A stretch of 64,000 nt of DNA, from contig CAMOJK010000005.1 in assembly GCA_946616835.1 (NCBI GenBank), positions 1-64,000 on the forward strand, written 5' to 3'. Origin of the DNA: an uncultured Lachnospiraceae bacterium (lineage in GTDB: Bacteria > Bacillota > Clostridia > Lachnospirales > Lachnospiraceae). A program made the position numbers and the translations under genes. The notes under the pieces were generated by a model. That model ran no database searches, was not told where the DNA came from, and saw nothing but the letters and a program-made list of their open reading frames with translations. Shown here in pieces: positions 1 to 64,000 of the stretch (position 1 is the stretch's first letter; every line of letters begins with the position of its first letter).

Positions 1-149
1 AGAATTCACCTCTTGTTTATCTGCTTACGGAAAGAACCGGCAGATAGAGCAGGATGAGGGTTGCTTTGCGGCAGACCTGCATTCTGTATTTGTTTATAAT
101 TTTTTAGTTATGCAGTAGTATCAAAAGTCTGACTAATGGGGGAGAGCAG

Positions 150-1295
150 ATGTACTGTACAAACTGTGGAAAAGAAATAGCAGATGGTTCGGTTTTCTGC
201 AGACATTGCGGAGAGCAGATTGGTGATGACAAAACTGTATATGTTGTTAAAGATGATGCCAACTCAGAACTTAAGAAAATCGCTGCCAGCAATTATGTTA
301 AAAGCAGCCCGACAGAGAAAAAATCAAATCGTCTTGTCATTATCGTTGCTGCCGGGATTGCTGCAGTGGCCGTATTAGCGGTGGCAGCAGGCATCATCCT
401 TCATCCTAAAAAAGATGAATGGAACGGTCCGGAAACATCAGAAACAGTTTCTGCTGATAACGGTGTTGATGAGTCTGCGATTCCGGCAGACACAATGGAA
501 GAAGCAGCAACGCCTGAAGCGTCTGAGACTGTGGCAGAGGCCGCTAAAGAACCTGATGCCATGGCAGCAGAGACGTCTTTGACCGTTACTGTCAGTGTGA
601 TAGGGGCAAATGAGACGGGCGCATTAAGCGGTGCGATAGTACAGCTTAAAGGTAATGATTATGAGGAGTATGCCGAGACTGATACAGCCGGACACGCACT
701 TTTTCCGGTGTCGGCAGACGGAAGATATACCGTAAAGTGTAATGCAGACGGGTATAACGAGAATGTGCTGGAGATAGAGATTGCCGGTGCTGATATAGAT
801 GCTGTTGTGCCGATGATACCTGTGGTAACAGGCAATGATGCCTTTGTATATCTTAGCTGGAAAGGTGATCACGATTTAGATTTGTGCGCATTCAATGCTG
901 AATTGCAGGAGTATGTTAACATCGGCCACCCGTCTGACAGTATCGGAAATGTGTTCCTATATGCAGATCATGGTGCAGATATGCCTTATGAAGTAATCTA
1001 TATCCATGATACTGATGATGAGATTACGAAGACATTCTTTGTGACTGAAGCAAAGAATGCCAGGGAGGGTATGCCTTCTCAGATGGCAGCAGACGGTGTT
1101 ACCATAAAGATATATGATAAAACTGGTCTGGCTTACTCTAGTGCTGCCCGTATTGATGAAAAAGCAGCACTGTGGTGCCCATGCTATTGCTATGCCGGCA
1201 GTTTCTATGACCAGCAGGATTATATCTACGATGTTAGCGGTGAGCAGTACGAATGGATAAGCTTTAAAGAAAAAGATGCTTATACCGGAAAATAA
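150..1295 (+). CDS. Zinc-ribbon domain membrane protein, extracytoplasmic domain of unknown function
   Basis: N-terminal CTNCG...FCRHCG zinc ribbon, then a hydrophobic TM segment (LVIIVAAGIAAVAVLAVAAGIIL) and an acidic linker; complete ORF with RBS ggggga upstream. Confidence 0.85.
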   Translation: MYCTNCGKEIADGSVFCRHCGEQIGDDKTVYVVKDDANSELKKIAASNYVKSSPTEKKSNRLVIIVAAGIAAVAVLAVAAGIILHPKKDEWNGPETSETVSADNGVDESAIPADTMEEAATPEASETVAEAAKEPDAMAAETSLTVTVSVIGANETGALSGAIVQLKGNDYEEYAETDTAGHALFPVSADGRYTVKCNADGYNENVLEIEIAGADIDAVVPMIPVVTGNDAFVYLSWKGDHDLDLCAFNAELQEYVNIGHPSDSIGNVFLYADHGADMPYEVIYIHDTDDEITKTFFVTEAKNAREGMPSQMAADGVTIKIYDKTGLAYSSAARIDEKAALWCPCYCYAGSFYDQQDYIYDVSGEQYEWISFKEKDAYTGK

Positions 1296-1303
1296 ACAGA
1301 AAA

Positions 1304-3100
1304 TTAACGAAGAACCTGGCCGTGCTTTAGCTTATACTGTTTCTTGTTTTCGTACATAAGGGAGTCGGCTTTTTTTTCGGCATCAGTTATACTTATTCCG
1401 TTTCCTGCATATGCATTTCCTACTGCAATATACATATGGATATCCAGGCCTGATGATTTATCGAATTCAGCTTCTTCCTTTTCCAGACGGAGGATGGATT
1501 CTTCAAAAAAATGGTCAGTTGATTTTTCGGCGCCTTCCATTATCACCACAAATTCATCGCCACCGGTGCGGAAGCATTTGCACTTCGGTCCAAAGGCCTT
1601 TTTCAGGGCAGTGGCAGCTCCTTTGATATATTTGTCACCGTCAGTGTGACCGTAGCTGTCGTTTACTGTTTTTAAGCAGTTGAGGTCGAACATTCCGATT
1701 CGGACACCGGGAATTTCCTCGTTTGCTATCTTTTCGAAAAGAACACTTTCGTATTTTATGAATGCGGCACGGTTACCGATCTCTGTTAATGCATCGACAT
1801 AAGCAATCCTGTTTACAATCTCGAACTCGTTGCTCTTCCGTATGCTTTCCAGCATGAGACTGATGGATTTTATTATCAGTGTGATTATGAAAAATAACAA
1901 GCCTATACGCATGAATCTGTTGACATCAGCGGTATGGTGTTTGTGACCGAAATCATAAAGACATACATCAACTACTGCTGTCAGGCTGAATACTGCAAAT
2001 GATATATAGACAAAGATATTCGGATTTTTTTTCTGTTCTTTTTTGTATCTCAGGGCATCCTTTACCAGCATCACAACGATTACGGTTATTATACCTGCGT
2101 CTATAAGGTGTATAAAGTGTAACAATGAATGGTAATCAGCCAGGCCCAGCGAGGTGAGTATGATACAGAAAGATGTCATTACACAGATAATATCGAATAC
2201 TATGGCATTGTATTTTTCGTTTGGCTTCATCATAATGCAGTTAACATAGCAGAAGCCGGGGTAGGGCAGCAGCATCTGCGAAAGGTATGATACACTGTGC
2301 CAGAATTCTGAGTTACCGATCATGAACTGCATAAAAAGTGTCTCACTAAGAGTCAGCAGTCCGGTCAGTATGCCTATCATTCCCAGATATATAAAGCCAC
2401 TGGAAATGCTCGTTCTGGATACGGCAGCCAGTACAAAGGAAACTATACCGAAAAGGATTATCAAAAGACTTATGATGAAAGCCAGCATATGACTGCGGAC
2501 AAAATTTGCACTGAATGTACCGCCGTCGCCTATATAAAGCATATCTATGTAACAGTTCTTATCTGAATACAGGTATTTTAGTTTCAGTATTATCTCTTTT
2601 CCTTCCGAATTCTCCGGAAGCGGTATGTGGTGGAAGCTGCTGCCATATGAGACTCCAGACAATATTGATATATCAGGCATGAAACGGTCTATTTCTCTGC
2701 CGTCAAGATACATGATATAGGACAGATTTCTTGTTCGGAAATCCAGGGAAGAAGTGGTGGGAATGCTGTCAGGTATTTCTTTTGAGAGTACAATATAGCC
2801 GTTGCTGTCCTGATAGTTTACCAGGTTGGATTCGGTACTTACATAAGTGCCATTTTCTAACTGCCAGTCATCACCGAAAAAAAACAGGCTGCTTTCATTG
2901 AAAGCAACATAGTCATTTTTATCCGGGATGAATGCCACATAGGAAACAATAATAGCCACAGCAAAAAGCATAAATATCACATTATACTTCTTTTCGGTAG
3001 ACATTTTTTTTGTTTTATTTGTGGTATTGCTTTTATCCATATGACAATATTTGTGATAATGATCGCAACAGTTTTGCAGCCAGGTGAAGACCGACCACAA
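1304..3100 (-). CDS. Membrane diguanylate cyclase (GGDEF) with 7TM-DISM-like sensor region
   Basis: FRTGGDEFVVIM motif, multiple TM helices; true start may be an internal Met. Confidence 0.88.
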   Translation of the reverse strand: MWSVFTWLQNCCDHYHKYCHMDKSNTTNKTKKMSTEKKYNVIFMLFAVAIIVSYVAFIPDKNDYVAFNESSLFFFGDDWQLENGTYVSTESNLVNYQDSNGYIVLSKEIPDSIPTTSSLDFRTRNLSYIMYLDGREIDRFMPDISILSGVSYGSSFHHIPLPENSEGKEIILKLKYLYSDKNCYIDMLYIGDGGTFSANFVRSHMLAFIISLLIILFGIVSFVLAAVSRTSISSGFIYLGMIGILTGLLTLSETLFMQFMIGNSEFWHSVSYLSQMLLPYPGFCYVNCIMMKPNEKYNAIVFDIICVMTSFCIILTSLGLADYHSLLHFIHLIDAGIITVIVVMLVKDALRYKKEQKKNPNIFVYISFAVFSLTAVVDVCLYDFGHKHHTADVNRFMRIGLLFFIITLIIKSISLMLESIRKSNEFEIVNRIAYVDALTEIGNRAAFIKYESVLFEKIANEEIPGVRIGMFDLNCLKTVNDSYGHTDGDKYIKGAATALKKAFGPKCKCFRTGGDEFVVIMEGAEKSTDHFFEESILRLEKEEAEFDKSSGLDIHMYIAVGNAYAGNGISITDAEKKADSLMYENKKQYKLKHGQVLR

Positions 3101-3236
3101 TTATGTATATTTTAACACAAAAAAAGCAAACATAAGGTTTAATTTTTACATATTTATGTCGATAAAATAAGTAGGGTTTTATCTTGTCTTGCAACTGAAA
3201 AGGATTTCAGTGTCAGCTACATGGAGGTAGTGTTCT

Positions 3237-4322
3237 ATGACGGGATTAAGTGGCATATCTTCATATAATTTCACAGGATTTTCAGCGGGATATAGTTCCC
3301 AAAAGACAACTGGCTTTGCACGAAGGACCATACAGGGAAAAAGCCAGCCTGATTTTTTTGCCCGCCAAAAGGAGGACGCAGAGGCAGAAAAAGCGAAGGA
3401 ATCCAGTCATTTGCATAAAATAATTCGTGAATTAAAGAGAAAACGGGAAAATGACGGTGAAAACATTCAGGAAAAATTAAATAAAGAGTTAACAATCTGC
3501 AGCAAGAGCGCAGAGAATGACAAAAAAGAGAAGGTTAAATCGCACGTTAACTATAATTACAAAGAGGTGGCCGGGAAGATTCAGCGCGCCAAGACCTCTG
3601 TAAGCGCCGGTCAGGCAGTGATATCTGCCAAGAGAAAAGTGGTGGAGATAAAAAGGAAAATATCCACAGGAGACGGCGATGCGGAAGATCTTCAGCTGGC
3701 ACTCACCCATGCAAAGCGTATGGAAATGGCTGCAAGAAAGAAAAAGCACCATCTGGAAATGGAAGAAATGGCAGCTAATAATATACAGAGGGATGAGAAT
3801 GCAAGCCGGCAGGAGGAGACGGTAAAATCCATCAGGGACTCGCTGGTAAATGCTGCTGAAGAAGAAGTTTCTAAGCAGGAAGATGAGATTTTTGAAGAAC
3901 GTGAGGCTTTAGCTGAGGAGCTTTCGGAAGGTGTTGAGGAAACCGGTGAGGGCTGCTTTGAAGATATGGTTTCTGAATTAAATGAGATGATTTCAGAACT
4001 GGACGAGGAGACACTTGAAGAGCTGGGAAAAGCCATGGAATTTTTTGAGGATATGGAGATTCTGGATCCCCATATGACAAGAGAGGATCTGGATGAGCTG
4101 AAGCGTAAGCACCGGGCAGAAGAGCAGAAAGCCATGTTAAAGGCTGATATGGATTATCTTAAAGGTATGATAAAGCATCAGATGAACAGAAGCGACGGTA
4201 CATTGGAAATGAGGGGAAATTCGTTCGGTTCCGTTGCGTCATTTCCTTCTGGGAGAATTATGTCAACCGGTGCGCCTGCGGCAATACCGCCGGTATCTGT
4301 CGGGATTGATGTGCAGGTGTGA
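3237..4322 (+). CDS. Hypothetical Lys/Glu-rich coiled-coil protein
   Basis: 361 aa ORF, RBS-like tggaggtag upstream, charged coiled-coil composition. Confidence 0.75.
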   Translation: MTGLSGISSYNFTGFSAGYSSQKTTGFARRTIQGKSQPDFFARQKEDAEAEKAKESSHLHKIIRELKRKRENDGENIQEKLNKELTICSKSAENDKKEKVKSHVNYNYKEVAGKIQRAKTSVSAGQAVISAKRKVVEIKRKISTGDGDAEDLQLALTHAKRMEMAARKKKHHLEMEEMAANNIQRDENASRQEETVKSIRDSLVNAAEEEVSKQEDEIFEEREALAEELSEGVEETGEGCFEDMVSELNEMISELDEETLEELGKAMEFFEDMEILDPHMTREDLDELKRKHRAEEQKAMLKADMDYLKGMIKHQMNRSDGTLEMRGNSFGSVASFPSGRIMSTGAPAAIPPVSVGIDVQV

Positions 4323-4363
4323 AGCGGCAAAAAATATCCGTCCGGATCCGGTTATGGATATTT

Positions 4364-4975
4364 TTAGTATTCGCTCAGGATAAGCCTTACCATTTCGTTT
4401 CTTTCTTTGGGAACATCTGCACCGCAGATACGCTTGGGTTCATCTGCTCTGTGCTTTATCACGTTTTCAATCGTCATATCAAAGCATTCAGGGAATGCCC
4501 AAAGGGCGTGGTCAATATTTATCTGCTGCCTGAAAAGTTCTGATTGGTCATGAGCCTGATCCAAAAGATTCAGGAACTGAGGATAGCGGGCGGCATCTTC
4601 CTTATCTATTTTTATATCTGCAATGGATGAACCGCTGTGTTTTATTCCGAACTTTACAGCAAGGTCCATAAGGACTGTCTTGTATGACATATCGAATATA
4701 CGGTCACAGGTATCCCGGTCTATGCGGAAACGGTCCATCGCTATTACTACATCAAGAAGTTTTAGGGAAGTGAAATCTTCCGAACCTTCGAAGATAAGTC
4801 TGTGGCAGACCGGCCCGTGGTCATCGGGAGAGAAAATGTCGGGTTTATTATATCTGGTCAGAATCCACTCTACTTCATCCATATCAAAGCGTATTTTTGA
4901 AAGGTCGAGAAGAGTAGGCCCCCCCTGAATGTCTTCAATATATTTAAGTTTTTCTTTTGCTTCGCTGACTGTCAT
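4364..4975 (-). CDS. Hypothetical protein
   Basis: 203 aa ORF directly downstream of and co-oriented with the 4994-6061 gene. Confidence 0.7.
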   Translation of the reverse strand: MTVSEAKEKLKYIEDIQGGPTLLDLSKIRFDMDEVEWILTRYNKPDIFSPDDHGPVCHRLIFEGSEDFTSLKLLDVVIAMDRFRIDRDTCDRIFDMSYKTVLMDLAVKFGIKHSGSSIADIKIDKEDAARYPQFLNLLDQAHDQSELFRQQINIDHALWAFPECFDMTIENVIKHRADEPKRICGADVPKERNEMVRLILSEY

Positions 4976-4993
4976 TTTTTCTCCAAATATTAT

Positions 4994-6061
4994 TTACCGG
5001 TCAGCAAGAACTGCGCTTGCCGCCTGGTCAAAGGTAGTTACATTTACAGATCCGTTTGTGGTAGTCCGGTAGATCGGTATGTCGCTTCCGAAATCCCTGA
5101 AATAAACATAGTCGGATGTTATGCATATATTTCTGTGGACACCCATCTTCACTGTTTCCATACCGCTTCCGTCAGTGTGTATCCTTTTAAGGGCGTATCC
5201 TTCGGGATCATCGGCAACGACTGTCTGATAGTATATCCAATCCTGATACTGGTTGAAACTGTCACATCTCTCATCTGTAATGGTGAAAATGCTGCCATCA
5301 CTAAGATTATATGACTTCAGGTGGTAATCATCGTTGGAATCAAGGTAATAGACAGTCTGTCCATCTACTATAGGCAGGTACATTCGCTCCGTGGAAACCT
5401 CATTGGTGGAACCGAATACCGGATCCATAGTATTTAGGGTACCGGTGGTCAGATTGTCTGAATAATACATCAGGCCTCCGTAGTAGCAGCCTACCTTGGG
5501 GTGTCCGGTCATCAGAGTCACGGGATCACCTCCGGCTATGGATATGCTGTTGACAGTTATCTTTGCATTGCCGTCGCTTTTTTCATCCTCGGCAAAGCAG
5601 GTGTAGATCAGATTGTTGCCGGCAAGCATCATGCCGTCGCTTGTCACATCTGTGATCAGGTTATTATTCGAATGGTGGGTATCATAACGGTATATGCCGC
5701 GGCCTCTGCGCACATATCCAAGCCCTGTCTTGTCGGCAGCAGCATCAGTATAGTAGTAGAGATATCCGTTTGCGGCACAGATAAAGGAAGCGTTGCCTTC
5801 TGATAGTTTTTTGCATTCTCCGCTTGCAGCATCCATTGCATAGAGCTTTCCCGAATCATAACTGTTTGAAAAGTATATCACACCATTTGATTCGCAGAAA
5901 AGTCCACCGTTATAGAGATTGCCTGCGGTATTTCCGGCAGTCATGGGATCGTTGGGGGGAATCTGTTTTTGCTTCCCGCCGATGATCCTTATGGCTGCAA
6001 TTACGGCGATGAGAATGACTATTATTATAACGGCAATTACCGTACGCAGTTTTTTGTTCAT
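4994..6061 (-). CDS. DUF5050-like beta-propeller protein with N-terminal TM anchor
   Basis: TM segment then repeated (Y/W)YY...G blocks typical of DUF5050 proteins. Confidence 0.75.
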   Translation of the reverse strand: MNKKLRTVIAVIIIVILIAVIAAIRIIGGKQKQIPPNDPMTAGNTAGNLYNGGLFCESNGVIYFSNSYDSGKLYAMDAASGECKKLSEGNASFICAANGYLYYYTDAAADKTGLGYVRRGRGIYRYDTHHSNNNLITDVTSDGMMLAGNNLIYTCFAEDEKSDGNAKITVNSISIAGGDPVTLMTGHPKVGCYYGGLMYYSDNLTTGTLNTMDPVFGSTNEVSTERMYLPIVDGQTVYYLDSNDDYHLKSYNLSDGSIFTITDERCDSFNQYQDWIYYQTVVADDPEGYALKRIHTDGSGMETVKMGVHRNICITSDYVYFRDFGSDIPIYRTTTNGSVNVTTFDQAASAVLADR

Positions 6062-6210
6062 GGGGACCTCCCTTCTATTTATGATTTATAAGGAATGTCT
6101 GTAAAATCGTTCAAAGGCTGGCGGTCTTTACTATTATGAAAAACTGAAGCAAAAAAAGCTTCGTATACTATAAGTATATTCTTTAAAAGATGGGATTTCA
6201 AGGAAGGACC

Positions 6211-6744
6211 TTAATTTGTCTGCTCTGAAGAGATTATAGCTCGACCTGCCTCCAGAGAAGCTTTCAGATCAATTATTCGCTGGTTTGAGGATCCGCGGAA
6301 ACGCAGGGATATATTTTTAAGGTCGAGGACAAATTCACCATCTACCAGAACATCTGCCAGGGAAAGCATGGGAATGGTGTCTTCTGTATGGGCGCGGGAA
6401 TAGTTTTTATCTGTAAGCTCTTCAAAGGTATAGCCAGAATATATCCAGATGGTTTTACCGGGATATGCGGCCCTTACTTTTTCAAGAAAAGGACGCAATG
6501 CTTTTTGGTTGGCCGGCTCCATTGGCTCACCGCCGAGAATGGTAAGCCCTGCTATCCATGCAGGCTCAAGTGAACTTATTATCTCATTCTCAACGGAACT
6601 GTCAAAATTTTTCCCATAGCAAAAATCCCATGTCATGGGATTAAAGCATTCTTTACAATGGTGGGTGCAGCCGCTTACGAAAAGGCTTGTGCGTACACCT
6701 GGTCCATTTGCTATGTCATTGTATTTGATCTCTGCGTAATTCAT
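6211..6744 (-). CDS. nrdG: Anaerobic ribonucleoside-triphosphate reductase activating protein (radical SAM)
   Basis: NGPGVRTSLFVSGCTHHCKECFNPMTW radical-SAM cysteine motif; adjacent to nrdD. Confidence 0.95.
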   Translation of the reverse strand: MNYAEIKYNDIANGPGVRTSLFVSGCTHHCKECFNPMTWDFCYGKNFDSSVENEIISSLEPAWIAGLTILGGEPMEPANQKALRPFLEKVRAAYPGKTIWIYSGYTFEELTDKNYSRAHTEDTIPMLSLADVLVDGEFVLDLKNISLRFRGSSNQRIIDLKASLEAGRAIISSEQTN

Positions 6745-6836
6745 ATATTTTGATCATTATCAATCACTGTTTGGGTAAAAACAATTCTCACAATTGCATC
6801 GAATTCGGTGTATATGCGAGTTGCTGTTTTGCTTGT

Positions 6837-6937
6837 CTTAAACTTTCGCGCACCGGCATCGTGCCTGATGTTAGTGCCATTCGCACTGCTTACTTAAAAC
6901 ACCGTCAGACAAGACCGCATGGTGTGGAAAGTTTAAG
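6837..6937. other. Palindromic multi-hairpin element between nrdD and nrdG
   Basis: Perfect 11-bp inverted repeat CTTAAACTTTC (6837-6847) / GAAAGTTTAAG (6927-6937), extendable through CGCACC/GGTGTG; internal hairpins GCAC..GTGC and AGTGC..GCACT. Confidence 0.6.
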
Positions 6938-6951
6938 GTTAAACAATCATA

Positions 6952-9123
6952 TTACAGGTGAAGTACGCGCTCACGGATTTCCTGTGTCCGTCCCTGATTC
7001 CAGAACTGTGTGCCGATGTAACCGCAGGTGCGTCTTGCAACATTCATGGTGTTCTGGTCACGGTTTTTGCAGTTGGGGCATTCCCATACAAGCTTGCCGT
7101 CCTCGTCATTGACGATATTTATCTCACCGCTGTAGCCACATCGCTGACAGTAGTCGGATTTGGTATTGAGCTCGGCATACATGATGTTTTCATATATATA
7201 TTGCATAACAGAAAGTACGGCATCAATATTGTTCATCATGTTAGGTACTTCCACATAGCTGATTGCTCCGCCGGGTGAAAGGGCCTGGAATTCTGACTCG
7301 AATTTAAGCTTGGTGAAGGCATCAATTTCTTCGGTTACATGGACATGGTAACTGTTGGTGATGTAGTTTTTGTCCGTAACGCCGGGAATCATGCCGAAAC
7401 GCTTCTGAAGGCATTTTGCAAATTTGTAAGTAGTGGATTCCAGCGGAGTACCATAGAGTGAAAATGATATGTTGGTCTCGCTGCGCCACTTTGCACATTT
7501 ATCATTAAGGAAATGCATGACCTTGAGCGCAAAATCCTTGCCGGCCGCGTCGGTATGGGAAACTCCCTTCATGTATCTCGTGCATTCGCACAGTCCCGCA
7601 TATCCGAGGGATATGGTGGAGTAGTTGCCATAAAGAAGCTTGTCTATTTTCTCGCCCTTCTTAAGTCTTGCAAGTGCACCGAACTGCCAGAGTATGGGAG
7701 CAACATCAGAAGGTGTCCCTAAAAGACGCTCATGTCTGCACATAAGGGCACGCTTACAGAGCTCGGTGCGGCTTTCCATAAGCTGCCAGAATTTGTCTTC
7801 ATCTTTGCCGGAGCTGCAGGCTACATCCACGAGATTGAGGGTTACAACACCCTGATTGAATCTGCCGTAGTATTTGTGTGCACCATTTTCACCGAGACCG
7901 GAAATATCAGGTGTAAGGAAGCTGCGGCATCCCATGCAGGGGTAAACATCACCGTTTTTGTATTCTTTCATTTTCTTTGCGGAAATGTAATCAGGTACCA
8001 TGCGTTTTGCAGTGCACTGGGCAGCAAGCTTTGTGAGATACCAGTACCTGGTTCCTTCCTTTATATTGTCCTCATCCAGCACATAGATAAGCTTTGGGAA
8101 CGCAGGGGTAATATATACACCTTTTTCGTTTTTTACACCGAGTATGCGCTGCTTGAGCATTTCTTCTATGACCATTGCAAGGTCATCCCGAAGCTGACCC
8201 TCGGGAACCTCGTCAAGATACATGAATACAGTAATGAAAGGTGCCTGTCCGTTAGTGGTCATAAGAGTGATCACCTGGTACTGGATCACTTGTACGCCTC
8301 TCTCAATCTCCGCCTTAACACGCATCTCAGCAACTTCGTTTATCTGATCTTCGCTTGCGTTTACGCCGGCTTCTTCAAATTCCTCGCGTACTTCCTTGCG
8401 GAATTTCTTGCGGCTGATGTCAACAAAAGGTACAAGGTGGGAGAGCGTGATGCTCTGTCCGCCGTACTGTGAGCTTGCAATCTGGGCAATGGACTGCGTT
8501 GCAATATTGCAGGCAGTGGAAAAGCTCTTGGGCTTTTCTATCATGGTCTCACTGATGACAGTGCCGTTCTGCAGCATGTCCTCAAGATTTACCAGGCAGC
8601 AGTTGTGCATATGCTGTGCAAAATAGTCTGCATCATGAAAATGGATGACACCCTGCTCGTGGGCTTCCACGATGTCGGGAGGCAGGAGAAATCGCCTGGT
8701 GATATCCTTTGATACTTCTCCGGCCATATAGTCACGCTGGACACTGTTGACAGTAGGATTTTTGTTGGAATTTTCCTGTTTCACCTCTTCGTTGTTGCAT
8801 TCGATAAGGCTCATTATCTGCTCGTCAGTGGTATTGGACTGGCGGACAAGTGCATGCTGGTAACGGTAGATGATATATTTTTTGGCTACCTCATTGTGCC
8901 CGGAATCCATGATCCCGTTCTCTACCATATCCTGTATCTCTTCCACGCTGGCAGCCCTTGTAAGGTTGCGGCATTTTGCGACAACGCTTTCCTCGATCGC
9001 CCTGATCTGGTCGAGGCTAAGCTGTTTATCTTCAGAAACCTCTGCATTGGCCTTGCTTATGGCGCTGATGATCTTTATACCGTCAAAACCTACTTCTTTT
9101 CCGCTTCTTTTGATGATCTTCAT
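6952..9123 (-). CDS. nrdD: Anaerobic ribonucleoside-triphosphate reductase
   Basis: N-terminal ATP-cone, C-terminal CxxC...CPNC zinc site and RRTCGYIGTQFWNQGRTQEI glycyl-radical signature. Confidence 0.96.
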   Translation of the reverse strand: MKIIKRSGKEVGFDGIKIISAISKANAEVSEDKQLSLDQIRAIEESVVAKCRNLTRAASVEEIQDMVENGIMDSGHNEVAKKYIIYRYQHALVRQSNTTDEQIMSLIECNNEEVKQENSNKNPTVNSVQRDYMAGEVSKDITRRFLLPPDIVEAHEQGVIHFHDADYFAQHMHNCCLVNLEDMLQNGTVISETMIEKPKSFSTACNIATQSIAQIASSQYGGQSITLSHLVPFVDISRKKFRKEVREEFEEAGVNASEDQINEVAEMRVKAEIERGVQVIQYQVITLMTTNGQAPFITVFMYLDEVPEGQLRDDLAMVIEEMLKQRILGVKNEKGVYITPAFPKLIYVLDEDNIKEGTRYWYLTKLAAQCTAKRMVPDYISAKKMKEYKNGDVYPCMGCRSFLTPDISGLGENGAHKYYGRFNQGVVTLNLVDVACSSGKDEDKFWQLMESRTELCKRALMCRHERLLGTPSDVAPILWQFGALARLKKGEKIDKLLYGNYSTISLGYAGLCECTRYMKGVSHTDAAGKDFALKVMHFLNDKCAKWRSETNISFSLYGTPLESTTYKFAKCLQKRFGMIPGVTDKNYITNSYHVHVTEEIDAFTKLKFESEFQALSPGGAISYVEVPNMMNNIDAVLSVMQYIYENIMYAELNTKSDYCQRCGYSGEINIVNDEDGKLVWECPNCKNRDQNTMNVARRTCGYIGTQFWNQGRTQEIRERVLHL

Positions 9124-9146
9124 GATTCAGTAAACTCCTTATATTA

Positions 9147-9194
9147 AAACATAATCTTGTATATTTGATTTGGGACGACCACAAGATGTTGTGG
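9147..9194 (-). promoter_or_regulatory. Tandem NrdR-box-like operators upstream of nrdD
   Basis: CCACAAGATGTTGTGG (9179-9194) and AAACATAATCTTGTAT (9147-9162) resemble acaCwAtATatwGtgt; start-to-start 32 bp. Confidence 0.6.
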
Positions 9195-9375
9195 CGTGCA
9201 GTGTTATATTATCATCATAGTGAAGGGGATGCAAGGGGAAATTGTGAGGATTTCTCCGCCGGCTGCAGGCCGTTTTTCTATCTGCTGGGAATAAATGGTG
9301 ATATGCAGGGGTGATTGAATTATGTTAAATTATGAAATAGAATTATAACTCGTGAGAGGATAGTCATATCGTAAA

Positions 9376-9419
9376 GTAGACTTTGAGTAGACTTTAAATA
9401 GACTTTAAATTGATTTTCA
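9376..9419 (+). repeat. Four 11-bp iterated repeats
   Basis: GTAGACTTTGA / GTAGACTTTAA / ATAGACTTTAA / ATTGATTTTCA in perfect 11-bp register. Confidence 0.7.
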
Positions 9420-9495
9420 ACAGAATTCGACTATTATTTGGGACGCTTACAGCACTTTGTAATTTGCTGTGCAATGTCAGTTGCGGAGGTGTGGA

Positions 9496-10695
9496 ATGCC
9501 TGCAAAAGTTACATTAAAAAAGGGTGAGGGACGGCTGCTTAAAAGAGGCGGTGCCTGGATATTCGACAATGAGATAGCCGGTGTTTCCGGAGATTTCTCT
9601 AATGGAGATATAGTAGATGTGGCGGACTATGACGGATATCCCCTCGGAAAAGGTTTCATAAATGTAAACTCAAAGATACGTGTACGGATACTGACAAGAG
9701 ATCCTGCGCAGGAGATAAATGATGATTTTTGGAAAATGCGGGTAATGAATGCCTGGGAATACAGAAAAAAGACTGTGGATGTTTCTTCCTGCCGCGTGAT
9801 ATTCGGCGAGGCGGATTTTATCCCGGGATTTGTAATGGATAAATACGAAGATGTGCTTGTATTCCAGGCTCTTGCCCTGGGGATAGACAGGTACAAGGAA
9901 AAGCTCATCGGGATCGCAAAGGAAATCCTTGGCAGGGACGGAATAGAAATAAAAGGTGTATATGAGCGCAGTGATGCAAAGGAACGTGAAAAGGAAGGGC
10001 TTGAAAAAGTAAAAGGCTTTATAGGTGACGCGTTCGACACTAATGTGTCCATATGTGAAAATGGAGTTAAGTATATCGTGGATGTAATGGATGGCCAGAA
10101 GACCGGTTTCTTCCTTGATCAGAAGTACAACAGGAAAGCAATCTGGCCCATGGCAGGGGGAGCGAAGGTGCTGGACTGCTTTACCCATACAGGTTCCTTT
10201 GGCCTGAATGCAGCAGTGGCAGGAGCTGCAAGTGTTCTTTCTGTCGATGCATCTGAAAGTGCCCTGACAGTGGCGGCTGAGAACGCAAGACTTAATAATG
10301 TAGAGAATATTGTAAGCTACAGGTGCGGTGATGTGTTCGAGATACTGCCGGAGCTTATAGCTCAGAACGAGTCCTATGACCTCGTGATACTTGATCCGCC
10401 GGCCTTTACGAAATCAAAGAATTCCGTAAAGAATGCCTCAAAGGGGTATCGGGAAATAAATATACAGGGGATGAAGCTTGTGCGTGATGGGGGATTCCTT
10501 GCAACCTGCTCCTGCTCACATTTTATGACATTTGACCTTTTCAGTGAGGTCATAGCCGGAGCTGCAAAGGCTGCGCACGTGAAGCTGCGCCAGGTGGAAT
10601 TCAGGACACAGTCCCCGGATCATCCCATACTCTGGTCAGCGGATGAGTCATATTATTTGAAGTTCTACATCTTCCAGGTGGTGAAGGAGCGGTAG
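9496..10695 (+). CDS. Class I SAM-dependent RNA methyltransferase, RlmI/YccW-like (PUA + MTase)
   Basis: PUA-like N-terminus (GRLLKRGGAWIFDNEI), VLDCFTHTGSFGLNAA SAM motif, LDPPAF motif; start chosen at ATG 9496 after gcggaggtg; ORF track begins at 9469. Confidence 0.9.
   Translation: MPAKVTLKKGEGRLLKRGGAWIFDNEIAGVSGDFSNGDIVDVADYDGYPLGKGFINVNSKIRVRILTRDPAQEINDDFWKMRVMNAWEYRKKTVDVSSCRVIFGEADFIPGFVMDKYEDVLVFQALALGIDRYKEKLIGIAKEILGRDGIEIKGVYERSDAKEREKEGLEKVKGFIGDAFDTNVSICENGVKYIVDVMDGQKTGFFLDQKYNRKAIWPMAGGAKVLDCFTHTGSFGLNAAVAGAASVLSVDASESALTVAAENARLNNVENIVSYRCGDVFEILPELIAQNESYDLVILDPPAFTKSKNSVKNASKGYREINIQGMKLVRDGGFLATCSCSHFMTFDLFSEVIAGAAKAAHVKLRQVEFRTQSPDHPILWSADESYYLKFYIFQVVKER
10658..10695 (+). 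repeat. Left attachment-site repeat (attL), last codons of the RlmI-like gene
   Basis: TGAAGTTCTACATCTTCCAGGTGGTGAAGGAGCGGTAG; matches 16892-16929 except G/A at one position. Confidence 0.88.
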
Positions 10696-10761
10696 CTGCC
10701 AAAATCCATTAAAAAGCTTGAGTTTTCAAGGCTTTCAGCCGATTGTGCTTCTAAGGGAAAA

Positions 10762-10867
10762 TATCGTAACTTACCGTAAAATACCGCAATTTGGTGTAAA
10801 AATGGTGTAGTGAATGGTGCAGTAAATGGTGTAGTAAAAGAAAATGAAGTAGTAAATGGTGTAGTAG
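10762..10867 (+). repeat. Iterated arm-type repeats, left end of element
   Basis: TATCGTAACT/TACCGTAAAA/TACCGCAATT (10-bp period), then TTGGTGTAAAA, ATGGTGTAGTGA, ATGGTGCAGTAA, ATGGTGTAGTAA, ATGAAGTAGTAA, ATGGTGTAGTAG. Confidence 0.8.
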
Positions 10868-10901
10868 CAGATTAGTACGCATATAAAAGGTGATCAGTTC
10901 A

Positions 10902-10936
10902 AAAAGGCAGCCGTGAGACATACGACTGCTTTTTTG
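10902..10936 (+). terminator. Intrinsic terminator-like hairpin
   Basis: GCAGCCGT (10907-10914) / ACGACTGC (10922-10929) stem with T-tract, A-tract on the other side (possibly bidirectional). Confidence 0.65.
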
Positions 10937-10949
10937 TTGAAATAAATTA

Positions 10950-10988
10950 TGAAAAAAAACAAGCACTCACGTGCGTGGGTGCTTGTAA
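10950..10988 (-). terminator. Hairpin ACAAGCACTCACG/CGTGGGTGCTTGT with A-tract upstream (terminator for the minus strand)
   Basis: 13-bp arms with one mismatch; A8 on + strand equals T8 on - strand. Confidence 0.6.
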
Positions 10989-11126
10989 TCTTTGTTTGTA
11001 AATGAATTGGATGGGCGGCGTATCCATCATATCAGGTTCCCAGAAGGGAGTGCAGGGTGCCTTTCCTGCTCATCAATTACTTTACAATCTAAAATTAACA
11101 TATTTTGTTGATTCCTTCAATAAATA

Positions 11127-11402
11127 TCACTTTGTTTTAGGTACTTTTTTCAGCCTTCCGGATTTTATGTATGATTCTATTTTCTTATCCTTGACATCAA
11201 ACATAGTGGCTACAAAATATGTATTCTTTTTCATATCCAGTTTTATACTTACAAAGATATTGTCCTTGAATACTTTCACTAATTCTAAACTGCCACTGTT
11301 GTATCCCGCATAGTCCGGTGATTCTATTATTTCCGGCAAGTAGTCGAGGTATTTGGCGGCAGTAAAAACTGCAGTTCTGTCATGATAGTGAATAGCAGTT
11401 AT
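11127..11402 (-). pseudogene. Truncated remnant resembling a PBECR-type phage nuclease domain C-terminus
   Basis: Open frame ...HYHDRTAVFTAAKYLDYLPEIIESPDYAGYNSGSLELVKVFKDNIFVSIKLDMKKNTYFVATMFDVKDKKIESYIKSGRLKKV without an ATG start, cut off by TAA at 11403-11405. Confidence 0.5.
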
Positions 11403-11425
11403 TTAGATGTACATCGTAGGGAGGA

Positions 11426-12049
11426 ATGATTATTATGGGAAATATTTATGGTTATGCCAGAGTGTCGTCCCGTGAACAAAACGAGGACAGACAGATCATA
11501 GCACTGAAGGAAATGGGGGTGCAGGAGCAGAATATATTTGTTGATAAGCAATCCGGAAAGAACTTTGATCGTCCGCAGTACAAGAAACTTATAAGGAAAC
11601 TTAAACCGGACGACCTTATCTACATAAAGAGCATAGACCGGCTGGGAAGAAACTATAACGAGATACTGGAACAGTGGAAAGTGATAACAAAGGGAAAAGG
11701 GGCTGATCTGTATATCATAGATATGCCGATTCTGGATACCCGCCGGGAAAAAAATCTGCTAGGTACTTTTATAAGTGACCTGGTGCTTACGCTTCTGTCA
11801 TATGTTGCGGAGAACGAACGGGCAAATATCAGGCAGCGTCAGGCGGAGGGAATTGCACTTGCAAAAGCAAGAGGGGTTCATTTCGGTCGGACACCGAACC
11901 CGTTGCCGGAAAACTTCTATGATGTCTATCAGCAATGGAAACTAAAGAAACTCACGATAAAACAGGCTGCTTTACAGTGTGGAATGCCGCAGACAACATT
12001 CTTTGAAAGGGCAAAGGCATTCGAGAAATCCACCCTTCCGAAAGACTAA
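11426..12049 (+). CDS. Serine recombinase (resolvase/invertase family)
   Basis: YARVSSREQNEDRQ catalytic serine region, IDRLGRNY motif, C-terminal HTH. Confidence 0.93.
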   Translation: MIIMGNIYGYARVSSREQNEDRQIIALKEMGVQEQNIFVDKQSGKNFDRPQYKKLIRKLKPDDLIYIKSIDRLGRNYNEILEQWKVITKGKGADLYIIDMPILDTRREKNLLGTFISDLVLTLLSYVAENERANIRQRQAEGIALAKARGVHFGRTPNPLPENFYDVYQQWKLKKLTIKQAALQCGMPQTTFFERAKAFEKSTLPKD

Positions 12050-12050
12050 A

Positions 12051-12227
12051 AAATTCGGGAAAGTGTACTTTTCCGAATTTGTATTGTTTCTATCACTATG
12101 CAAAATTTTATCACCGTAATATATCAAAAACAAGTTTATCCCGAAAAAATGGAGTTTTTTATTATTATCAATATTAGTAAGACCTTTGCTTAATAGCATG
12201 TTCGGAAAAGTACACTTTTGTGAATGA
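12051..12227. promoter_or_regulatory. Candidate invertible segment flanked by inverted dyad recombination sites
   Basis: Site L 12051-12080 AAATTCGGGAAAGT-GT-ACTTTTCCGAATTT; site R 12198-12227; reverse complement of L shares 18 contiguous nt TTCGGAAAAGTACACTTT with R, same central dinucleotide in inverted orientation. Confidence 0.6.
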
Positions 12228-12299
12228 AAGGAGTTTCTTCGGAACAATTCATCATATTTACATTCTCGTTTAAGTGATTATAGGAGGTATAAAGGGAAA

Positions 12300-12746
12300 A
12301 TGGCTTTTGGGGATAGAAAAAAGAAAATTGGTGACCAGCTGATAGAGGCGGGGCTTCTGTCTCGTAAACAGATGGAAAGTGTGATTTTAGAACAGAAGAA
12401 TAATCATATGGGAATGATTGATACCATAATGGCGATGGGGCTTGTTTCGGATGAAGATCTAGCAAAATTTATGCATGAAAATCAGGGGTATGAGCTTGCA
12501 ACAGATGATGACATGAAGTCGGCTGATTCTCAGGCAATTGCTGCGGTAGGTGATGATTTGGTGAGAAAGCATGAGGTTATTCCTTTGTGTTTTGAGAATG
12601 GTAAATACATGAAGGTAGCCATGTCGGATCCTACGAACCTTGCGGTATTGGATGACTTGGAAATGATATCTGGCATGACAGTCATTCCATATTATGCACC
12701 AAAGAGGATGATAATTGTGTATTTGGATAAGATGTATAGCAGATAA
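12300..12746 (+). CDS. Stand-alone MshEN / T2SSE_N-like domain protein
   Basis: KIGDQLIEAGLLSRKQMESVILEQ and LVSDEDLAKFMHENQG modules as in GspE/PilB N-termini; no ATPase domain follows; RBS taggaggt. Confidence 0.7.
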   Translation: MAFGDRKKKIGDQLIEAGLLSRKQMESVILEQKNNHMGMIDTIMAMGLVSDEDLAKFMHENQGYELATDDDMKSADSQAIAAVGDDLVRKHEVIPLCFENGKYMKVAMSDPTNLAVLDDLEMISGMTVIPYYAPKRMIIVYLDKMYSR

Positions 12747-12774
12747 TCCACATAATGAGTAGAAATAATTAAAA

Positions 12775-13455
12775 TTGGGAAAAAAACAATTGCGAATATG
12801 TGGGGATAAAACAATGAGTACAAAAACAGAAAACCACAATAAGACTTTTAAAAATGTGCTTGAACAAAATAAAAATATTGCACATGGGTATTATGATGCG
12901 GCGGAACTGGTTAAAAACGGTATGCTTGAAAAAAACATAAACTATTTAGGATCACCCATAAAGACACTTTATGGGTTTTCTCTTGAAATTGCTTTAAAAA
13001 TGCTATATGCATATGATAATCGTTCAAGTATTAGTAGTTATGATGATTTATTAAAAGTGTTGAAAAAAGAAAGACACGATGTTAAAAAAATCTTTCACAA
13101 ACTATCTAACGCTACCAAGGCTAAATTACAGGAAAGTTATAAAAAAATTAATTCTGATTCTACTGAAGATATAGCTGTTGCAATTGGCAGTTTGGCGGAT
13201 TTCATTAAAGTACGATATCGTTATGAAACATCTGAAAAAGAAAGCAAGATAATTGCCAAACAGTTAAGTGATAGCCTTTGTGAAGATAGTGGTGAAAATG
13301 AATGCTATTACTTGCCATTTGCCCCTATTTATCCGGTAACTGATATAAGTAAAGATCCTGCTTTGTGTGAAGCGGTTCTTGAAGTGTTGGATAGCGATTT
13401 TGTGACCATAGTGGATTCTTTTACGAAAAAAGATGAAATAGACGAGCAGTCATAA
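12775..13455 (+). CDS. Hypothetical helical protein, possibly HEPN-like
   Basis: 226 aa ORF; SPIKTLYGFSLEIALKMLYA and RHDVKKIFHKLS resemble HEPN-like helices; likely start at 12814. Confidence 0.6.
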   Translation: MGKKQLRICGDKTMSTKTENHNKTFKNVLEQNKNIAHGYYDAAELVKNGMLEKNINYLGSPIKTLYGFSLEIALKMLYAYDNRSSISSYDDLLKVLKKERHDVKKIFHKLSNATKAKLQESYKKINSDSTEDIAVAIGSLADFIKVRYRYETSEKESKIIAKQLSDSLCEDSGENECYYLPFAPIYPVTDISKDPALCEAVLEVLDSDFVTIVDSFTKKDEIDEQS

Positions 13456-13500
13456 TTATGAATGTTATTTTACTTTTTGTATTAAAGGAGGAAAACATAT

Positions 13501-15051
13501 ATGCCGTTTGTACAAGCCAAATGTAGTAATTGTGATGGGATTTTATCTGTTGATGATAGTCTAGAGGCTGCGGTATGTCCTTTTTGTAATACCCCTTATA
13601 TTGTTGAAAAAGCAATAAATAATTATAGCGTTTCTAATGCTTTTAATGTGGGAAGTGGTGCAATAATTAATGTTATAGGTAATCAGAATAGTGATTTTAA
13701 GATAACGGCTGGAAAGCTTTGGGATTATGTGGGGGCAGCTACCGATGTGGTTATACCTGATACAGTAAAAGAAATTTCTTGTGCGGTGTTTGTTAGTATG
13801 TTAACTAATGAAGGCAAGAAGATAACATCAGTTGTAATTCCAGAAAGTGTTAAAAGAATAGAAAAAGAGACTTTTTTGAATTGTACTGAGTTAAAAACTG
13901 TCAATTTGCCCAATGGATTAGAATATATAGGGGAGGGGGCTTTTTCAGGTTGTAAAAAACTAAAAGAGATAAGAATACCGTCCAAGGTTACGGAAATAGG
14001 TCCGAAGGCTTTTTACAAGTGTAAAGAGTTAAATACTGTAATTTTACAAGAAGGGATACATAAAATTGAAGATGAGGCATTTTATCAATGTGAATCGTTG
14101 AAGGAAATTGATATTCCGTCCAGCATAGATCAGATAGGATATCAAACTTTTTCTGGGTGTAAATCGTTAGCCAAGATTAGTTTATCTAACGGAATTAGTA
14201 AAATTGAATATGGTGCATTTGAAAACTGTAGTTCACTAAAAGAAATAAAACTACCGAATAGTTTAAAAACAATGGAAGACGCGGCATTTAGATTTTGCAC
14301 AGCGTTGGAAACTGTAGAATTAGGTAATGGAATAGAGATTTTAGATAGAGAAGTATTTTTTGGTTGTTGTTCTTTGAAAAAGATTATTATACCGTCGGGT
14401 ATAAAATATTTGATGGGTGGTGCTTTTGCTAATTGCACATCGCTTAATGAAGTTACACTTTCAGAAGGCTTAAAAATAATAGGTGCAATTCGGATGCCTG
14501 AATCCGATTGGAGACTTCAATCTTATGAGTCAGGAATTAGGAGTCTTGATCCAGAAGATAAACAACCAGGTGTATTTCAAAATATAGCAATAAAAGAAAT
14601 CACTATACCTTCAAGTGTGGAAAACATTGGTACAGGTGCATTTGCGGATTGCACTTCATTAGAAAACATCACAATAATAAATAAAAATGTAGAAATTGGA
14701 TCTTGTGCATTTAGGGGGTGCAAGGTGAAACCGGATGTTTCACGACAACAAGAAAACAATAAAGTGAATAATCAGGGAAAAGATGGATGCTATATAGCAA
14801 CATCAGTTTATGGTTCGTATGATTGTCCTCAGGTGTGGACACTGAGAAGATATAGAGATTACTCGTTATATAGTAGTTTTGTGGGGAGAATATTTATTAA
14901 ATGCTATTATGCAACTAGTCCTACGCTTGTAAAATACTTTGGGGATAATCGATTGTTTAAGCGTTTCTGGCAAAAATGTTTGGATATTTTTGTAAGTAAT
15001 CTGCGTCATAAAGGCTATGAAAATACGCCGTATAGTGACAGAGATTATTAA
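13501..15051 (+). CDS. Zinc-ribbon + LRR_5 (BspA-type) repeat protein with conserved CYIATSVYGSYDCP C-terminal domain
   Basis: CSNCDG..CPFC ribbon, about 23-aa LRR repeats (AF..C.SL..I.IPSS...IG), terminal CYIATSVYGSYDCPQVWTLRRYRD domain. Confidence 0.85.
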   Translation: MPFVQAKCSNCDGILSVDDSLEAAVCPFCNTPYIVEKAINNYSVSNAFNVGSGAIINVIGNQNSDFKITAGKLWDYVGAATDVVIPDTVKEISCAVFVSMLTNEGKKITSVVIPESVKRIEKETFLNCTELKTVNLPNGLEYIGEGAFSGCKKLKEIRIPSKVTEIGPKAFYKCKELNTVILQEGIHKIEDEAFYQCESLKEIDIPSSIDQIGYQTFSGCKSLAKISLSNGISKIEYGAFENCSSLKEIKLPNSLKTMEDAAFRFCTALETVELGNGIEILDREVFFGCCSLKKIIIPSGIKYLMGGAFANCTSLNEVTLSEGLKIIGAIRMPESDWRLQSYESGIRSLDPEDKQPGVFQNIAIKEITIPSSVENIGTGAFADCTSLENITIINKNVEIGSCAFRGCKVKPDVSRQQENNKVNNQGKDGCYIATSVYGSYDCPQVWTLRRYRDYSLYSSFVGRIFIKCYYATSPTLVKYFGDNRLFKRFWQKCLDIFVSNLRHKGYENTPYSDRDY

Positions 15052-15081
15052 TATGAAAAAAGAATTTAGGAGGTATAAGTA

Positions 15082-15462
15082 ATGAGTAATGAAACAATCA
15101 ATCAAAAAGTAACATATTTGTTGACGTCTGGGAAGGGCAATCCAGTTGAGAAAACAATTGAGTTTGATGGGGGATTATTACAAAAAGATCTTCTTTTACA
15201 GTTATACTATTGTGATATGATGAAAATAAGAGCAAGAACTTTTGATGTGGTAAATTATGTTTCGAACTGGCTATATGCAAAATGTTGCCAGAATGAAAAT
15301 TTTGAAACACAGAAATGGGTAATCGTTCCTGGCTACGAAAGTTATCAGATATTGGCTCAGATATATGCTAAGCAGTTAATCGAGTCTGTTGAGGAAAAAG
15401 AGGGGAATTTCTTTATGCTAAGTCAGCAGGGTAAGGATACTTGCAAAGACTATTTAATTTGA
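15082..15462 (+). CDS. Hypothetical protein
   Basis: 126 aa ORF, RBS aggaggtataagta upstream. Confidence 0.65.
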   Translation: MSNETINQKVTYLLTSGKGNPVEKTIEFDGGLLQKDLLLQLYYCDMMKIRARTFDVVNYVSNWLYAKCCQNENFETQKWVIVPGYESYQILAQIYAKQLIESVEEKEGNFFMLSQQGKDTCKDYLI

Positions 15463-15701
15463 CAATAATAATTTGATTCTATGATAATGAATAATTTCTG
15501 TTGGTTATGAAAGAGTTTAATCTTTTATATTGAAAACATAGAATTCTGCAACTAATACATTGTTTTCAAAAACTAACAGCTATATTGTAGAAACAATTGA
15601 GAAGGTAATGTTCACCAGCGGTGGCGATTGATCTTAACAGATTTATCCCACCGTTTTTTATTTGCCGAAGGGCACAGCAAAAATGAAAGGAGTTTTTAAA
15701 A

Positions 15702-16793
15702 ATGGAGAAAGAAAAAATGGCAAGATTTATCAATCGGTTTGGAAAGCGACAGACATTGTATGCATCCACAATGACGGAGATAAGCAGAAAACTACGGGAT
15801 GAGCGATTTTATGATGACAATGAGCTTAATGTGGCTGACAGCACAATAACGCTGGATGAATGGTATGAGAAGTGGATTAAGACCTGTAAATCTCATTGCA
15901 GGGATACCACAAAGCGAACATACCAGATTCAGTACAATCGGCTTAGTCCATTGATAGGCTGGCGAAAGATCAATAAACTTAATCTTGTCATTCTTCAGGA
16001 TGCTTTCAATCAGTTGGGAAGCGATAAATCAAGAGAAGATTGTAAGGCACTTCTGGTTGACATTCTGAATAGGGCAGTGGAAACGAATCTTCTTAATAAA
16101 AATCCGGCAGTAGCGGTCAAAACTCGCCTAGTGAATAATCCAAAAGAAGAAAAGCGTATTCTGACAGAGGAAGAAACTGATATTCTGCTTGAATGTGCAA
16201 AAGACAGCATGATGTATCCGGTTTTTGTGGTTGCACTAGGAACTGGGATGCGTATAGGCGAGATACTTGGGCTGACATGGGACTGCGTGGATTTTGAGAA
16301 GTCCATAATTCGGGTTGAAAAAACACTTGTTTATATGCCTGGGAATGGAAAAGCAATCTACGAGTTTCATCAGCCAAAGACAGAGGCTGGAAGACGCCAG
16401 ATCCCTATGAGCAAGGATGTCAAAAAAGCGCTGCTTGCCCAGAAGGCATGGAAGGATAGAGTCTCAATTCGGCATAATCCCCGTCCGGGAATGGAGGATC
16501 TGGTATTTTGCAGCAAGACAAATAATCCTATAAATGAGTCAAATGTGAGAGGGGCTATAAGGTGGCTTGTAGAAAAGATCAACCGTATGGAATCTCATAA
16601 AGGATTTGAACCATTTACGCCGCATGGATTAAGGCATACCTTTGCAACCAGATGTATTGAAAAGGGGATGCGGCCTAAGACTTTGCAGAGAATACTCGGA
16701 CATAATTCTTTGCAGATGACTATGGATCTGTATTGTCATGTGGAAATTTCAACAATCTGGGATGAAATGGCTTTAATTTCCGAAATGGTATAG
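15702..16793 (+). CDS. int: Tyrosine-type integrase
   Basis: TGMRIGE, HGLRHTFA, GHNS and DLYCHV catalytic R..H-R..H..Y residues; N-terminal arm-binding-like segment. Confidence 0.96.
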   Translation: MEKEKMARFINRFGKRQTLYASTMTEISRKLRDERFYDDNELNVADSTITLDEWYEKWIKTCKSHCRDTTKRTYQIQYNRLSPLIGWRKINKLNLVILQDAFNQLGSDKSREDCKALLVDILNRAVETNLLNKNPAVAVKTRLVNNPKEEKRILTEEETDILLECAKDSMMYPVFVVALGTGMRIGEILGLTWDCVDFEKSIIRVEKTLVYMPGNGKAIYEFHQPKTEAGRRQIPMSKDVKKALLAQKAWKDRVSIRHNPRPGMEDLVFCSKTNNPINESNVRGAIRWLVEKINRMESHKGFEPFTPHGLRHTFATRCIEKGMRPKTLQRILGHNSLQMTMDLYCHVEISTIWDEMALISEMV

Positions 16794-16816
16794 CAGGCAA
16801 ACACCGGTAATAGAAA

Positions 16817-16842
16817 ATGGTGTAAAAATGGTGTAGTAGCAG
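16817..16842 (+). repeat. Arm-type repeats, right end of element
   Basis: ATGGTGTAAAA + ATGGTGTAGTAG + CAG, same orientation and sequence as left-end repeats. Confidence 0.8.
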
Positions 16843-16891
16843 TGAAAAACTGTATCAAATGCCCATGAATACTGGGGGTATTGTACTATGC

Positions 16892-16929
16892 TGAAGTTCT
16901 ACATCTTCCAAGTGGTGAAGGAGCGGTAG
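16892..16929 (+). repeat. Right attachment-site repeat (attR)
   Basis: TGAAGTTCTACATCTTCCAAGTGGTGAAGGAGCGGTAG, 37/38 identical to 10658-10695. Confidence 0.88.
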
Positions 16930-17175
16930 AGCTTCAAAACGGGGTAAGCTCGAACTTTCCGGCATTTGTGAGGCTGCCGGTTCCGAGGATCGGAAAGCTG
17001 TTATCATCCGGAGAGTATTCCATGCGTTCATAATCATCACCGGTGAAAGAGGGATTGGGTTTCGAAAATATGCCGCGCACCTTCTCCAGCTTATTCCTAG
17101 ATTCTGATGCAAGATGAAAAATACTTGGAGATTGCAAATATAGGATGACTGTTTACGAGTTTGACTACGGATATA

Positions 17176-18186
17176 TTAAACAGTTGTGTTAGAGGATGAA
17201 GCTTTGTATGCGGCAAGCTGCGCCTTTAACTCAGCATTTTCCTGCTGGCTTTTATCGAGAGCTGCTTCGGCTGCGCTGAGTTGGGCTTCAGCATCATTAC
17301 AGCGTTTGGTCAGGTCATCGATCATGTATTTGGTTGTATTGCGGTCCATTATCCTGAGGGCTTCCGAAAACATGCCGATCACCTCCTCCGGCTTATTCCT
17401 GAATTCAGCAATATCTCTGTACAGAGGGATGAATTCAGGGTGAAAGTGTACAAGCTTAACTATTTCATCTGGCTTTTCAAATGTAAAGAATGAAAGCCAT
17501 GCATTCCGCTTGCTGTCAATTATATTGTGCATTTGTTTCCTGAAGGTGTCAAGGGAAATATATACCACGTTGTCGAGAACAGTAACCTTTGCACCGCTGT
17601 TGTAACGGGTTACTTTCTTGTGTATGAACTTGGGTGCCACGGCAGAGAATTCTGCAGAACTCTTTTCCATAAGGATGATAAGCGTCACTGGCTTGAGATC
17701 TTTGTAGCTGAAACTTTCGCCCTTTTCGGAGCGTACCTTTCCGTACTGTCGCATTATCATGTCTGCCGTATAGCAGTCGGAACGTTCACCAGGAAAATAG
17801 TACCCTATACGCTGCATTTCTACGTTCACTATCGCACCGGTATCAGTTTTTACTATGATGTCCATGATGACCTGGCTGCCGGTTTCCGTTATGGCAGTGC
17901 CTTCCCTTGAAAGAATCTGTACAATATTTACCTTCTGCCCGAGTATTGCGGAAATCAACGATTCGATCCTTTCTGGGTGTACATCGGGCTTAAAGACATG
18001 CTGGAAAAATTTGTCCGAAAGAATCTGCAGTCCCTGTGAACCTTCTAAAAACGACAGGATGCTTTTCTGGTCATTGGCACTGAAGCTTTTCCATTCCTCA
18101 TAGAGTAGGCTGTTTTCAATGATGCTGATAATTTCGGGGCGTGGACGCTTATCGCCAAAGATTTCGCCAAATGTGAGTGTTGCCAT
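17176..18186 (-). CDS. Rpn-family / PD-(D/E)XK nuclease family putative transposase
   Basis: SDKFFQHVF, MDIIVKTDTGAIVNVEMQR (D..ExQ core), C-terminal coiled coil. Confidence 0.85.
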   Translation of the reverse strand: MATLTFGEIFGDKRPRPEIISIIENSLLYEEWKSFSANDQKSILSFLEGSQGLQILSDKFFQHVFKPDVHPERIESLISAILGQKVNIVQILSREGTAITETGSQVIMDIIVKTDTGAIVNVEMQRIGYYFPGERSDCYTADMIMRQYGKVRSEKGESFSYKDLKPVTLIILMEKSSAEFSAVAPKFIHKKVTRYNSGAKVTVLDNVVYISLDTFRKQMHNIIDSKRNAWLSFFTFEKPDEIVKLVHFHPEFIPLYRDIAEFRNKPEEVIGMFSEALRIMDRNTTKYMIDDLTKRCNDAEAQLSAAEAALDKSQQENAELKAQLAAYKASSSNTTV

Positions 18187-18585
18187 AAGTCTCCTTTCCG
18201 TGATATATCGGACAGGGCAGAAAAAGATGCTATGGCCGAATATGTCACTTGCAAAATTTCACTACTGTGAATAATGGAACGACTGTTCCTCAGATGCACC
18301 GCTCATGAAAAGCTGGTGCAGAGATTCACATTTGTTACAACACCCCTACCTTAACAGAAATAGGTTGGGGTTGTCAATAATAACATGAGTGACGATAGCC
18401 GGTTGGTATGATCCCCCCCGTCCACAAATTGTAGATGTGTCATATGAAAAGGTTAAAAGTGCTGGTTTTATTCTACCGCTTACAATGCATTCGGAAGAGG
18501 GAAAAAATCAGAAATGGCTAAGCTTCAGTGTCTTCCGAATGGTAGGGAAACGATACCCGGACGTAGCATTAAGAGGTTATGCATA

Positions 18586-18881
18586 ATGGAGCGAAATAAA
18601 GAATTATTAATGAAGCATATCATAGAGGATATGTCCGATGGTGTGATCGCCATAGGCTTTGATAGCAGGATCCAGGCACATAACAGGGCGGCCGCAAAGA
18701 TTCTGGGAATGGACGATGCACAGTTACACTTACTGCAGATGACAGACCGTATAAACCGCCGATGGCGCCGGAAAAGGCTTTTTCGATTCTGGAGGATATG
18801 GCAGAGCATGGAAAGCTTGATCCGCAGCTGTTATCAAGCTTTCGTGAGAGTAATGCGTGGAAGAAGGAGCTGGAAGAGTAA
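18586..18881 (+). pseudogene. Remnant signalling protein: PAS N-terminus joined out of frame to an HD-GYP-type C-terminal tail
   Basis: Frame 1: MERNKELLMKHIIEDMSDGVIAIGFDSRIQAHNRAAAKILGMDDAQ; from 18738 frame 3: DDRPYKPPMAPEKAFSILEDMAEHGKLDPQLLSSFRESNAWKKELEE*. Confidence 0.65.
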
Positions 18882-18989
18882 CAGGCGACAAAACGCATTG
18901 ACATGTTATTTTGGCTTGTATACAATTGAGAACGGTTTGGGATGATATAAAGATGTAAACTCTGTGTGTTGCACTGTAACCTCTGATGA

Positions 18990-19397
18990 TTGAAGGCAAT
19001 GCAGCAGAAGTTTCATGCGTATGGCAATCAGCTTCGAAACGAGCGGAATAGTATTAACTACAGAATGAAAATGGATACAGTCAGTTCATTATCTTACTTA
19101 TATAGGAAGAAAACATTTATGATCTCAGCGGTGCTCTGTGTACTGCTGGTTGTGTCGACTTTTGTTTCCGTATTATTCATAGCTATGGAGACCGAACATG
19201 ACTGTGGTGGCGAAGAGTGTCACATCTGCGAGTGCATAGAGCTCTGTGAGGCCATACTTCAGCAGGTGGGGACTGCACTGCCGATAGTTACGGCTTCTCT
19301 TATTTTTTCTGTTATTTCCATAGCATTAAATTCAATGGATGGTGGTGTTCTCTGCCCGAAAACACCTGTAAGCCAGAAGATACGTCTGAATGATTGA
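18990..19397 (+). CDS. Hypothetical two-TM membrane protein with HDCGGEECHICECIELCE motif
   Basis: Two hydrophobic helices; cysteine motif; lies directly before the Zn-binding lipoprotein; likely start MKMDTV near 19071. Confidence 0.6.
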   Translation: MKAMQQKFHAYGNQLRNERNSINYRMKMDTVSSLSYLYRKKTFMISAVLCVLLVVSTFVSVLFIAMETEHDCGGEECHICECIELCEAILQQVGTALPIVTASLIFSVISIALNSMDGGVLCPKTPVSQKIRLND

Positions 19398-19557
19398 ATT
19401 TTTCCAAGGCAGGAGTGCGGAAAATCTGCATTAATTCCATTTATAATATAATGGCATACAATTATCGGGGAATGTGGTAAGATTTTTGTTTCGATGCAAA
19501 AATAGTACGGATACCCGATCATGTTTTGAACCAGATTACGGAGGTTAATAAAACAAT

Positions 19558-20670
19558 ATGAATATAAGAAAAATGATGACAGTATTTTTTGCAGCCGCAT
19601 TCACAATGTGCGGTGTTACAGCCTGTGATACAACAGGTGCTTTACAGAATGCTTCAGCAGAAACCGGAGATTCAGACAAGATGCAGATCGTCACGACCAT
19701 ATTTCCGGAATACGACTGGGTGGAAAATGTACTCGGTGACAGGGCGGATGTTGCAGAAGTGACACTGCTGCTTGACAACGGAGTGGATCTCCACAGTTAT
19801 CAGCCTACAGCAGAAGACATAATGAAAATCTCAACCTGCGATATGTTCATTTACATAGGCGGTGAGTCAGATGAGTGGGCTGAAGACGTCCTGGAGAATG
19901 CAGTGAATAAGGATATGGTGGTCATTAATCTTCTGGATGCCCTTGGTGATGGCGTGAAGGCCGAGGAAATAGTAGAGGGCATGGAAGCAGAGCACGACCA
20001 TGAGCATGAAGAAGGCGAGGAAGCAGATCACGCCCATGAGCACGAGGATGGAGAAGATGCTGATCACGACCATGAGCATGAGGAAGGTGAAGAAGCAGAG
20101 CATGACCATGAGGGTGGGGAAGAGTGTGAGGAGGAAATGGATGAACATGTATGGCTTTCCCTCAGGAATGCAGAGGTTCTTTGCGGAACGATTGCAGATT
20201 GCCTGGGACAGATAGACAGTGAAAATGCTGATGTCTATAAAGCTAACGCAGAAGCGTATAAGACAGAGCTTGCGGATCTTGACGCAAAGTATGCCGAGGC
20301 TGTTGCCAATGCAGAGGTGAAAACTCTTCTTTTTGGTGACAGGTTCCCGTTTCGTTATATGGTGGACGACTACGGACTTGATTATTATGCTGCATTTGTG
20401 GGCTGTTCTGCCGAGACGGAGGCAAGCTTCGAGACAATAGTATTCCTGGCAGGAAAGACGGATGAGCTGGGACTTTCTTCCATCGTGACGATTGAGGGAA
20501 GTGACCGGCGTATAGCAGAGACCATCCGTGACAATACCTCATCAAAGGATCAGCAGATACTTACGCTGGATTCGCTGCAGTCAACGACACTTAAGGATGC
20601 GGCTAACGGAACTTCTTATCTGTCCGTTATGGAATCAAATCTTGAAGTGCTTAAGGAAGCTCTTAAGTAG
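19558..20670 (+). CDS. Zinc ABC transporter substrate-binding protein, ZnuA/AdcA-like, His-rich linker
   Basis: Signal-peptide-like start, TIFPEYDWVENVLGD, long HDHEHEEGEEADH... stretch, DEHVWLS motif. Confidence 0.92.
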   Translation: MNIRKMMTVFFAAAFTMCGVTACDTTGALQNASAETGDSDKMQIVTTIFPEYDWVENVLGDRADVAEVTLLLDNGVDLHSYQPTAEDIMKISTCDMFIYIGGESDEWAEDVLENAVNKDMVVINLLDALGDGVKAEEIVEGMEAEHDHEHEEGEEADHAHEHEDGEDADHDHEHEEGEEAEHDHEGGEECEEEMDEHVWLSLRNAEVLCGTIADCLGQIDSENADVYKANAEAYKTELADLDAKYAEAVANAEVKTLLFGDRFPFRYMVDDYGLDYYAAFVGCSAETEASFETIVFLAGKTDELGLSSIVTIEGSDRRIAETIRDNTSSKDQQILTLDSLQSTTLKDAANGTSYLSVMESNLEVLKEALK

Positions 20671-20693
20671 CAGGAACTGCATATAAGACGGGG

Positions 20694-20912
20694 ATGTATG
20701 CAGTACCCTGTTCGGTTCGGTTTCCATTCTTACTTGTAGGTTCCCTGCTTATTTCTGCGCTGGTTATTTTCCCGGCACTTTCTTCAATGAGATTGTTCAG
20801 GAGTTTTAGATCGGTAACCGTATGTTCGGTGGTGCTTTCAGTTGCAATAGTTGCAGTCCGGGCTGCTGCGTTTGCATTGTGCTGTCTGGCAGGAAGGGTG
20901 TTTATAAAATGA
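20694..20912 (+). pseudogene. Fragment of ZnuB-like ABC-3 permease C-terminus
   Basis: LLVGSLLISALVIFPALSSMRLFRSFRSVTVCSVVLSV resembles the C-terminal portion of ZnuB permeases; no N-terminal half and no ATPase nearby. Confidence 0.55.
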
Positions 20913-21353
20913 AAAAAGTATTCATTCATACGGCAGAGCCTGAGACAGATGAAACAGTTTCAGAGGGTGCTGGGGACGAAGCGGATGATACTGCCAAACA
21001 GGATGAAAACGGTAAAGATGATATTCGGAGGTTTATAATATGATGGTCTCGCCTGAAGACTATGTGGGTAAAAGAATAAAAATGAAAGGGATTTTTCTAT
21101 TTATTATGATGAAGGCTCGGAAAAATATTATTTTGCGTGTATAATAATGGATGCAACCGCATGCTGATCCCAGGGAATAGAATTTGAGCCCTCGGATGAA
21201 TACAGTTATCCTGAAGATTTCACGGAGGCAGGGAGTTTTGTATGCGTGGAAGGCGTGTTTGACACATATATGGAAGGTGAAAATATGTACTGCATTTTGA
21301 GGGATGCCGAGCTTATTTCATGGACAGCCGGCAGCGTTGAGGAGGTCAGATAA
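20909..21353 (+). pseudogene. Decayed small secreted/lipoprotein-like gene
   Basis: MKKVF...DDIRRFII* then MMVSPEDYVGKRIKMKG; -1 shift gives DFSIYYDEGSEKYYFACIIMDATAC*SQGIEFEPSDEYSYPEDFTEAGSFVCVEGVFDTYMEGENMYCILRDAELISWTAGSVEEVR*. Confidence 0.6.
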
Positions 21354-21354
21354 G

Positions 21355-21528
21355 ATGGAAACCTGGTACTACGAAGTAGTAAGCATAGACGGTGACTATG
21401 CTAATTTAAAAAGAACGGATATTGAATCAGACGATCTCAAGCTTGTTGCGAGAGCCCTGCTCCCGCCGGAAATCGTTGAGGGAAGTCAGCTTAAATATGA
21501 AATGATGCAGTATGAACTTTTGAAGTAA
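21355..21528 (+). CDS. Small conserved-looking hypothetical protein
   Basis: METWYYEVVSIDGDYANLKRTD...; starts directly after the stop of the decayed upstream gene. Confidence 0.55.
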   Translation: METWYYEVVSIDGDYANLKRTDIESDDLKLVARALLPPEIVEGSQLKYEMMQYELLK

Positions 21529-21580
21529 GCCTGGAGCCGCTGTGGCGAAGGGGACTTTTAATAATTCGGAGGCGCATTTT

Positions 21581-22690
21581 ATGTGGAGTTTTCGTAGAAA
21601 AAATCTCATTTTATCGTTCGCATTGTTTATGTCGGTCTTTTTAACTTCATGTTCTGTTAATTCTAAGGGAACCGGTCCGGCGGACAGCGCGGATTCTGAA
21701 GAATCCGAAAACAGCGCTGAGTCAACCAATGGATCAGAGGTGATCAGCAGCGCTGTAGACTTTGATCATGAACTGGACGGGTACGAACCCAAAAAGGATC
21801 ATTACAATTTCTATTTTACATATAAAACTGTTCACCCCTGGTGGGATGCGGTTGCTCTTGGCATGGAGGATGCCCAGAGACAGTACCATGATAAGGGGAT
21901 AACGATCACATATGAGTATATGGCACCGGAGGCAGCATCTGCCGAGGATCAGAAAGAGAGACTTCGTGCAGCAGAATCGAAAGACTTTGATGTTATTGGT
22001 GTCGATGTGGCTGATGCGGATATTATATCGCCGATCCTTGATGAAATGGTGGATTCGGGGTATAAGGTTATGACTTTTTCAAGCTCTGATGCACATGAGG
22101 GCTGCAAAAGGATTGCCTATGTCGGCAATACGCATAATTATGAAGACGGTGCGGATCTGACTGAAGCTTTATGCAAAAAACTCGACTACAAGGGGAAAGT
22201 GGCAATCCTTGTGGGAAGTGTCGGGGCGCCGTGCCACGAAGAACGGGCGGCAGGTGCAAGGGATACGATCGCCAAATACAGTGACATGGAAATAGTTGCC
22301 ACTGAGTATGATATGGATTCTGTAGACCTGGCCTATGACCTTACATTAAAGATACTTGAGGAGAATCCTGATCTTGACGGGATCATCTGCTGCAACATGA
22401 GTAATCCTGTAGGTGCCGCAAGGGCGGTAAAAGAAAAGGGGCATGATGCCGTTATTGTAGGCATGGACCATGATCAGGAAGCACTGCATTATCTTAGGGA
22501 TGGTGTCATCTACTGCCTTGGAGTACAGGACTGCTATTCCATAGGCTTTGATACGATTCAGATAGCTGTGAAGATTGCAGACGGCAATCAGCCGGGTGAA
22601 TTATTCAAGGAAAAGACAGATGAGATAACAACGGTTATTTATCAGGAAGATGCAGCGGTAATGCTGGAACTGCTGTATGGTGAAGACTAA
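21581..22690 (+). CDS. Periplasmic-binding-protein type 1 (sugar-binding-like) lipoprotein
   Basis: LFMSVFLTSC lipobox; DVIGVDVADADIISPILDEMVDSG, GMDHDQEALHYLRDG; ORF track starts 21542. Confidence 0.85.
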   Translation: MWSFRRKNLILSFALFMSVFLTSCSVNSKGTGPADSADSEESENSAESTNGSEVISSAVDFDHELDGYEPKKDHYNFYFTYKTVHPWWDAVALGMEDAQRQYHDKGITITYEYMAPEAASAEDQKERLRAAESKDFDVIGVDVADADIISPILDEMVDSGYKVMTFSSSDAHEGCKRIAYVGNTHNYEDGADLTEALCKKLDYKGKVAILVGSVGAPCHEERAAGARDTIAKYSDMEIVATEYDMDSVDLAYDLTLKILEENPDLDGIICCNMSNPVGAARAVKEKGHDAVIVGMDHDQEALHYLRDGVIYCLGVQDCYSIGFDTIQIAVKIADGNQPGELFKEKTDEITTVIYQEDAAVMLELLYGED

Positions 22691-24186
22691 TGAATAAACA
22701 TATCACGAAAAAACAATTTATAATTACAGCAATCGTCGGCGGCATAATATTGATGGCAACGGTGATCATAAATACCATTATGTCTACAAGACAGACTACC
22801 ACCGCAACAAATGAGGCCGTTTCCGAGGTCAGCTCATTTTATCTTGAGGCAATGGCGGACCGGCGGGCTAAAACGGTCACGAATCTTATAAGAAGCAACT
22901 TTGATCATATGGATAAAGCTGTGGAATATATCAGTAACGAAGGAATCGAGTCACAAGATGAACTCCGTCATACGATGGGAAGCATAAAATCCATGCTTTC
23001 TCTCAACCGCTTTGCGCTTGTAGATGATGACAAGGTGGTTTATACGCAGTATACAACCTACACCGGCGGCAGCAGGCATCCTTTCCTTTCGGATGAAAAT
23101 ATGGATAAGCAGAATGTCAGTACGGTTTCTTTGTATGGTTCATCAAAACAGCTCTGTCTTGCCGCACCTACACATGATCTCGAGATAGCCGGAAAGCCGT
23201 ACAGAGCATGCTTCGTGCAGATTGATGTCAGCGAGATAGTGGATCTGCTTGCGTTTGATGATGATGGGAGAACAAATTTCGGTATCTACAGTAAAAACGG
23301 AGAAAACCTGACAGGGACGGAATTGGGACCTTACATATCACACCATAATCTTTTTGATGCTTTAAATGGTGTCATTTCCGAAAATGACTGGAACAAAAAC
23401 AGAGAGAACTTTTTAAATTCCGTGGAAGGGAGTATTACTTTTAATGCTAATGGGGCTGAGGAAACTTTATGCTATGTTCCCATAGAGGATACTGACTGGA
23501 TGATGGTGGTACTCATCCGTGAGAGTGTCATACAGGACAGGATCCGGAGTATAAGCGAGAAAAGTCTTTCGGCAAGTAAAAGACAGATAGTATTCACATT
23601 GTCCTATTCCATTATTTTTTTCGGTGTTCTGATGATTATGATGAAGGCTCTGTTTAACAAGGATCTTCAGGAAGAAAAGGAGAACTCCAAGACTTTCCGC
23701 AGTTTGGCAAGCACGGATTCACTGACCGGCATAAGGAACAAGCATGCTTATACCGAAGTTGAGAGCGCCCTTAATCGTCGGATAATGGAAAAGGATATAG
23801 AAAAGCTGGCTATAGTCGTATGCGATGTAAACGGACTTAAAATAGTCAATGACACACAGGGACATGCAGCCGGAGATAAGCTTATAAAGGATGCAAGCTC
23901 GATGATCTGTGAGTATTTTTCACGCGGAGCGGTATTCAGGATCGGAGGAGACGAGTTTGCAGTCATTCTCCAGGACAAAGGCTATGAAACGATTCATGAG
24001 GTGATAACCGAGATAAACCGGGCGGTAGAGGAGAACATAAAGAAGAAAGAAGTCGTGATCTCAATCGGTTATTCGGAGCTGACACCGGAGGATAAGCTTG
24101 TCCGTGATATATTTGAGCGCGCGGATCAGATGATGTATAAACGCAAACAGCAGCTCAAACAGATGGGGGCGCAGACAAGATTGTAA
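22690..24186 (+). CDS. Membrane diguanylate cyclase with Cache-like extracellular domain
   Basis: Two TMs flanking extracellular domain, FRIGGDEFAVIL; start overlaps upstream stop. Confidence 0.92.
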   Translation: MNKHITKKQFIITAIVGGIILMATVIINTIMSTRQTTTATNEAVSEVSSFYLEAMADRRAKTVTNLIRSNFDHMDKAVEYISNEGIESQDELRHTMGSIKSMLSLNRFALVDDDKVVYTQYTTYTGGSRHPFLSDENMDKQNVSTVSLYGSSKQLCLAAPTHDLEIAGKPYRACFVQIDVSEIVDLLAFDDDGRTNFGIYSKNGENLTGTELGPYISHHNLFDALNGVISENDWNKNRENFLNSVEGSITFNANGAEETLCYVPIEDTDWMMVVLIRESVIQDRIRSISEKSLSASKRQIVFTLSYSIIFFGVLMIMMKALFNKDLQEEKENSKTFRSLASTDSLTGIRNKHAYTEVESALNRRIMEKDIEKLAIVVCDVNGLKIVNDTQGHAAGDKLIKDASSMICEYFSRGAVFRIGGDEFAVILQDKGYETIHEVITEINRAVEENIKKKEVVISIGYSELTPEDKLVRDIFERADQMMYKRKQQLKQMGAQTRL

Positions 24187-24209
24187 TAGCAGTATAAAAA
24201 GTACCGGAT

Positions 24210-24238
24210 TTGACAATAATGTTTTGTTTTGATATAGT
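24210..24238 (+). promoter_or_regulatory. Sigma-A-type promoter
   Basis: TTGACA (24210-24215) - 17 nt - TATAGT (24233-24238). Confidence 0.7.
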
Positions 24239-24309
24239 AGCCGTAACAAATTTGTAACAGTTTGAAACAAAATGTTAAAAAAAGAAACAAAACGTTAGAA
24301 ACTGAAGGT

Positions 24310-25569
24310 ATGAGAAGAATCCGGTTACTGAAAATGGCAGGTGTGTTTACCTTAGCTGCCATCGTCATAATGAATACGAGTGTTCTTTCCGCTTACGGGA
24401 ACGATGAGGATCCTGTGAAGTTTTCGTTGTCGGAAGATGTGATGTGTGCGAACATCGAGTCCGACAAACTTTCGGTAGCAGGCGAAATACCGGTGGATCT
24501 TTCAGAGTTAAGCAAGCCTGATGAGAATGTTACTGCTGATACGGTCTCCGGGGATGATGTGGCTGCCGGTATTGCTGAAGCTACGGAGTGCGGTGTGGTG
24601 CCTACGGAGGATGAACTTCAGGATATCATAGATGCTGAGGCAAATGCGTGGAAAGAAGAAGGGGCGCTTGTAATGGCGGATGTTGTGACATCCGTTAATG
24701 TGCGTGCTGAAGCAAGTGAGGAATCGGAGATAGTCGGAAAGCTCTATACGGAGTGCGGCGGCAATATAATCGAATATACTGATGACTGGACCAAGCTTAA
24801 GTCCGGCAAGGTTGTAGGCTGGGTAAGCAATGAATATCTTTTATTCGGAGATGATGCTGAAAGACTGTACAAAGAAGTCGGCGTGATGCAGGCAACAGTT
24901 ACCGGGCAGACTCTTAGGGTAAGGAAAGAAGCATCTGTTGATGCGGAAGTCCTGGGAATGGTTGCAGAAGGTGATGTGTTCGAGGAAGTGTCTGAGGATG
25001 ACGGCTGGGTAGTTATAGATTTTGAAGGTGCTGACGGATATATATCTTCCGAATATGTGACGACAGAATATGTGGTGGACTGCGGTGAGACCATGGCAGC
25101 CATAGAGGCCAGGGAGGCTGCTAAGGCAGCAGCGGCAAAGAAGGCCGCAGAGAGCAAGAACAGCTCTAATAAGAATTCGTCTAAGAGTTCGTCTCTGCCG
25201 CAGACAAACGATTATTATGGAGCTTATGCGGCATCCGCTACAGATGAGGTGCTTTTGGGTGCGCTTATACAGTGCGAAGCGGGGAATCAGCCTTATGAGG
25301 CACAGGTGGCCGTTGGCGCAGTAGTAATGAACAGAGTCAGGAGCTCTGCATATCCTTCCACCATATATGATGTAATTTACGCATCGGGGCAGTTCACTCC
25401 CGCAGGAAATGGCAAGGTTGACAGGGTGATAGCAAACGGCGTAATGCCGGTATGCCTGCAGGCAGCACAGGAGGCACTGAGCGGTTATTCAAATGTAGGC
25501 GGAGCTACACACTTCAGAAGGGTGGGCTATCACGACGGAATAGTCATAGGTGTGCAGGTATTCTGGTAA
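24310..25569 (+). CDS. SH3-domain cell wall hydrolase (SleB/Hydrolase_2)
   Basis: Signal peptide, two SH3_3 domains (VNVRAEASEESEIVGKL; LRVRKEASVDAEVLGMV), C-terminal CEAGNQPYEAQVAVGAVVMNRV hydrolase; ORF track starts 24262. Confidence 0.88.
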   Translation: MRRIRLLKMAGVFTLAAIVIMNTSVLSAYGNDEDPVKFSLSEDVMCANIESDKLSVAGEIPVDLSELSKPDENVTADTVSGDDVAAGIAEATECGVVPTEDELQDIIDAEANAWKEEGALVMADVVTSVNVRAEASEESEIVGKLYTECGGNIIEYTDDWTKLKSGKVVGWVSNEYLLFGDDAERLYKEVGVMQATVTGQTLRVRKEASVDAEVLGMVAEGDVFEEVSEDDGWVVIDFEGADGYISSEYVTTEYVVDCGETMAAIEAREAAKAAAAKKAAESKNSSNKNSSKSSSLPQTNDYYGAYAASATDEVLLGALIQCEAGNQPYEAQVAVGAVVMNRVRSSAYPSTIYDVIYASGQFTPAGNGKVDRVIANGVMPVCLQAAQEALSGYSNVGGATHFRRVGYHDGIVIGVQVFW

Positions 25570-25616
25570 GAAAGTCATTGCCGGGGATATGGCAGAGTAA
25601 TGACGGAGTAAAATAA

Positions 25617-26489
25617 ATGAGAAAGATCACTGTGGCAGCCTGTCAGATGGAGATGGGCGAAGCTGTTGAAGAGAATATTTTAAAGGCAGACCGTCTGGTG
25701 AGACAGGCGGCAGAACAGGGAGCAAATATCATAACGCTCCCTGAACTTTTTGAAAGAAAATACTTCTGTCAGGAAAGACGGTATGATTATTATGGATTCG
25801 CAACAGAGACGGAGAAAAATCCGGCGGTCATGCATTTTTGCAAGACAGCAAAGGAAATCGGCTGCGTGATTCCAGTAAGCTTTTATGAGAAGGCCGGAAC
25901 CTGTCTGTTTAATTCAGTTGCAATGATAGATGCTGACGGCGTAATCCTTGGCGTATACAGAAAAACACATATTCCCGACGATCACTTTTATCAGGAAAAA
26001 TTTTATTTCACCCCCGGGGATACCGGATTCAAAGTATGGGATACGGCTTTCGGGTGCATTGGCGTAGGGATTTGCTGGGACCAGTGGTTTCCCGAGACCG
26101 CAAGGTGCATGGCTCTTGACGGTGCGGAGGTATTGCTTTATCCTACTGCTATAGGCAGTGAACCGATACTTGAAACGGATTCTATGCCGCATTGGCGCAG
26201 GTGCATGCAGGGACATGCTGCTGCAAATATAATGCCGGTGGTGGCAGCTAACCGCATAGGAACAGAGGAAGTTAAGTCCTGTGAAGAGAATAATCATCAG
26301 AGCTCGGCTCTTAAATTCTACGGCTCTTCTTTTATAAGTGATGAGACAGGTGCTTTGGTTGCGGAAGCTGGTCGTGACAGTGAATGTGTAATAACGGCTT
26401 CATTTGATCTCGAAGCCATAGAAGAGATGCGCATGAGCTGGGGAGTGTTCAGGGACAGACGCCCTGAGATCTACAGGAAATGGAGTTAG
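25617..26489 (+). CDS. aguB: N-carbamoylputrescine amidase (nitrilase superfamily)
   Basis: LPELFERKYFCQ, YRKTHIPDDHFYQEKFYF, GVGICWDQWFPE catalytic E-K-C. Confidence 0.92.
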   Translation: MRKITVAACQMEMGEAVEENILKADRLVRQAAEQGANIITLPELFERKYFCQERRYDYYGFATETEKNPAVMHFCKTAKEIGCVIPVSFYEKAGTCLFNSVAMIDADGVILGVYRKTHIPDDHFYQEKFYFTPGDTGFKVWDTAFGCIGVGICWDQWFPETARCMALDGAEVLLYPTAIGSEPILETDSMPHWRRCMQGHAAANIMPVVAANRIGTEEVKSCEENNHQSSALKFYGSSFISDETGALVAEAGRDSECVITASFDLEAIEEMRMSWGVFRDRRPEIYRKWS

Positions 26490-26541
26490 AACTCGTAATA
26501 TCTTCACGGAATCAGGGTATTATTGAGGGTTATTAGGATTT

Positions 26542-29500
26542 ATGAAGAAACAGGACAATAAAGTCGAACCCCGACTGAGCGTATATCTTGTGATCATGAT
26601 GATCATCTGCGTTGCAGTAAATGTGACAGGAGGGATTTTAGCCAGGTTCCTTAATCTGCCTTTCTGGCTGGACACAGTAGGGACTATGGCGGCTGCTGTT
26701 GCATTCGGCCCTCTGCCAGGGGCGATAGTAGGTCTTATATCCGGATTGTGTTCGGGTTATTTCAGTGGTTTTTCATTATTTTATCTGCCGGTAAACATCC
26801 TCGTGGGTGTTATGGTAGGTTTCCTTTATCCAAGAAAAACAAAGAAAGAAGCTTTGGGTATAGTCACTCTGGCTCTTTTAAACGGTCTTATTTCTGCCTT
26901 TATCTCCACCCCTGTGGATGTGCTGGTATATCAGGGCGATACGGGGAATCTCTGGGGAGATGCGCTTAAGGATATGCTTGATACTTATGTGAGCGTTTCT
27001 AGTTTTAATACTCTGGTAGCAGAGGTCTTTATTGATTTCCCGGATCGGATATTCTCAATGGCACTGGCACAGATACTCCTTTATATTTGCGAGAGGGAGA
27101 GAAAGAATATAAGGAAAAAGAGGGCTGGGAAGAAAAAGTCTTCATCAAAGCAGGCTGTTTCGGGACTGCTGATAATTGTGCTTTTAGCACCCGCACTTTC
27201 ATCAATTCATGCCAAGGCGGCTGACTTTGAATATGAATACGAAGAAACTTCTTTTGATAATGATGACGGCATGGTTTCCACGGAAGCTAATTCCATTGTC
27301 CAGACTTCAGATGGCTATTTGTGGGTAGGAACATATTCAGGCTTATACCGTTATGATGGAGTGAAATTTGAAGAAATGAAGCTTCACGACAGTATAAGGA
27401 ATGTAAAAGAGCTTTATGTTGACAGTAAGGGAGATATGTGGATCGGAACTAATGACAGCGGTGTAGTCTGCTATGATTTTGAGACGCATATGGGGACTCT
27501 GTATGATACGGAAAACGGTATGCCGTCTGACAGCGTACGTCATATCTGTGAGGATAACAGGGGCAATATCTATATTGCAACTGACAGAGAGCTTGCCAGA
27601 ATAGACGGAGAAGGAAATGTCCGGATTTTTTCCGAGTGGGCTGATATTACTGACATTACTTCACTTATGTCCATATCTGACGGACGCGTGCTTGGGGTAA
27701 CGCAGAATGGAATATTCTTTATTGTGAAGGATGATATCCTGATTTACACTCAGTCATATAAAGGAACGGGAATATCATATCGCTGCGTTGCCAGTGATGG
27801 AGACAATGTGGTACTGGGGACCGATACGGATATTCTGGAAATAAATAAACTTGAAGATGACGGTATCGGGATTATCAAAAAGATCAACAGCAAAGATCTT
27901 TCGTGTTTTAATACCATCGAATACGATCCGGGGCTGGATCTGTATTTTTGCTGCAGTGACAGCGGAATGGGTGATCTGGATCTTAATACATCAGAGTTTA
28001 AGAGCCTTATGGGAAGCTCCATGCACGGAAATGTAAATGATGTGTGCATTGATGCACAGGATAATATCTGGTTTGCCTCTGATAAGAGCGGTGTGATAAA
28101 GCTTTCCCGCACTCCTTTCAAAAATTTTTCCGGTAAAGCAGGTCTTGATAAAGCTGTGGTGAATGCTCTGTACAGGGATGGAAACATGATGTACATAGGG
28201 ACCGATAACGGATTGAAAATGGTAGACCTGAATACTTTCAGGGAGCTGTCCAACGCTCTTACCAAAAGAATAGCAGATACAAGAGTAAGACAAATATACA
28301 GGGACAGCAACGGAAATATATGGATATCCATGAATGGCGGTGAGGGGCTTATATATCAGGCGTCTGACGGAAGTATACATGCGGTGGACTTTTCCGAACA
28401 GGGGATAAGTGTGCCAAAGTGCCGCTTTGTTGAGGAACTCTCCGATGGCAGGATACTTGCATCCTGCAGAAATGCGGGCCTGTTTTTTATAGAAAAGGGA
28501 AAGATTACCTCAGCGATAGGTACAAATGAGGGCTTGGACAATACCACCATATTATCAGTTTATGAGACAGAGGATGGTATGGTTATGGCCGGCTCGGATG
28601 GAGATGGTATATACCTTATAAAAGATGGCAGGGTTGTGGGCCATAAGGGTAAGACGGAGGGGTTACGGACCGGCGTGGTAATGAAGATAGTTCCCTGTAC
28701 GGGAGGATTTATCTATGTCAGCAGCAATGCCCTGTATTACGATAATGGAGATGAGATACGCAGACTTGAGAACTTCCCTTATTATGACAATCTGGATGTG
28801 GTAATAGATGATTCAGGAAGGGCGTGGATAACCTCAGGCGCAGGCCTTTTTGTGGTGCCTGAAGAAAAACTGATCGAAGACGGTGAATATGCAAGTCTGC
28901 TGCTGGATTCCAACTGGGGACTTACTACAAATTTTACGGCTAATTCATGGAATGTTCTTGATGATAAAAAGCTTTATCTTTGTTGTGTTGACGGTGTGAG
29001 AGTGATCAATACGGATATTTATGATGAAGTGGATAATTCTTTCCAGATGAAGCTTAAGCTTGTGGAGACACAGGATATGAAGTATGAGCAGATAGGGAAA
29101 AAACTGGTACTGCCGGCTGTTTCGGGACGAATATTATTCCATGTGGCAGTAAACAATTTTACTATGACCAATCCACTGGTGCACTATTACCTTGAAGGTA
29201 CCGGCGATCCCGGTGTGACCTGTTATCAGGATGAAATAACCCCTCTTTCATTTACGAATCTGCCATACGGCAAATACAAGTTTCATATCGAAATCCTGAA
29301 TGATATGACGGGAGAGGTCGTCAGGGATGAAGTGATAGATGTGGAGAAAGAGGCACAGATGTATGAGAGCCCGATCTTCCTCCTATATCTTTCTTTTGTC
29401 AATTCACTGATATTGGCATATTTCATATGGCTGTTTATAGAAATCCGGCGCAGGAACAGGAGGATAAGGAAGCTGCGCAGGGAGATACAGACGGATCCAA

Positions 29501-30402
29501 TGACCGGACTGCTGAACAAAGCCGGCTCGCATAAGTCCATAGGAGAGGCCTGTGCAAAAGAAAATGGTATACTACTGATGATAGATCTTGACAGCTTTAA
29601 ATTGGTCAATGACCTTCACGGGCATGAGATGGGCGACAGGATACTTATAAGATTTGCGGAACTTATAAATGAGGCAATCAAGGAAGATGATCTGGGAGGC
29701 CGGCTTGGTGGTGATGAGTTTATCGCATTTCTAAAGGATACTTCTGATGAGGCAGATGTGGAACGTGTCTGCAAAATCCTGAACGAAGGAATTGTAAAAT
29801 CCGCAAAGGAGTATATGGGGGAGGATATGAATATCCCGCTTGGCGCGTCAATAGGTGCTGTACGTGTACCGGATGAAGGTAATATATTCGATGATGTGTT
29901 CCGTCTGGCGGATAAGGCTCTCTATAATGTGAAGCAGAACGGAAAGCATGGATATGCATTCTATCAGAAGTCCGGAAGCGAGAAGGATGCGGGACAAAAG
30001 GAGAAGAATGACCTTAAGCAGATCAAGCAGATAATTGGCGAGCGAAATGAAGGAAAAGGCGCGTTCTGTGTGAACTTTGACCGTATGCAGGTGCTGTACA
30101 AGTATCTGAACAGGGCTGACAGGATAAGTGGAAGCTGCACCGGGTTTTTCCGTATAACGCTTGAGCGTACGGATGGAAAAGAGGTCGAGGATGAGACAAT
30201 GAGCGTATTTGAAGATCTGCTTATACGCAGCCTGAAGAAAAATGATGTGGTCAGTGTATACGGCGGAAGCTTTTTCGTGCTTTTTGCTGCAGGGTCTGAA
30301 AAGGAGTATGATGAGGCTCTGCAAAGAATAGCCGATGCCTGGAAGAGTGAAGGGCTCAGTGATGATTACAGGCTTAGTTACGAGACTGACAGGGTAGGCT
30401 GA
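26542..30402 (+). CDS. ECF-S-component-like membrane domain + two-component-regulator propeller + Y_Y_Y + GGDEF protein
   Basis: N-terminal ECF-S-like helices, Reg_prop repeats (DGYLWVGTYSGLYRYDG), C-terminal GGRLGGDEFIAFL. Confidence 0.9.
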   Translation: MKKQDNKVEPRLSVYLVIMMIICVAVNVTGGILARFLNLPFWLDTVGTMAAAVAFGPLPGAIVGLISGLCSGYFSGFSLFYLPVNILVGVMVGFLYPRKTKKEALGIVTLALLNGLISAFISTPVDVLVYQGDTGNLWGDALKDMLDTYVSVSSFNTLVAEVFIDFPDRIFSMALAQILLYICERERKNIRKKRAGKKKSSSKQAVSGLLIIVLLAPALSSIHAKAADFEYEYEETSFDNDDGMVSTEANSIVQTSDGYLWVGTYSGLYRYDGVKFEEMKLHDSIRNVKELYVDSKGDMWIGTNDSGVVCYDFETHMGTLYDTENGMPSDSVRHICEDNRGNIYIATDRELARIDGEGNVRIFSEWADITDITSLMSISDGRVLGVTQNGIFFIVKDDILIYTQSYKGTGISYRCVASDGDNVVLGTDTDILEINKLEDDGIGIIKKINSKDLSCFNTIEYDPGLDLYFCCSDSGMGDLDLNTSEFKSLMGSSMHGNVNDVCIDAQDNIWFASDKSGVIKLSRTPFKNFSGKAGLDKAVVNALYRDGNMMYIGTDNGLKMVDLNTFRELSNALTKRIADTRVRQIYRDSNGNIWISMNGGEGLIYQASDGSIHAVDFSEQGISVPKCRFVEELSDGRILASCRNAGLFFIEKGKITSAIGTNEGLDNTTILSVYETEDGMVMAGSDGDGIYLIKDGRVVGHKGKTEGLRTGVVMKIVPCTGGFIYVSSNALYYDNGDEIRRLENFPYYDNLDVVIDDSGRAWITSGAGLFVVPEEKLIEDGEYASLLLDSNWGLTTNFTANSWNVLDDKKLYLCCVDGVRVINTDIYDEVDNSFQMKLKLVETQDMKYEQIGKKLVLPAVSGRILFHVAVNNFTMTNPLVHYYLEGTGDPGVTCYQDEITPLSFTNLPYGKYKFHIEILNDMTGEVVRDEVIDVEKEAQMYESPIFLLYLSFVNSLILAYFIWLFIEIRRRNRRIRKLRREIQTDPMTGLLNKAGSHKSIGEACAKENGILLMIDLDSFKLVNDLHGHEMGDRILIRFAELINEAIKEDDLGGRLGGDEFIAFLKDTSDEADVERVCKILNEGIVKSAKEYMGEDMNIPLGASIGAVRVPDEGNIFDDVFRLADKALYNVKQNGKHGYAFYQKSGSEKDAGQKEKNDLKQIKQIIGERNEGKGAFCVNFDRMQVLYKYLNRADRISGSCTGFFRITLERTDGKEVEDETMSVFEDLLIRSLKKNDVVSVYGGSFFVLFAAGSEKEYDEALQRIADAWKSEGLSDDYRLSYETDRVG

Positions 30403-30500
30403 ACATCCTGTTGATCATAGCCGGTAAATGTGTTAAAAACGGGCACTCTGCACAGTGTGTGTAGACAAGAAGGACTGTCTGTGATAAAATAACTAATCAT

Positions 30501-30773
30501 TTGGCTGTGTGTTTTATGGCCATTCTGAATGATCATTTTTGTCAGGAAAGGATGACAGGTATGGGAAACGGAGCAGGTGAAGAAGCTTTAAAATCTTTAA
30601 TGGATACGCTCGCATCTTCTGATGATGGTTCATTGGCAAATGCTAATCAGGTAATGCGCCAGGCTGATATTGATTATCTGGTAAGCCTTCTGCAGGAGCT
30701 TCAGAGATATAAGGAAATAGGTACTCCGGAAGAGTGTGCAGAGTACAAGCGTAAGGCGCTTTCTGCAGGCTGA
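30501..30773 (+). CDS. Small hypothetical protein
   Basis: 90 aa ORF, likely start at 30552 (MTGMGNG). Confidence 0.5.
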   Translation: MAVCFMAILNDHFCQERMTGMGNGAGEEALKSLMDTLASSDDGSLANANQVMRQADIDYLVSLLQELQRYKEIGTPEECAEYKRKALSAG

Positions 30774-30851
30774 AACTTTTAGTGTTGTATTAATAGGTAT
30801 GAGAATTGAAGGGGATACGTTCAGTCGTGCCCCCTTTTGTATTTTTTTGAT

Positions 30852-32540
30852 ATGTCTGACGGATTGAAAAAGTCACTTGTGATACAGGGGTCCATACTTG
30901 CTATGGCCGGACTTATATCGAAAGTGATAGGATTCCTGTACAGGATTCCAATGGCTAATATATTGGGCAATGAGGGAAACGGATTGTATTCTGTTTCTTT
31001 TGGCATATATAATATTGCACTGACGCTTTCTTCATACAGCATGCCCCTTGCGGTTTCAAAGCTGGTAAGCGCACGTATAGCAAGGGGAAAATATAAAAAT
31101 TCCCAAAGGATATTTAATATTGCTATCCTCTTTTCTCTGACTACAGGGTTGATCGCCTGGGGGGCGCTTTTCTTTGGGGCAAATTTCCTCGCGGAAATCT
31201 ATCAGAAACCCGGACTTGAATATCCGCTGAAGATCCTGGCACCGACAACATTTGTGGTAGCTCTTCTGGGAACCTGCCGGGGCTTTTTTCAGGGACACAG
31301 GAATATGGTCCCTACAGCTGTTTCCCAGGTGATAGAGCAGATAGTGAATGCTGCTGTCAGCATCATAGCAGCATCAGCATTTGTGAAATCATTCGGTGAG
31401 ATAGAGCAGACTCAGACGGGAGTATCACTGTTTCTTTATAATCCGGATACCATGTCTGCAGCAGCAGCCGGAGCTACAGGAGGTACTCTTGGTACATTTA
31501 TGGGAGCGCTTGTGGCTCTTGTAATGTTTTTGGCGCTTTTTATGATGAGTGAAAAGCGCATAAAAAAAGAGGCATCGGGGGATGACCTGCCTGATGAAGA
31601 AAAGCACCTTTTGTGGAAAGCACTCATAGTGACGGTTTTTCCCATAATAATAAGCCAGTCTGTGTACCAGCTGGGATATACCCTGGATGACCTGATATTT
31701 GGTAATCTTGTGGTCAGGGTTCAGCAGATCTCACAAGCTGAGACCACAGTGATGCAGGGCATTTTCAATACCCAGTATAATCAGATGATCAATCTTCCGG
31801 CGGCTATTGCTACGTCTATGGCTTCTGCGACGATTCCGACTATTGTTGCGGCATTTTCAAGAAAAGATAAAGCTGAATTAAAACGCAAGACGGACCAGGT
31901 ATTTAAGTTTACGCTGCTGATAGCACTTCCGTCTGCCGTAGGCCTGGCGGTTATGGCTGAACCGGTGATGCAGACGCTGTTTCCGAGGCTTGGAGACAAG
32001 ATGGGCATGGCAGTGCTCCTTTTACAGACCGGTTCTTCCGCAGTTGTATTTTATACTATGTCAACGATCTCATCTTCAGTGCTGCAGGGGTGCGATCGCA
32101 TGTGGACACCTGTATTTCACGCTGCGGTTTCACTCAATATCCATGTGATTTTGCTTATCGCTTTATTATGTGCTACGGATATGAATGTCATGGCACTGAT
32201 AATCGGAAATGTTTCATTCCCTCTTATTACATCTGTAATGAATATGATAAGTCTGCGTAAGCAGGTGGGTTATTCCTTTGACTGGAAAAAGACATTTATC
32301 CTGCCGGGGCTTGCTGCCATCATTATGGGGGCTGTGACCTTCGGGATTTTGTGCATTCTGAAGGATCTTGGCTGCGGACACATAGTTCAGTTACTGGTAC
32401 CGATAGGCGTTGCAGTTCCGGTTTATGCGGCAATGGTGCTTATTTTGAAAGCTGTATCAATAGAGGAAGCTGGTTCACTTCCGCTTATAGGAAAATACAT
32501 CCGGAAGATAGTAAGGCTGCTTGAAGGAAACAGAAAATAA
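30852..32540 (+). CDS. Polysaccharide biosynthesis / lipid II flippase-like protein (SpoVB/MurJ-type MOP family)
   Basis: GLISKVIGFLYRIPMANILGNEGNGLYS signature, 14-TM pattern. Confidence 0.9.
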   Translation: MSDGLKKSLVIQGSILAMAGLISKVIGFLYRIPMANILGNEGNGLYSVSFGIYNIALTLSSYSMPLAVSKLVSARIARGKYKNSQRIFNIAILFSLTTGLIAWGALFFGANFLAEIYQKPGLEYPLKILAPTTFVVALLGTCRGFFQGHRNMVPTAVSQVIEQIVNAAVSIIAASAFVKSFGEIEQTQTGVSLFLYNPDTMSAAAAGATGGTLGTFMGALVALVMFLALFMMSEKRIKKEASGDDLPDEEKHLLWKALIVTVFPIIISQSVYQLGYTLDDLIFGNLVVRVQQISQAETTVMQGIFNTQYNQMINLPAAIATSMASATIPTIVAAFSRKDKAELKRKTDQVFKFTLLIALPSAVGLAVMAEPVMQTLFPRLGDKMGMAVLLLQTGSSAVVFYTMSTISSSVLQGCDRMWTPVFHAAVSLNIHVILLIALLCATDMNVMALIIGNVSFPLITSVMNMISLRKQVGYSFDWKKTFILPGLAAIIMGAVTFGILCILKDLGCGHIVQLLVPIGVAVPVYAAMVLILKAVSIEEAGSLPLIGKYIRKIVRLLEGNRK

Positions 32541-32626
32541 GATGTTACAAGTGCCTGCTAAACTTGAAAAAGGTACTGTGTTGTGCTATAACAAATTTGA
32601 GTAAACATTGGTAGGGAGTATGCTTT

Positions 32627-33142
32627 ATGAAAGAAAATATTCTTTTGTTTGTTACTTCAAATCTTGCAGTCAGACGACTTGTGCCTGACGATGCGGAGCT
32701 TTTATATAAGTATTCGCAGGAGGCTTCGAACAAGGAACTTCCCAATGACATTTTTGAAAGTCTTGAAGATGCCAGGAGGCGTCTGGATCTGGTCATAGCA
32801 AATTACAGGATAGAGCATCTGCCCGTATATTTTGGAGTGGTTCTTAAGAGCGAAAACAAGCTTATCGGAGTACTCTCTTACAAGCGAATGCCGGACTACA
32901 ATATCATGATCAATTTCTCCATCGCGGAGGAGTACCAGCATCATGGTTATGCAACGGAGCTTATACGTGCGGCAGGAGACAATGTAAAGGAGCATTTGAG
33001 TGTTGATAAGGCATTTGTATGCATCAGGTCCTCGAATGAATATGCAAGGAGAGCTCTGGAGGCTGCGGGGTTCAGCCTTATTGAAGAGGGAGAACATGAA
33101 TGGTATGGGACAATGCAGCCCATATGTAAGTACAGAATCTGA
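32627..33142 (+). CDS. GNAT N-acetyltransferase (RimJ/RimL-like)
   Basis: LAVRRLVPDDAELLYKY; FSIAEEYQHHGYATELIRA. Confidence 0.88.
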   Translation: MKENILLFVTSNLAVRRLVPDDAELLYKYSQEASNKELPNDIFESLEDARRRLDLVIANYRIEHLPVYFGVVLKSENKLIGVLSYKRMPDYNIMINFSIAEEYQHHGYATELIRAAGDNVKEHLSVDKAFVCIRSSNEYARRALEAAGFSLIEEGEHEWYGTMQPICKYRI

Positions 33143-33181
33143 TTTTGACGGTCAGCTTACCGATAGGAATGGCTGCAATCG

Positions 33182-33436
33182 GTGCGGATTTTGAGGAATA
33201 GCGATATGCGTGTTATGGATTTTAAAATGGAAAGACCGGGACTTCTGAAGGAAGGAGACAAGGTCACTGTCACTGAGGGCTCTCTGCCCCATAGTTATTA
33301 TTATACGATCAACCCATCATTGGCGATGTCCGGTAATTTTGCAATAGCCGAGAGACTGAAAGTCCTTGAGGGCGTGGTTCAGTCGGTAGATGAGACAGAC
33401 CGGGGATTTTATGTTAAGGTGGGGTTTGACGAATGA
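33182..33436 (+). CDS. Small hypothetical protein (SH3/KOW-like beta fold)
   Basis: 84 aa ORF (likely start 33209 MRVMDF), LLKEGDKVTVTEG, GVVQSVDETDRGFYVKVGFDE. Confidence 0.6.
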   Translation: MRILRNSDMRVMDFKMERPGLLKEGDKVTVTEGSLPHSYYYTINPSLAMSGNFAIAERLKVLEGVVQSVDETDRGFYVKVGFDE

Positions 33437-33554
33437 TATAGACGGACTGCTAAGTGGACTGCCGAAGTGCAGAGCATGAAGCCGCCGGAAGTAAATAGAT
33501 GTAAAAAGAAGTAAAAAAAATAAATTGAAGTTAATACAAAAACGGAGGTTAATT

Positions 33555-33932
33555 ATGAAAGTTATCAGTACAGAAAAGGCACCTGCAGCTATCGGACCGT
33601 ATTCACAGGCTATTGTGGCAGGAAATATGGTATTTGCTTCGGGGCAGATTCCAATTAATCCTGCTACCGGTGAGATTGAGGCTGTGGGTATTCAGGCTCA
33701 GGCAGAGCAGGCTATCAAAAATGTGGGAGAGATACTTAAGGCAGCAGGAACTGATTATGAGCATGTGGTAAAGACTACATGTTTCCTGGCTGATATTGGT
33801 GATTTTGCTGCGTTCAATGCAGTTTATGCGGAATACTTTGTTTCAAAGCCTGCGAGAAGCTGTGTAGCGGTTAAGGATTTGCCCAAGGGTGTTTTGTGTG
33901 AGGTGGAGGTCACCGCATACATTGGTGAATGA
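33555..33932 (+). CDS. ridA: RidA family enamine/imine deaminase
   Basis: MKVISTEKAPAAIGPYSQAI...ASGQIPINPATGE; C-terminal RSCVAVKDLPKGVLCEVEVTAYI; RBS ggaggt. Confidence 0.95.
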   Translation: MKVISTEKAPAAIGPYSQAIVAGNMVFASGQIPINPATGEIEAVGIQAQAEQAIKNVGEILKAAGTDYEHVVKTTCFLADIGDFAAFNAVYAEYFVSKPARSCVAVKDLPKGVLCEVEVTAYIGE

Positions 33933-34066
33933 TACAGTCATGCTATTGTTCAGAACAGCTTGAGGCGCTTGCGGCTAAAGGCAAATTCTCAGATGACATT
34001 AAAGCGGACACTAACATATGTTTTCGGATGTTTGCAGCGTGTGCATTGATCTCCGGGCAGATGTGA
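33929..34066 (+). CDS. Possible 45-aa Cys-containing small protein overlapping the ridA stop (ATGA)
   Basis: MIQSCYCSEQLEALAAKGKFSDDIKADTNICFRMFAACALISGQM*; 4-nt stop/start overlap; below the ORF track cutoff. Confidence 0.35.
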   Translation: MIQSCYCSEQLEALAAKGKFSDDIKADTNICFRMFAACALISGQM

Positions 34067-34109
34067 GGTGTCCGTTGGTATTTATTAAGGAAAAAGCGAA
34101 GGAGGCAAT

Positions 34110-35747
34110 ATGAATGTATGTCTTTTAAATGACTCTTTTCCTCCTGTCATAGACGGTGTTGCAAATGTTGTAATGAACTATGCGGGCATCATGACAGATC
34201 AGGATATGGCTAATGTTATAGTTGCTACGCCTAAGTATCCGGATGCGGACTATGATTGTTATCCGTATCCTGTTGTTCCATACAGGAGCTTTGATACTAC
34301 CGAAATAGTAAAGGGATACAGGGCAGGGAACCCGTTTAATCATGAAGCCATAGAGAGGTTAAAAAAGTTTTCTCCGGATATCATCCATACGCATTGTCCT
34401 GTCTCATCTACCATAATGGCCAGGATCCTTCGGAATGAGACGGATGCTCCCATAGTTTTTACCTATCATACAAAGTTTGACGTGGATATAGCCAGGGCTG
34501 TGAAGGCAGAATTCCTGCAGAAAGAGAGTATACGTGCACTGGTTGCAAATATTTCCGTATGCGATGAAGTGTGGGTTGTGAGTGAGGGCGCCGGTGAAAA
34601 CTTAAAGAGCCTTGGGTACGAGGGTGAATACACTGTGGTATCCAATGGTGTGGATTTTGCAAAGGGACTGGCTGACCGGAGTAAAGTAAGAGAAGTTACA
34701 GGAGATTTCGACCTGCCTGAAGATCTGCCGGTATATCTTTTTGTGGGCAGACTGATGAAATACAAAGGGCTTATGATCATTGCAGATGCATTGTCGGAAC
34801 TGTCGGATGAGGGGATTGACTATCGGATGGTTTTTGTGGGAAGCGGTGCGGATGCGAAAGAAATGCAGGATACATTCACGCACAGGGGAATAACTTTGGA
34901 TGTTGTAAATGAAGGCGGAACTGTTGCCACTGTACAGGGAAATAAGACCGGACGTGTGATTTTTACAGGTGCCATTCATGACAGAGAGAGCCTGAGGGCC
35001 TGGAATACAAGGGCGGATCTTTTCCTTTTTCCATCCACTTATGATACGAATGGAATCGTAGTAAGGGAAGCGGCGGCCTGTGGTCTGGCAAGCGTCCTTA
35101 TAAAGGATTCCTGTGCTGCGGAGGGTATAACAGATGGTCGAAACGGATACCTGATTGAGGAAAAAGGAGAGGCCATGGCTACACTTCTTCGAGAACTTGG
35201 AAATGCACCTGAAAAGATGCGTGACTGCGGCAGACATGCTATGGATGAAATATATATTTCCTGGGAAAGTGCGGTGCATGATGCGTACTTAAGGTACGAG
35301 GAACTGATAGAAAAGCGTGATGACAGGCTTTTTGCGGAGATGCTGGAGCACAGAAGTCTTTTGGAAAGAAAGCGTCTGGGAGGATTCATTACGGATTCGA
35401 AAAGTTTTAATAACAGGATGCACAGGCGCCTTTCTGACGATTTCTATGATTTTGCGGTGGAACTCCATAAGAGTACGGAACGTATGATGGAGCTTCCAAA
35501 ATCTATTTACTATGGCATGGAAGAAAATGTATATGACGTGCTGGATGGCATAAGCAGGTCATCAAAGAATGCACTGAACGACATAAGTAAGTCGTCAAAA
35601 AACGCGCTGAGTGACCTTAGCAAGTCGTCGCGGAATGCACTGAACGACATTGGCAGGTCATCAAAAAATGCGCTGAATGATATACGTGAAAAAGGTGAGG
35701 AAATAAAGAAAGCTATAATTGATGATAACAGGGGGACGAAAGTCTGA
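34110..35747 (+). CDS. GT4-type glycosyltransferase (glycolipid glycosyltransferase-like) with repetitive C-terminal tail
   Basis: DSFPPVIDGVANVV, GRLMKYKGL, FLFPSTYDTNGIVVREAAACG. Confidence 0.9.
   Translation: MNVCLLNDSFPPVIDGVANVVMNYAGIMTDQDMANVIVATPKYPDADYDCYPYPVVPYRSFDTTEIVKGYRAGNPFNHEAIERLKKFSPDIIHTHCPVSSTIMARILRNETDAPIVFTYHTKFDVDIARAVKAEFLQKESIRALVANISVCDEVWVVSEGAGENLKSLGYEGEYTVVSNGVDFAKGLADRSKVREVTGDFDLPEDLPVYLFVGRLMKYKGLMIIADALSELSDEGIDYRMVFVGSGADAKEMQDTFTHRGITLDVVNEGGTVATVQGNKTGRVIFTGAIHDRESLRAWNTRADLFLFPSTYDTNGIVVREAAACGLASVLIKDSCAAEGITDGRNGYLIEEKGEAMATLLRELGNAPEKMRDCGRHAMDEIYISWESAVHDAYLRYEELIEKRDDRLFAEMLEHRSLLERKRLGGFITDSKSFNNRMHRRLSDDFYDFAVELHKSTERMMELPKSIYYGMEENVYDVLDGISRSSKNALNDISKSSKNALSDLSKSSRNALNDIGRSSKNALNDIREKGEEIKKAIIDDNRGTKV
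35550..35681 (+). repeat. Four 33-bp in-frame repeats encoding ISRSSKNALND-type undecapeptides
   Basis: ISRSSKNALND / ISKSSKNALSD / LSKSSRNALND / IGRSSKNALND. Confidence 0.85.
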
Positions 35748-35795
35748 ATGTTACGGAATGGCATAAAGATGTGAATATGAGGATATGAGGGGAAA

Positions 35796-37520
35796 ATGAG
35801 AAAAAACGACTGGTATAAATATATGTCCTTTTATCAGATATGGATACGCTCCTTTAAAGATGGTAACGGGGACGGAATAGGCGATCTGGCGGGTGTGTAT
35901 GGGAAACTTGAATATATAAAGAGTCTTGGCGTAGACGGCATATGGTTTTCGCCCATATATCCTTCGCCTAATGCAGATTTCGGCTATGATATTTCTGACT
36001 ACAAGGACATACATCCGGATTACGGTACCCTGGATGATTTTAAGAAGGTACTAAAAAAAGCCCACAGACTGGGGCTTAAGGTCATAATGGATCTGGTCAT
36101 AAACCATACATCTGACGAGCACCCATGGTTTATTGAGAGCAGGAAAGGGAAGAATAATCCCTACAGCGATTACTATATCTGGCGGGATAGACCAAATAAC
36201 TGGGAGTCCATACTGGAGGGAAAGGCTTGGGAGTATGACGAGCAGAGAGGACAGTACTACCTGCATCTTTTTGCCAAAAAGCAGCCGGATCTGAATATGG
36301 ATAATCCAAAAGTCAGGGAAGAAGTAAAGAGCATACTTCGATTCTGGCTTGATATGGGAGTGGATGGCTTCAGGGAGGATGTTATCAACTTCATATCCAA
36401 AAAAGAAGGGCTTCCCGACGGTCTTCCATTTATACCTGTTGTAAACGGAATGCCGTATTACAAAGACGGTCCTCATATTCATGATTATCTTGGAGAATTC
36501 AGAAAGGTCTGTGAAGAGTATGACTGTTTCCAGCTCGGGGAAGGTCCCATGACCACTGTAAAGTCAGCTATGAATTATCTGACCGGTCCCACGAAATCTC
36601 TGGATATGATGTTTTCTTTTGATCATATGATGGCGGACTGCCTTTATACAGAATATGTGCATAGGCCTTTCGATCTTCGTAAATACAAGCGGGCTTTGTC
36701 AAAATGGCAGTATGCACTTGCAGGAAAGGCATGGAACGCCCTGTATATAGAAAATCATGACCATCCAAGGATAATAAGCAGATACGGAAGTGAAAGACTG
36801 CGCCGTGAGAGCGGGACATCACTTGCTGTAAGCTACCTGTTCCTGCATGGAACTCCTTTTATATACCAGGGACAGGAAATCGGCATGACAAATATCAGGC
36901 TCAAGTCTATTGATGATTACGTGGATGTCTCATCAAAGACTAATTATCACAAATATAATCTTAAGGACACTGTCGAGAGAAGGCTTAAAAGGATTCATTT
37001 TTCCAGCCGTGATTCATCACGGACTCCCATGCAGTGGAACGGAAGTAAATACGCAGGCTTTTCGATTCATAGACCGTGGTTTTTCGTGAATCCGAATTAC
37101 AGGAGGGTGAATGTCGCATGCCAGGAGCATGATGCTGACAGTATACTGAATTTTTACAGGAAGTGTTTAAAAATCAGGCGTCACAGCAGGACTCTGATAT
37201 ACGGTTCATATAAAGAGTATTTCCCGAATGACAGGCATATCTATATGTATGAGAGAAGACTTGGTGATATCTGTTATCTGGTGATATGTTCATTTTCGAA
37301 GTTTCCGGTAAGAGTTAAGCTTCCTCATGAGTTTGCAGGGAAGAAAGCTAAGCTGGTGATCGCAAATTACCGTGAAAATACAGAGGATGGACATAGGCTC
37401 AGGAATGCTGCAAAGGCAATCCTGTCTTCGGATGCATTATCTCATGAAGGAATGGGGGAGGCTATCGGAAAAGGCTGGTTTGCGCCCTATGAAGCAAGGG
37501 TGTATCGTTTCAGATTGTGA
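35796..37520 (+). CDS. GH13 alpha-glucosidase (oligo-1,6-glucosidase-like)
   Basis: YQIWIRSFKDGNGDGIGDLAG, DLVINHTSDEHPWF, GFREDVINFIS, ENHDHPR. Confidence 0.93.
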   Translation: MRKNDWYKYMSFYQIWIRSFKDGNGDGIGDLAGVYGKLEYIKSLGVDGIWFSPIYPSPNADFGYDISDYKDIHPDYGTLDDFKKVLKKAHRLGLKVIMDLVINHTSDEHPWFIESRKGKNNPYSDYYIWRDRPNNWESILEGKAWEYDEQRGQYYLHLFAKKQPDLNMDNPKVREEVKSILRFWLDMGVDGFREDVINFISKKEGLPDGLPFIPVVNGMPYYKDGPHIHDYLGEFRKVCEEYDCFQLGEGPMTTVKSAMNYLTGPTKSLDMMFSFDHMMADCLYTEYVHRPFDLRKYKRALSKWQYALAGKAWNALYIENHDHPRIISRYGSERLRRESGTSLAVSYLFLHGTPFIYQGQEIGMTNIRLKSIDDYVDVSSKTNYHKYNLKDTVERRLKRIHFSSRDSSRTPMQWNGSKYAGFSIHRPWFFVNPNYRRVNVACQEHDADSILNFYRKCLKIRRHSRTLIYGSYKEYFPNDRHIYMYERRLGDICYLVICSFSKFPVRVKLPHEFAGKKAKLVIANYRENTEDGHRLRNAAKAILSSDALSHEGMGEAIGKGWFAPYEARVYRFRL

Positions 37521-37578
37521 AAGATAATAAAATCAAAGATTTTTGACAAAAATTTTGGCGAAATTTTTAAATTAATTC

Positions 37579-37660
37579 TTGACAATTTAAAAAAATGCAT
37601 TTACTATGAGCGTGTGAGACAAAGGCGTCTCGGAGATTTCTCCGAGGCGCCTTTTCTTTT
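37579..37660 (+). promoter_or_regulatory. glnN promoter and leader with terminator overlapped by an ANTAR-type hexaloop hairpin
   Basis: TTGACA(37579)-17-TACTAT(37602); GAGAC-AAAGGC-GTCTC (37616-37631) overlaps terminator AAGGCGTCTCGGAG/CTCCGAGGCGCCTT + T-tract. Confidence 0.65.
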
Positions 37661-37714
37661 TTTCAAAACAATGCCGGAATATAGAAAACGGCAATTACAT
37701 TAAGGAGGACGACA

Positions 37715-39814
37715 ATGGAAAAACAGAATGTACCTGAGATTTTCGGTTCTATGGTTTTTGATGACAGGGTTATGAGAGCAAGGCTTTCGGCTGATGTTTA
37801 CAGTTCTCTTAAAAAGACCATTGATGAGAATGAAAAGCTTGACGAGGAAGTGGCAGAAGCAGTTGCACTTCAGATGCGTGACTGGGCAGTAGAAAAGGGA
37901 GCAACACATTTCACTCACTGGTTCCAGCCTCTTACAGGTGTTACGGCAGAGAAGCACGACAGTTTCATTACACCTTCACCCGACGGCGGAGTAATAATGG
38001 AATTTTCCGGCAAGGAGCTGATCAAGGGAGAGCCTGATGCATCTTCATTCCCATCGGGAGGACTCAGGGCTACTTTTGAAGCAAGAGGATATACGGCATG
38101 GGATCCCACATCTTATGCATTCATCAAGGATCATACACTCTGCATTCCTACCGCTTTCTGTTCTTATTCGGGGGATGCACTTGATAAGAAGACCCCACTG
38201 CTCCGTTCAATGCAGGCTCTTGACCGTCAGGCTAAGAGGATACTTAAGCTTTTCGGCGTAGAAGCAAAGTATGTAAGGACGAGTGTCGGACCTGAACAGG
38301 AATATTTCCTTATCGATAAAGAAATGTTTGAGAAGAGACCGGACCTTGTTTATACCGGCAGAACACTTTTCGGAGCAATGCCTCCCAAGGGACAGGAACT
38401 TGATGATCATTATTTCGGTGTTATCAAGCCCAGAGTAACAGCATTTATGGAAGACTTAAATGCGGAGCTTTGGAAACTTGGAATCCTTGCAAAGACAGAG
38501 CATAATGAAGTTGCTCCCGCACAGCACGAGCTGGCACCGATCTTTTCTACCACTAATGTGGCTACCGATAAAAACCAGCTTACAATGGAGATCATGCAGA
38601 AGGTTGCAAGAAAGCACGGCATGGTATGTCTCCTTCATGAGAAGCCTTTTGCAGGCGTTAACGGTTCGGGAAAGCATAACAACTGGTCAATGGCAACAGA
38701 TACCGGAATGAATCTTTTATCACCCGGTGAGACACCTTACGAAAATGCACAGTTCCTGCTTTTCCTCTGCGCAGTAATTCAGGCTGTTGATGACTACCAG
38801 GATCTGTTAAGACTTTCGGTTGCTACTGCAGGTAACGACCATCGTCTTGGCGCAAATGAAGCTCCTCCCGCTATCATTTCCGTATTCCTTGGTGATGAGC
38901 TTTCCGGTATTCTGGATGCTATAAAGAATGATACACCTTATGAAGGAACCGAGAAGGTGATAATGAAGCTGGGTGTTCATACACTGCCCAGATTCTCCAG
39001 AGATACAACAGACAGAAACCGTACATCGCCCTTTGCTTTTACGGGAAACAAGTTTGAGTTCCGTTCACTTGGCTCATCCAATAGTATTGCCTGCTGCAAC
39101 ATCATGTTGAATGCTGCTGTAGCAGAAAGCTTAAAGCAGTTCGCCGACAAGCTTGAAGGATCGGGAAATTTTGAAAGTGATCTTCACGAGCTAATTAAGG
39201 AAACCATCAAGAAGCATGAGAGGATACTCTTTAACGGTAACGGCTACGGAGAAGAGTGGGTTAAGGAGGCTACCGAGGTACGCGGACTTTCCAATCTCAA
39301 GACTACAGCAGATGCTATGCCTCACCTGCTTGATCAGAAGAATATGAATATGCTTATGGCACACAATGTATTTACTGAGTCCGAGCTTCGTTCAAGGTAT
39401 GAGATCATGCTTGAGAACTACGCAAAGACAGTAAACATTGAAGGTCATACAATGGTGGATATGGTGAGGAAAAATTACCTTCCGGCTATAGAGGAGTATC
39501 TATACAGCCTTGCAAAGACCACATCGCTTATGAAATCAGTAAGCAGCCAGGTGAAGTGCAATTATGAGATCACTACAATGGAGAGACTCTCCGAGCTTAC
39601 TGACAATATCCTTGATAAGGTGAAGGATCTTGAGGAAGCACTTGAAACCCTGAAGGGTTATGAGGACATTACAAAGTCCTCAGAGGCAGTAAGAGATGAT
39701 GTGATCCCTAAGATGGAGAGTTTAAGGAAATATGTCGATGAGGCAGAGATGCTTACCAGTGAAGAATGCTGGCCTGTACCGAGTTACGGTAAGCTCCTGT
39801 TCTCTGTTTATTGA
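37715..39814 (+). CDS. glnN: Type III glutamine synthetase
   Basis: [56 protein letters not shown] motifs. Confidence 0.95.
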
Positions 39815-39840
39815 TCAGATACCTTAAGAGTGCCTGATGC

Positions 39841-39932
39841 GGTGGCTGTAAAAGTACGGCTGCCATCCTGAATGATTAAAACAGTTATCCCACAATGGCG
39901 TGGAAACACCGGAAGTGGAATAACTGTTTTTT
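39841..39932 (+). promoter_or_regulatory. Leader terminator of amt with overlapping ANTAR-type hexaloop hairpin
   Basis: GGTGGCTGT-AAAAGT-ACGGCTGCC (39841-39864); CCAC-AATGGC-GTGG (39890-39903); terminator AAAACAGTTATCCCAC/GTGGAATAACTGTTTT + TT. Confidence 0.6.
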
Positions 39933-40029
39933 ATTTACAGACCCGGGTGGAATTTTACGAAGAAGTATACCAAGGGTCTTACAACGAGCCGGGGATAACC
40001 GTTCTCGATTTAACAAGGAGGTAATGACT

Positions 40030-41805
40030 ATGACAAACGAAGTAATGGAAGCTTTGGCGGGACTGGACAGCGAAGTGTTTGCGGTATGGTTTCTTATCGG
40101 CGCAGCACTGGTATTCTGGATGCAGGCAGGATTTGCAATGTGCGAATCCGGATTTACCAGAGCAAAAAACGCAGGAAACATCATAATGAAAAACCTTATG
40201 GATTTCTGTATAGGTACTCTTATGTGGTTTATCTGTGGAGCATCTCTGATGCTTGGCGAAAATATGCTTGGCGGTTTCATTGGCGGATTTTCATTTGATG
40301 TTTTTACAAATTACGCAGACTTTGATTATTCAGCATTTGTATTTAACCTGGTATTCTGTGCTACCACAGCTACCATCGTATCCGGTTCAATGGCTGAAAG
40401 AACAAAGTTTTCAAGCTACTGTATCTACTCGGCAATCATTTCAGCTGTGATATATCCTATCGAAGCTCACTGGACATGGGGCGGAGGTTTCCTTGCTGAC
40501 TGGGGATTCCATGACTATGCAGGATCCAACTGTATACATATGGTAGGCGGTATCTGCGCTCTGATCGGTGCAACGATGCTTGGTCCCAGGATCGGTAAGT
40601 TCGAAAGGGATAAGGATGGCAAGGTAAAGAAAGTTAATGCATTTCCCGGTCACAATCTTGTAATCGCAGCACTTGGCGTATTCATTCTGTGGCTTGGATG
40701 GTATGGATTCAATGGCGCAGCAGCAACTGATGTTCCCACACTTGGCTCCGTGTTCCTTACTACTACTGTAGCACCTGCGGTTGCAACTGTTGTATGTATG
40801 ATATTTACCTGGCTGAAGTATGGTAAGCCTGATGTGTCAATGTGTCTTAATGCATCGCTTGCAGGTCTTGTAGCCATCACGGCACCCTGTGATGTAACAG
40901 ACTGTGCAGGATCAGCCATTATCGGTGTAGTAGCAGGATTACTTGTAGTATTCGGAGTATGGTTTACCGATAATGTACTTCATGTGGATGATCCTGTTGG
41001 TGCGGTTGCCGTACATATGTTAAACGGTATCTGGGGGACTCTGGCAGTAGGTCTTTTTGCAACAAGTTCAGCACCTGGATTTGCATCAGCAGGTATCACT
41101 GAAGGTCTCTTCTACGGCGGCGGAATCGATCAGCTTATAAAGCAGTTTGGCGGTTTGGGAGTAACGGCTGTCTGGACGATAGTAACGATCACGATCGCAT
41201 TCTTCGTAATAAAGAAGACGATCGGGCTCAGGGTTTCTGAGGAAGAAGAGATAACCGGTCTGGATGCTACTGAGCATGGTCTTCCTTCAGCTTATGCAGG
41301 TTTCGCTATCATGGATATTGCAAACACGATGACCATGAATGTAAATGAAAATACAAACCTTGGTACGGATGATTATGAGAAGGCTTCTGAGGCAGCAAAG
41401 AACGCAGCAGTTAAGGTAGTAAGGGAAATGCCATTGCCGGGTATGGATAGCGGTATTTCAAAGGTTGTCATCATTGCTAAGCTTTCAAAGTACGATACTC
41501 TCAGGAAAGCAATGAATGAGCTGGGTGTCACAGGAATGACGGTAACACAGGTTATGGGATGCGGTATCGAAAAGGGGGCCGGCGAGAAGTACAGAGGTGT
41601 CGAGATTGACGCAACACTGCTTCCTAAGGTAAAGCTTGAAGTAGTCGTAAGTGCGATTCCTGTAGATAAGGTTGTCGAGACCGCTAAAAAAGTCCTTTAC
41701 ACCGGACATGTGGGCGATGGCAAGATATTCGTATATCCGGTAAGCAGAGTTGTAAAGATCAGAACCGGTGAAGAGAATTACGAAGCCCTTCAGGATGTAG
41801 AGTGA
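40030..41805 (+). CDS. amt: Ammonium transporter fused to a C-terminal PII (GlnB/GlnK) domain
   Basis: Amt TM core (GFAMCESGFTRAKNAGNI, LGWYGFNGAAA) and C-terminal VVIIAKLSKYDTLRKAMNELGVTGMTVTQVMGCG...GDGKIFVYPVSRVVKIRTGE; ORF track starts 39895. Confidence 0.93.
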   Translation: MTNEVMEALAGLDSEVFAVWFLIGAALVFWMQAGFAMCESGFTRAKNAGNIIMKNLMDFCIGTLMWFICGASLMLGENMLGGFIGGFSFDVFTNYADFDYSAFVFNLVFCATTATIVSGSMAERTKFSSYCIYSAIISAVIYPIEAHWTWGGGFLADWGFHDYAGSNCIHMVGGICALIGATMLGPRIGKFERDKDGKVKKVNAFPGHNLVIAALGVFILWLGWYGFNGAAATDVPTLGSVFLTTTVAPAVATVVCMIFTWLKYGKPDVSMCLNASLAGLVAITAPCDVTDCAGSAIIGVVAGLLVVFGVWFTDNVLHVDDPVGAVAVHMLNGIWGTLAVGLFATSSAPGFASAGITEGLFYGGGIDQLIKQFGGLGVTAVWTIVTITIAFFVIKKTIGLRVSEEEEITGLDATEHGLPSAYAGFAIMDIANTMTMNVNENTNLGTDDYEKASEAAKNAAVKVVREMPLPGMDSGISKVVIIAKLSKYDTLRKAMNELGVTGMTVTQVMGCGIEKGAGEKYRGVEIDATLLPKVKLEVVVSAIPVDKVVETAKKVLYTGHVGDGKIFVYPVSRVVKIRTGEENYEALQDVE

Positions 41806-42030
41806 CGCAGCTATTCAGCTAAAATCAGTATGATCTGAAGCAATTGCTGATCGGGTTTATTAAAAAAATAGGAATAAACATACATGATCACGGTGGGAGT
41901 CATTAAGTCTCCTGCCGGTGACCATGAATTTGGAGTTTTAAGGACATTGTATTATAAAAGCTCTTACCGGCAGATGCGTTACCGGTGTGGGAATATATAT
42001 AAAACATGATTTCAGGAGGAAACGAATCGC

Positions 42031-43419
42031 ATGAATCCATATGAGGATAAGCTTCACGAAGAGTGTGGTGTTTTCGGAATGTATTCCATTGAAGGCCATA
42101 GCGTGGCAAAGGATATTTACTACGGCCTGATCGCATTGCAGCACAGGGGACAGGAATCCGCCGGAATAGCCGTGTCTGATACTGACGGTTCCATGGGGAA
42201 CATTGCCATAAAAAAGGGCATGGGCTTAGTAAGCGAAGTATTTACCAAAGCTGACTTAAGCTATCTGTACGGCAATATCGGTGTGGGACACGTCAGGTAT
42301 TCCACGACAGGCGGAAGCAGTATCGAGAATGCTCAGCCCATTGCTATGAATTACATAAAGGGAAGCCTCGCACTGGTGCATAACGGAAATATAATGAATG
42401 CTGATGAACTCAAAGAAAAACAGCTTCACAGAGGGCAGGCCCATTACACATCTTCCGATTCAGAAGTGCTTGCATATGAAGTCATAAGCGAAAGGATAAA
42501 ATCGAATTCAATAGAGGATGCGGTAAAAAAAGCTTCCCTTAAGCTAAAGGGCGGTTATGCCTGTCTGATAATGAGCCCCAGAAAGCTCATCGGCATAAGG
42601 GATCCATACGGATTAAAACCTCTTGTCCTTGGAAAACGGCAGAATACATATATCCTCGCGTCTGAAAGTGCTGCCATAAAAACTGTGGGTGGAGAACTGA
42701 TCAGGGACATAGAACCGGGTGAGATAGTTACTGTTACTGAGGACGGAGTTTTGTCAGATCATATCCCGGGGGCAGAAAAATGTGCTCACTGCATTTTTGA
42801 ATATATTTATTTTGCGAGGGTTGATTCGGTTATTGACGGGATATCGGTACATGACTCAAGAATAAAAGCCGGCAGGGCGCTGGCAAGAAGGTACAAAGTG
42901 GAGGCGGATGTGGTAATAGGTGTACCTGATTCGGGACTTGCTGCTGCTGAAGGATATGCACTTGAATCGGGCATTCCTTTTGCACTGGGATTTCACAAGA
43001 ACAGCTATGTAGGTCGGAGTTTTATAAAGCCTACAGATGAGGAACGGAAGAATGCCGTACATATGAAACTTGCAATAATGGAAAATGTAGTAAAAGGTAA
43101 AAGAGTAGTGCTTATTGATGATTCCATAGTAAGGGGCACTACCATGCGACAGATCATAGAGATGCTTAGGAATGCCGGAGCGACAGAAGTGCATGTGCGT
43201 GTCAGCTCACCGCCATTCTTATATCCGTGTTTTTATGGCACTGATGTTCCTTCCTCCGGGCAGCTCATTGCTTCGGAACATTCGACTGAGGAGGTTTGTC
43301 AGACTATAGGTGCGGATACTTTGGGATACTTCGATCTGAAAGATATTTCATCGATGGTTGATGGCCTGCCCGTATGTGCTGCATGTTTCAATAAAAAATA
43401 TCCGGTCAGGAGGAAGTAA
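42031..43419 (+). CDS. purF: Amidophosphoribosyltransferase
   Basis: ECGVFGMY Ntn start, VLIDDSIVRGTTMRQII PRPP motif, cluster Cys. Confidence 0.95.
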   Translation: MNPYEDKLHEECGVFGMYSIEGHSVAKDIYYGLIALQHRGQESAGIAVSDTDGSMGNIAIKKGMGLVSEVFTKADLSYLYGNIGVGHVRYSTTGGSSIENAQPIAMNYIKGSLALVHNGNIMNADELKEKQLHRGQAHYTSSDSEVLAYEVISERIKSNSIEDAVKKASLKLKGGYACLIMSPRKLIGIRDPYGLKPLVLGKRQNTYILASESAAIKTVGGELIRDIEPGEIVTVTEDGVLSDHIPGAEKCAHCIFEYIYFARVDSVIDGISVHDSRIKAGRALARRYKVEADVVIGVPDSGLAAAEGYALESGIPFALGFHKNSYVGRSFIKPTDEERKNAVHMKLAIMENVVKGKRVVLIDDSIVRGTTMRQIIEMLRNAGATEVHVRVSSPPFLYPCFYGTDVPSSGQLIASEHSTEEVCQTIGADTLGYFDLKDISSMVDGLPVCAACFNKKYPVRRK

Positions 43420-43441
43420 AACGGATAAAATCCCTGTTGTC

Positions 43442-43484
43442 AAAGCTGCTTGCCTGTGATATATTCACAGTGTAAGCAGCTTTT
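43442..43484 (+). terminator. Intrinsic terminator after purF
   Basis: AAAGCTGCTT...TGTGA..TCACA...AAGCAGCTTTT. Confidence 0.75.
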
Positions 43485-43628
43485 CTGTATATGAAAATTC
43501 TAAGGGCGTCTGCCCGTCTGATTATTCTGAAATTCCTGCTTATGATTTCAAAAAGTGATAGGCGGGAGTGAATGAGTGGTGTATGGCATTATAGTTTTCT
43601 CCTGCCACAAAAAACAGGAGGAAATGAA

Positions 43629-44578
43629 ATGAACGAGAAGAAGATGTATGCTGGTTTGCCGCGTCCAAAGAAGTTTGAGGAGCTGGAGTACAGGGATGAT
43701 TTCATGTTCTGCAGGACCATGGAGGATGTGGATCTTTGTCATGATGTGATAGAGTGTCTGATGCAGGAACCGGTCGGAGAACTGACACAGGTTCAGTCAC
43801 AGAGAGAGATAAAGATCACATCAGAAGGTAAGCCAATCAGGCTGGACATATACTCTGAAGAACCGGGGACGGTGTATGATGCTGAGATGCAGAACAAGAA
43901 CAATCAGTCTGTTGAGACCATGGCATTACCCAAAAGAAGCAGATTTTACCAATCTTCGATAGACAACGATCATATGGTAAAAAGGGAATGTATAAGCTGC
44001 TGCCGGTCAGCAAGGTTATCTTTATCTGCACTTTTGATCCCTTTGGGAAGGGAATTGGGAAATACACCTTCAGGGAAAGATGCGATGAGATGCCTGAGCT
44101 GGAATTGGGAGATGGAACGGAGAAACATTTCTTTAACTGTTCTTACAGAGGAAATGATATACCGGAGAGTGTCTTCAGATTCTATGAATATGTGGAAAAG
44201 GGAGTGCCGTCAGATGATCTGACAAGACGGATACACGAAGCAGTCATAAAAGGGAGAAAAAATGATATGTGGGAATCATCATATTTGAGAGAACAGGTAC
44301 TGTTTAATGAAATGAAAGCCGAAGCGCATGAAATCGGTCTTGAGGAAGGACGTGAAGAAGGAAGAACTTTAGGACTTGAAGAAGGCCGAGCAGAAGGCCG
44401 AGCAGAAGGTCGGGCAGAAGGTCGGGCAGAAGGGCGTGAACTAGGGCGCACGGAGGAAAGGACCCGGACAATATCCAATATGCTTCGTTCGGGAAAGTCA
44501 GCAGAGGCGATAGCCGATTTTTGCGGGTATCCGCTGGAACAGGTGAAGGAAGTGGAGAAAAATCTATTAAGTTCTTAA
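43629..44578 (+). pseudogene. Rpn-family / PD-(D/E)XK putative transposase, frameshifted
   Basis: N-terminal part DDFMFCRTMEDVDLC...DIYSEEPGTVYDAEMQ in one frame, continues as KMYKLLPVSKVIFICTFDPFGKGIGKYTF in the -1 frame after GTAAAAAGGGAATG near 43978. Confidence 0.75.
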
Positions 44579-44606
44579 CTGTAATGCACAAATTAACAAA
44601 AAAAAC

Positions 44607-44737
44607 TTGACATCTCAGTTTATAGAAATTATTATATTTTATGTCAATGGTGACACAGTTATATCGTATTGATTGAAACATTTATTTAGATCAAAAGACA
44701 ATGGCGTCTTGGGTTCGTACCCGAGGCGCCTTTTTTT
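44607..44737 (+). promoter_or_regulatory. gltB promoter and ANTAR-type two-hairpin leader with intrinsic terminator
   Basis: TTGACA(44607)-17-TATTAT(44630); TGTC-AATGGT-GACA (44642-44655); AAGAC-AATGGC-GTCTT (44695-44710); terminator GGCGTCTTGGGT/ACCCGAGGCGCC + T7. Confidence 0.8.
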
Positions 44738-44797
44738 GCGGATCCGGCAGGTAAATGTCACGATGCTGCGAGGTATGGAAAATAAGGAGGAACCGGT

Positions 44798-47700
44798 ATG
44801 ACAGATCAGTTTGAGCAGGTAAGAGCAAAAGGATTGTACAGGCAGGAATTTGAGCATGACAACTGCGGCATCGGTGCAATCATTGATGTGGAGGGACGCC
44901 CCGGCCATAAGCTTGTAAGCGATGCTCTTTCCATTGTGGAGAATCTTGAGCACAGGGCAGGAAAGGATGCGGAAGGCAAGACCGGTGACGGTGTCGGCAT
45001 ACTGACTCAGATCCCGCATAAGTTCTTCGTAAAAAAGATGAAGGAGGCAGGAATCAATCTTCCGGGATATCGGCAGTATGGCGTGGGCATGTTTTTCTTC
45101 CCACAGAATGATCTCGATAAGAGGCAGGCAAAATCACTATTCGAGATAATCACAAGAAAGGCCGGTTTAAAGCTTTTAGGCTGGAGAAAAGTTGATGTAA
45201 ATCCGGATGTACTGGGAAGCAAGGCTAAAGAGTGCATGCCAGAGATTTATCAGGTTTTTATCGAAAGACCGGTTTCTGCTAAAACAGATCTTGATTTCGA
45301 CCGTATGCTCTACATTGTCCGCAGAGAGTTTGAACAGAGTAATGTTAATACTTACGTACCTTCATTGTCCTGCAGGACTATCGTATATAAGGGAATGTTC
45401 CTTGTAGGACAGCTTCGTATATTCTTCAGCGATCTTGAAGATAAGGATTATGAGTCAGCCGTTGCAATGGTTCATTCACGCTTTTCTACAAATACAGCAC
45501 CGAGCTGGAATCGGGCACATCCTAACCGTTTTATCGTACATAACGGTGAGATTAATACTATAAAGGGTAATGCGGACAAGATGCTTGCAAGAGAAGAAAC
45601 CATGCATACGGATGTTTTTTCTGCAGAAGATATGACAAAGGTTCTTCCTGTTATTTCCCAGAGCGGATCCGATTCCGCAATGCTTGACAATACGCTTGAG
45701 TTTCTTGTGATGAGTGGAATGGAGCTTCCGCTGGCTGCGGCTATAATGATACCTGAGCCCTGGTCACATAATGAGACTCTTTCACAGGAGGAAAGGGATT
45801 TTTATCAGTACTACGCTACCATGATGGAGCCCTGGGATGGTCCTGCTTCGATCCTTTTCTCAGACGGAGATGTAATGGGAGCAATTCTTGACCGTAACGG
45901 GCTCCGTCCGTCGAGGTACTATGTAATGGATGATGGCAGGCTTATACTTTCATCAGAGGTCGGAGTCCTCGATCTTGATGAGAGCCACATCATCAGGAAG
46001 GAACGTCTCCATCCGGGCAAGCTTCTTGTAGTAGATACAAGGGTAAAGAGGATTATCTATGATGAGGAGATAAAGGAAAAGTATGCGCTGGGTAAGCCTT
46101 ACGGTGAGTGGCTTGACAGTAAGCTTCTGACGCTTTCTTCATTGAAAGCACCGAATAAAAAAGTTGAGAGTTATACGGCCGAAGAGCGTGCCAGACTGCA
46201 GAAAGCTTTTGGCTATACCTGGGAAAACTATCACGACAGCATACTTTCAATGGCACTTAACGGCAGTGAAGCAATAGGCTCCATGGGTATTGATACTCCT
46301 ATCGCAGCATTATCAGATGAGTACCAGCCACTGTTCTATTATTTCAAGCAGTTGTTTGCACAGGTTACCAATCCTCCTATTGATGCGCAGCGTGAGGAGA
46401 TAGTTACATCCAGGTCTGTATATCTGGGAACGAACGGAAACCTGCTGGAAGAGAAACCTGATAACTGCCAGGTTCTTAAGATAAAGAATCCGATCCTGAC
46501 AGATCTTGACCTCCTGAAGATCCGCAATATGAAAAAAGAAGGTTTCAAGGTGGCACAGGTTTCCATACTTTTCTATAAGAGCACACCTATGAAGAGGGTT
46601 ATAAATCATCTCTTTGTAGAAGTAGACAAGGCTTACAGGGAAGGTGCAAATATCCTGATCCTTTCCGACAGAGGCGTGGATGAGAACCATGTGGCTATCC
46701 CGTCTCTGCTGGCTGTAGCTGCTGTACATAAGCACCTGGTTGAGACCAAGAAGTGTACGGCGATGTCCATAATACTTGAGTCCGGTGAACCCAGGGAAGT
46801 GCACCATTTTGCAACCTTATTGGGATATGGTGCATCTGCTATCAATCCCTATCTTGCGCATGCGACTATTGCTCAGCTTGTGGATGAGGAGCTGCTCGAT
46901 AAGGATTATTATGCCGCAGTCGATGATTATGATGATGCGATCCTTTTCGGCATAGTAAAGATCGCTTCCAAGATGGGTATCTCCACCATACAGTCATATC
47001 AGGGCAGCAAGATATTCGAAGCTATCGGTATTTCCGGGGATGTCATAAATGAATATTTCCCCGGGACAGTTAGCCGTGTGGGCGGTATCACTCTCGAAGA
47101 CATAGGCAGGGCAGCAGATAAGCAGCACAGCAGGGCTTTTGATCCCCTGGGACTTCCTGTAAATCTTGAGATGTCAGCTATGGGAAGGCATAAGGAAAGA
47201 AGCCAGGGAGAAAAGCACAGATACAATCCACGTACTATACATATGCTGCAGCTCGCTACAAGGGAAGGCAGTTATGACCGCTTTAAGGAATATACGAAGA
47301 TGGTGGATGATGAGACTACCGGGTATCTCAGAAGCCTTCTTGATTTCAGATATGCAGAAAGTGCCGTGCCACTGGATGAAGTTGAAAGTGAGGAATCCAT
47401 AGTAAAGAGATTCAAGACCGGTGCTATGTCATACGGTTCCATCTCTGAGGAAGCACATCAGACGCTGGCTGTCGCCATGAACCACCTGAAAGGAAAGAGC
47501 AACAGCGGTGAAGGCGGAGAGAGTGATGAGCGTATAGAATCAGCAGGTACAAAGGATGACAGAAGCTCTGCTATAAAACAGGTAGCAAGCGGACGTTTCG
47601 GTGTTACCAGCCGTTATCTTGTAAGTGCAAAAGAAATACAGATCAAGATGGCGCAGGGGGCAAAGCCGGGCGAAGGCGGGCATCTTCCGGGCAAGAAAGT

Positions 47701-49348
47701 ATATCCCTGGATTGCAAAGACCAGGCACTCTACTCCGGGTGTGAGTCTTATATCGCCGCCTCCTCACCATGATATCTATTCCATAGAAGATCTTGCACAG
47801 CTTATTTATGACCTTAAGTGTGCCAATAAGAATGCGCGTATATCGGTCAAGCTGGTATCCGAGGCAGGCGTGGGCACGGTAGCTGCAGGTGTTGCAAAAG
47901 CAGGTGCGGCGGTAGTTCTGGTATCCGGATATGACGGAGGTACCGGTGCGGCACCGCTTTCTTCCATACATAATGCAGGTCTTCCCTGGGAGCTGGGCCT
48001 TGCTGAAACCCATCAGACACTTTTAGCTAACGGCTTAAGAAACCGGGTGGTTATAGAGACTGACGGCAAGCTCATGAGTGGAAGGGATGTGGCCATAGCT
48101 GCTATGCTCGGTGCGGAGGAGTTCGGCTTTGCTACAGCTCCCCTGATCACAATGGGGTGTGTAATGATGAGACAGTGCCAGTCTGATACCTGCCCTATGG
48201 GTGTGGCAACACAGAATCCTGAGCTTAGGAAACGCTTTGCGGGCAAACCTGAGTATGTGGAGAATTTCATGATCTTTATCGCAAGGGAGTTAAGAGAGAT
48301 CATGGCAAGTCTCGGGATCAGGTCAGTTGAGGAGCTGGTAGGAAGAAGCGACCTGCTTAAGGTTAAGGATGGTCTTAAGGATAATCAGGAAAAGATCGAT
48401 CTTTCCGGGATACTTATGCATATGGAGGGAGAAAAGATATCTCACGAGGATCAGTATCTGTATGATTTCAGGCTTCAGGATACCAAGGATGAAAGCGTGC
48501 TGCTTAAGTCAAAGGCTGTAAAACATGCGATCGAGACCGGCGAAAAGGCGGAGGTCAAAGTACATCTTCAGAGTATAGACAGAACCTTTGGAACTCTGCT
48601 TGGCGCGGAGATCACCAGGAAGAATCATGAAGGTCTGGCCGAGGATACCATTACCGTTAACTGTACAGGTTCCGGCGGACAGAGCTTTGGTGCTTTCATA
48701 CCTAAAGGACTTACCTTGAATCTTACGGGAGACAGCAATGACTACTTCGGAAAAGGCCTGTCAGGCGGAAAGCTTATAGTATCCGCACCTGTGGAGGCAC
48801 AGTATGATCCGGAGGAAAATATCATCATAGGAAATGTGGCACTCTACGGTGCTACATCAGGACAGGCGTATATAGCAGGTAAGGCCGGGGAAAGATTTGC
48901 CATAAGGAATTCCGGTGCAACAGCAGTAGTTGAGGGTGTCGGCGAGCATGGCTGTGAATATATGACCGGAGGTACGGTAGTCATACTGGGAGAGACCGGC
49001 AAAAACTTTGCTGCCGGTATGAGCGGCGGTATCGCTTATGTACTTGATGAGGGCAACACTCTTTATAAGAATCTGAATAAGCAGCTTGTCAGCATGGAGA
49101 TGCTTGAACATAAGGAAGATCTGGATGAGCTTAAGCGCATTATTACAGAGCATGTGGCGCATACAGGCTCAAGGAAGGGGCAGCTTATACTTTCAAAATT
49201 TGATGAATATGTTCCTCATTTCAAGAAGATCATACCTGCTGACTACAAGGAGATACGCAGGCTCATTGCCAGGGAGATGGAAGCGGGAGCTGATACAGAG
49301 GCTGCAAAGATAGAAGCCTTCAAAGCGTTCATAGGAGGTGCCAGATAA
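44798..49348 (+). CDS. gltB: Glutamate synthase large subunit
   Basis: CGIGAIIDVEG Ntn region, GEGGHLPGKKV FMN domain, GXGXG C-terminal domain; 1516 aa. Confidence 0.97.
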   Translation: MTDQFEQVRAKGLYRQEFEHDNCGIGAIIDVEGRPGHKLVSDALSIVENLEHRAGKDAEGKTGDGVGILTQIPHKFFVKKMKEAGINLPGYRQYGVGMFFFPQNDLDKRQAKSLFEIITRKAGLKLLGWRKVDVNPDVLGSKAKECMPEIYQVFIERPVSAKTDLDFDRMLYIVRREFEQSNVNTYVPSLSCRTIVYKGMFLVGQLRIFFSDLEDKDYESAVAMVHSRFSTNTAPSWNRAHPNRFIVHNGEINTIKGNADKMLAREETMHTDVFSAEDMTKVLPVISQSGSDSAMLDNTLEFLVMSGMELPLAAAIMIPEPWSHNETLSQEERDFYQYYATMMEPWDGPASILFSDGDVMGAILDRNGLRPSRYYVMDDGRLILSSEVGVLDLDESHIIRKERLHPGKLLVVDTRVKRIIYDEEIKEKYALGKPYGEWLDSKLLTLSSLKAPNKKVESYTAEERARLQKAFGYTWENYHDSILSMALNGSEAIGSMGIDTPIAALSDEYQPLFYYFKQLFAQVTNPPIDAQREEIVTSRSVYLGTNGNLLEEKPDNCQVLKIKNPILTDLDLLKIRNMKKEGFKVAQVSILFYKSTPMKRVINHLFVEVDKAYREGANILILSDRGVDENHVAIPSLLAVAAVHKHLVETKKCTAMSIILESGEPREVHHFATLLGYGASAINPYLAHATIAQLVDEELLDKDYYAAVDDYDDAILFGIVKIASKMGISTIQSYQGSKIFEAIGISGDVINEYFPGTVSRVGGITLEDIGRAADKQHSRAFDPLGLPVNLEMSAMGRHKERSQGEKHRYNPRTIHMLQLATREGSYDRFKEYTKMVDDETTGYLRSLLDFRYAESAVPLDEVESEESIVKRFKTGAMSYGSISEEAHQTLAVAMNHLKGKSNSGEGGESDERIESAGTKDDRSSAIKQVASGRFGVTSRYLVSAKEIQIKMAQGAKPGEGGHLPGKKVYPWIAKTRHSTPGVSLISPPPHHDIYSIEDLAQLIYDLKCANKNARISVKLVSEAGVGTVAAGVAKAGAAVVLVSGYDGGTGAAPLSSIHNAGLPWELGLAETHQTLLANGLRNRVVIETDGKLMSGRDVAIAAMLGAEEFGFATAPLITMGCVMMRQCQSDTCPMGVATQNPELRKRFAGKPEYVENFMIFIARELREIMASLGIRSVEELVGRSDLLKVKDGLKDNQEKIDLSGILMHMEGEKISHEDQYLYDFRLQDTKDESVLLKSKAVKHAIETGEKAEVKVHLQSIDRTFGTLLGAEITRKNHEGLAEDTITVNCTGSGGQSFGAFIPKGLTLNLTGDSNDYFGKGLSGGKLIVSAPVEAQYDPEENIIIGNVALYGATSGQAYIAGKAGERFAIRNSGATAVVEGVGEHGCEYMTGGTVVILGETGKNFAAGMSGGIAYVLDEGNTLYKNLNKQLVSMEMLEHKEDLDELKRIITEHVAHTGSRKGQLILSKFDEYVPHFKKIIPADYKEIRRLIAREMEAGADTEAAKIEAFKAFIGGAR

Positions 49349-50832
49349 TGGGAAAGACGAGCGGTTTTTTGGAATATGAAAGGGAAGACGGCCGTGTGAG
49401 GCCGGAATCAGAGAGAGTTATGGACTTTCGCGAGTTTCACGAGAGGCTTGAGCTGGCAGACCAAAGCAGACAGGCTGCCAGATGCATGGACTGTGGTGTG
49501 CCCTTCTGTCAGGCCGGTGTGATGATAGCGGGTATGGCATCAGGCTGTCCTCTTCACAATCTTGTTCCTGAAGTAAATGATCTGGTTTACAGGGGGAGGA
49601 TGGAAGAAGCATACAGGAGGCTTTCCGTTACACACAGTTTTCCTGAGTTTACCAGCAGGGTATGCCCTGCGCTCTGTGAAGCTGCCTGTGCCTGCGGGCT
49701 TCATGATGCGCCTGTTTCAACAAAGGAAAATGAGAAGGCTGTTATCGAATATGCTTATGAGCATGATCTGGTAAAAGAAGAAGTACCTGCAGTAAGGACC
49801 GGGAAGAAAGTGGCTGTCATAGGAAGCGGCCCCTCAGGTCTCGCTGCGGCACAGCTTTTAAACAGACGAGGTCACGAAGTCACTGTATATGAAAGAAGGG
49901 ACCGTGTGGGCGGTCTGTTAAGATACGGTATTCCTAATATGAAACTTGATAAATCAGTAATCGACAGACGGGTGCATCTTATGGAAGAGGCAGGTGTCAG
50001 ATTTGTTGTTAATACTGATGTAGGTAAGGATATTACCGCAGCAGAGCTAAATAAGGAATATGACAGCGTGATACTTTGTTGCGGTGCATCAAACCCAAGG
50101 AACATAATCGCACCGGGAAGGGATGCAAAGGGAATCAGGTTCGCAGTGGATTTCCTCTCGGAAGTTACCAAGAAGCTTCTTGATAGTGAATTCAAGGATG
50201 TGCCTTATGAGCTTGCAAAGGATAAGGATGTAATAATAATAGGCGGAGGTGATACAGGCAATGACTGTGCAGGAACCTGCATAAGACTGGGAGCAAAGAG
50301 CGTTACACAGCTTGAGATGATGCCCGAGCCTCCCAAGGAAAGAACTTTGTCCAATCCCTGGCCTGAATGGCCGAAGGTCCTTAAGGTGGATTATGGTCAG
50401 GAAGAATCAATATGGAAATTCGGCCATGATCCGAGGGTTTATCAGACCACGGTAAAGGAATTCGTAAAAGACAAAAAAGGAAACCTTAAGGAAGTGGTGT
50501 TAGTATCTCTCGAAGCCAAAAAGGATGAAAAGACCGGCAGGATGAACATGGTACCTGTAGAGGGAACCGAGAAGACTGTTCCTGCACAGCTTGTACTTAT
50601 AGCCGCAGGTTTCCTTGGAAGCGAGAAGTATGTTACGGATGATTTCGGCGTAGAGCTTGATGGAAGGACAAATATAAAAACTGAGCCGGGGAAGCATGCA
50701 TCATCAAAGGAGCAGGTCTATGCCGCGGGTGATGTGCACAGAGGACAGTCCCTGGTGGTATGGGCAATTGCTGAAGGAAGGGCTGCAGCCAGGGAAGTTG
50801 ATGAGGCACTTATGGGATATACAAATCTGTAA
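49348..50832 (+). CDS. gltD: Glutamate synthase small subunit
   Basis: CMDCGVPFCQ...GCPLHNLVPE cluster motif, VIGSGPSGLAAA; start overlaps gltB stop. Confidence 0.97.
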   Translation: MGKTSGFLEYEREDGRVRPESERVMDFREFHERLELADQSRQAARCMDCGVPFCQAGVMIAGMASGCPLHNLVPEVNDLVYRGRMEEAYRRLSVTHSFPEFTSRVCPALCEAACACGLHDAPVSTKENEKAVIEYAYEHDLVKEEVPAVRTGKKVAVIGSGPSGLAAAQLLNRRGHEVTVYERRDRVGGLLRYGIPNMKLDKSVIDRRVHLMEEAGVRFVVNTDVGKDITAAELNKEYDSVILCCGASNPRNIIAPGRDAKGIRFAVDFLSEVTKKLLDSEFKDVPYELAKDKDVIIIGGGDTGNDCAGTCIRLGAKSVTQLEMMPEPPKERTLSNPWPEWPKVLKVDYGQEESIWKFGHDPRVYQTTVKEFVKDKKGNLKEVVLVSLEAKKDEKTGRMNMVPVEGTEKTVPAQLVLIAAGFLGSEKYVTDDFGVELDGRTNIKTEPGKHASSKEQVYAAGDVHRGQSLVVWAIAEGRAAAREVDEALMGYTNL

Positions 50833-50883
50833 TGTGGTGTGGCAAGCGTTTATTCTTATTGACGGTGGCACAATGTTCTTTGA

Positions 50884-52524
<1,641 letters not shown>

Positions 52525-52631
52525 AAACGAATGAAAAGCGAAGGCTTTGCAGGGTTTTGAAGCATATAAAAAATGTGTATAATTTGAGTGCGTTCACGCT
52601 GATAGTGGATGGCAAAGGAGAAACGAAAGTA

Positions 52632-53711
52632 ATGGAACTTAACAGAAAACTGATCCTGGCGGACGGATCTGAATATCTGGGAACCGGCTTTGGCGGCAGC
52701 AAAACCGTCGTGTGTGAGATAGTCTTCAATACATCAATGGCAGGTTATCAGGAGATAGTTTCGGATCCTTCATATACCGACCAGGCTATTGTAATGTCAT
52801 ATCCGCTTATCGGAAACTACGGTGTTGCGGATGAGGATTTCGAAAGCAGGATGATATCTCCATCTGCATTTATTGTTAGGGATATAAATGATAACCCTTC
52901 AAATTTCAGGTCAGCCAAGACACTGCCTGAACTTTTGGAGGAAAACGGTATCCCCGGAATATGTGGCGTAGATACGAGAAAGCTTGTAAGAAGTATTCGT
53001 GACAACGGTTCCGGAAGGTGCATAATTACCGATGAAGATATGTCCGCGGAGGAAGGCCTTAAGATAATAGAGGAAACACCGATACCGCATGATGCGGTTA
53101 AGAGATGCAGCTGTTCGAAGAAGTGGTACAGCCGTACTTCAAATCCGTTATTTAATGTGGTGGCAATAGACTGTGGAATGAAGTCGAATATCGTAAGGAT
53201 GCTCAATCGCAGCAGATGTAATGTTACTATTGTTCCCTATGATACTGACTGGGAAGAAATCCTTTCACTTCATCCGGACGGAGTGTTCATTTCAAACGGG
53301 CCAGGAGACCCTTGTGATGTGCCGGAGGTGATAGAAACATTGAAAAACTTAAGGGGAAAGATTCCTATGTTCGGTATCTGTCTCGGTCACCAGCTCCTTT
53401 CGCTTTCTTACGGAGCAAAGACATACAAATTAAAATTCGGCCACAGGGGCGGAAACCATCCCGTGCGTGATGTCCGCAGCGGAAAGATTGAGATAACAAG
53501 CCAGAACCACAGCTATGCAGTTGAGGAGGAGTCACTAAAGGGAACCGGCCTTAAGGTTTCACACATAAATGTACTGGACAATACCGTAGAGGGAATTTAC
53601 AGCGATGAGGATAAGGTATTTTCCGTGCAGTACCATCCTGAAAGTGCACCGGGCCCTCAGGACAGCGGATATCTGTTTTCCCGTTTTACCGATCTGATGA
53701 AAAGAGGTTAA
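52632..53711 (+). CDS. carA: Carbamoyl-phosphate synthase small subunit
   Basis: MELNRKLILADGSEYLGTGFG, GICLGHQLL; start chosen at 52632 with RBS aaaggag; ORF track starts 52557. Confidence 0.96.
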   Translation: MELNRKLILADGSEYLGTGFGGSKTVVCEIVFNTSMAGYQEIVSDPSYTDQAIVMSYPLIGNYGVADEDFESRMISPSAFIVRDINDNPSNFRSAKTLPELLEENGIPGICGVDTRKLVRSIRDNGSGRCIITDEDMSAEEGLKIIEETPIPHDAVKRCSCSKKWYSRTSNPLFNVVAIDCGMKSNIVRMLNRSRCNVTIVPYDTDWEEILSLHPDGVFISNGPGDPCDVPEVIETLKNLRGKIPMFGICLGHQLLSLSYGAKTYKLKFGHRGGNHPVRDVRSGKIEITSQNHSYAVEEESLKGTGLKVSHINVLDNTVEGIYSDEDKVFSVQYHPESAPGPQDSGYLFSRFTDLMKRG

Positions 53712-53717
53712 GAAAAA

Positions 53718-56700
53718 ATGCCAAAGCGAACTGATATAAAAAAGGTACTTGTGATAGGATCAGGTCCCATCGTTATCGGGCAGGCAGCGGAATTTGATTA
53801 TGCAGGAACCCAGGCCTGTCTTGCACTTAAGGAAGAAGGCTATGAAGTAATACTTGCTAATTCAAATCCAGCCACCATAATGACTGATCATGCCATAGCT
53901 GACAAGGTATATATGGAGCCGCTGACTCTGGAGTATATGGCAAGGATATGCCGCTATGAAAGACCTGATGCCATTGTGCCGGGAATAGGAGGACAGACAG
54001 GACTTAATCTTTCTCTGCAGCTATACGATAAGGGCGTGCTTGATGAATGCGAGATAGAACTGTTGGGAACTGATGCAGAAAGCATCCGAAGGGCTGAGGA
54101 CAGGGAGCAGTTCAAGGAATTGTGTGAAAGCCTGGGAGAACCGGTAGTTCCTTCGGCTATAGCAGAGAGCATGGAAGAAGGATTAGCGGCAGCAGAGGAG
54201 ATAGGTTATCCTGTTATCCTGAGGCCTGCTTTTACCCTGGGCGGAACCGGCGGCGGTTTTGCGAATGACGAGGAAGAGATGCGTGAGAGGATGAAGAATG
54301 CTCTTGCACTGTCTCCTGTGCATCAGGTACTGGTAGAGAAAAGTATCAAGGGCTACAAAGAGATTGAATATGAGGTTATGCGTGATGCTAATGACACAGC
54401 CATTACCGTCTGCAATATGGAAAACCTTGATCCTGTGGGCATACATACCGGTGACTCCATAGTGGTTGCACCCAGCCAGACACTTACAAATAAAGAATAC
54501 CATATGCTGAGGGACAGCGCATTGAGGATAATCAGGGCGCTTAAGATAAAGGGCGGGTGCAATGTTCAGTTTGCGCTGGATCCGGAATCCTTTAATTATT
54601 ACGTAATAGAAGTCAATCCAAGGGTATCCCGTTCATCTGCACTTGCATCCAAGGCCAGCGGCTATCCTATTGCAAGGGTGTCGGCAAAGATCGCAATAGG
54701 AATGAATCTAGATGAGATAGAGCTTGCCAATACACCGGCCTGCTTTGAGCCTGCTTTGGATTATGTTGTGACCAAGATGCCCAGGTTCCCCTTCGATAAG
54801 TTTACGCTGGCATCAAATGTGCTTTCTACCCAGATGAAAGCTACAGGCGAGACCATGAGCGTGGGCAGGACTTTGGAGGAAAGTCTTCTTAAGGCTATCC
54901 GTTCGCTGGAGGATGGAAAGAACCACATTCATTTGGCGAAATTCGATGTAGAGAATCTTTCGGACAAGCCGGAGCCTGAAAACCGGAAGGAGGCAATCGA
55001 GAAACTGCTTTCCTACATAGAGGAAGGGACAGACGACCGGATATATGCAATATCTGAGCTTTTATGGCTCGGTGCGGATCCCCAGACTATCTATTCAAGA
55101 ACTAAGATAGATATGTTCTTCCTTGATAAGATCAAAATGATAGTTGACCATGAGATTAAGCTGGAAGAGACCTGCAGGCTCGATGAAAACGGAAAGCCTG
55201 TTATTGACAGGGATACTCTGTATGAAGCAAAGAGGATGGGATTTTCCGATTCATATATAGCTGAACTTTTAGGGTGTACGGAGGATGATGTCTGGGAATT
55301 GAGACGTTCTTACGGCATGCATCCGGTTTACAAAATGATTGATACCTGTGCCAGTGAGTTTGAAAGCTATGTTCCGTATTTTTACTCAACTTACGAGGAA
55401 GAAAACGAATCAATCGTCTCGGATAATAAAAAGATAATAGTTCTCGGTTCCGGACCCATAAGGATAGGTCAGGGTGTGGAATTTGATTATTCAACAGTCC
55501 ATGCCGTAAAGACTATTCATGAAAGAGGCTATGAAGCCATCGTCATCAATAACAATCCGGAAACTGTTTCCACTGACTATACCACAGCTGACAAGCTTTA
55601 TTTCGAGCCTCTTACCGTAGAGGATATAATGAACATCATAGAACTTGAGAAACCTATCGGTGTCATAACATCCTTAGGAGGTCAGACGGCAGTCAATCTT
55701 GCAGAGCCTCTAGCAAAAAGAGGCGTAAAGATCATAGGTACCGGATGCGAAGCAATATTTGCCGCAGAGGACAGGGATGCGTTTGAAAATGTGATTAATA
55801 AGCTTGGCATACCACATCCTGAGGGGCTTGCCGTTACCAATATACCTGATGGTATCAAGGCTGCAGAACAGATAGGTTACCCTGTGCTTGTACGTCCATC
55901 ATTCGTCCTGGGCGGCAGGGCAATGGAGATCGTTGCAAATGAGGAGATGCTTGTTCATTACTTAAAGAACGCAGTTGAGATCGATGCTGACAGGCCCGTG
56001 CTGGTTGATAAGTACATAGTGGGAAAGGAAGTGGAGATTGATGCCGTATGTGACGGAGAAAGCGTATTCCTGCCGGGGATCATGGAACTGGTAGAGCGTA
56101 CCGGTGTGCATTCAGGAGACAGCATGAGTGTTTATCCTCCTTTCTCGATATCGCAGAAGGTCAAGGATACGATATGGGAATATACAAGGAAGCTTGGCAT
56201 CGGAATAGGAATAGTCGGTCTCTATAATATACAGTTTATCGTGGATAAGGATGACAGTGTGTACATAATTGAAGTTAATCCCAGAGGATCAAGGAGCGTG
56301 CCTTTTCTTTCCAAGTCAACAGGTGTATCCCTTGTGGATATCGCAACTAAGGTAATGCTGGGAGAGAGCCTTAAGGACCAGGGATTAGCTGATACCATCA
56401 CAAAGGAGAAAGATTTCTGGTATGTAAAGGCTCCTGCATTTTCTTTTGAAAAGCTTAACGGAATGGACGCATACCTTTCGCCTGAGATGAAATCAACAGG
56501 GGAAGCAATAGGCTATGACAAGAGCCTTAAGAGAGCGCTGTATAAAGCATTGCAGGCTTCCGGTATCAAAATGAAGGAATACGGTACTGTAATGGTAACA
56601 CTTGCTGATGAGGATAAGGATGAGGCACTTCCGCTTATCAGGCGTTTCTATGAGCTGGGATTCAATATTGAGGGAACCATAGGAACTGCAATGTATCTTA

Positions 56701-56957
56701 AGGAACATGGAATCCGCACACGTATCCGCGGTAAGATAAGTGACGGAAGCGATGAAATATTAAGATCTATCAGAGCAGGCTACGTAAGCTATATTATCAA
56801 TACCAGAGCAATTCTGTCAGGCATACATTACAGCGATGGAATAGAAATCAGACGCTGTGCTATTATGAATGGTGTGACGATGTTCACATCCCTTGATACC
56901 GTAAGGATACTGTTGGATGTGCTGGAGGACATTTCCCCCAGGATATCGACGATATAG
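53718..56957 (+). CDS. carB: Carbamoyl-phosphate synthase large subunit
   Basis: Duplicated ATP-grasp halves, [28 protein letters not shown]. Confidence 0.98.
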
Positions 56958-57028
56958 TAATTATCCCGCATCGTATCATATAACACTATAACGAATAGTA
57001 TCACCGTGACCATGGGGAGGGCGTATTT

Positions 57029-58201
57029 ATGGAATACAGTATGGAAGAAGTATTAAAGTATATTGAGGAAGAGGATGTAAAGTTTATCCGTCTTGCTTTC
57101 AGGGATGCATACGGAGTACAAAAGAATATATCTGTTATGCCCGGAGAGGTGAAAAAAGCTTTTGAGGATGGTATACAGATCGGTACGAGGGCAATTGCAG
57201 GTTTTGCAGACAGCAAATACTCGTCTCTTTATCTTAAGCCGGATCCGGATACCATGGCTATACTGCCCTGGAGGCCTGACAGCGGAAGGGTACTCAGGAT
57301 GTTCTGTGATGTATATACACCGGATGGTGAGCTTTATGAGGCTGATACCAGATACATTCTGAAAAAAGCAATTCAGGAAGCGGAGAATGCGGGAGTTGAA
57401 TTCCGCTTCGGCAATGAGACGGAGTTTTATCTTTTTGCCAATGATGATGAAGGAAATTCAACGAAGAATCCTTATGATCATGCAGGATATATGGATATCG
57501 CACCTTTGGATAAATGTGAGAATATCCGCCGGGAGATAACCCTTACCATAGAAAAGATGGGGCTTCGCCCTGAAAGATCCCATCATGAAAAAGGACCCGG
57601 ACAGAATGAGATAGATTTTCACTATGCAAGGCCACTTAAGGCTGCCGACCAGATGACAACATTTAAGATGGCAGTCAGCACCATAGCGAACAGATATGGT
57701 CTGACAGCGGATTTTTCACCGCTTCCCCTTGCGGATATGCCAGGAAACGGTTACCACATAAATATGTATGCAGTAGATAGTGAGGGGAATGATGTCATAA
57801 AATATGCCGCTGCGGGCATAATAGAAAAGATAAGGGATCTGACGATTTTCCTTAATCCTACGGATTCCTCTTATTCACGTCTGGGCAATAATACGGCACC
57901 TGACCGTATAAACTGGTCCGGCCTGGGGCAGTCGGAGCTTATGTATATAGAAAGCTATAAGGGAAAGACCAGGGCTGAGCTGAGAAGCCCGGATGCAGGG
58001 AGTAATCCCTACCTGGTATATGCGCTTCTGATATATGCAGGACTTTCCGGTATAGAACGAAAGCTTGCACTGCCGGCAGAAATGAATGAAGATGATGCAT
58101 TCCTGCCCGGCTCCAAAAAGGAAGCAGCAAAAATCGCAAAGGAAAGTGCGTTTGTAAAACAGTATGTCCCTGCGGAGATAATAAAGGAATATACTGAGTA
58201 A
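57029..58201 (+). CDS. Glutamine synthetase-like protein (GSI fold, short, apparently missing catalytic residues)
   Basis: GNETEFYLF, HHEKGPGQNEIDF, GNGYHINMY, TRAELRSPDAGSNPYL motifs; but GYEAP is NNTAP and RNR/SIRIP positions are GLG/LMYI. Confidence 0.85.
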   Translation: MEYSMEEVLKYIEEEDVKFIRLAFRDAYGVQKNISVMPGEVKKAFEDGIQIGTRAIAGFADSKYSSLYLKPDPDTMAILPWRPDSGRVLRMFCDVYTPDGELYEADTRYILKKAIQEAENAGVEFRFGNETEFYLFANDDEGNSTKNPYDHAGYMDIAPLDKCENIRREITLTIEKMGLRPERSHHEKGPGQNEIDFHYARPLKAADQMTTFKMAVSTIANRYGLTADFSPLPLADMPGNGYHINMYAVDSEGNDVIKYAAAGIIEKIRDLTIFLNPTDSSYSRLGNNTAPDRINWSGLGQSELMYIESYKGKTRAELRSPDAGSNPYLVYALLIYAGLSGIERKLALPAEMNEDDAFLPGSKKEAAKIAKESAFVKQYVPAEIIKEYTE

Positions 58202-58223
58202 CTTTGTGCTTAGGAGGTAACCC

Positions 58224-58802
58224 ATGCCGAAACATGATGATACAGTTCATTCGGCTTTGATAGTCTCGGCATCGGAGCAGTTTGAGATGCTGATAAAAAG
58301 GTCGCTTATGGATGTCATTACTGTTGAGTCCAGAAAAAGCGGGGCGATGGCGAGGCGTTATGTTCTGGAAAGGTATTACGATCTCGTGATCATCAATGCA
58401 CCTTTGCCGGATGAAAGCGGGGAGGAGCTTGCGCTTGACATTGTGGAACAGTGCGATGCCTCCGTGCTCATGGTGGTCCCACAGGATATATTCGAGGATG
58501 TGCTGGACCGTGTGACTGAGCAGGGGATAATGGTGATGCCAAAGCCTTCACCGAAAGGCAGGATAGACAAAAGTGTCCGTTTTCTGGTGGCTACCCAGAA
58601 TAAGCTGCATAAGCTGGAAGCAAAAGTAGCTAAGGCTGAGGAAAAGCTGGAAGAGATGCGGGTAGTCAATAAGGCTAAGCTGGTTCTTATAAATAAAAAG
58701 AAAATGTCTGAGGACGAAGCCCATCGCTATATCGGTAAGTTGGCGATGGATAACGGAATATCAAGAGGCAGGGCTGCGGAAAGGATATTGGATGACCTGT
58801 AA
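58224..58802 (+). CDS. ANTAR domain response regulator (NasT/NitR-like RNA-binding antiterminator)
   Basis: Receiver-like N-terminus; C-terminal AKLVLINKKKMSEDEAHRYIGKLAMDNGISRGRAAERIL ANTAR domain. Confidence 0.92.
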   Translation: MPKHDDTVHSALIVSASEQFEMLIKRSLMDVITVESRKSGAMARRYVLERYYDLVIINAPLPDESGEELALDIVEQCDASVLMVVPQDIFEDVLDRVTEQGIMVMPKPSPKGRIDKSVRFLVATQNKLHKLEAKVAKAEEKLEEMRVVNKAKLVLINKKKMSEDEAHRYIGKLAMDNGISRGRAAERILDDL

Positions 58803-58836
58803 TAAGGCTGCATGGTTTATGCAGCCTTATTTTTTT
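58801..58836 (+). terminator. Intrinsic terminator after the ANTAR gene
   Basis: AATAAGGCTGCAT-GGTTT-ATGCAGCCTTATT then T-tract. Confidence 0.9.
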
Positions 58837-58912
58837 GATTTTCGAGAAAAATCTGGTCGTTTTTTTACACAAATGACCGGAGTGTGTTGTTTTGACGTTT
58901 CAAAATAAAAAA

Positions 58913-58939
58913 TTAGCACTCACCACTTGACTTGGCTAA
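58913..58939 (+). promoter_or_regulatory. CIRCE-like (HrcA) element, right half degenerate, upstream of clpB
   Basis: TTAGCACTC-N9-CTTGGCTAA vs consensus TTAGCACTC-N9-GAGTGCTAA. Confidence 0.5.
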
Positions 58940-59092
58940 CAATTAGTGAGAAGATAATCCCTGAAAGAAAATACAGAATATCCTCGGATGCGCTGAAACC
59001 GATAGCTGATATGATCTAAGCTCTCGTATTCGGGGATCTGCATAAACAAATTGTCTTTGATGTGACGCTAAAAGCGGCAGAAAGGGGGAATT

Positions 59093-61675
59093 ATGAATAT
59101 ACAGAAATTTACACAGAATTCAGTACTGGCAGTACAGAATACGGAGAAGATCGCATATGAATACGGCAATCAGGAGATAGAGGAGGAGCACCTGCTTTAT
59201 TCTCTTTTGAAGCTGGATGACAGCCTGATTCTGAAGCTTGTAGAGAAGATGGACATTAATACCGAACACTTTATCGGCAGGGTGGAGGATGCCCTTGAAA
59301 AGTGTGTAAAGGTCCAGGGTGGAGACCTGCGTTTCGGCAGATATCTGAATGAAGTGCTGAATAATGCTGAGGATGAGGCCAAGGCCATGGGGGATGACTA
59401 CGTCTCCGTTGAACATCTTTTCCTGGCTATGATAAAAAAGCCTGATAAGGCAGTGAAAGCCATTTTTACGGAGTACGGCATAACCCGTGACAGGTTCTTA
59501 GGTGTGCTGGCACAGGTGCGGGGAAATCAGCGTGTTACATCGGACAATCCCGAAGCTACTTATGATACCCTGGAAAAATACGGGCAGGATCTGGTAGAAA
59601 AAGCCAAGAATCAGAAGCTTGATCCTGTTATCGGAAGGGATGCTGAGATAAGAAATGTCATAAGGATCCTGTCCAGAAAGACCAAGAACAATCCCGTGCT
59701 CATAGGTGAGCCGGGCGTGGGCAAGACGGCTGTAGTCGAAGGCCTTGCGCAGCGTATTGTTATGGGGGATGTTCCCGGAGGACTGAAGGACAAGAAGATA
59801 TTCTCACTGGATATGGGCGCCATGGTGGCCGGCGCGAAATACCGGGGTGAATTCGAGGAAAGGCTTAAGGCTGTACTGGAGGAAGTAAAGAAATCCGAAG
59901 GACAGATCATCCTCTTCATAGATGAGCTTCATACAATAGTGGGTGCCGGCAAGACGGAAGGCTCCATGGATGCGGGAAATATGCTTAAGCCCATGCTTGC
60001 AAGGGGCGAGCTTCACTGCATAGGTGCCACTACCCTGGATGAATACCGCAAGTATATTGAAAAGGATCCGGCACTTGAGAGACGTTTCCAGCCTGTGCTG
60101 GTAAATGAGCCGACAGTGGAGGATACGGTATCTATATTAAGGGGCTTAAAGGATCGTTATGAGGTTTATCACGGCGTAAAGATACTGGATAATGCACTGG
60201 TGGCTGCGGCTACCCTTTCGGACAGATATATAACCGACAGGTTTCTTCCGGACAAGGCTATAGACCTGGTGGATGAAGCCTGCGCAATGATAAAGACTGA
60301 GCTGGATACCCTGCCCACAGAGCTGGATGAAAAGCAGCGCCGGATACTCCAGATGGAGATTGAAGCAGCGGCTCTTAAAAAGGAAGATGATAACTTAAGC
60401 AGGGAAAGACTTGATGACCTACTTAAGGAACTGGCTGAGGAAAAGGAAATCTTCGCTAATGAGAAGGCTCAGTGGGAAAATGAAAAGAGTGCTGTGGACA
60501 GGCTCTCGGTTATCAGGGAGAATATCGAATCCGTAAACAATGAGATACAGATCGCACAGAGGGAAGGAAATCTGGAAAAAGCGGCAGAGCTTACATACGG
60601 CAAGCTGCCGGATCTTAAGAAACAGCTGGAGATTGAAGAAGAGCAGGCTGGTAAGCGGGAGACAAGGCTGGTGCACGAAAATGTCTCTGAGGATGAGATT
60701 GGCAGGATAGTATCCAGATGGACAGGAATCCCTGTCAGTCGGCTGAATGAGTCCGAAAGAAACAAGACACTCCACCTGGATGAACAGCTTCATAAGAGAG
60801 TAGTGGGCCAGGATGAGGCGGTCATGAAGGTCAGTGAGGCCATAATGCGTTCAAAGGCAGGAATAAAGGATCCCGGTAAGCCTATAGGCTCTTTCCTGTT
60901 CCTTGGTCCTACAGGCGTAGGCAAGACAGAACTTGCCAAAACCCTTGCGGATGCACTTTTTGATGATGAGAAAAATATGGTCCGCATAGATATGAGCGAA
61001 TATATGGAGAAGCACTCCGTATCCAGGCTTGTAGGAGCGCCTCCCGGATATGTGGGCTATGATGAAGGCGGGCAGCTTACAGAGGCGGTAAGGAGAAAGC
61101 CTTATTCCGTAGTGCTTTTTGATGAGATTGAAAAGGCTCATCCTGATGTATTCAATATACTGCTGCAGGTACTGGATGACGGCAGGATAACGGATTCTCA
61201 GGGACGTGTGGTAGATTTTAAGAATACTATCATCATAATGACATCTAATATAGGTGCTTCATTCCTGTTAGATGGCATCAAAGAGGATGGTACGATTTCT
61301 GAGGATGCTGAGGAGGCTGTATCGGGACTTTTGAAGAACCATTTCAGACCGGAGTTTTTAAACAGGCTGGATGAGATCATCATGTTCAAGCCTCTTACAA
61401 AGGACAACATAAGCGGAATAGTGGATCTCATAATGAAGTCATTGAATGAAAGGCTGGCAGACAGGGAGCTTTCCGTGGAACTTTCTCCGGAGGCAGAGGC
61501 ATTTATCGTAGAGGACGGTTTTGATCCGGCATACGGTGCAAGGCCGCTTAAACGGTATATCCAGAAGACTGTAGAGACGCTTACCGCAAAGCTTATCCTG
61601 TCGGGAAATGTTTCCACCGGAGATACCATAGTCATAACACTGAATGACGGAGAACTGGAGGCAGAAAAAAAATAA
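59093..61675 (+). CDS. clpB: ATP-dependent chaperone ClpB
   Basis: Two AAA+ modules ([30 protein letters not shown]) and middle coiled-coil. Confidence 0.96.
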
Positions 61676-61819
61676 TAAAATTTTCATATTCAATGCAATA
61701 AAAAGCATACCGGATGTATTATCCCTATAGAAAGCGGAAAACAGCCGCCGGTACAGCCCGGATCACATGAATACACGGGCATACAAAAGCGGTTATTTGT
61801 AAAAGGGAGGTAATGGCTT

Positions 61820-62011
61820 ATGAAGATCCTGGTTGCTTGTGTATTGTGGACAGTGCTGGTTCTGATCATGTCATCTCAGGGAAGCCTGTTTGAAAAGAAA
61901 GACAAAATGGTGCATAATACAAAGGGTAAGGACAAGGAAGGCAATGTGATACCATTTACCCTCCTGGGAACGGACTTGAATGAGATGGATGATATGAGGA
62001 AACCGGTATGA
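61820..62011 (+). CDS. Small membrane-anchored hypothetical protein
   Basis: 63 aa, N-terminal hydrophobic segment, RBS gggaggt, stop overlaps next start. Confidence 0.6.
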   Translation: MKILVACVLWTVLVLIMSSQGSLFEKKDKMVHNTKGKDKEGNVIPFTLLGTDLNEMDDMRKPV

Positions 62012-62814
62012 GGATTGACAGATTTCTGTCTGATATGGGATACGGAACACGCTCGGAGATAAAGAAGATGATAAGATCCGGGCGTGTTTATTTTTGTGAT
62101 AAGGTCTGCAAAGATCCGGGAATGAAGGTAGCGGAGACTGATGTACTCAGGGTGGTGCCCGCAGAAAGCATGAAAGGCTGCGGTGATGCCAAAATGTCTT
62201 CCGGAGATGGCAGCGTTAATATAGATATGGCGGTGGAGAAACGGAATGGTTTTGTGGTAAAATATGAGCCGTATCAGTACATTTTGCTAAATAAGCCGGC
62301 GGGAGTAGTGAGTGCGGTTACCGATCCCGTCCATCAGACTGTCGTGGATATATGTAAAGGCGATGGCATCAGGGACGATATTTTTCCTATAGGACGGCTG
62401 GATCTTGATACGGAAGGACTGCTGATACTGTCGAATGACGGAAAGTTGTCCCATGACCTGCTGACACCCGGAAAACATGTGGAAAAAGAGTACGAAGCCG
62501 TATTGGAACATCCGGCAGAGGAAAGTGCGGCAGAGATTTTTGCGGGAGGCATGGAAGTGCCTGCATCGGAAAAGGGAAATGATGGCTTTTCGGCGCTGCC
62601 TGCAAAGCTTGAGATATGCAGTGAAGACAGGAAGACCGTGAGGCTTACAATAAATGAGGGCAAATACCATCAGGTTAAGCGGATGTTTGCGGCAATCGAG
62701 AATCAGGTGGTTCATCTGAAGCGTATCAGGATGGGGAATCTGGTCCTGCCTGACAATCTACAGCCGGGGGAATATATGAAGATTGAAAAGGACAGGCTGT
62801 TTGAGATGCTGTGA
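62008..62814 (+). CDS. RsuA/RluB-type 16S/23S rRNA pseudouridine synthase
   Basis: S4 domain start MRIDRFLSDMGYGTRSEIKKMIRSGRV, LLNKPAGVVSA, GRLDLDTEGLLILSNDG. Confidence 0.92.
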   Translation: MRIDRFLSDMGYGTRSEIKKMIRSGRVYFCDKVCKDPGMKVAETDVLRVVPAESMKGCGDAKMSSGDGSVNIDMAVEKRNGFVVKYEPYQYILLNKPAGVVSAVTDPVHQTVVDICKGDGIRDDIFPIGRLDLDTEGLLILSNDGKLSHDLLTPGKHVEKEYEAVLEHPAEESAAEIFAGGMEVPASEKGNDGFSALPAKLEICSEDRKTVRLTINEGKYHQVKRMFAAIENQVVHLKRIRMGNLVLPDNLQPGEYMKIEKDRLFEML

Positions 62815-62945
62815 TACAGCATAATGGATAACGAGGGGAGTTACGCACATGGGCAGTGTGGCTCTCTGATATACAGGTATGACGACCAACGTACTGAAGA
62901 GGTTTGTGTAAATTTATAAATTTGCAGATAAGAGGATATGAAAAA

Positions 62946-64000
62946 ATGAAGGAAAGACAGTATGCTTCACCGACGGAGCGTTTTCTTAAATATGTATCTG
63001 TCGACACACAGTCAGATCCGCACGCAGAGGTCTATCCCAGCACCGAGGGACAGCGGGAGCTGCTCTCCCTTCTGCGGGATGAGCTTATCAAGATGGGAGT
63101 TCCTGATGTGAGACAGGATGAAAAATATGCCTGTGTTTATGCGGTGATCCCGTCGAATATGCCTGAAAAGACCGTGACATCAATAGGCTTTATCGCACAT
63201 ACGGATACTTCCGATGCCATAAGCGGGAAAAATGTCAGGGCACGCGTAATAGAGAATTTTGACGGTGATGACATAGTATTAAATAAAGAAAAGAATATCG
63301 TAACCAGAATGTCTGAATTTCCCGAGATGAAGAGGTTAAAGGGAAAGAATATTATCGTTACGGATGGAACAACGCTGTTAGGGGCTGATGACAAGTCTGG
63401 TGTGACAGCGATAATGGAGATGGCAGAATATTTCTGTATTCATTCCGAAGAAAAGCATGGGAACATCTGCATTGCATTTACTGCTGATGAGGAAACCGGG
63501 CGGGGAACCGATCATTTTGACATACAGGGTTTTGGGGCCCATTTTGCTTATACTGTGGATGGAGATATGCTGGGGGACCTTGCAGGAGAAAATTTCAATG
63601 CGGCCGGTGCCGTAGTTACGGTAAATGGCTGCAGCGTACATCCCGGCGATGCATACGGAAAGATGAAGAATGCATCAGGAATACTGCAGGAATTTGACAG
63701 GCTTCTGCCGCAGAAGGAAAGACCTGAATATACAAGGGACAGGGAGGGATTTTACCATCTCTGTGAGATCAGGGGAAGTGTGGAAGAGGCGGTGGCTGAG
63801 TATATCATCAGGGATCATGATGACGATACTTTTGAAGAACGGAAGAGAGTTTTCCAGGCGGCAGCAGATGAGATTAATAAAAAATACGGTGAAGGAACAC
63901 TTATCGTAAATATGGAAGATTCATACTATAATATGAAGCGGCGCCTGGATCCGCACCCGGAAGTTATGAATAATGCGCGGAGAGCTATGGAAAAACTTGG
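62946..64000 (+). CDS. pepT: Peptidase T, truncated by the window edge
   Basis: MKERQYASPTERFLKYVSVDTQSDPHAEVYPSTEGQ..., IAHTDTSDA, TDGTTLLGADDKSG, FTADEETGRG; reading frame open to the window end. Confidence 0.93.
   Translation, partial: MKERQYASPTERFLKYVSVDTQSDPHAEVYPSTEGQRELLSLLRDELIKMGVPDVRQDEKYACVYAVIPSNMPEKTVTSIGFIAHTDTSDAISGKNVRARVIENFDGDDIVLNKEKNIVTRMSEFPEMKRLKGKNIIVTDGTTLLGADDKSGVTAIMEMAEYFCIHSEEKHGNICIAFTADEETGRGTDHFDIQGFGAHFAYTVDGDMLGDLAGENFNAAGAVVTVNGCSVHPGDAYGKMKNASGILQEFDRLLPQKERPEYTRDREGFYHLCEIRGSVEEAVAEYIIRDHDDDTFEERKRVFQAAADEINKKYGEGTLIVNMEDSYYNMKRRLDPHPEVMNNARRAMEKL

Follow-up and report, generated by a model that had tools for sequence, protein, structure and literature searches.

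The window examined here, the whole 64,000-nucleotide stretch from an uncultured Lachnospiraceae bacterium, carries a serine recombinase gene followed by two inverted dyads that enclose a promoter, and this arrangement is very likely a phase-variation switch worked by its own recombinase (Table 1). The locus shows three hallmarks of this functional class, namely inverted dyads with complementary centres, an internal promoter (by a sequence model), and the occurrence of both orientations in nature (in relatives). Comparative analysis shows a conserved architecture, inversion of the segment between relatives, both promoter orientations within the family, and a helical spacing of the sites; flipping in this organism, catalysis by the recombinase, and transcription of the cargo genes are inferred. 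A sequence-only reading had proposed phase-variable promoter inversion at this place, and that proposal is strongly supported by the relatives but not shown for the organism itself, nor is an effect on the cargo.

In gut Clostridia, phase variation has mostly been attributed to tyrosine recombinases. The switches described here probably represent a large and apparently undescribed serine family in gut Clostridia; no description of it was found in the literature searched, which did not cover a key catalogue (Jiang et al. 2019). These predictable switches of 95-180 bp precede restriction-modification, BrxA, capsule, acyltransferase, lipoprotein, sortase-like, and LRR genes, and stand before surface proteins and anti-phage systems. 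Being small and self-contained, they could serve as genetic parts.

The site pair, its promoter and the recombinase

A re-check of the sequence confirmed the dyad coordinates that had been proposed, the 18-mer shared by the two dyads, their inverted orientation, the centre distance of about 147 bp, and the position of the recombinase stop codon directly before the first dyad. The claim of a shared central dinucleotide also held: GT and AC are reverse-complementary and non-palindromic, and the feature is conserved as a unit with the promoter and the recombinase. A repeat search ranked the two sites first among the inverted pairs of the region, with arms of 25 nt that are 88% complementary and lie 123 nt apart. 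The dyads are 26-30 bp long, lie inverted to each other, and enclose the minus-strand promoter; no further copy of the 24-bp dyad core was found in the 64-kb window with up to 3 mismatches, the expectation from shuffles being 0. The limits of the segment were predicted from the complementary centres, the spacing rule, and homologous segments found inverted in relatives.

The promoter-like element earlier noted on the minus strand held, as did the view that the window is currently OFF, which is the call of a promoter model fitted to the family (a sequence model, not a measure of expression). This promoter, only moderately strong, was not picked in the segment by a generic promoter scan and is picked by the family model.

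Among solved relatives, the recombinase scores highest against Sin / Tn552 Bin3 (102.8 bits), followed by gamma-delta resolvase (82) and a Gin-type DNA invertase (49). Sequence membership in the Hin/Gin DNA invertase family was not met, the protein being nearer to Sin/Bin3 (102.8 vs 49 bits), and neither was membership in the Mpi master invertase family NF009949 (46.9 bits, cut-off 272). Another contig of the same genome (C8, locus L016:1514-3480) encodes a recombinase 64% identical to that of the window within a similar cassette, in which the stop codon is followed by about 14 bp, a dyad, an AT-rich segment, an inverted dyad, and a cargo gene inferred from sequence alone to be sortase-like. 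Site 2 of this paralogue is doubled in tandem, with copies 18 bp apart, and only the 158-bp spacing lies near whole helical turns. The promoter is only roughly conserved there; its counterpart in UBA4364 (locus L047, genome G400) reads TTGATT-N17-TAAAAT. No such site pair was found in the own genome beyond the window and C8 loci, pairs occurring only beside each recombinase. No dyad pair was seen downstream of a serine recombinase on contig C30 (41% identical), and the viral contigs searched contained no relatives.

Table 1. Features of the probable switch, its cargo, and the surrounding island (positions within the window)
Feature	Position	Strand	Evidence or description
attL-like 38-bp repeat	10658-10695	none	3' end of methyltransferase-like gene 9469-10695
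Serine recombinase, 207 aa, proposed cis-acting invertase	11426-12049	+	PF00239, E 2.6e-30
Predicted crossover site 1	12051-12080	none	dyad AAATTCGGGAAAGT-GT-ACTTTTCCGAATTT, centre GT 12065-12066
Predicted invertible segment	12065-12213		centre to centre 147 bp = 14 turns of 10.5 bp
Putative promoter TTGTTT-N17-TAAAAT	12133-12105	-	faces recombinase (OFF); -10 ends 38 bp from site 1 centre
Predicted crossover site 2	12198-12227	none	dyad ATGTTCGGAAAAGT-AC-ACTTTTGTGAATGA, centre AC 12212-12213, outer half degenerate
AGGAGG RBS-like sequence of first cargo gene	12282-12287	+	sequence
Cargo 1, 148-aa stand-alone MshEN-domain protein	12300-12746	+	PF05157, E 1.5e-12
Cargo 2, orphan 213-aa protein	12814-13455	+	no family
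Cargo 3, zinc-ribbon / BspA-type LRR / CFI-box protein, 516 aa	13501-15051	+	PF13306, E 1.3e-76
Cargo 4, 126-aa protein without family	15082-15462	+	profile search
Tyrosine integrase of island	15702-16793	+	PF00589, E 2.3e-32
attR-like 38-bp copy, 1 mismatch	16892-16929	none	direct repeat of 10658-10695

Conservation, inversion and spacing among relatives

Relatives of the recombinase occur in 117 of 397 sampled Lachnospiraceae genomes (E <= 1e-40) and in 52 of 391 genomes sampled at the level of the class Clostridia (E <= 1e-50); 80 additional loci were drawn from GTDB species genomes. Site pairs were called by a fixed rule based on a GTNNAC core within 360 bp around the recombinase stop, in which neither the centre nor the similarity of the sites was used as a criterion. 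The rule identified a dyad pair in 72 of 138 related loci; applied to the DNA upstream it gave 0/138, and applied to dinucleotide-shuffled sequences 15/2760, which excludes chance as the origin of the pair. The central dinucleotides are reverse-complementary in all 72 pairs, and identical non-palindromic centres, which would indicate direct orientation, were found in none of the 72. Most centres are GT/AC, with AC/GT, AT/AT, CT/AG, and AA/TT also present; the AT/AT centre is palindromic and thus gives no orientation information. The 66 of 138 loci without a pair under the strict rule are attributed to a divergent core or loss.

Sixty loci fetched later yielded 23 pairs, 21 of them complementary. 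In one exception (L196) the second site is duplicated in tandem, and its other copy is complementary; the other exception (L216) is likely a false pair. At one locus (L163), two convergent family recombinases have a single invertible segment between them common to both; the apparent inversion there is an artefact of this sharing and was not counted. False or weak pairs at L096 and L136 were left out or discounted. Statistics across related loci are not fully independent; the nearest-pair and later-sample tests agree.

Comparing orientation in related genomes, a check suggested with the original proposal, revealed relatives in both orientations. One case involves three separate genomes, in which the 118 bp from centre to centre of L044 match those of L058 and L129 at 118/118 positions only as the reverse complement. 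The last 140 bp before site 1 and 300 bp beyond site 2 are identical, the surrounding 7-9 kb or so are about 99% identical, and the breakpoints fall at the central dinucleotides; the cargo is a C5 DNA methyltransferase. The segment is also inverted between L067 and L070 (143/148 identical) and between L033 and L034 (102/123), the latter with an acyltransferase as cargo.

The promoter model was fitted on 78 non-redundant segments, and scores on these are optimistic because the same set was used for training. On the better strand 62 of the 78 exceeded the 95% shuffle level, the other strand scoring much lower. The resulting calls were 57 OFF, 14 ON, and 7 ambiguous, or about 80% OFF and 20% ON among called loci. 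In 53 of 71 called loci (7/14 among ON loci), vs 17 of 390 shuffles, the -10 element ends 36-41 bp away from the facing site's centre. The register is mostly 38-39 bp in either orientation, with minor classes near 28 and 49; in the later loci it was 36-41 bp in 9/22 and 26-29 bp in another 9/22. On the recombinase tree, 13 state changes account for 14 ON rows, the ON loci being scattered, and orientation is not inherited along the tree; the pair neighbouring the window's locus combines an ON member (L018) with an OFF member (L048). The UBA4364 locus and the C8 paralogue are both OFF, and there is no ON example of the window's own locus. The regularity of site position, spacing, and promoter register allows the ON/OFF state to be read from a single assembly.

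Centre-to-centre distances cluster around 115, 126, 137, 147, 158, and 167 bp. Tested at a period of 10.5 bp, 76 non-redundant loci gave a resultant length of 0.737, which none of 5000 jittered sets reached, and a mean phase of -0.1 bp. Among 26 disjoint pairs of nearest relatives with differing spacing, the differences also lie near whole turns (R 0.51, p ~0.001), and the loci added later show the periodicity again (R = 0.70, n = 23, p ~1e-5). From this regularity we infer a direct looping that brings together two bound sites on the same face of the DNA.

The sites also differ in their predicted RNA structure. The site 1 stretch, lying right after the stop codon, folds at -17 kcal/mol (z -4.2) and is terminator-like; the site 2 hairpin of the window is weaker. 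Across 71 loci, the hairpin at the OFF exit has on average 10.9 pairs vs 8.7 at the ON exit (p 8e-11) and an energy of -6.9 vs -3.4 (p 2e-7), and its tail is more T-rich (p 6e-7). The hairpin difference holds in loci of both states, the C8 paralogue being an exception with a stronger ON-exit hairpin. Site 1 is thus modelled as an intrinsic-terminator hairpin as well as a crossover site; alternatively, its strength may simply reflect termination of the recombinase gene.

Proposed mechanism, rival explanations and known systems

In the proposed mechanism, the recombinase would bind both dyads, pair them over a DNA loop of 14 helical turns, cleave at the central GT/AC dinucleotides, and rejoin the segment in either orientation. 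In the OFF state, as read here, the promoter faces the recombinase gene, and transcription from it is expected to stop at the hairpin of site 1. With the segment inverted, the promoter would face an operon of the MshEN, orphan, LRR, and 126-aa genes, with a start some 120 bp before the first ATG, and the ON transcript would cross site 2, which has an outer half too degenerate for a strong terminator. The earlier expectation that the inverted promoter points toward position 12300 onward is consistent with both promoter orientations in the family. Synapsis by looping, termination at site 1, ON transcription of the cargo, and flipping in the organism all remain inferences.

The whole-turn spacing of sites, the 38-39 bp promoter register, and the doubling of site 1 as a predicted terminator are new here; for the spacing, the nearest precedent found in the literature searched is the helical-phasing experiments on the Hin enhancer (PMC3798978). 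The spacing also lends itself to testing directly in what way a serine invertase locates its partner site when no enhancer is known. We lean, by a modest margin, towards a bolder reading whose two halves share one joint degree of confidence. In the first half, a large and hitherto undescribed clostridial family of cis-acting serine invertases would synapse its two sites through a short loop, in direct contact and without a Fis-type enhancer, for which no search was made; if true, this would account for the restriction of natural spacings to whole turns (~11 to 17). In the second, a compact module comprising a fixed-register promoter and a terminator-like site 1 would be reused by mobile islands before exchangeable cargo, including defence systems.

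A first rival explanation, already named as an alternative in the sequence-only reading, holds that the dyads are subsites of a res site and that the recombinase resolves direct repeats for a mobile element without flipping a promoter. In its favour, Gin-type enzymes are less close to the recombinase in sequence than Sin / Tn552 Bin3 or gamma-delta resolvase, and the recombinase sits on an integrated island. It is nevertheless very unlikely, since the crossover dinucleotides never take the direct orientation that resolution needs (complementary in 72/72, direct non-palindromic in 0/72) and the product observed in nature, with intact flanks, is inversion; the fixed-register promoter between the sites also speaks against it.

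We consider it similarly improbable that the switch is real but fixed, or almost fixed, in the OFF state in this lineage, as a relic or a very rarely used device. This view draws on the OFF state of the window, UBA4364, the C8 paralogue, and 57 of 71 called loci, and on the absence of a flipped junction or contig from the own assembly. Against it, the recombinase and both sites are intact, the spacing is exactly in phase, the neighbouring clade has ON and OFF members (L018 and L048), and assemblies retain only the majority state. That the dyads are merely terminators or regulator-binding sites, without recombination, is suggested by the terminator-like hairpin directly after the stop codon and can be all but dismissed, as a terminator needs no second copy at whole turns with a complementary centre, the inverted segments with intact flanks would be left unexplained, and hairpin and crossover site can coexist.

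The preferred reading, an invertible promoter switch with its own serine recombinase, resembles the Hin/Gin systems (Salmonella hin-fljBA) in having a serine recombinase beside a promoter segment, inverted 26-bp dyads, and a 2-bp crossover. The hin segment is about 1 kb long, whereas here the segments measure 95-180 bp, the recombinase lies outside them, no enhancer is known, the sites are spaced by whole turns, and the enzyme is nearer to Sin/Bin3. In the gut commensal Bacteroides fragilis, the serine recombinase Mpi flips short promoter segments (PMC4747536); Mpi acts in trans on 13 regions, whereas here each recombinase adjoins its own switch, and there are no biochemical data on trans action. 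The Sin / Tn552 Bin3 and gamma-delta resolvases, the closest solved relatives by sequence, have in common with the switch a 2-bp crossover at a dyad. These enzymes resolve direct repeats, whereas here both the sites and the product are inverted. The invertons of gut Firmicutes_A (PMC11892184) and the C. difficile switches are alike in their short segments, inverted repeats, occurrence in Clostridia, and location near surface and restriction-modification genes. Near its inverton groups, the survey mentions recombinases of the tyrosine type or site-specific integrases, and its main text nowhere contains the word 'serine' (PMC11892184). In C. difficile, the switches are worked by RecV, a tyrosine recombinase.

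Cargo genes and the island

The earlier assignment of MshEN and LRR domains to the cargo held, supported by the matches to PF05157 and PF13306. Cargo 1 scores slightly below the cut-off for the c-di-GMP motif NF053729 (35.3 bits vs 38), and cargo 3 exceeds that for the CFI-box NF041770 (65.4 bits, cut-off 40). The label 'HEPN-like' given to cargo 2 failed as unsupported: no Pfam match rose above the cut-off, a single-sequence AlphaFold model was uninformative (pLDDT 35), and no relative was found in 387 Lachnospiraceae genomes. Family-wide, the first genes after site 2 encode AMP-binding enzymes, MBOAT and other acyltransferases, ResIII/DEAD helicases, BrxA, MmeI/Eco57I-type and other methyltransferases, CpsB/CapC, a sugar transferase, EAL proteins, flagellin, and lipoproteins.

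The switch of the window is carried by a 6.2-kb integrated island bounded by the 38-bp direct repeats, with the integrase adjoining the attR-like copy. The insert is absent from two genomes (G415, locus L180; G397, locus L181), where an HD-GYP-like gene, whose counterpart lies near 18.6 kb in the window, comes within about 30 bp after the methyltransferase-like gene. UBA4364 has an island at the same place (L047:5811-7227), with a recombinase 98% identical and the same promoter half, followed by three cargo genes unrelated to those of the window; the switch module and the cargo are thus exchangeable independently of each other.

Two side observations concern neighbouring or related elements. 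The methyltransferase module with its switch, present in L044, L058, and L129 (L250, L251), has its promoter ON in one and OFF in two, and the near-identity of this 7-9 kb module (~99%) across three genomes may point to a recent transfer. In the window, a gene for a PD-(D/E)XK_2 transposase-family nuclease (17176-18186) adjoins the island; the gene occurs in UBA4364 as well.
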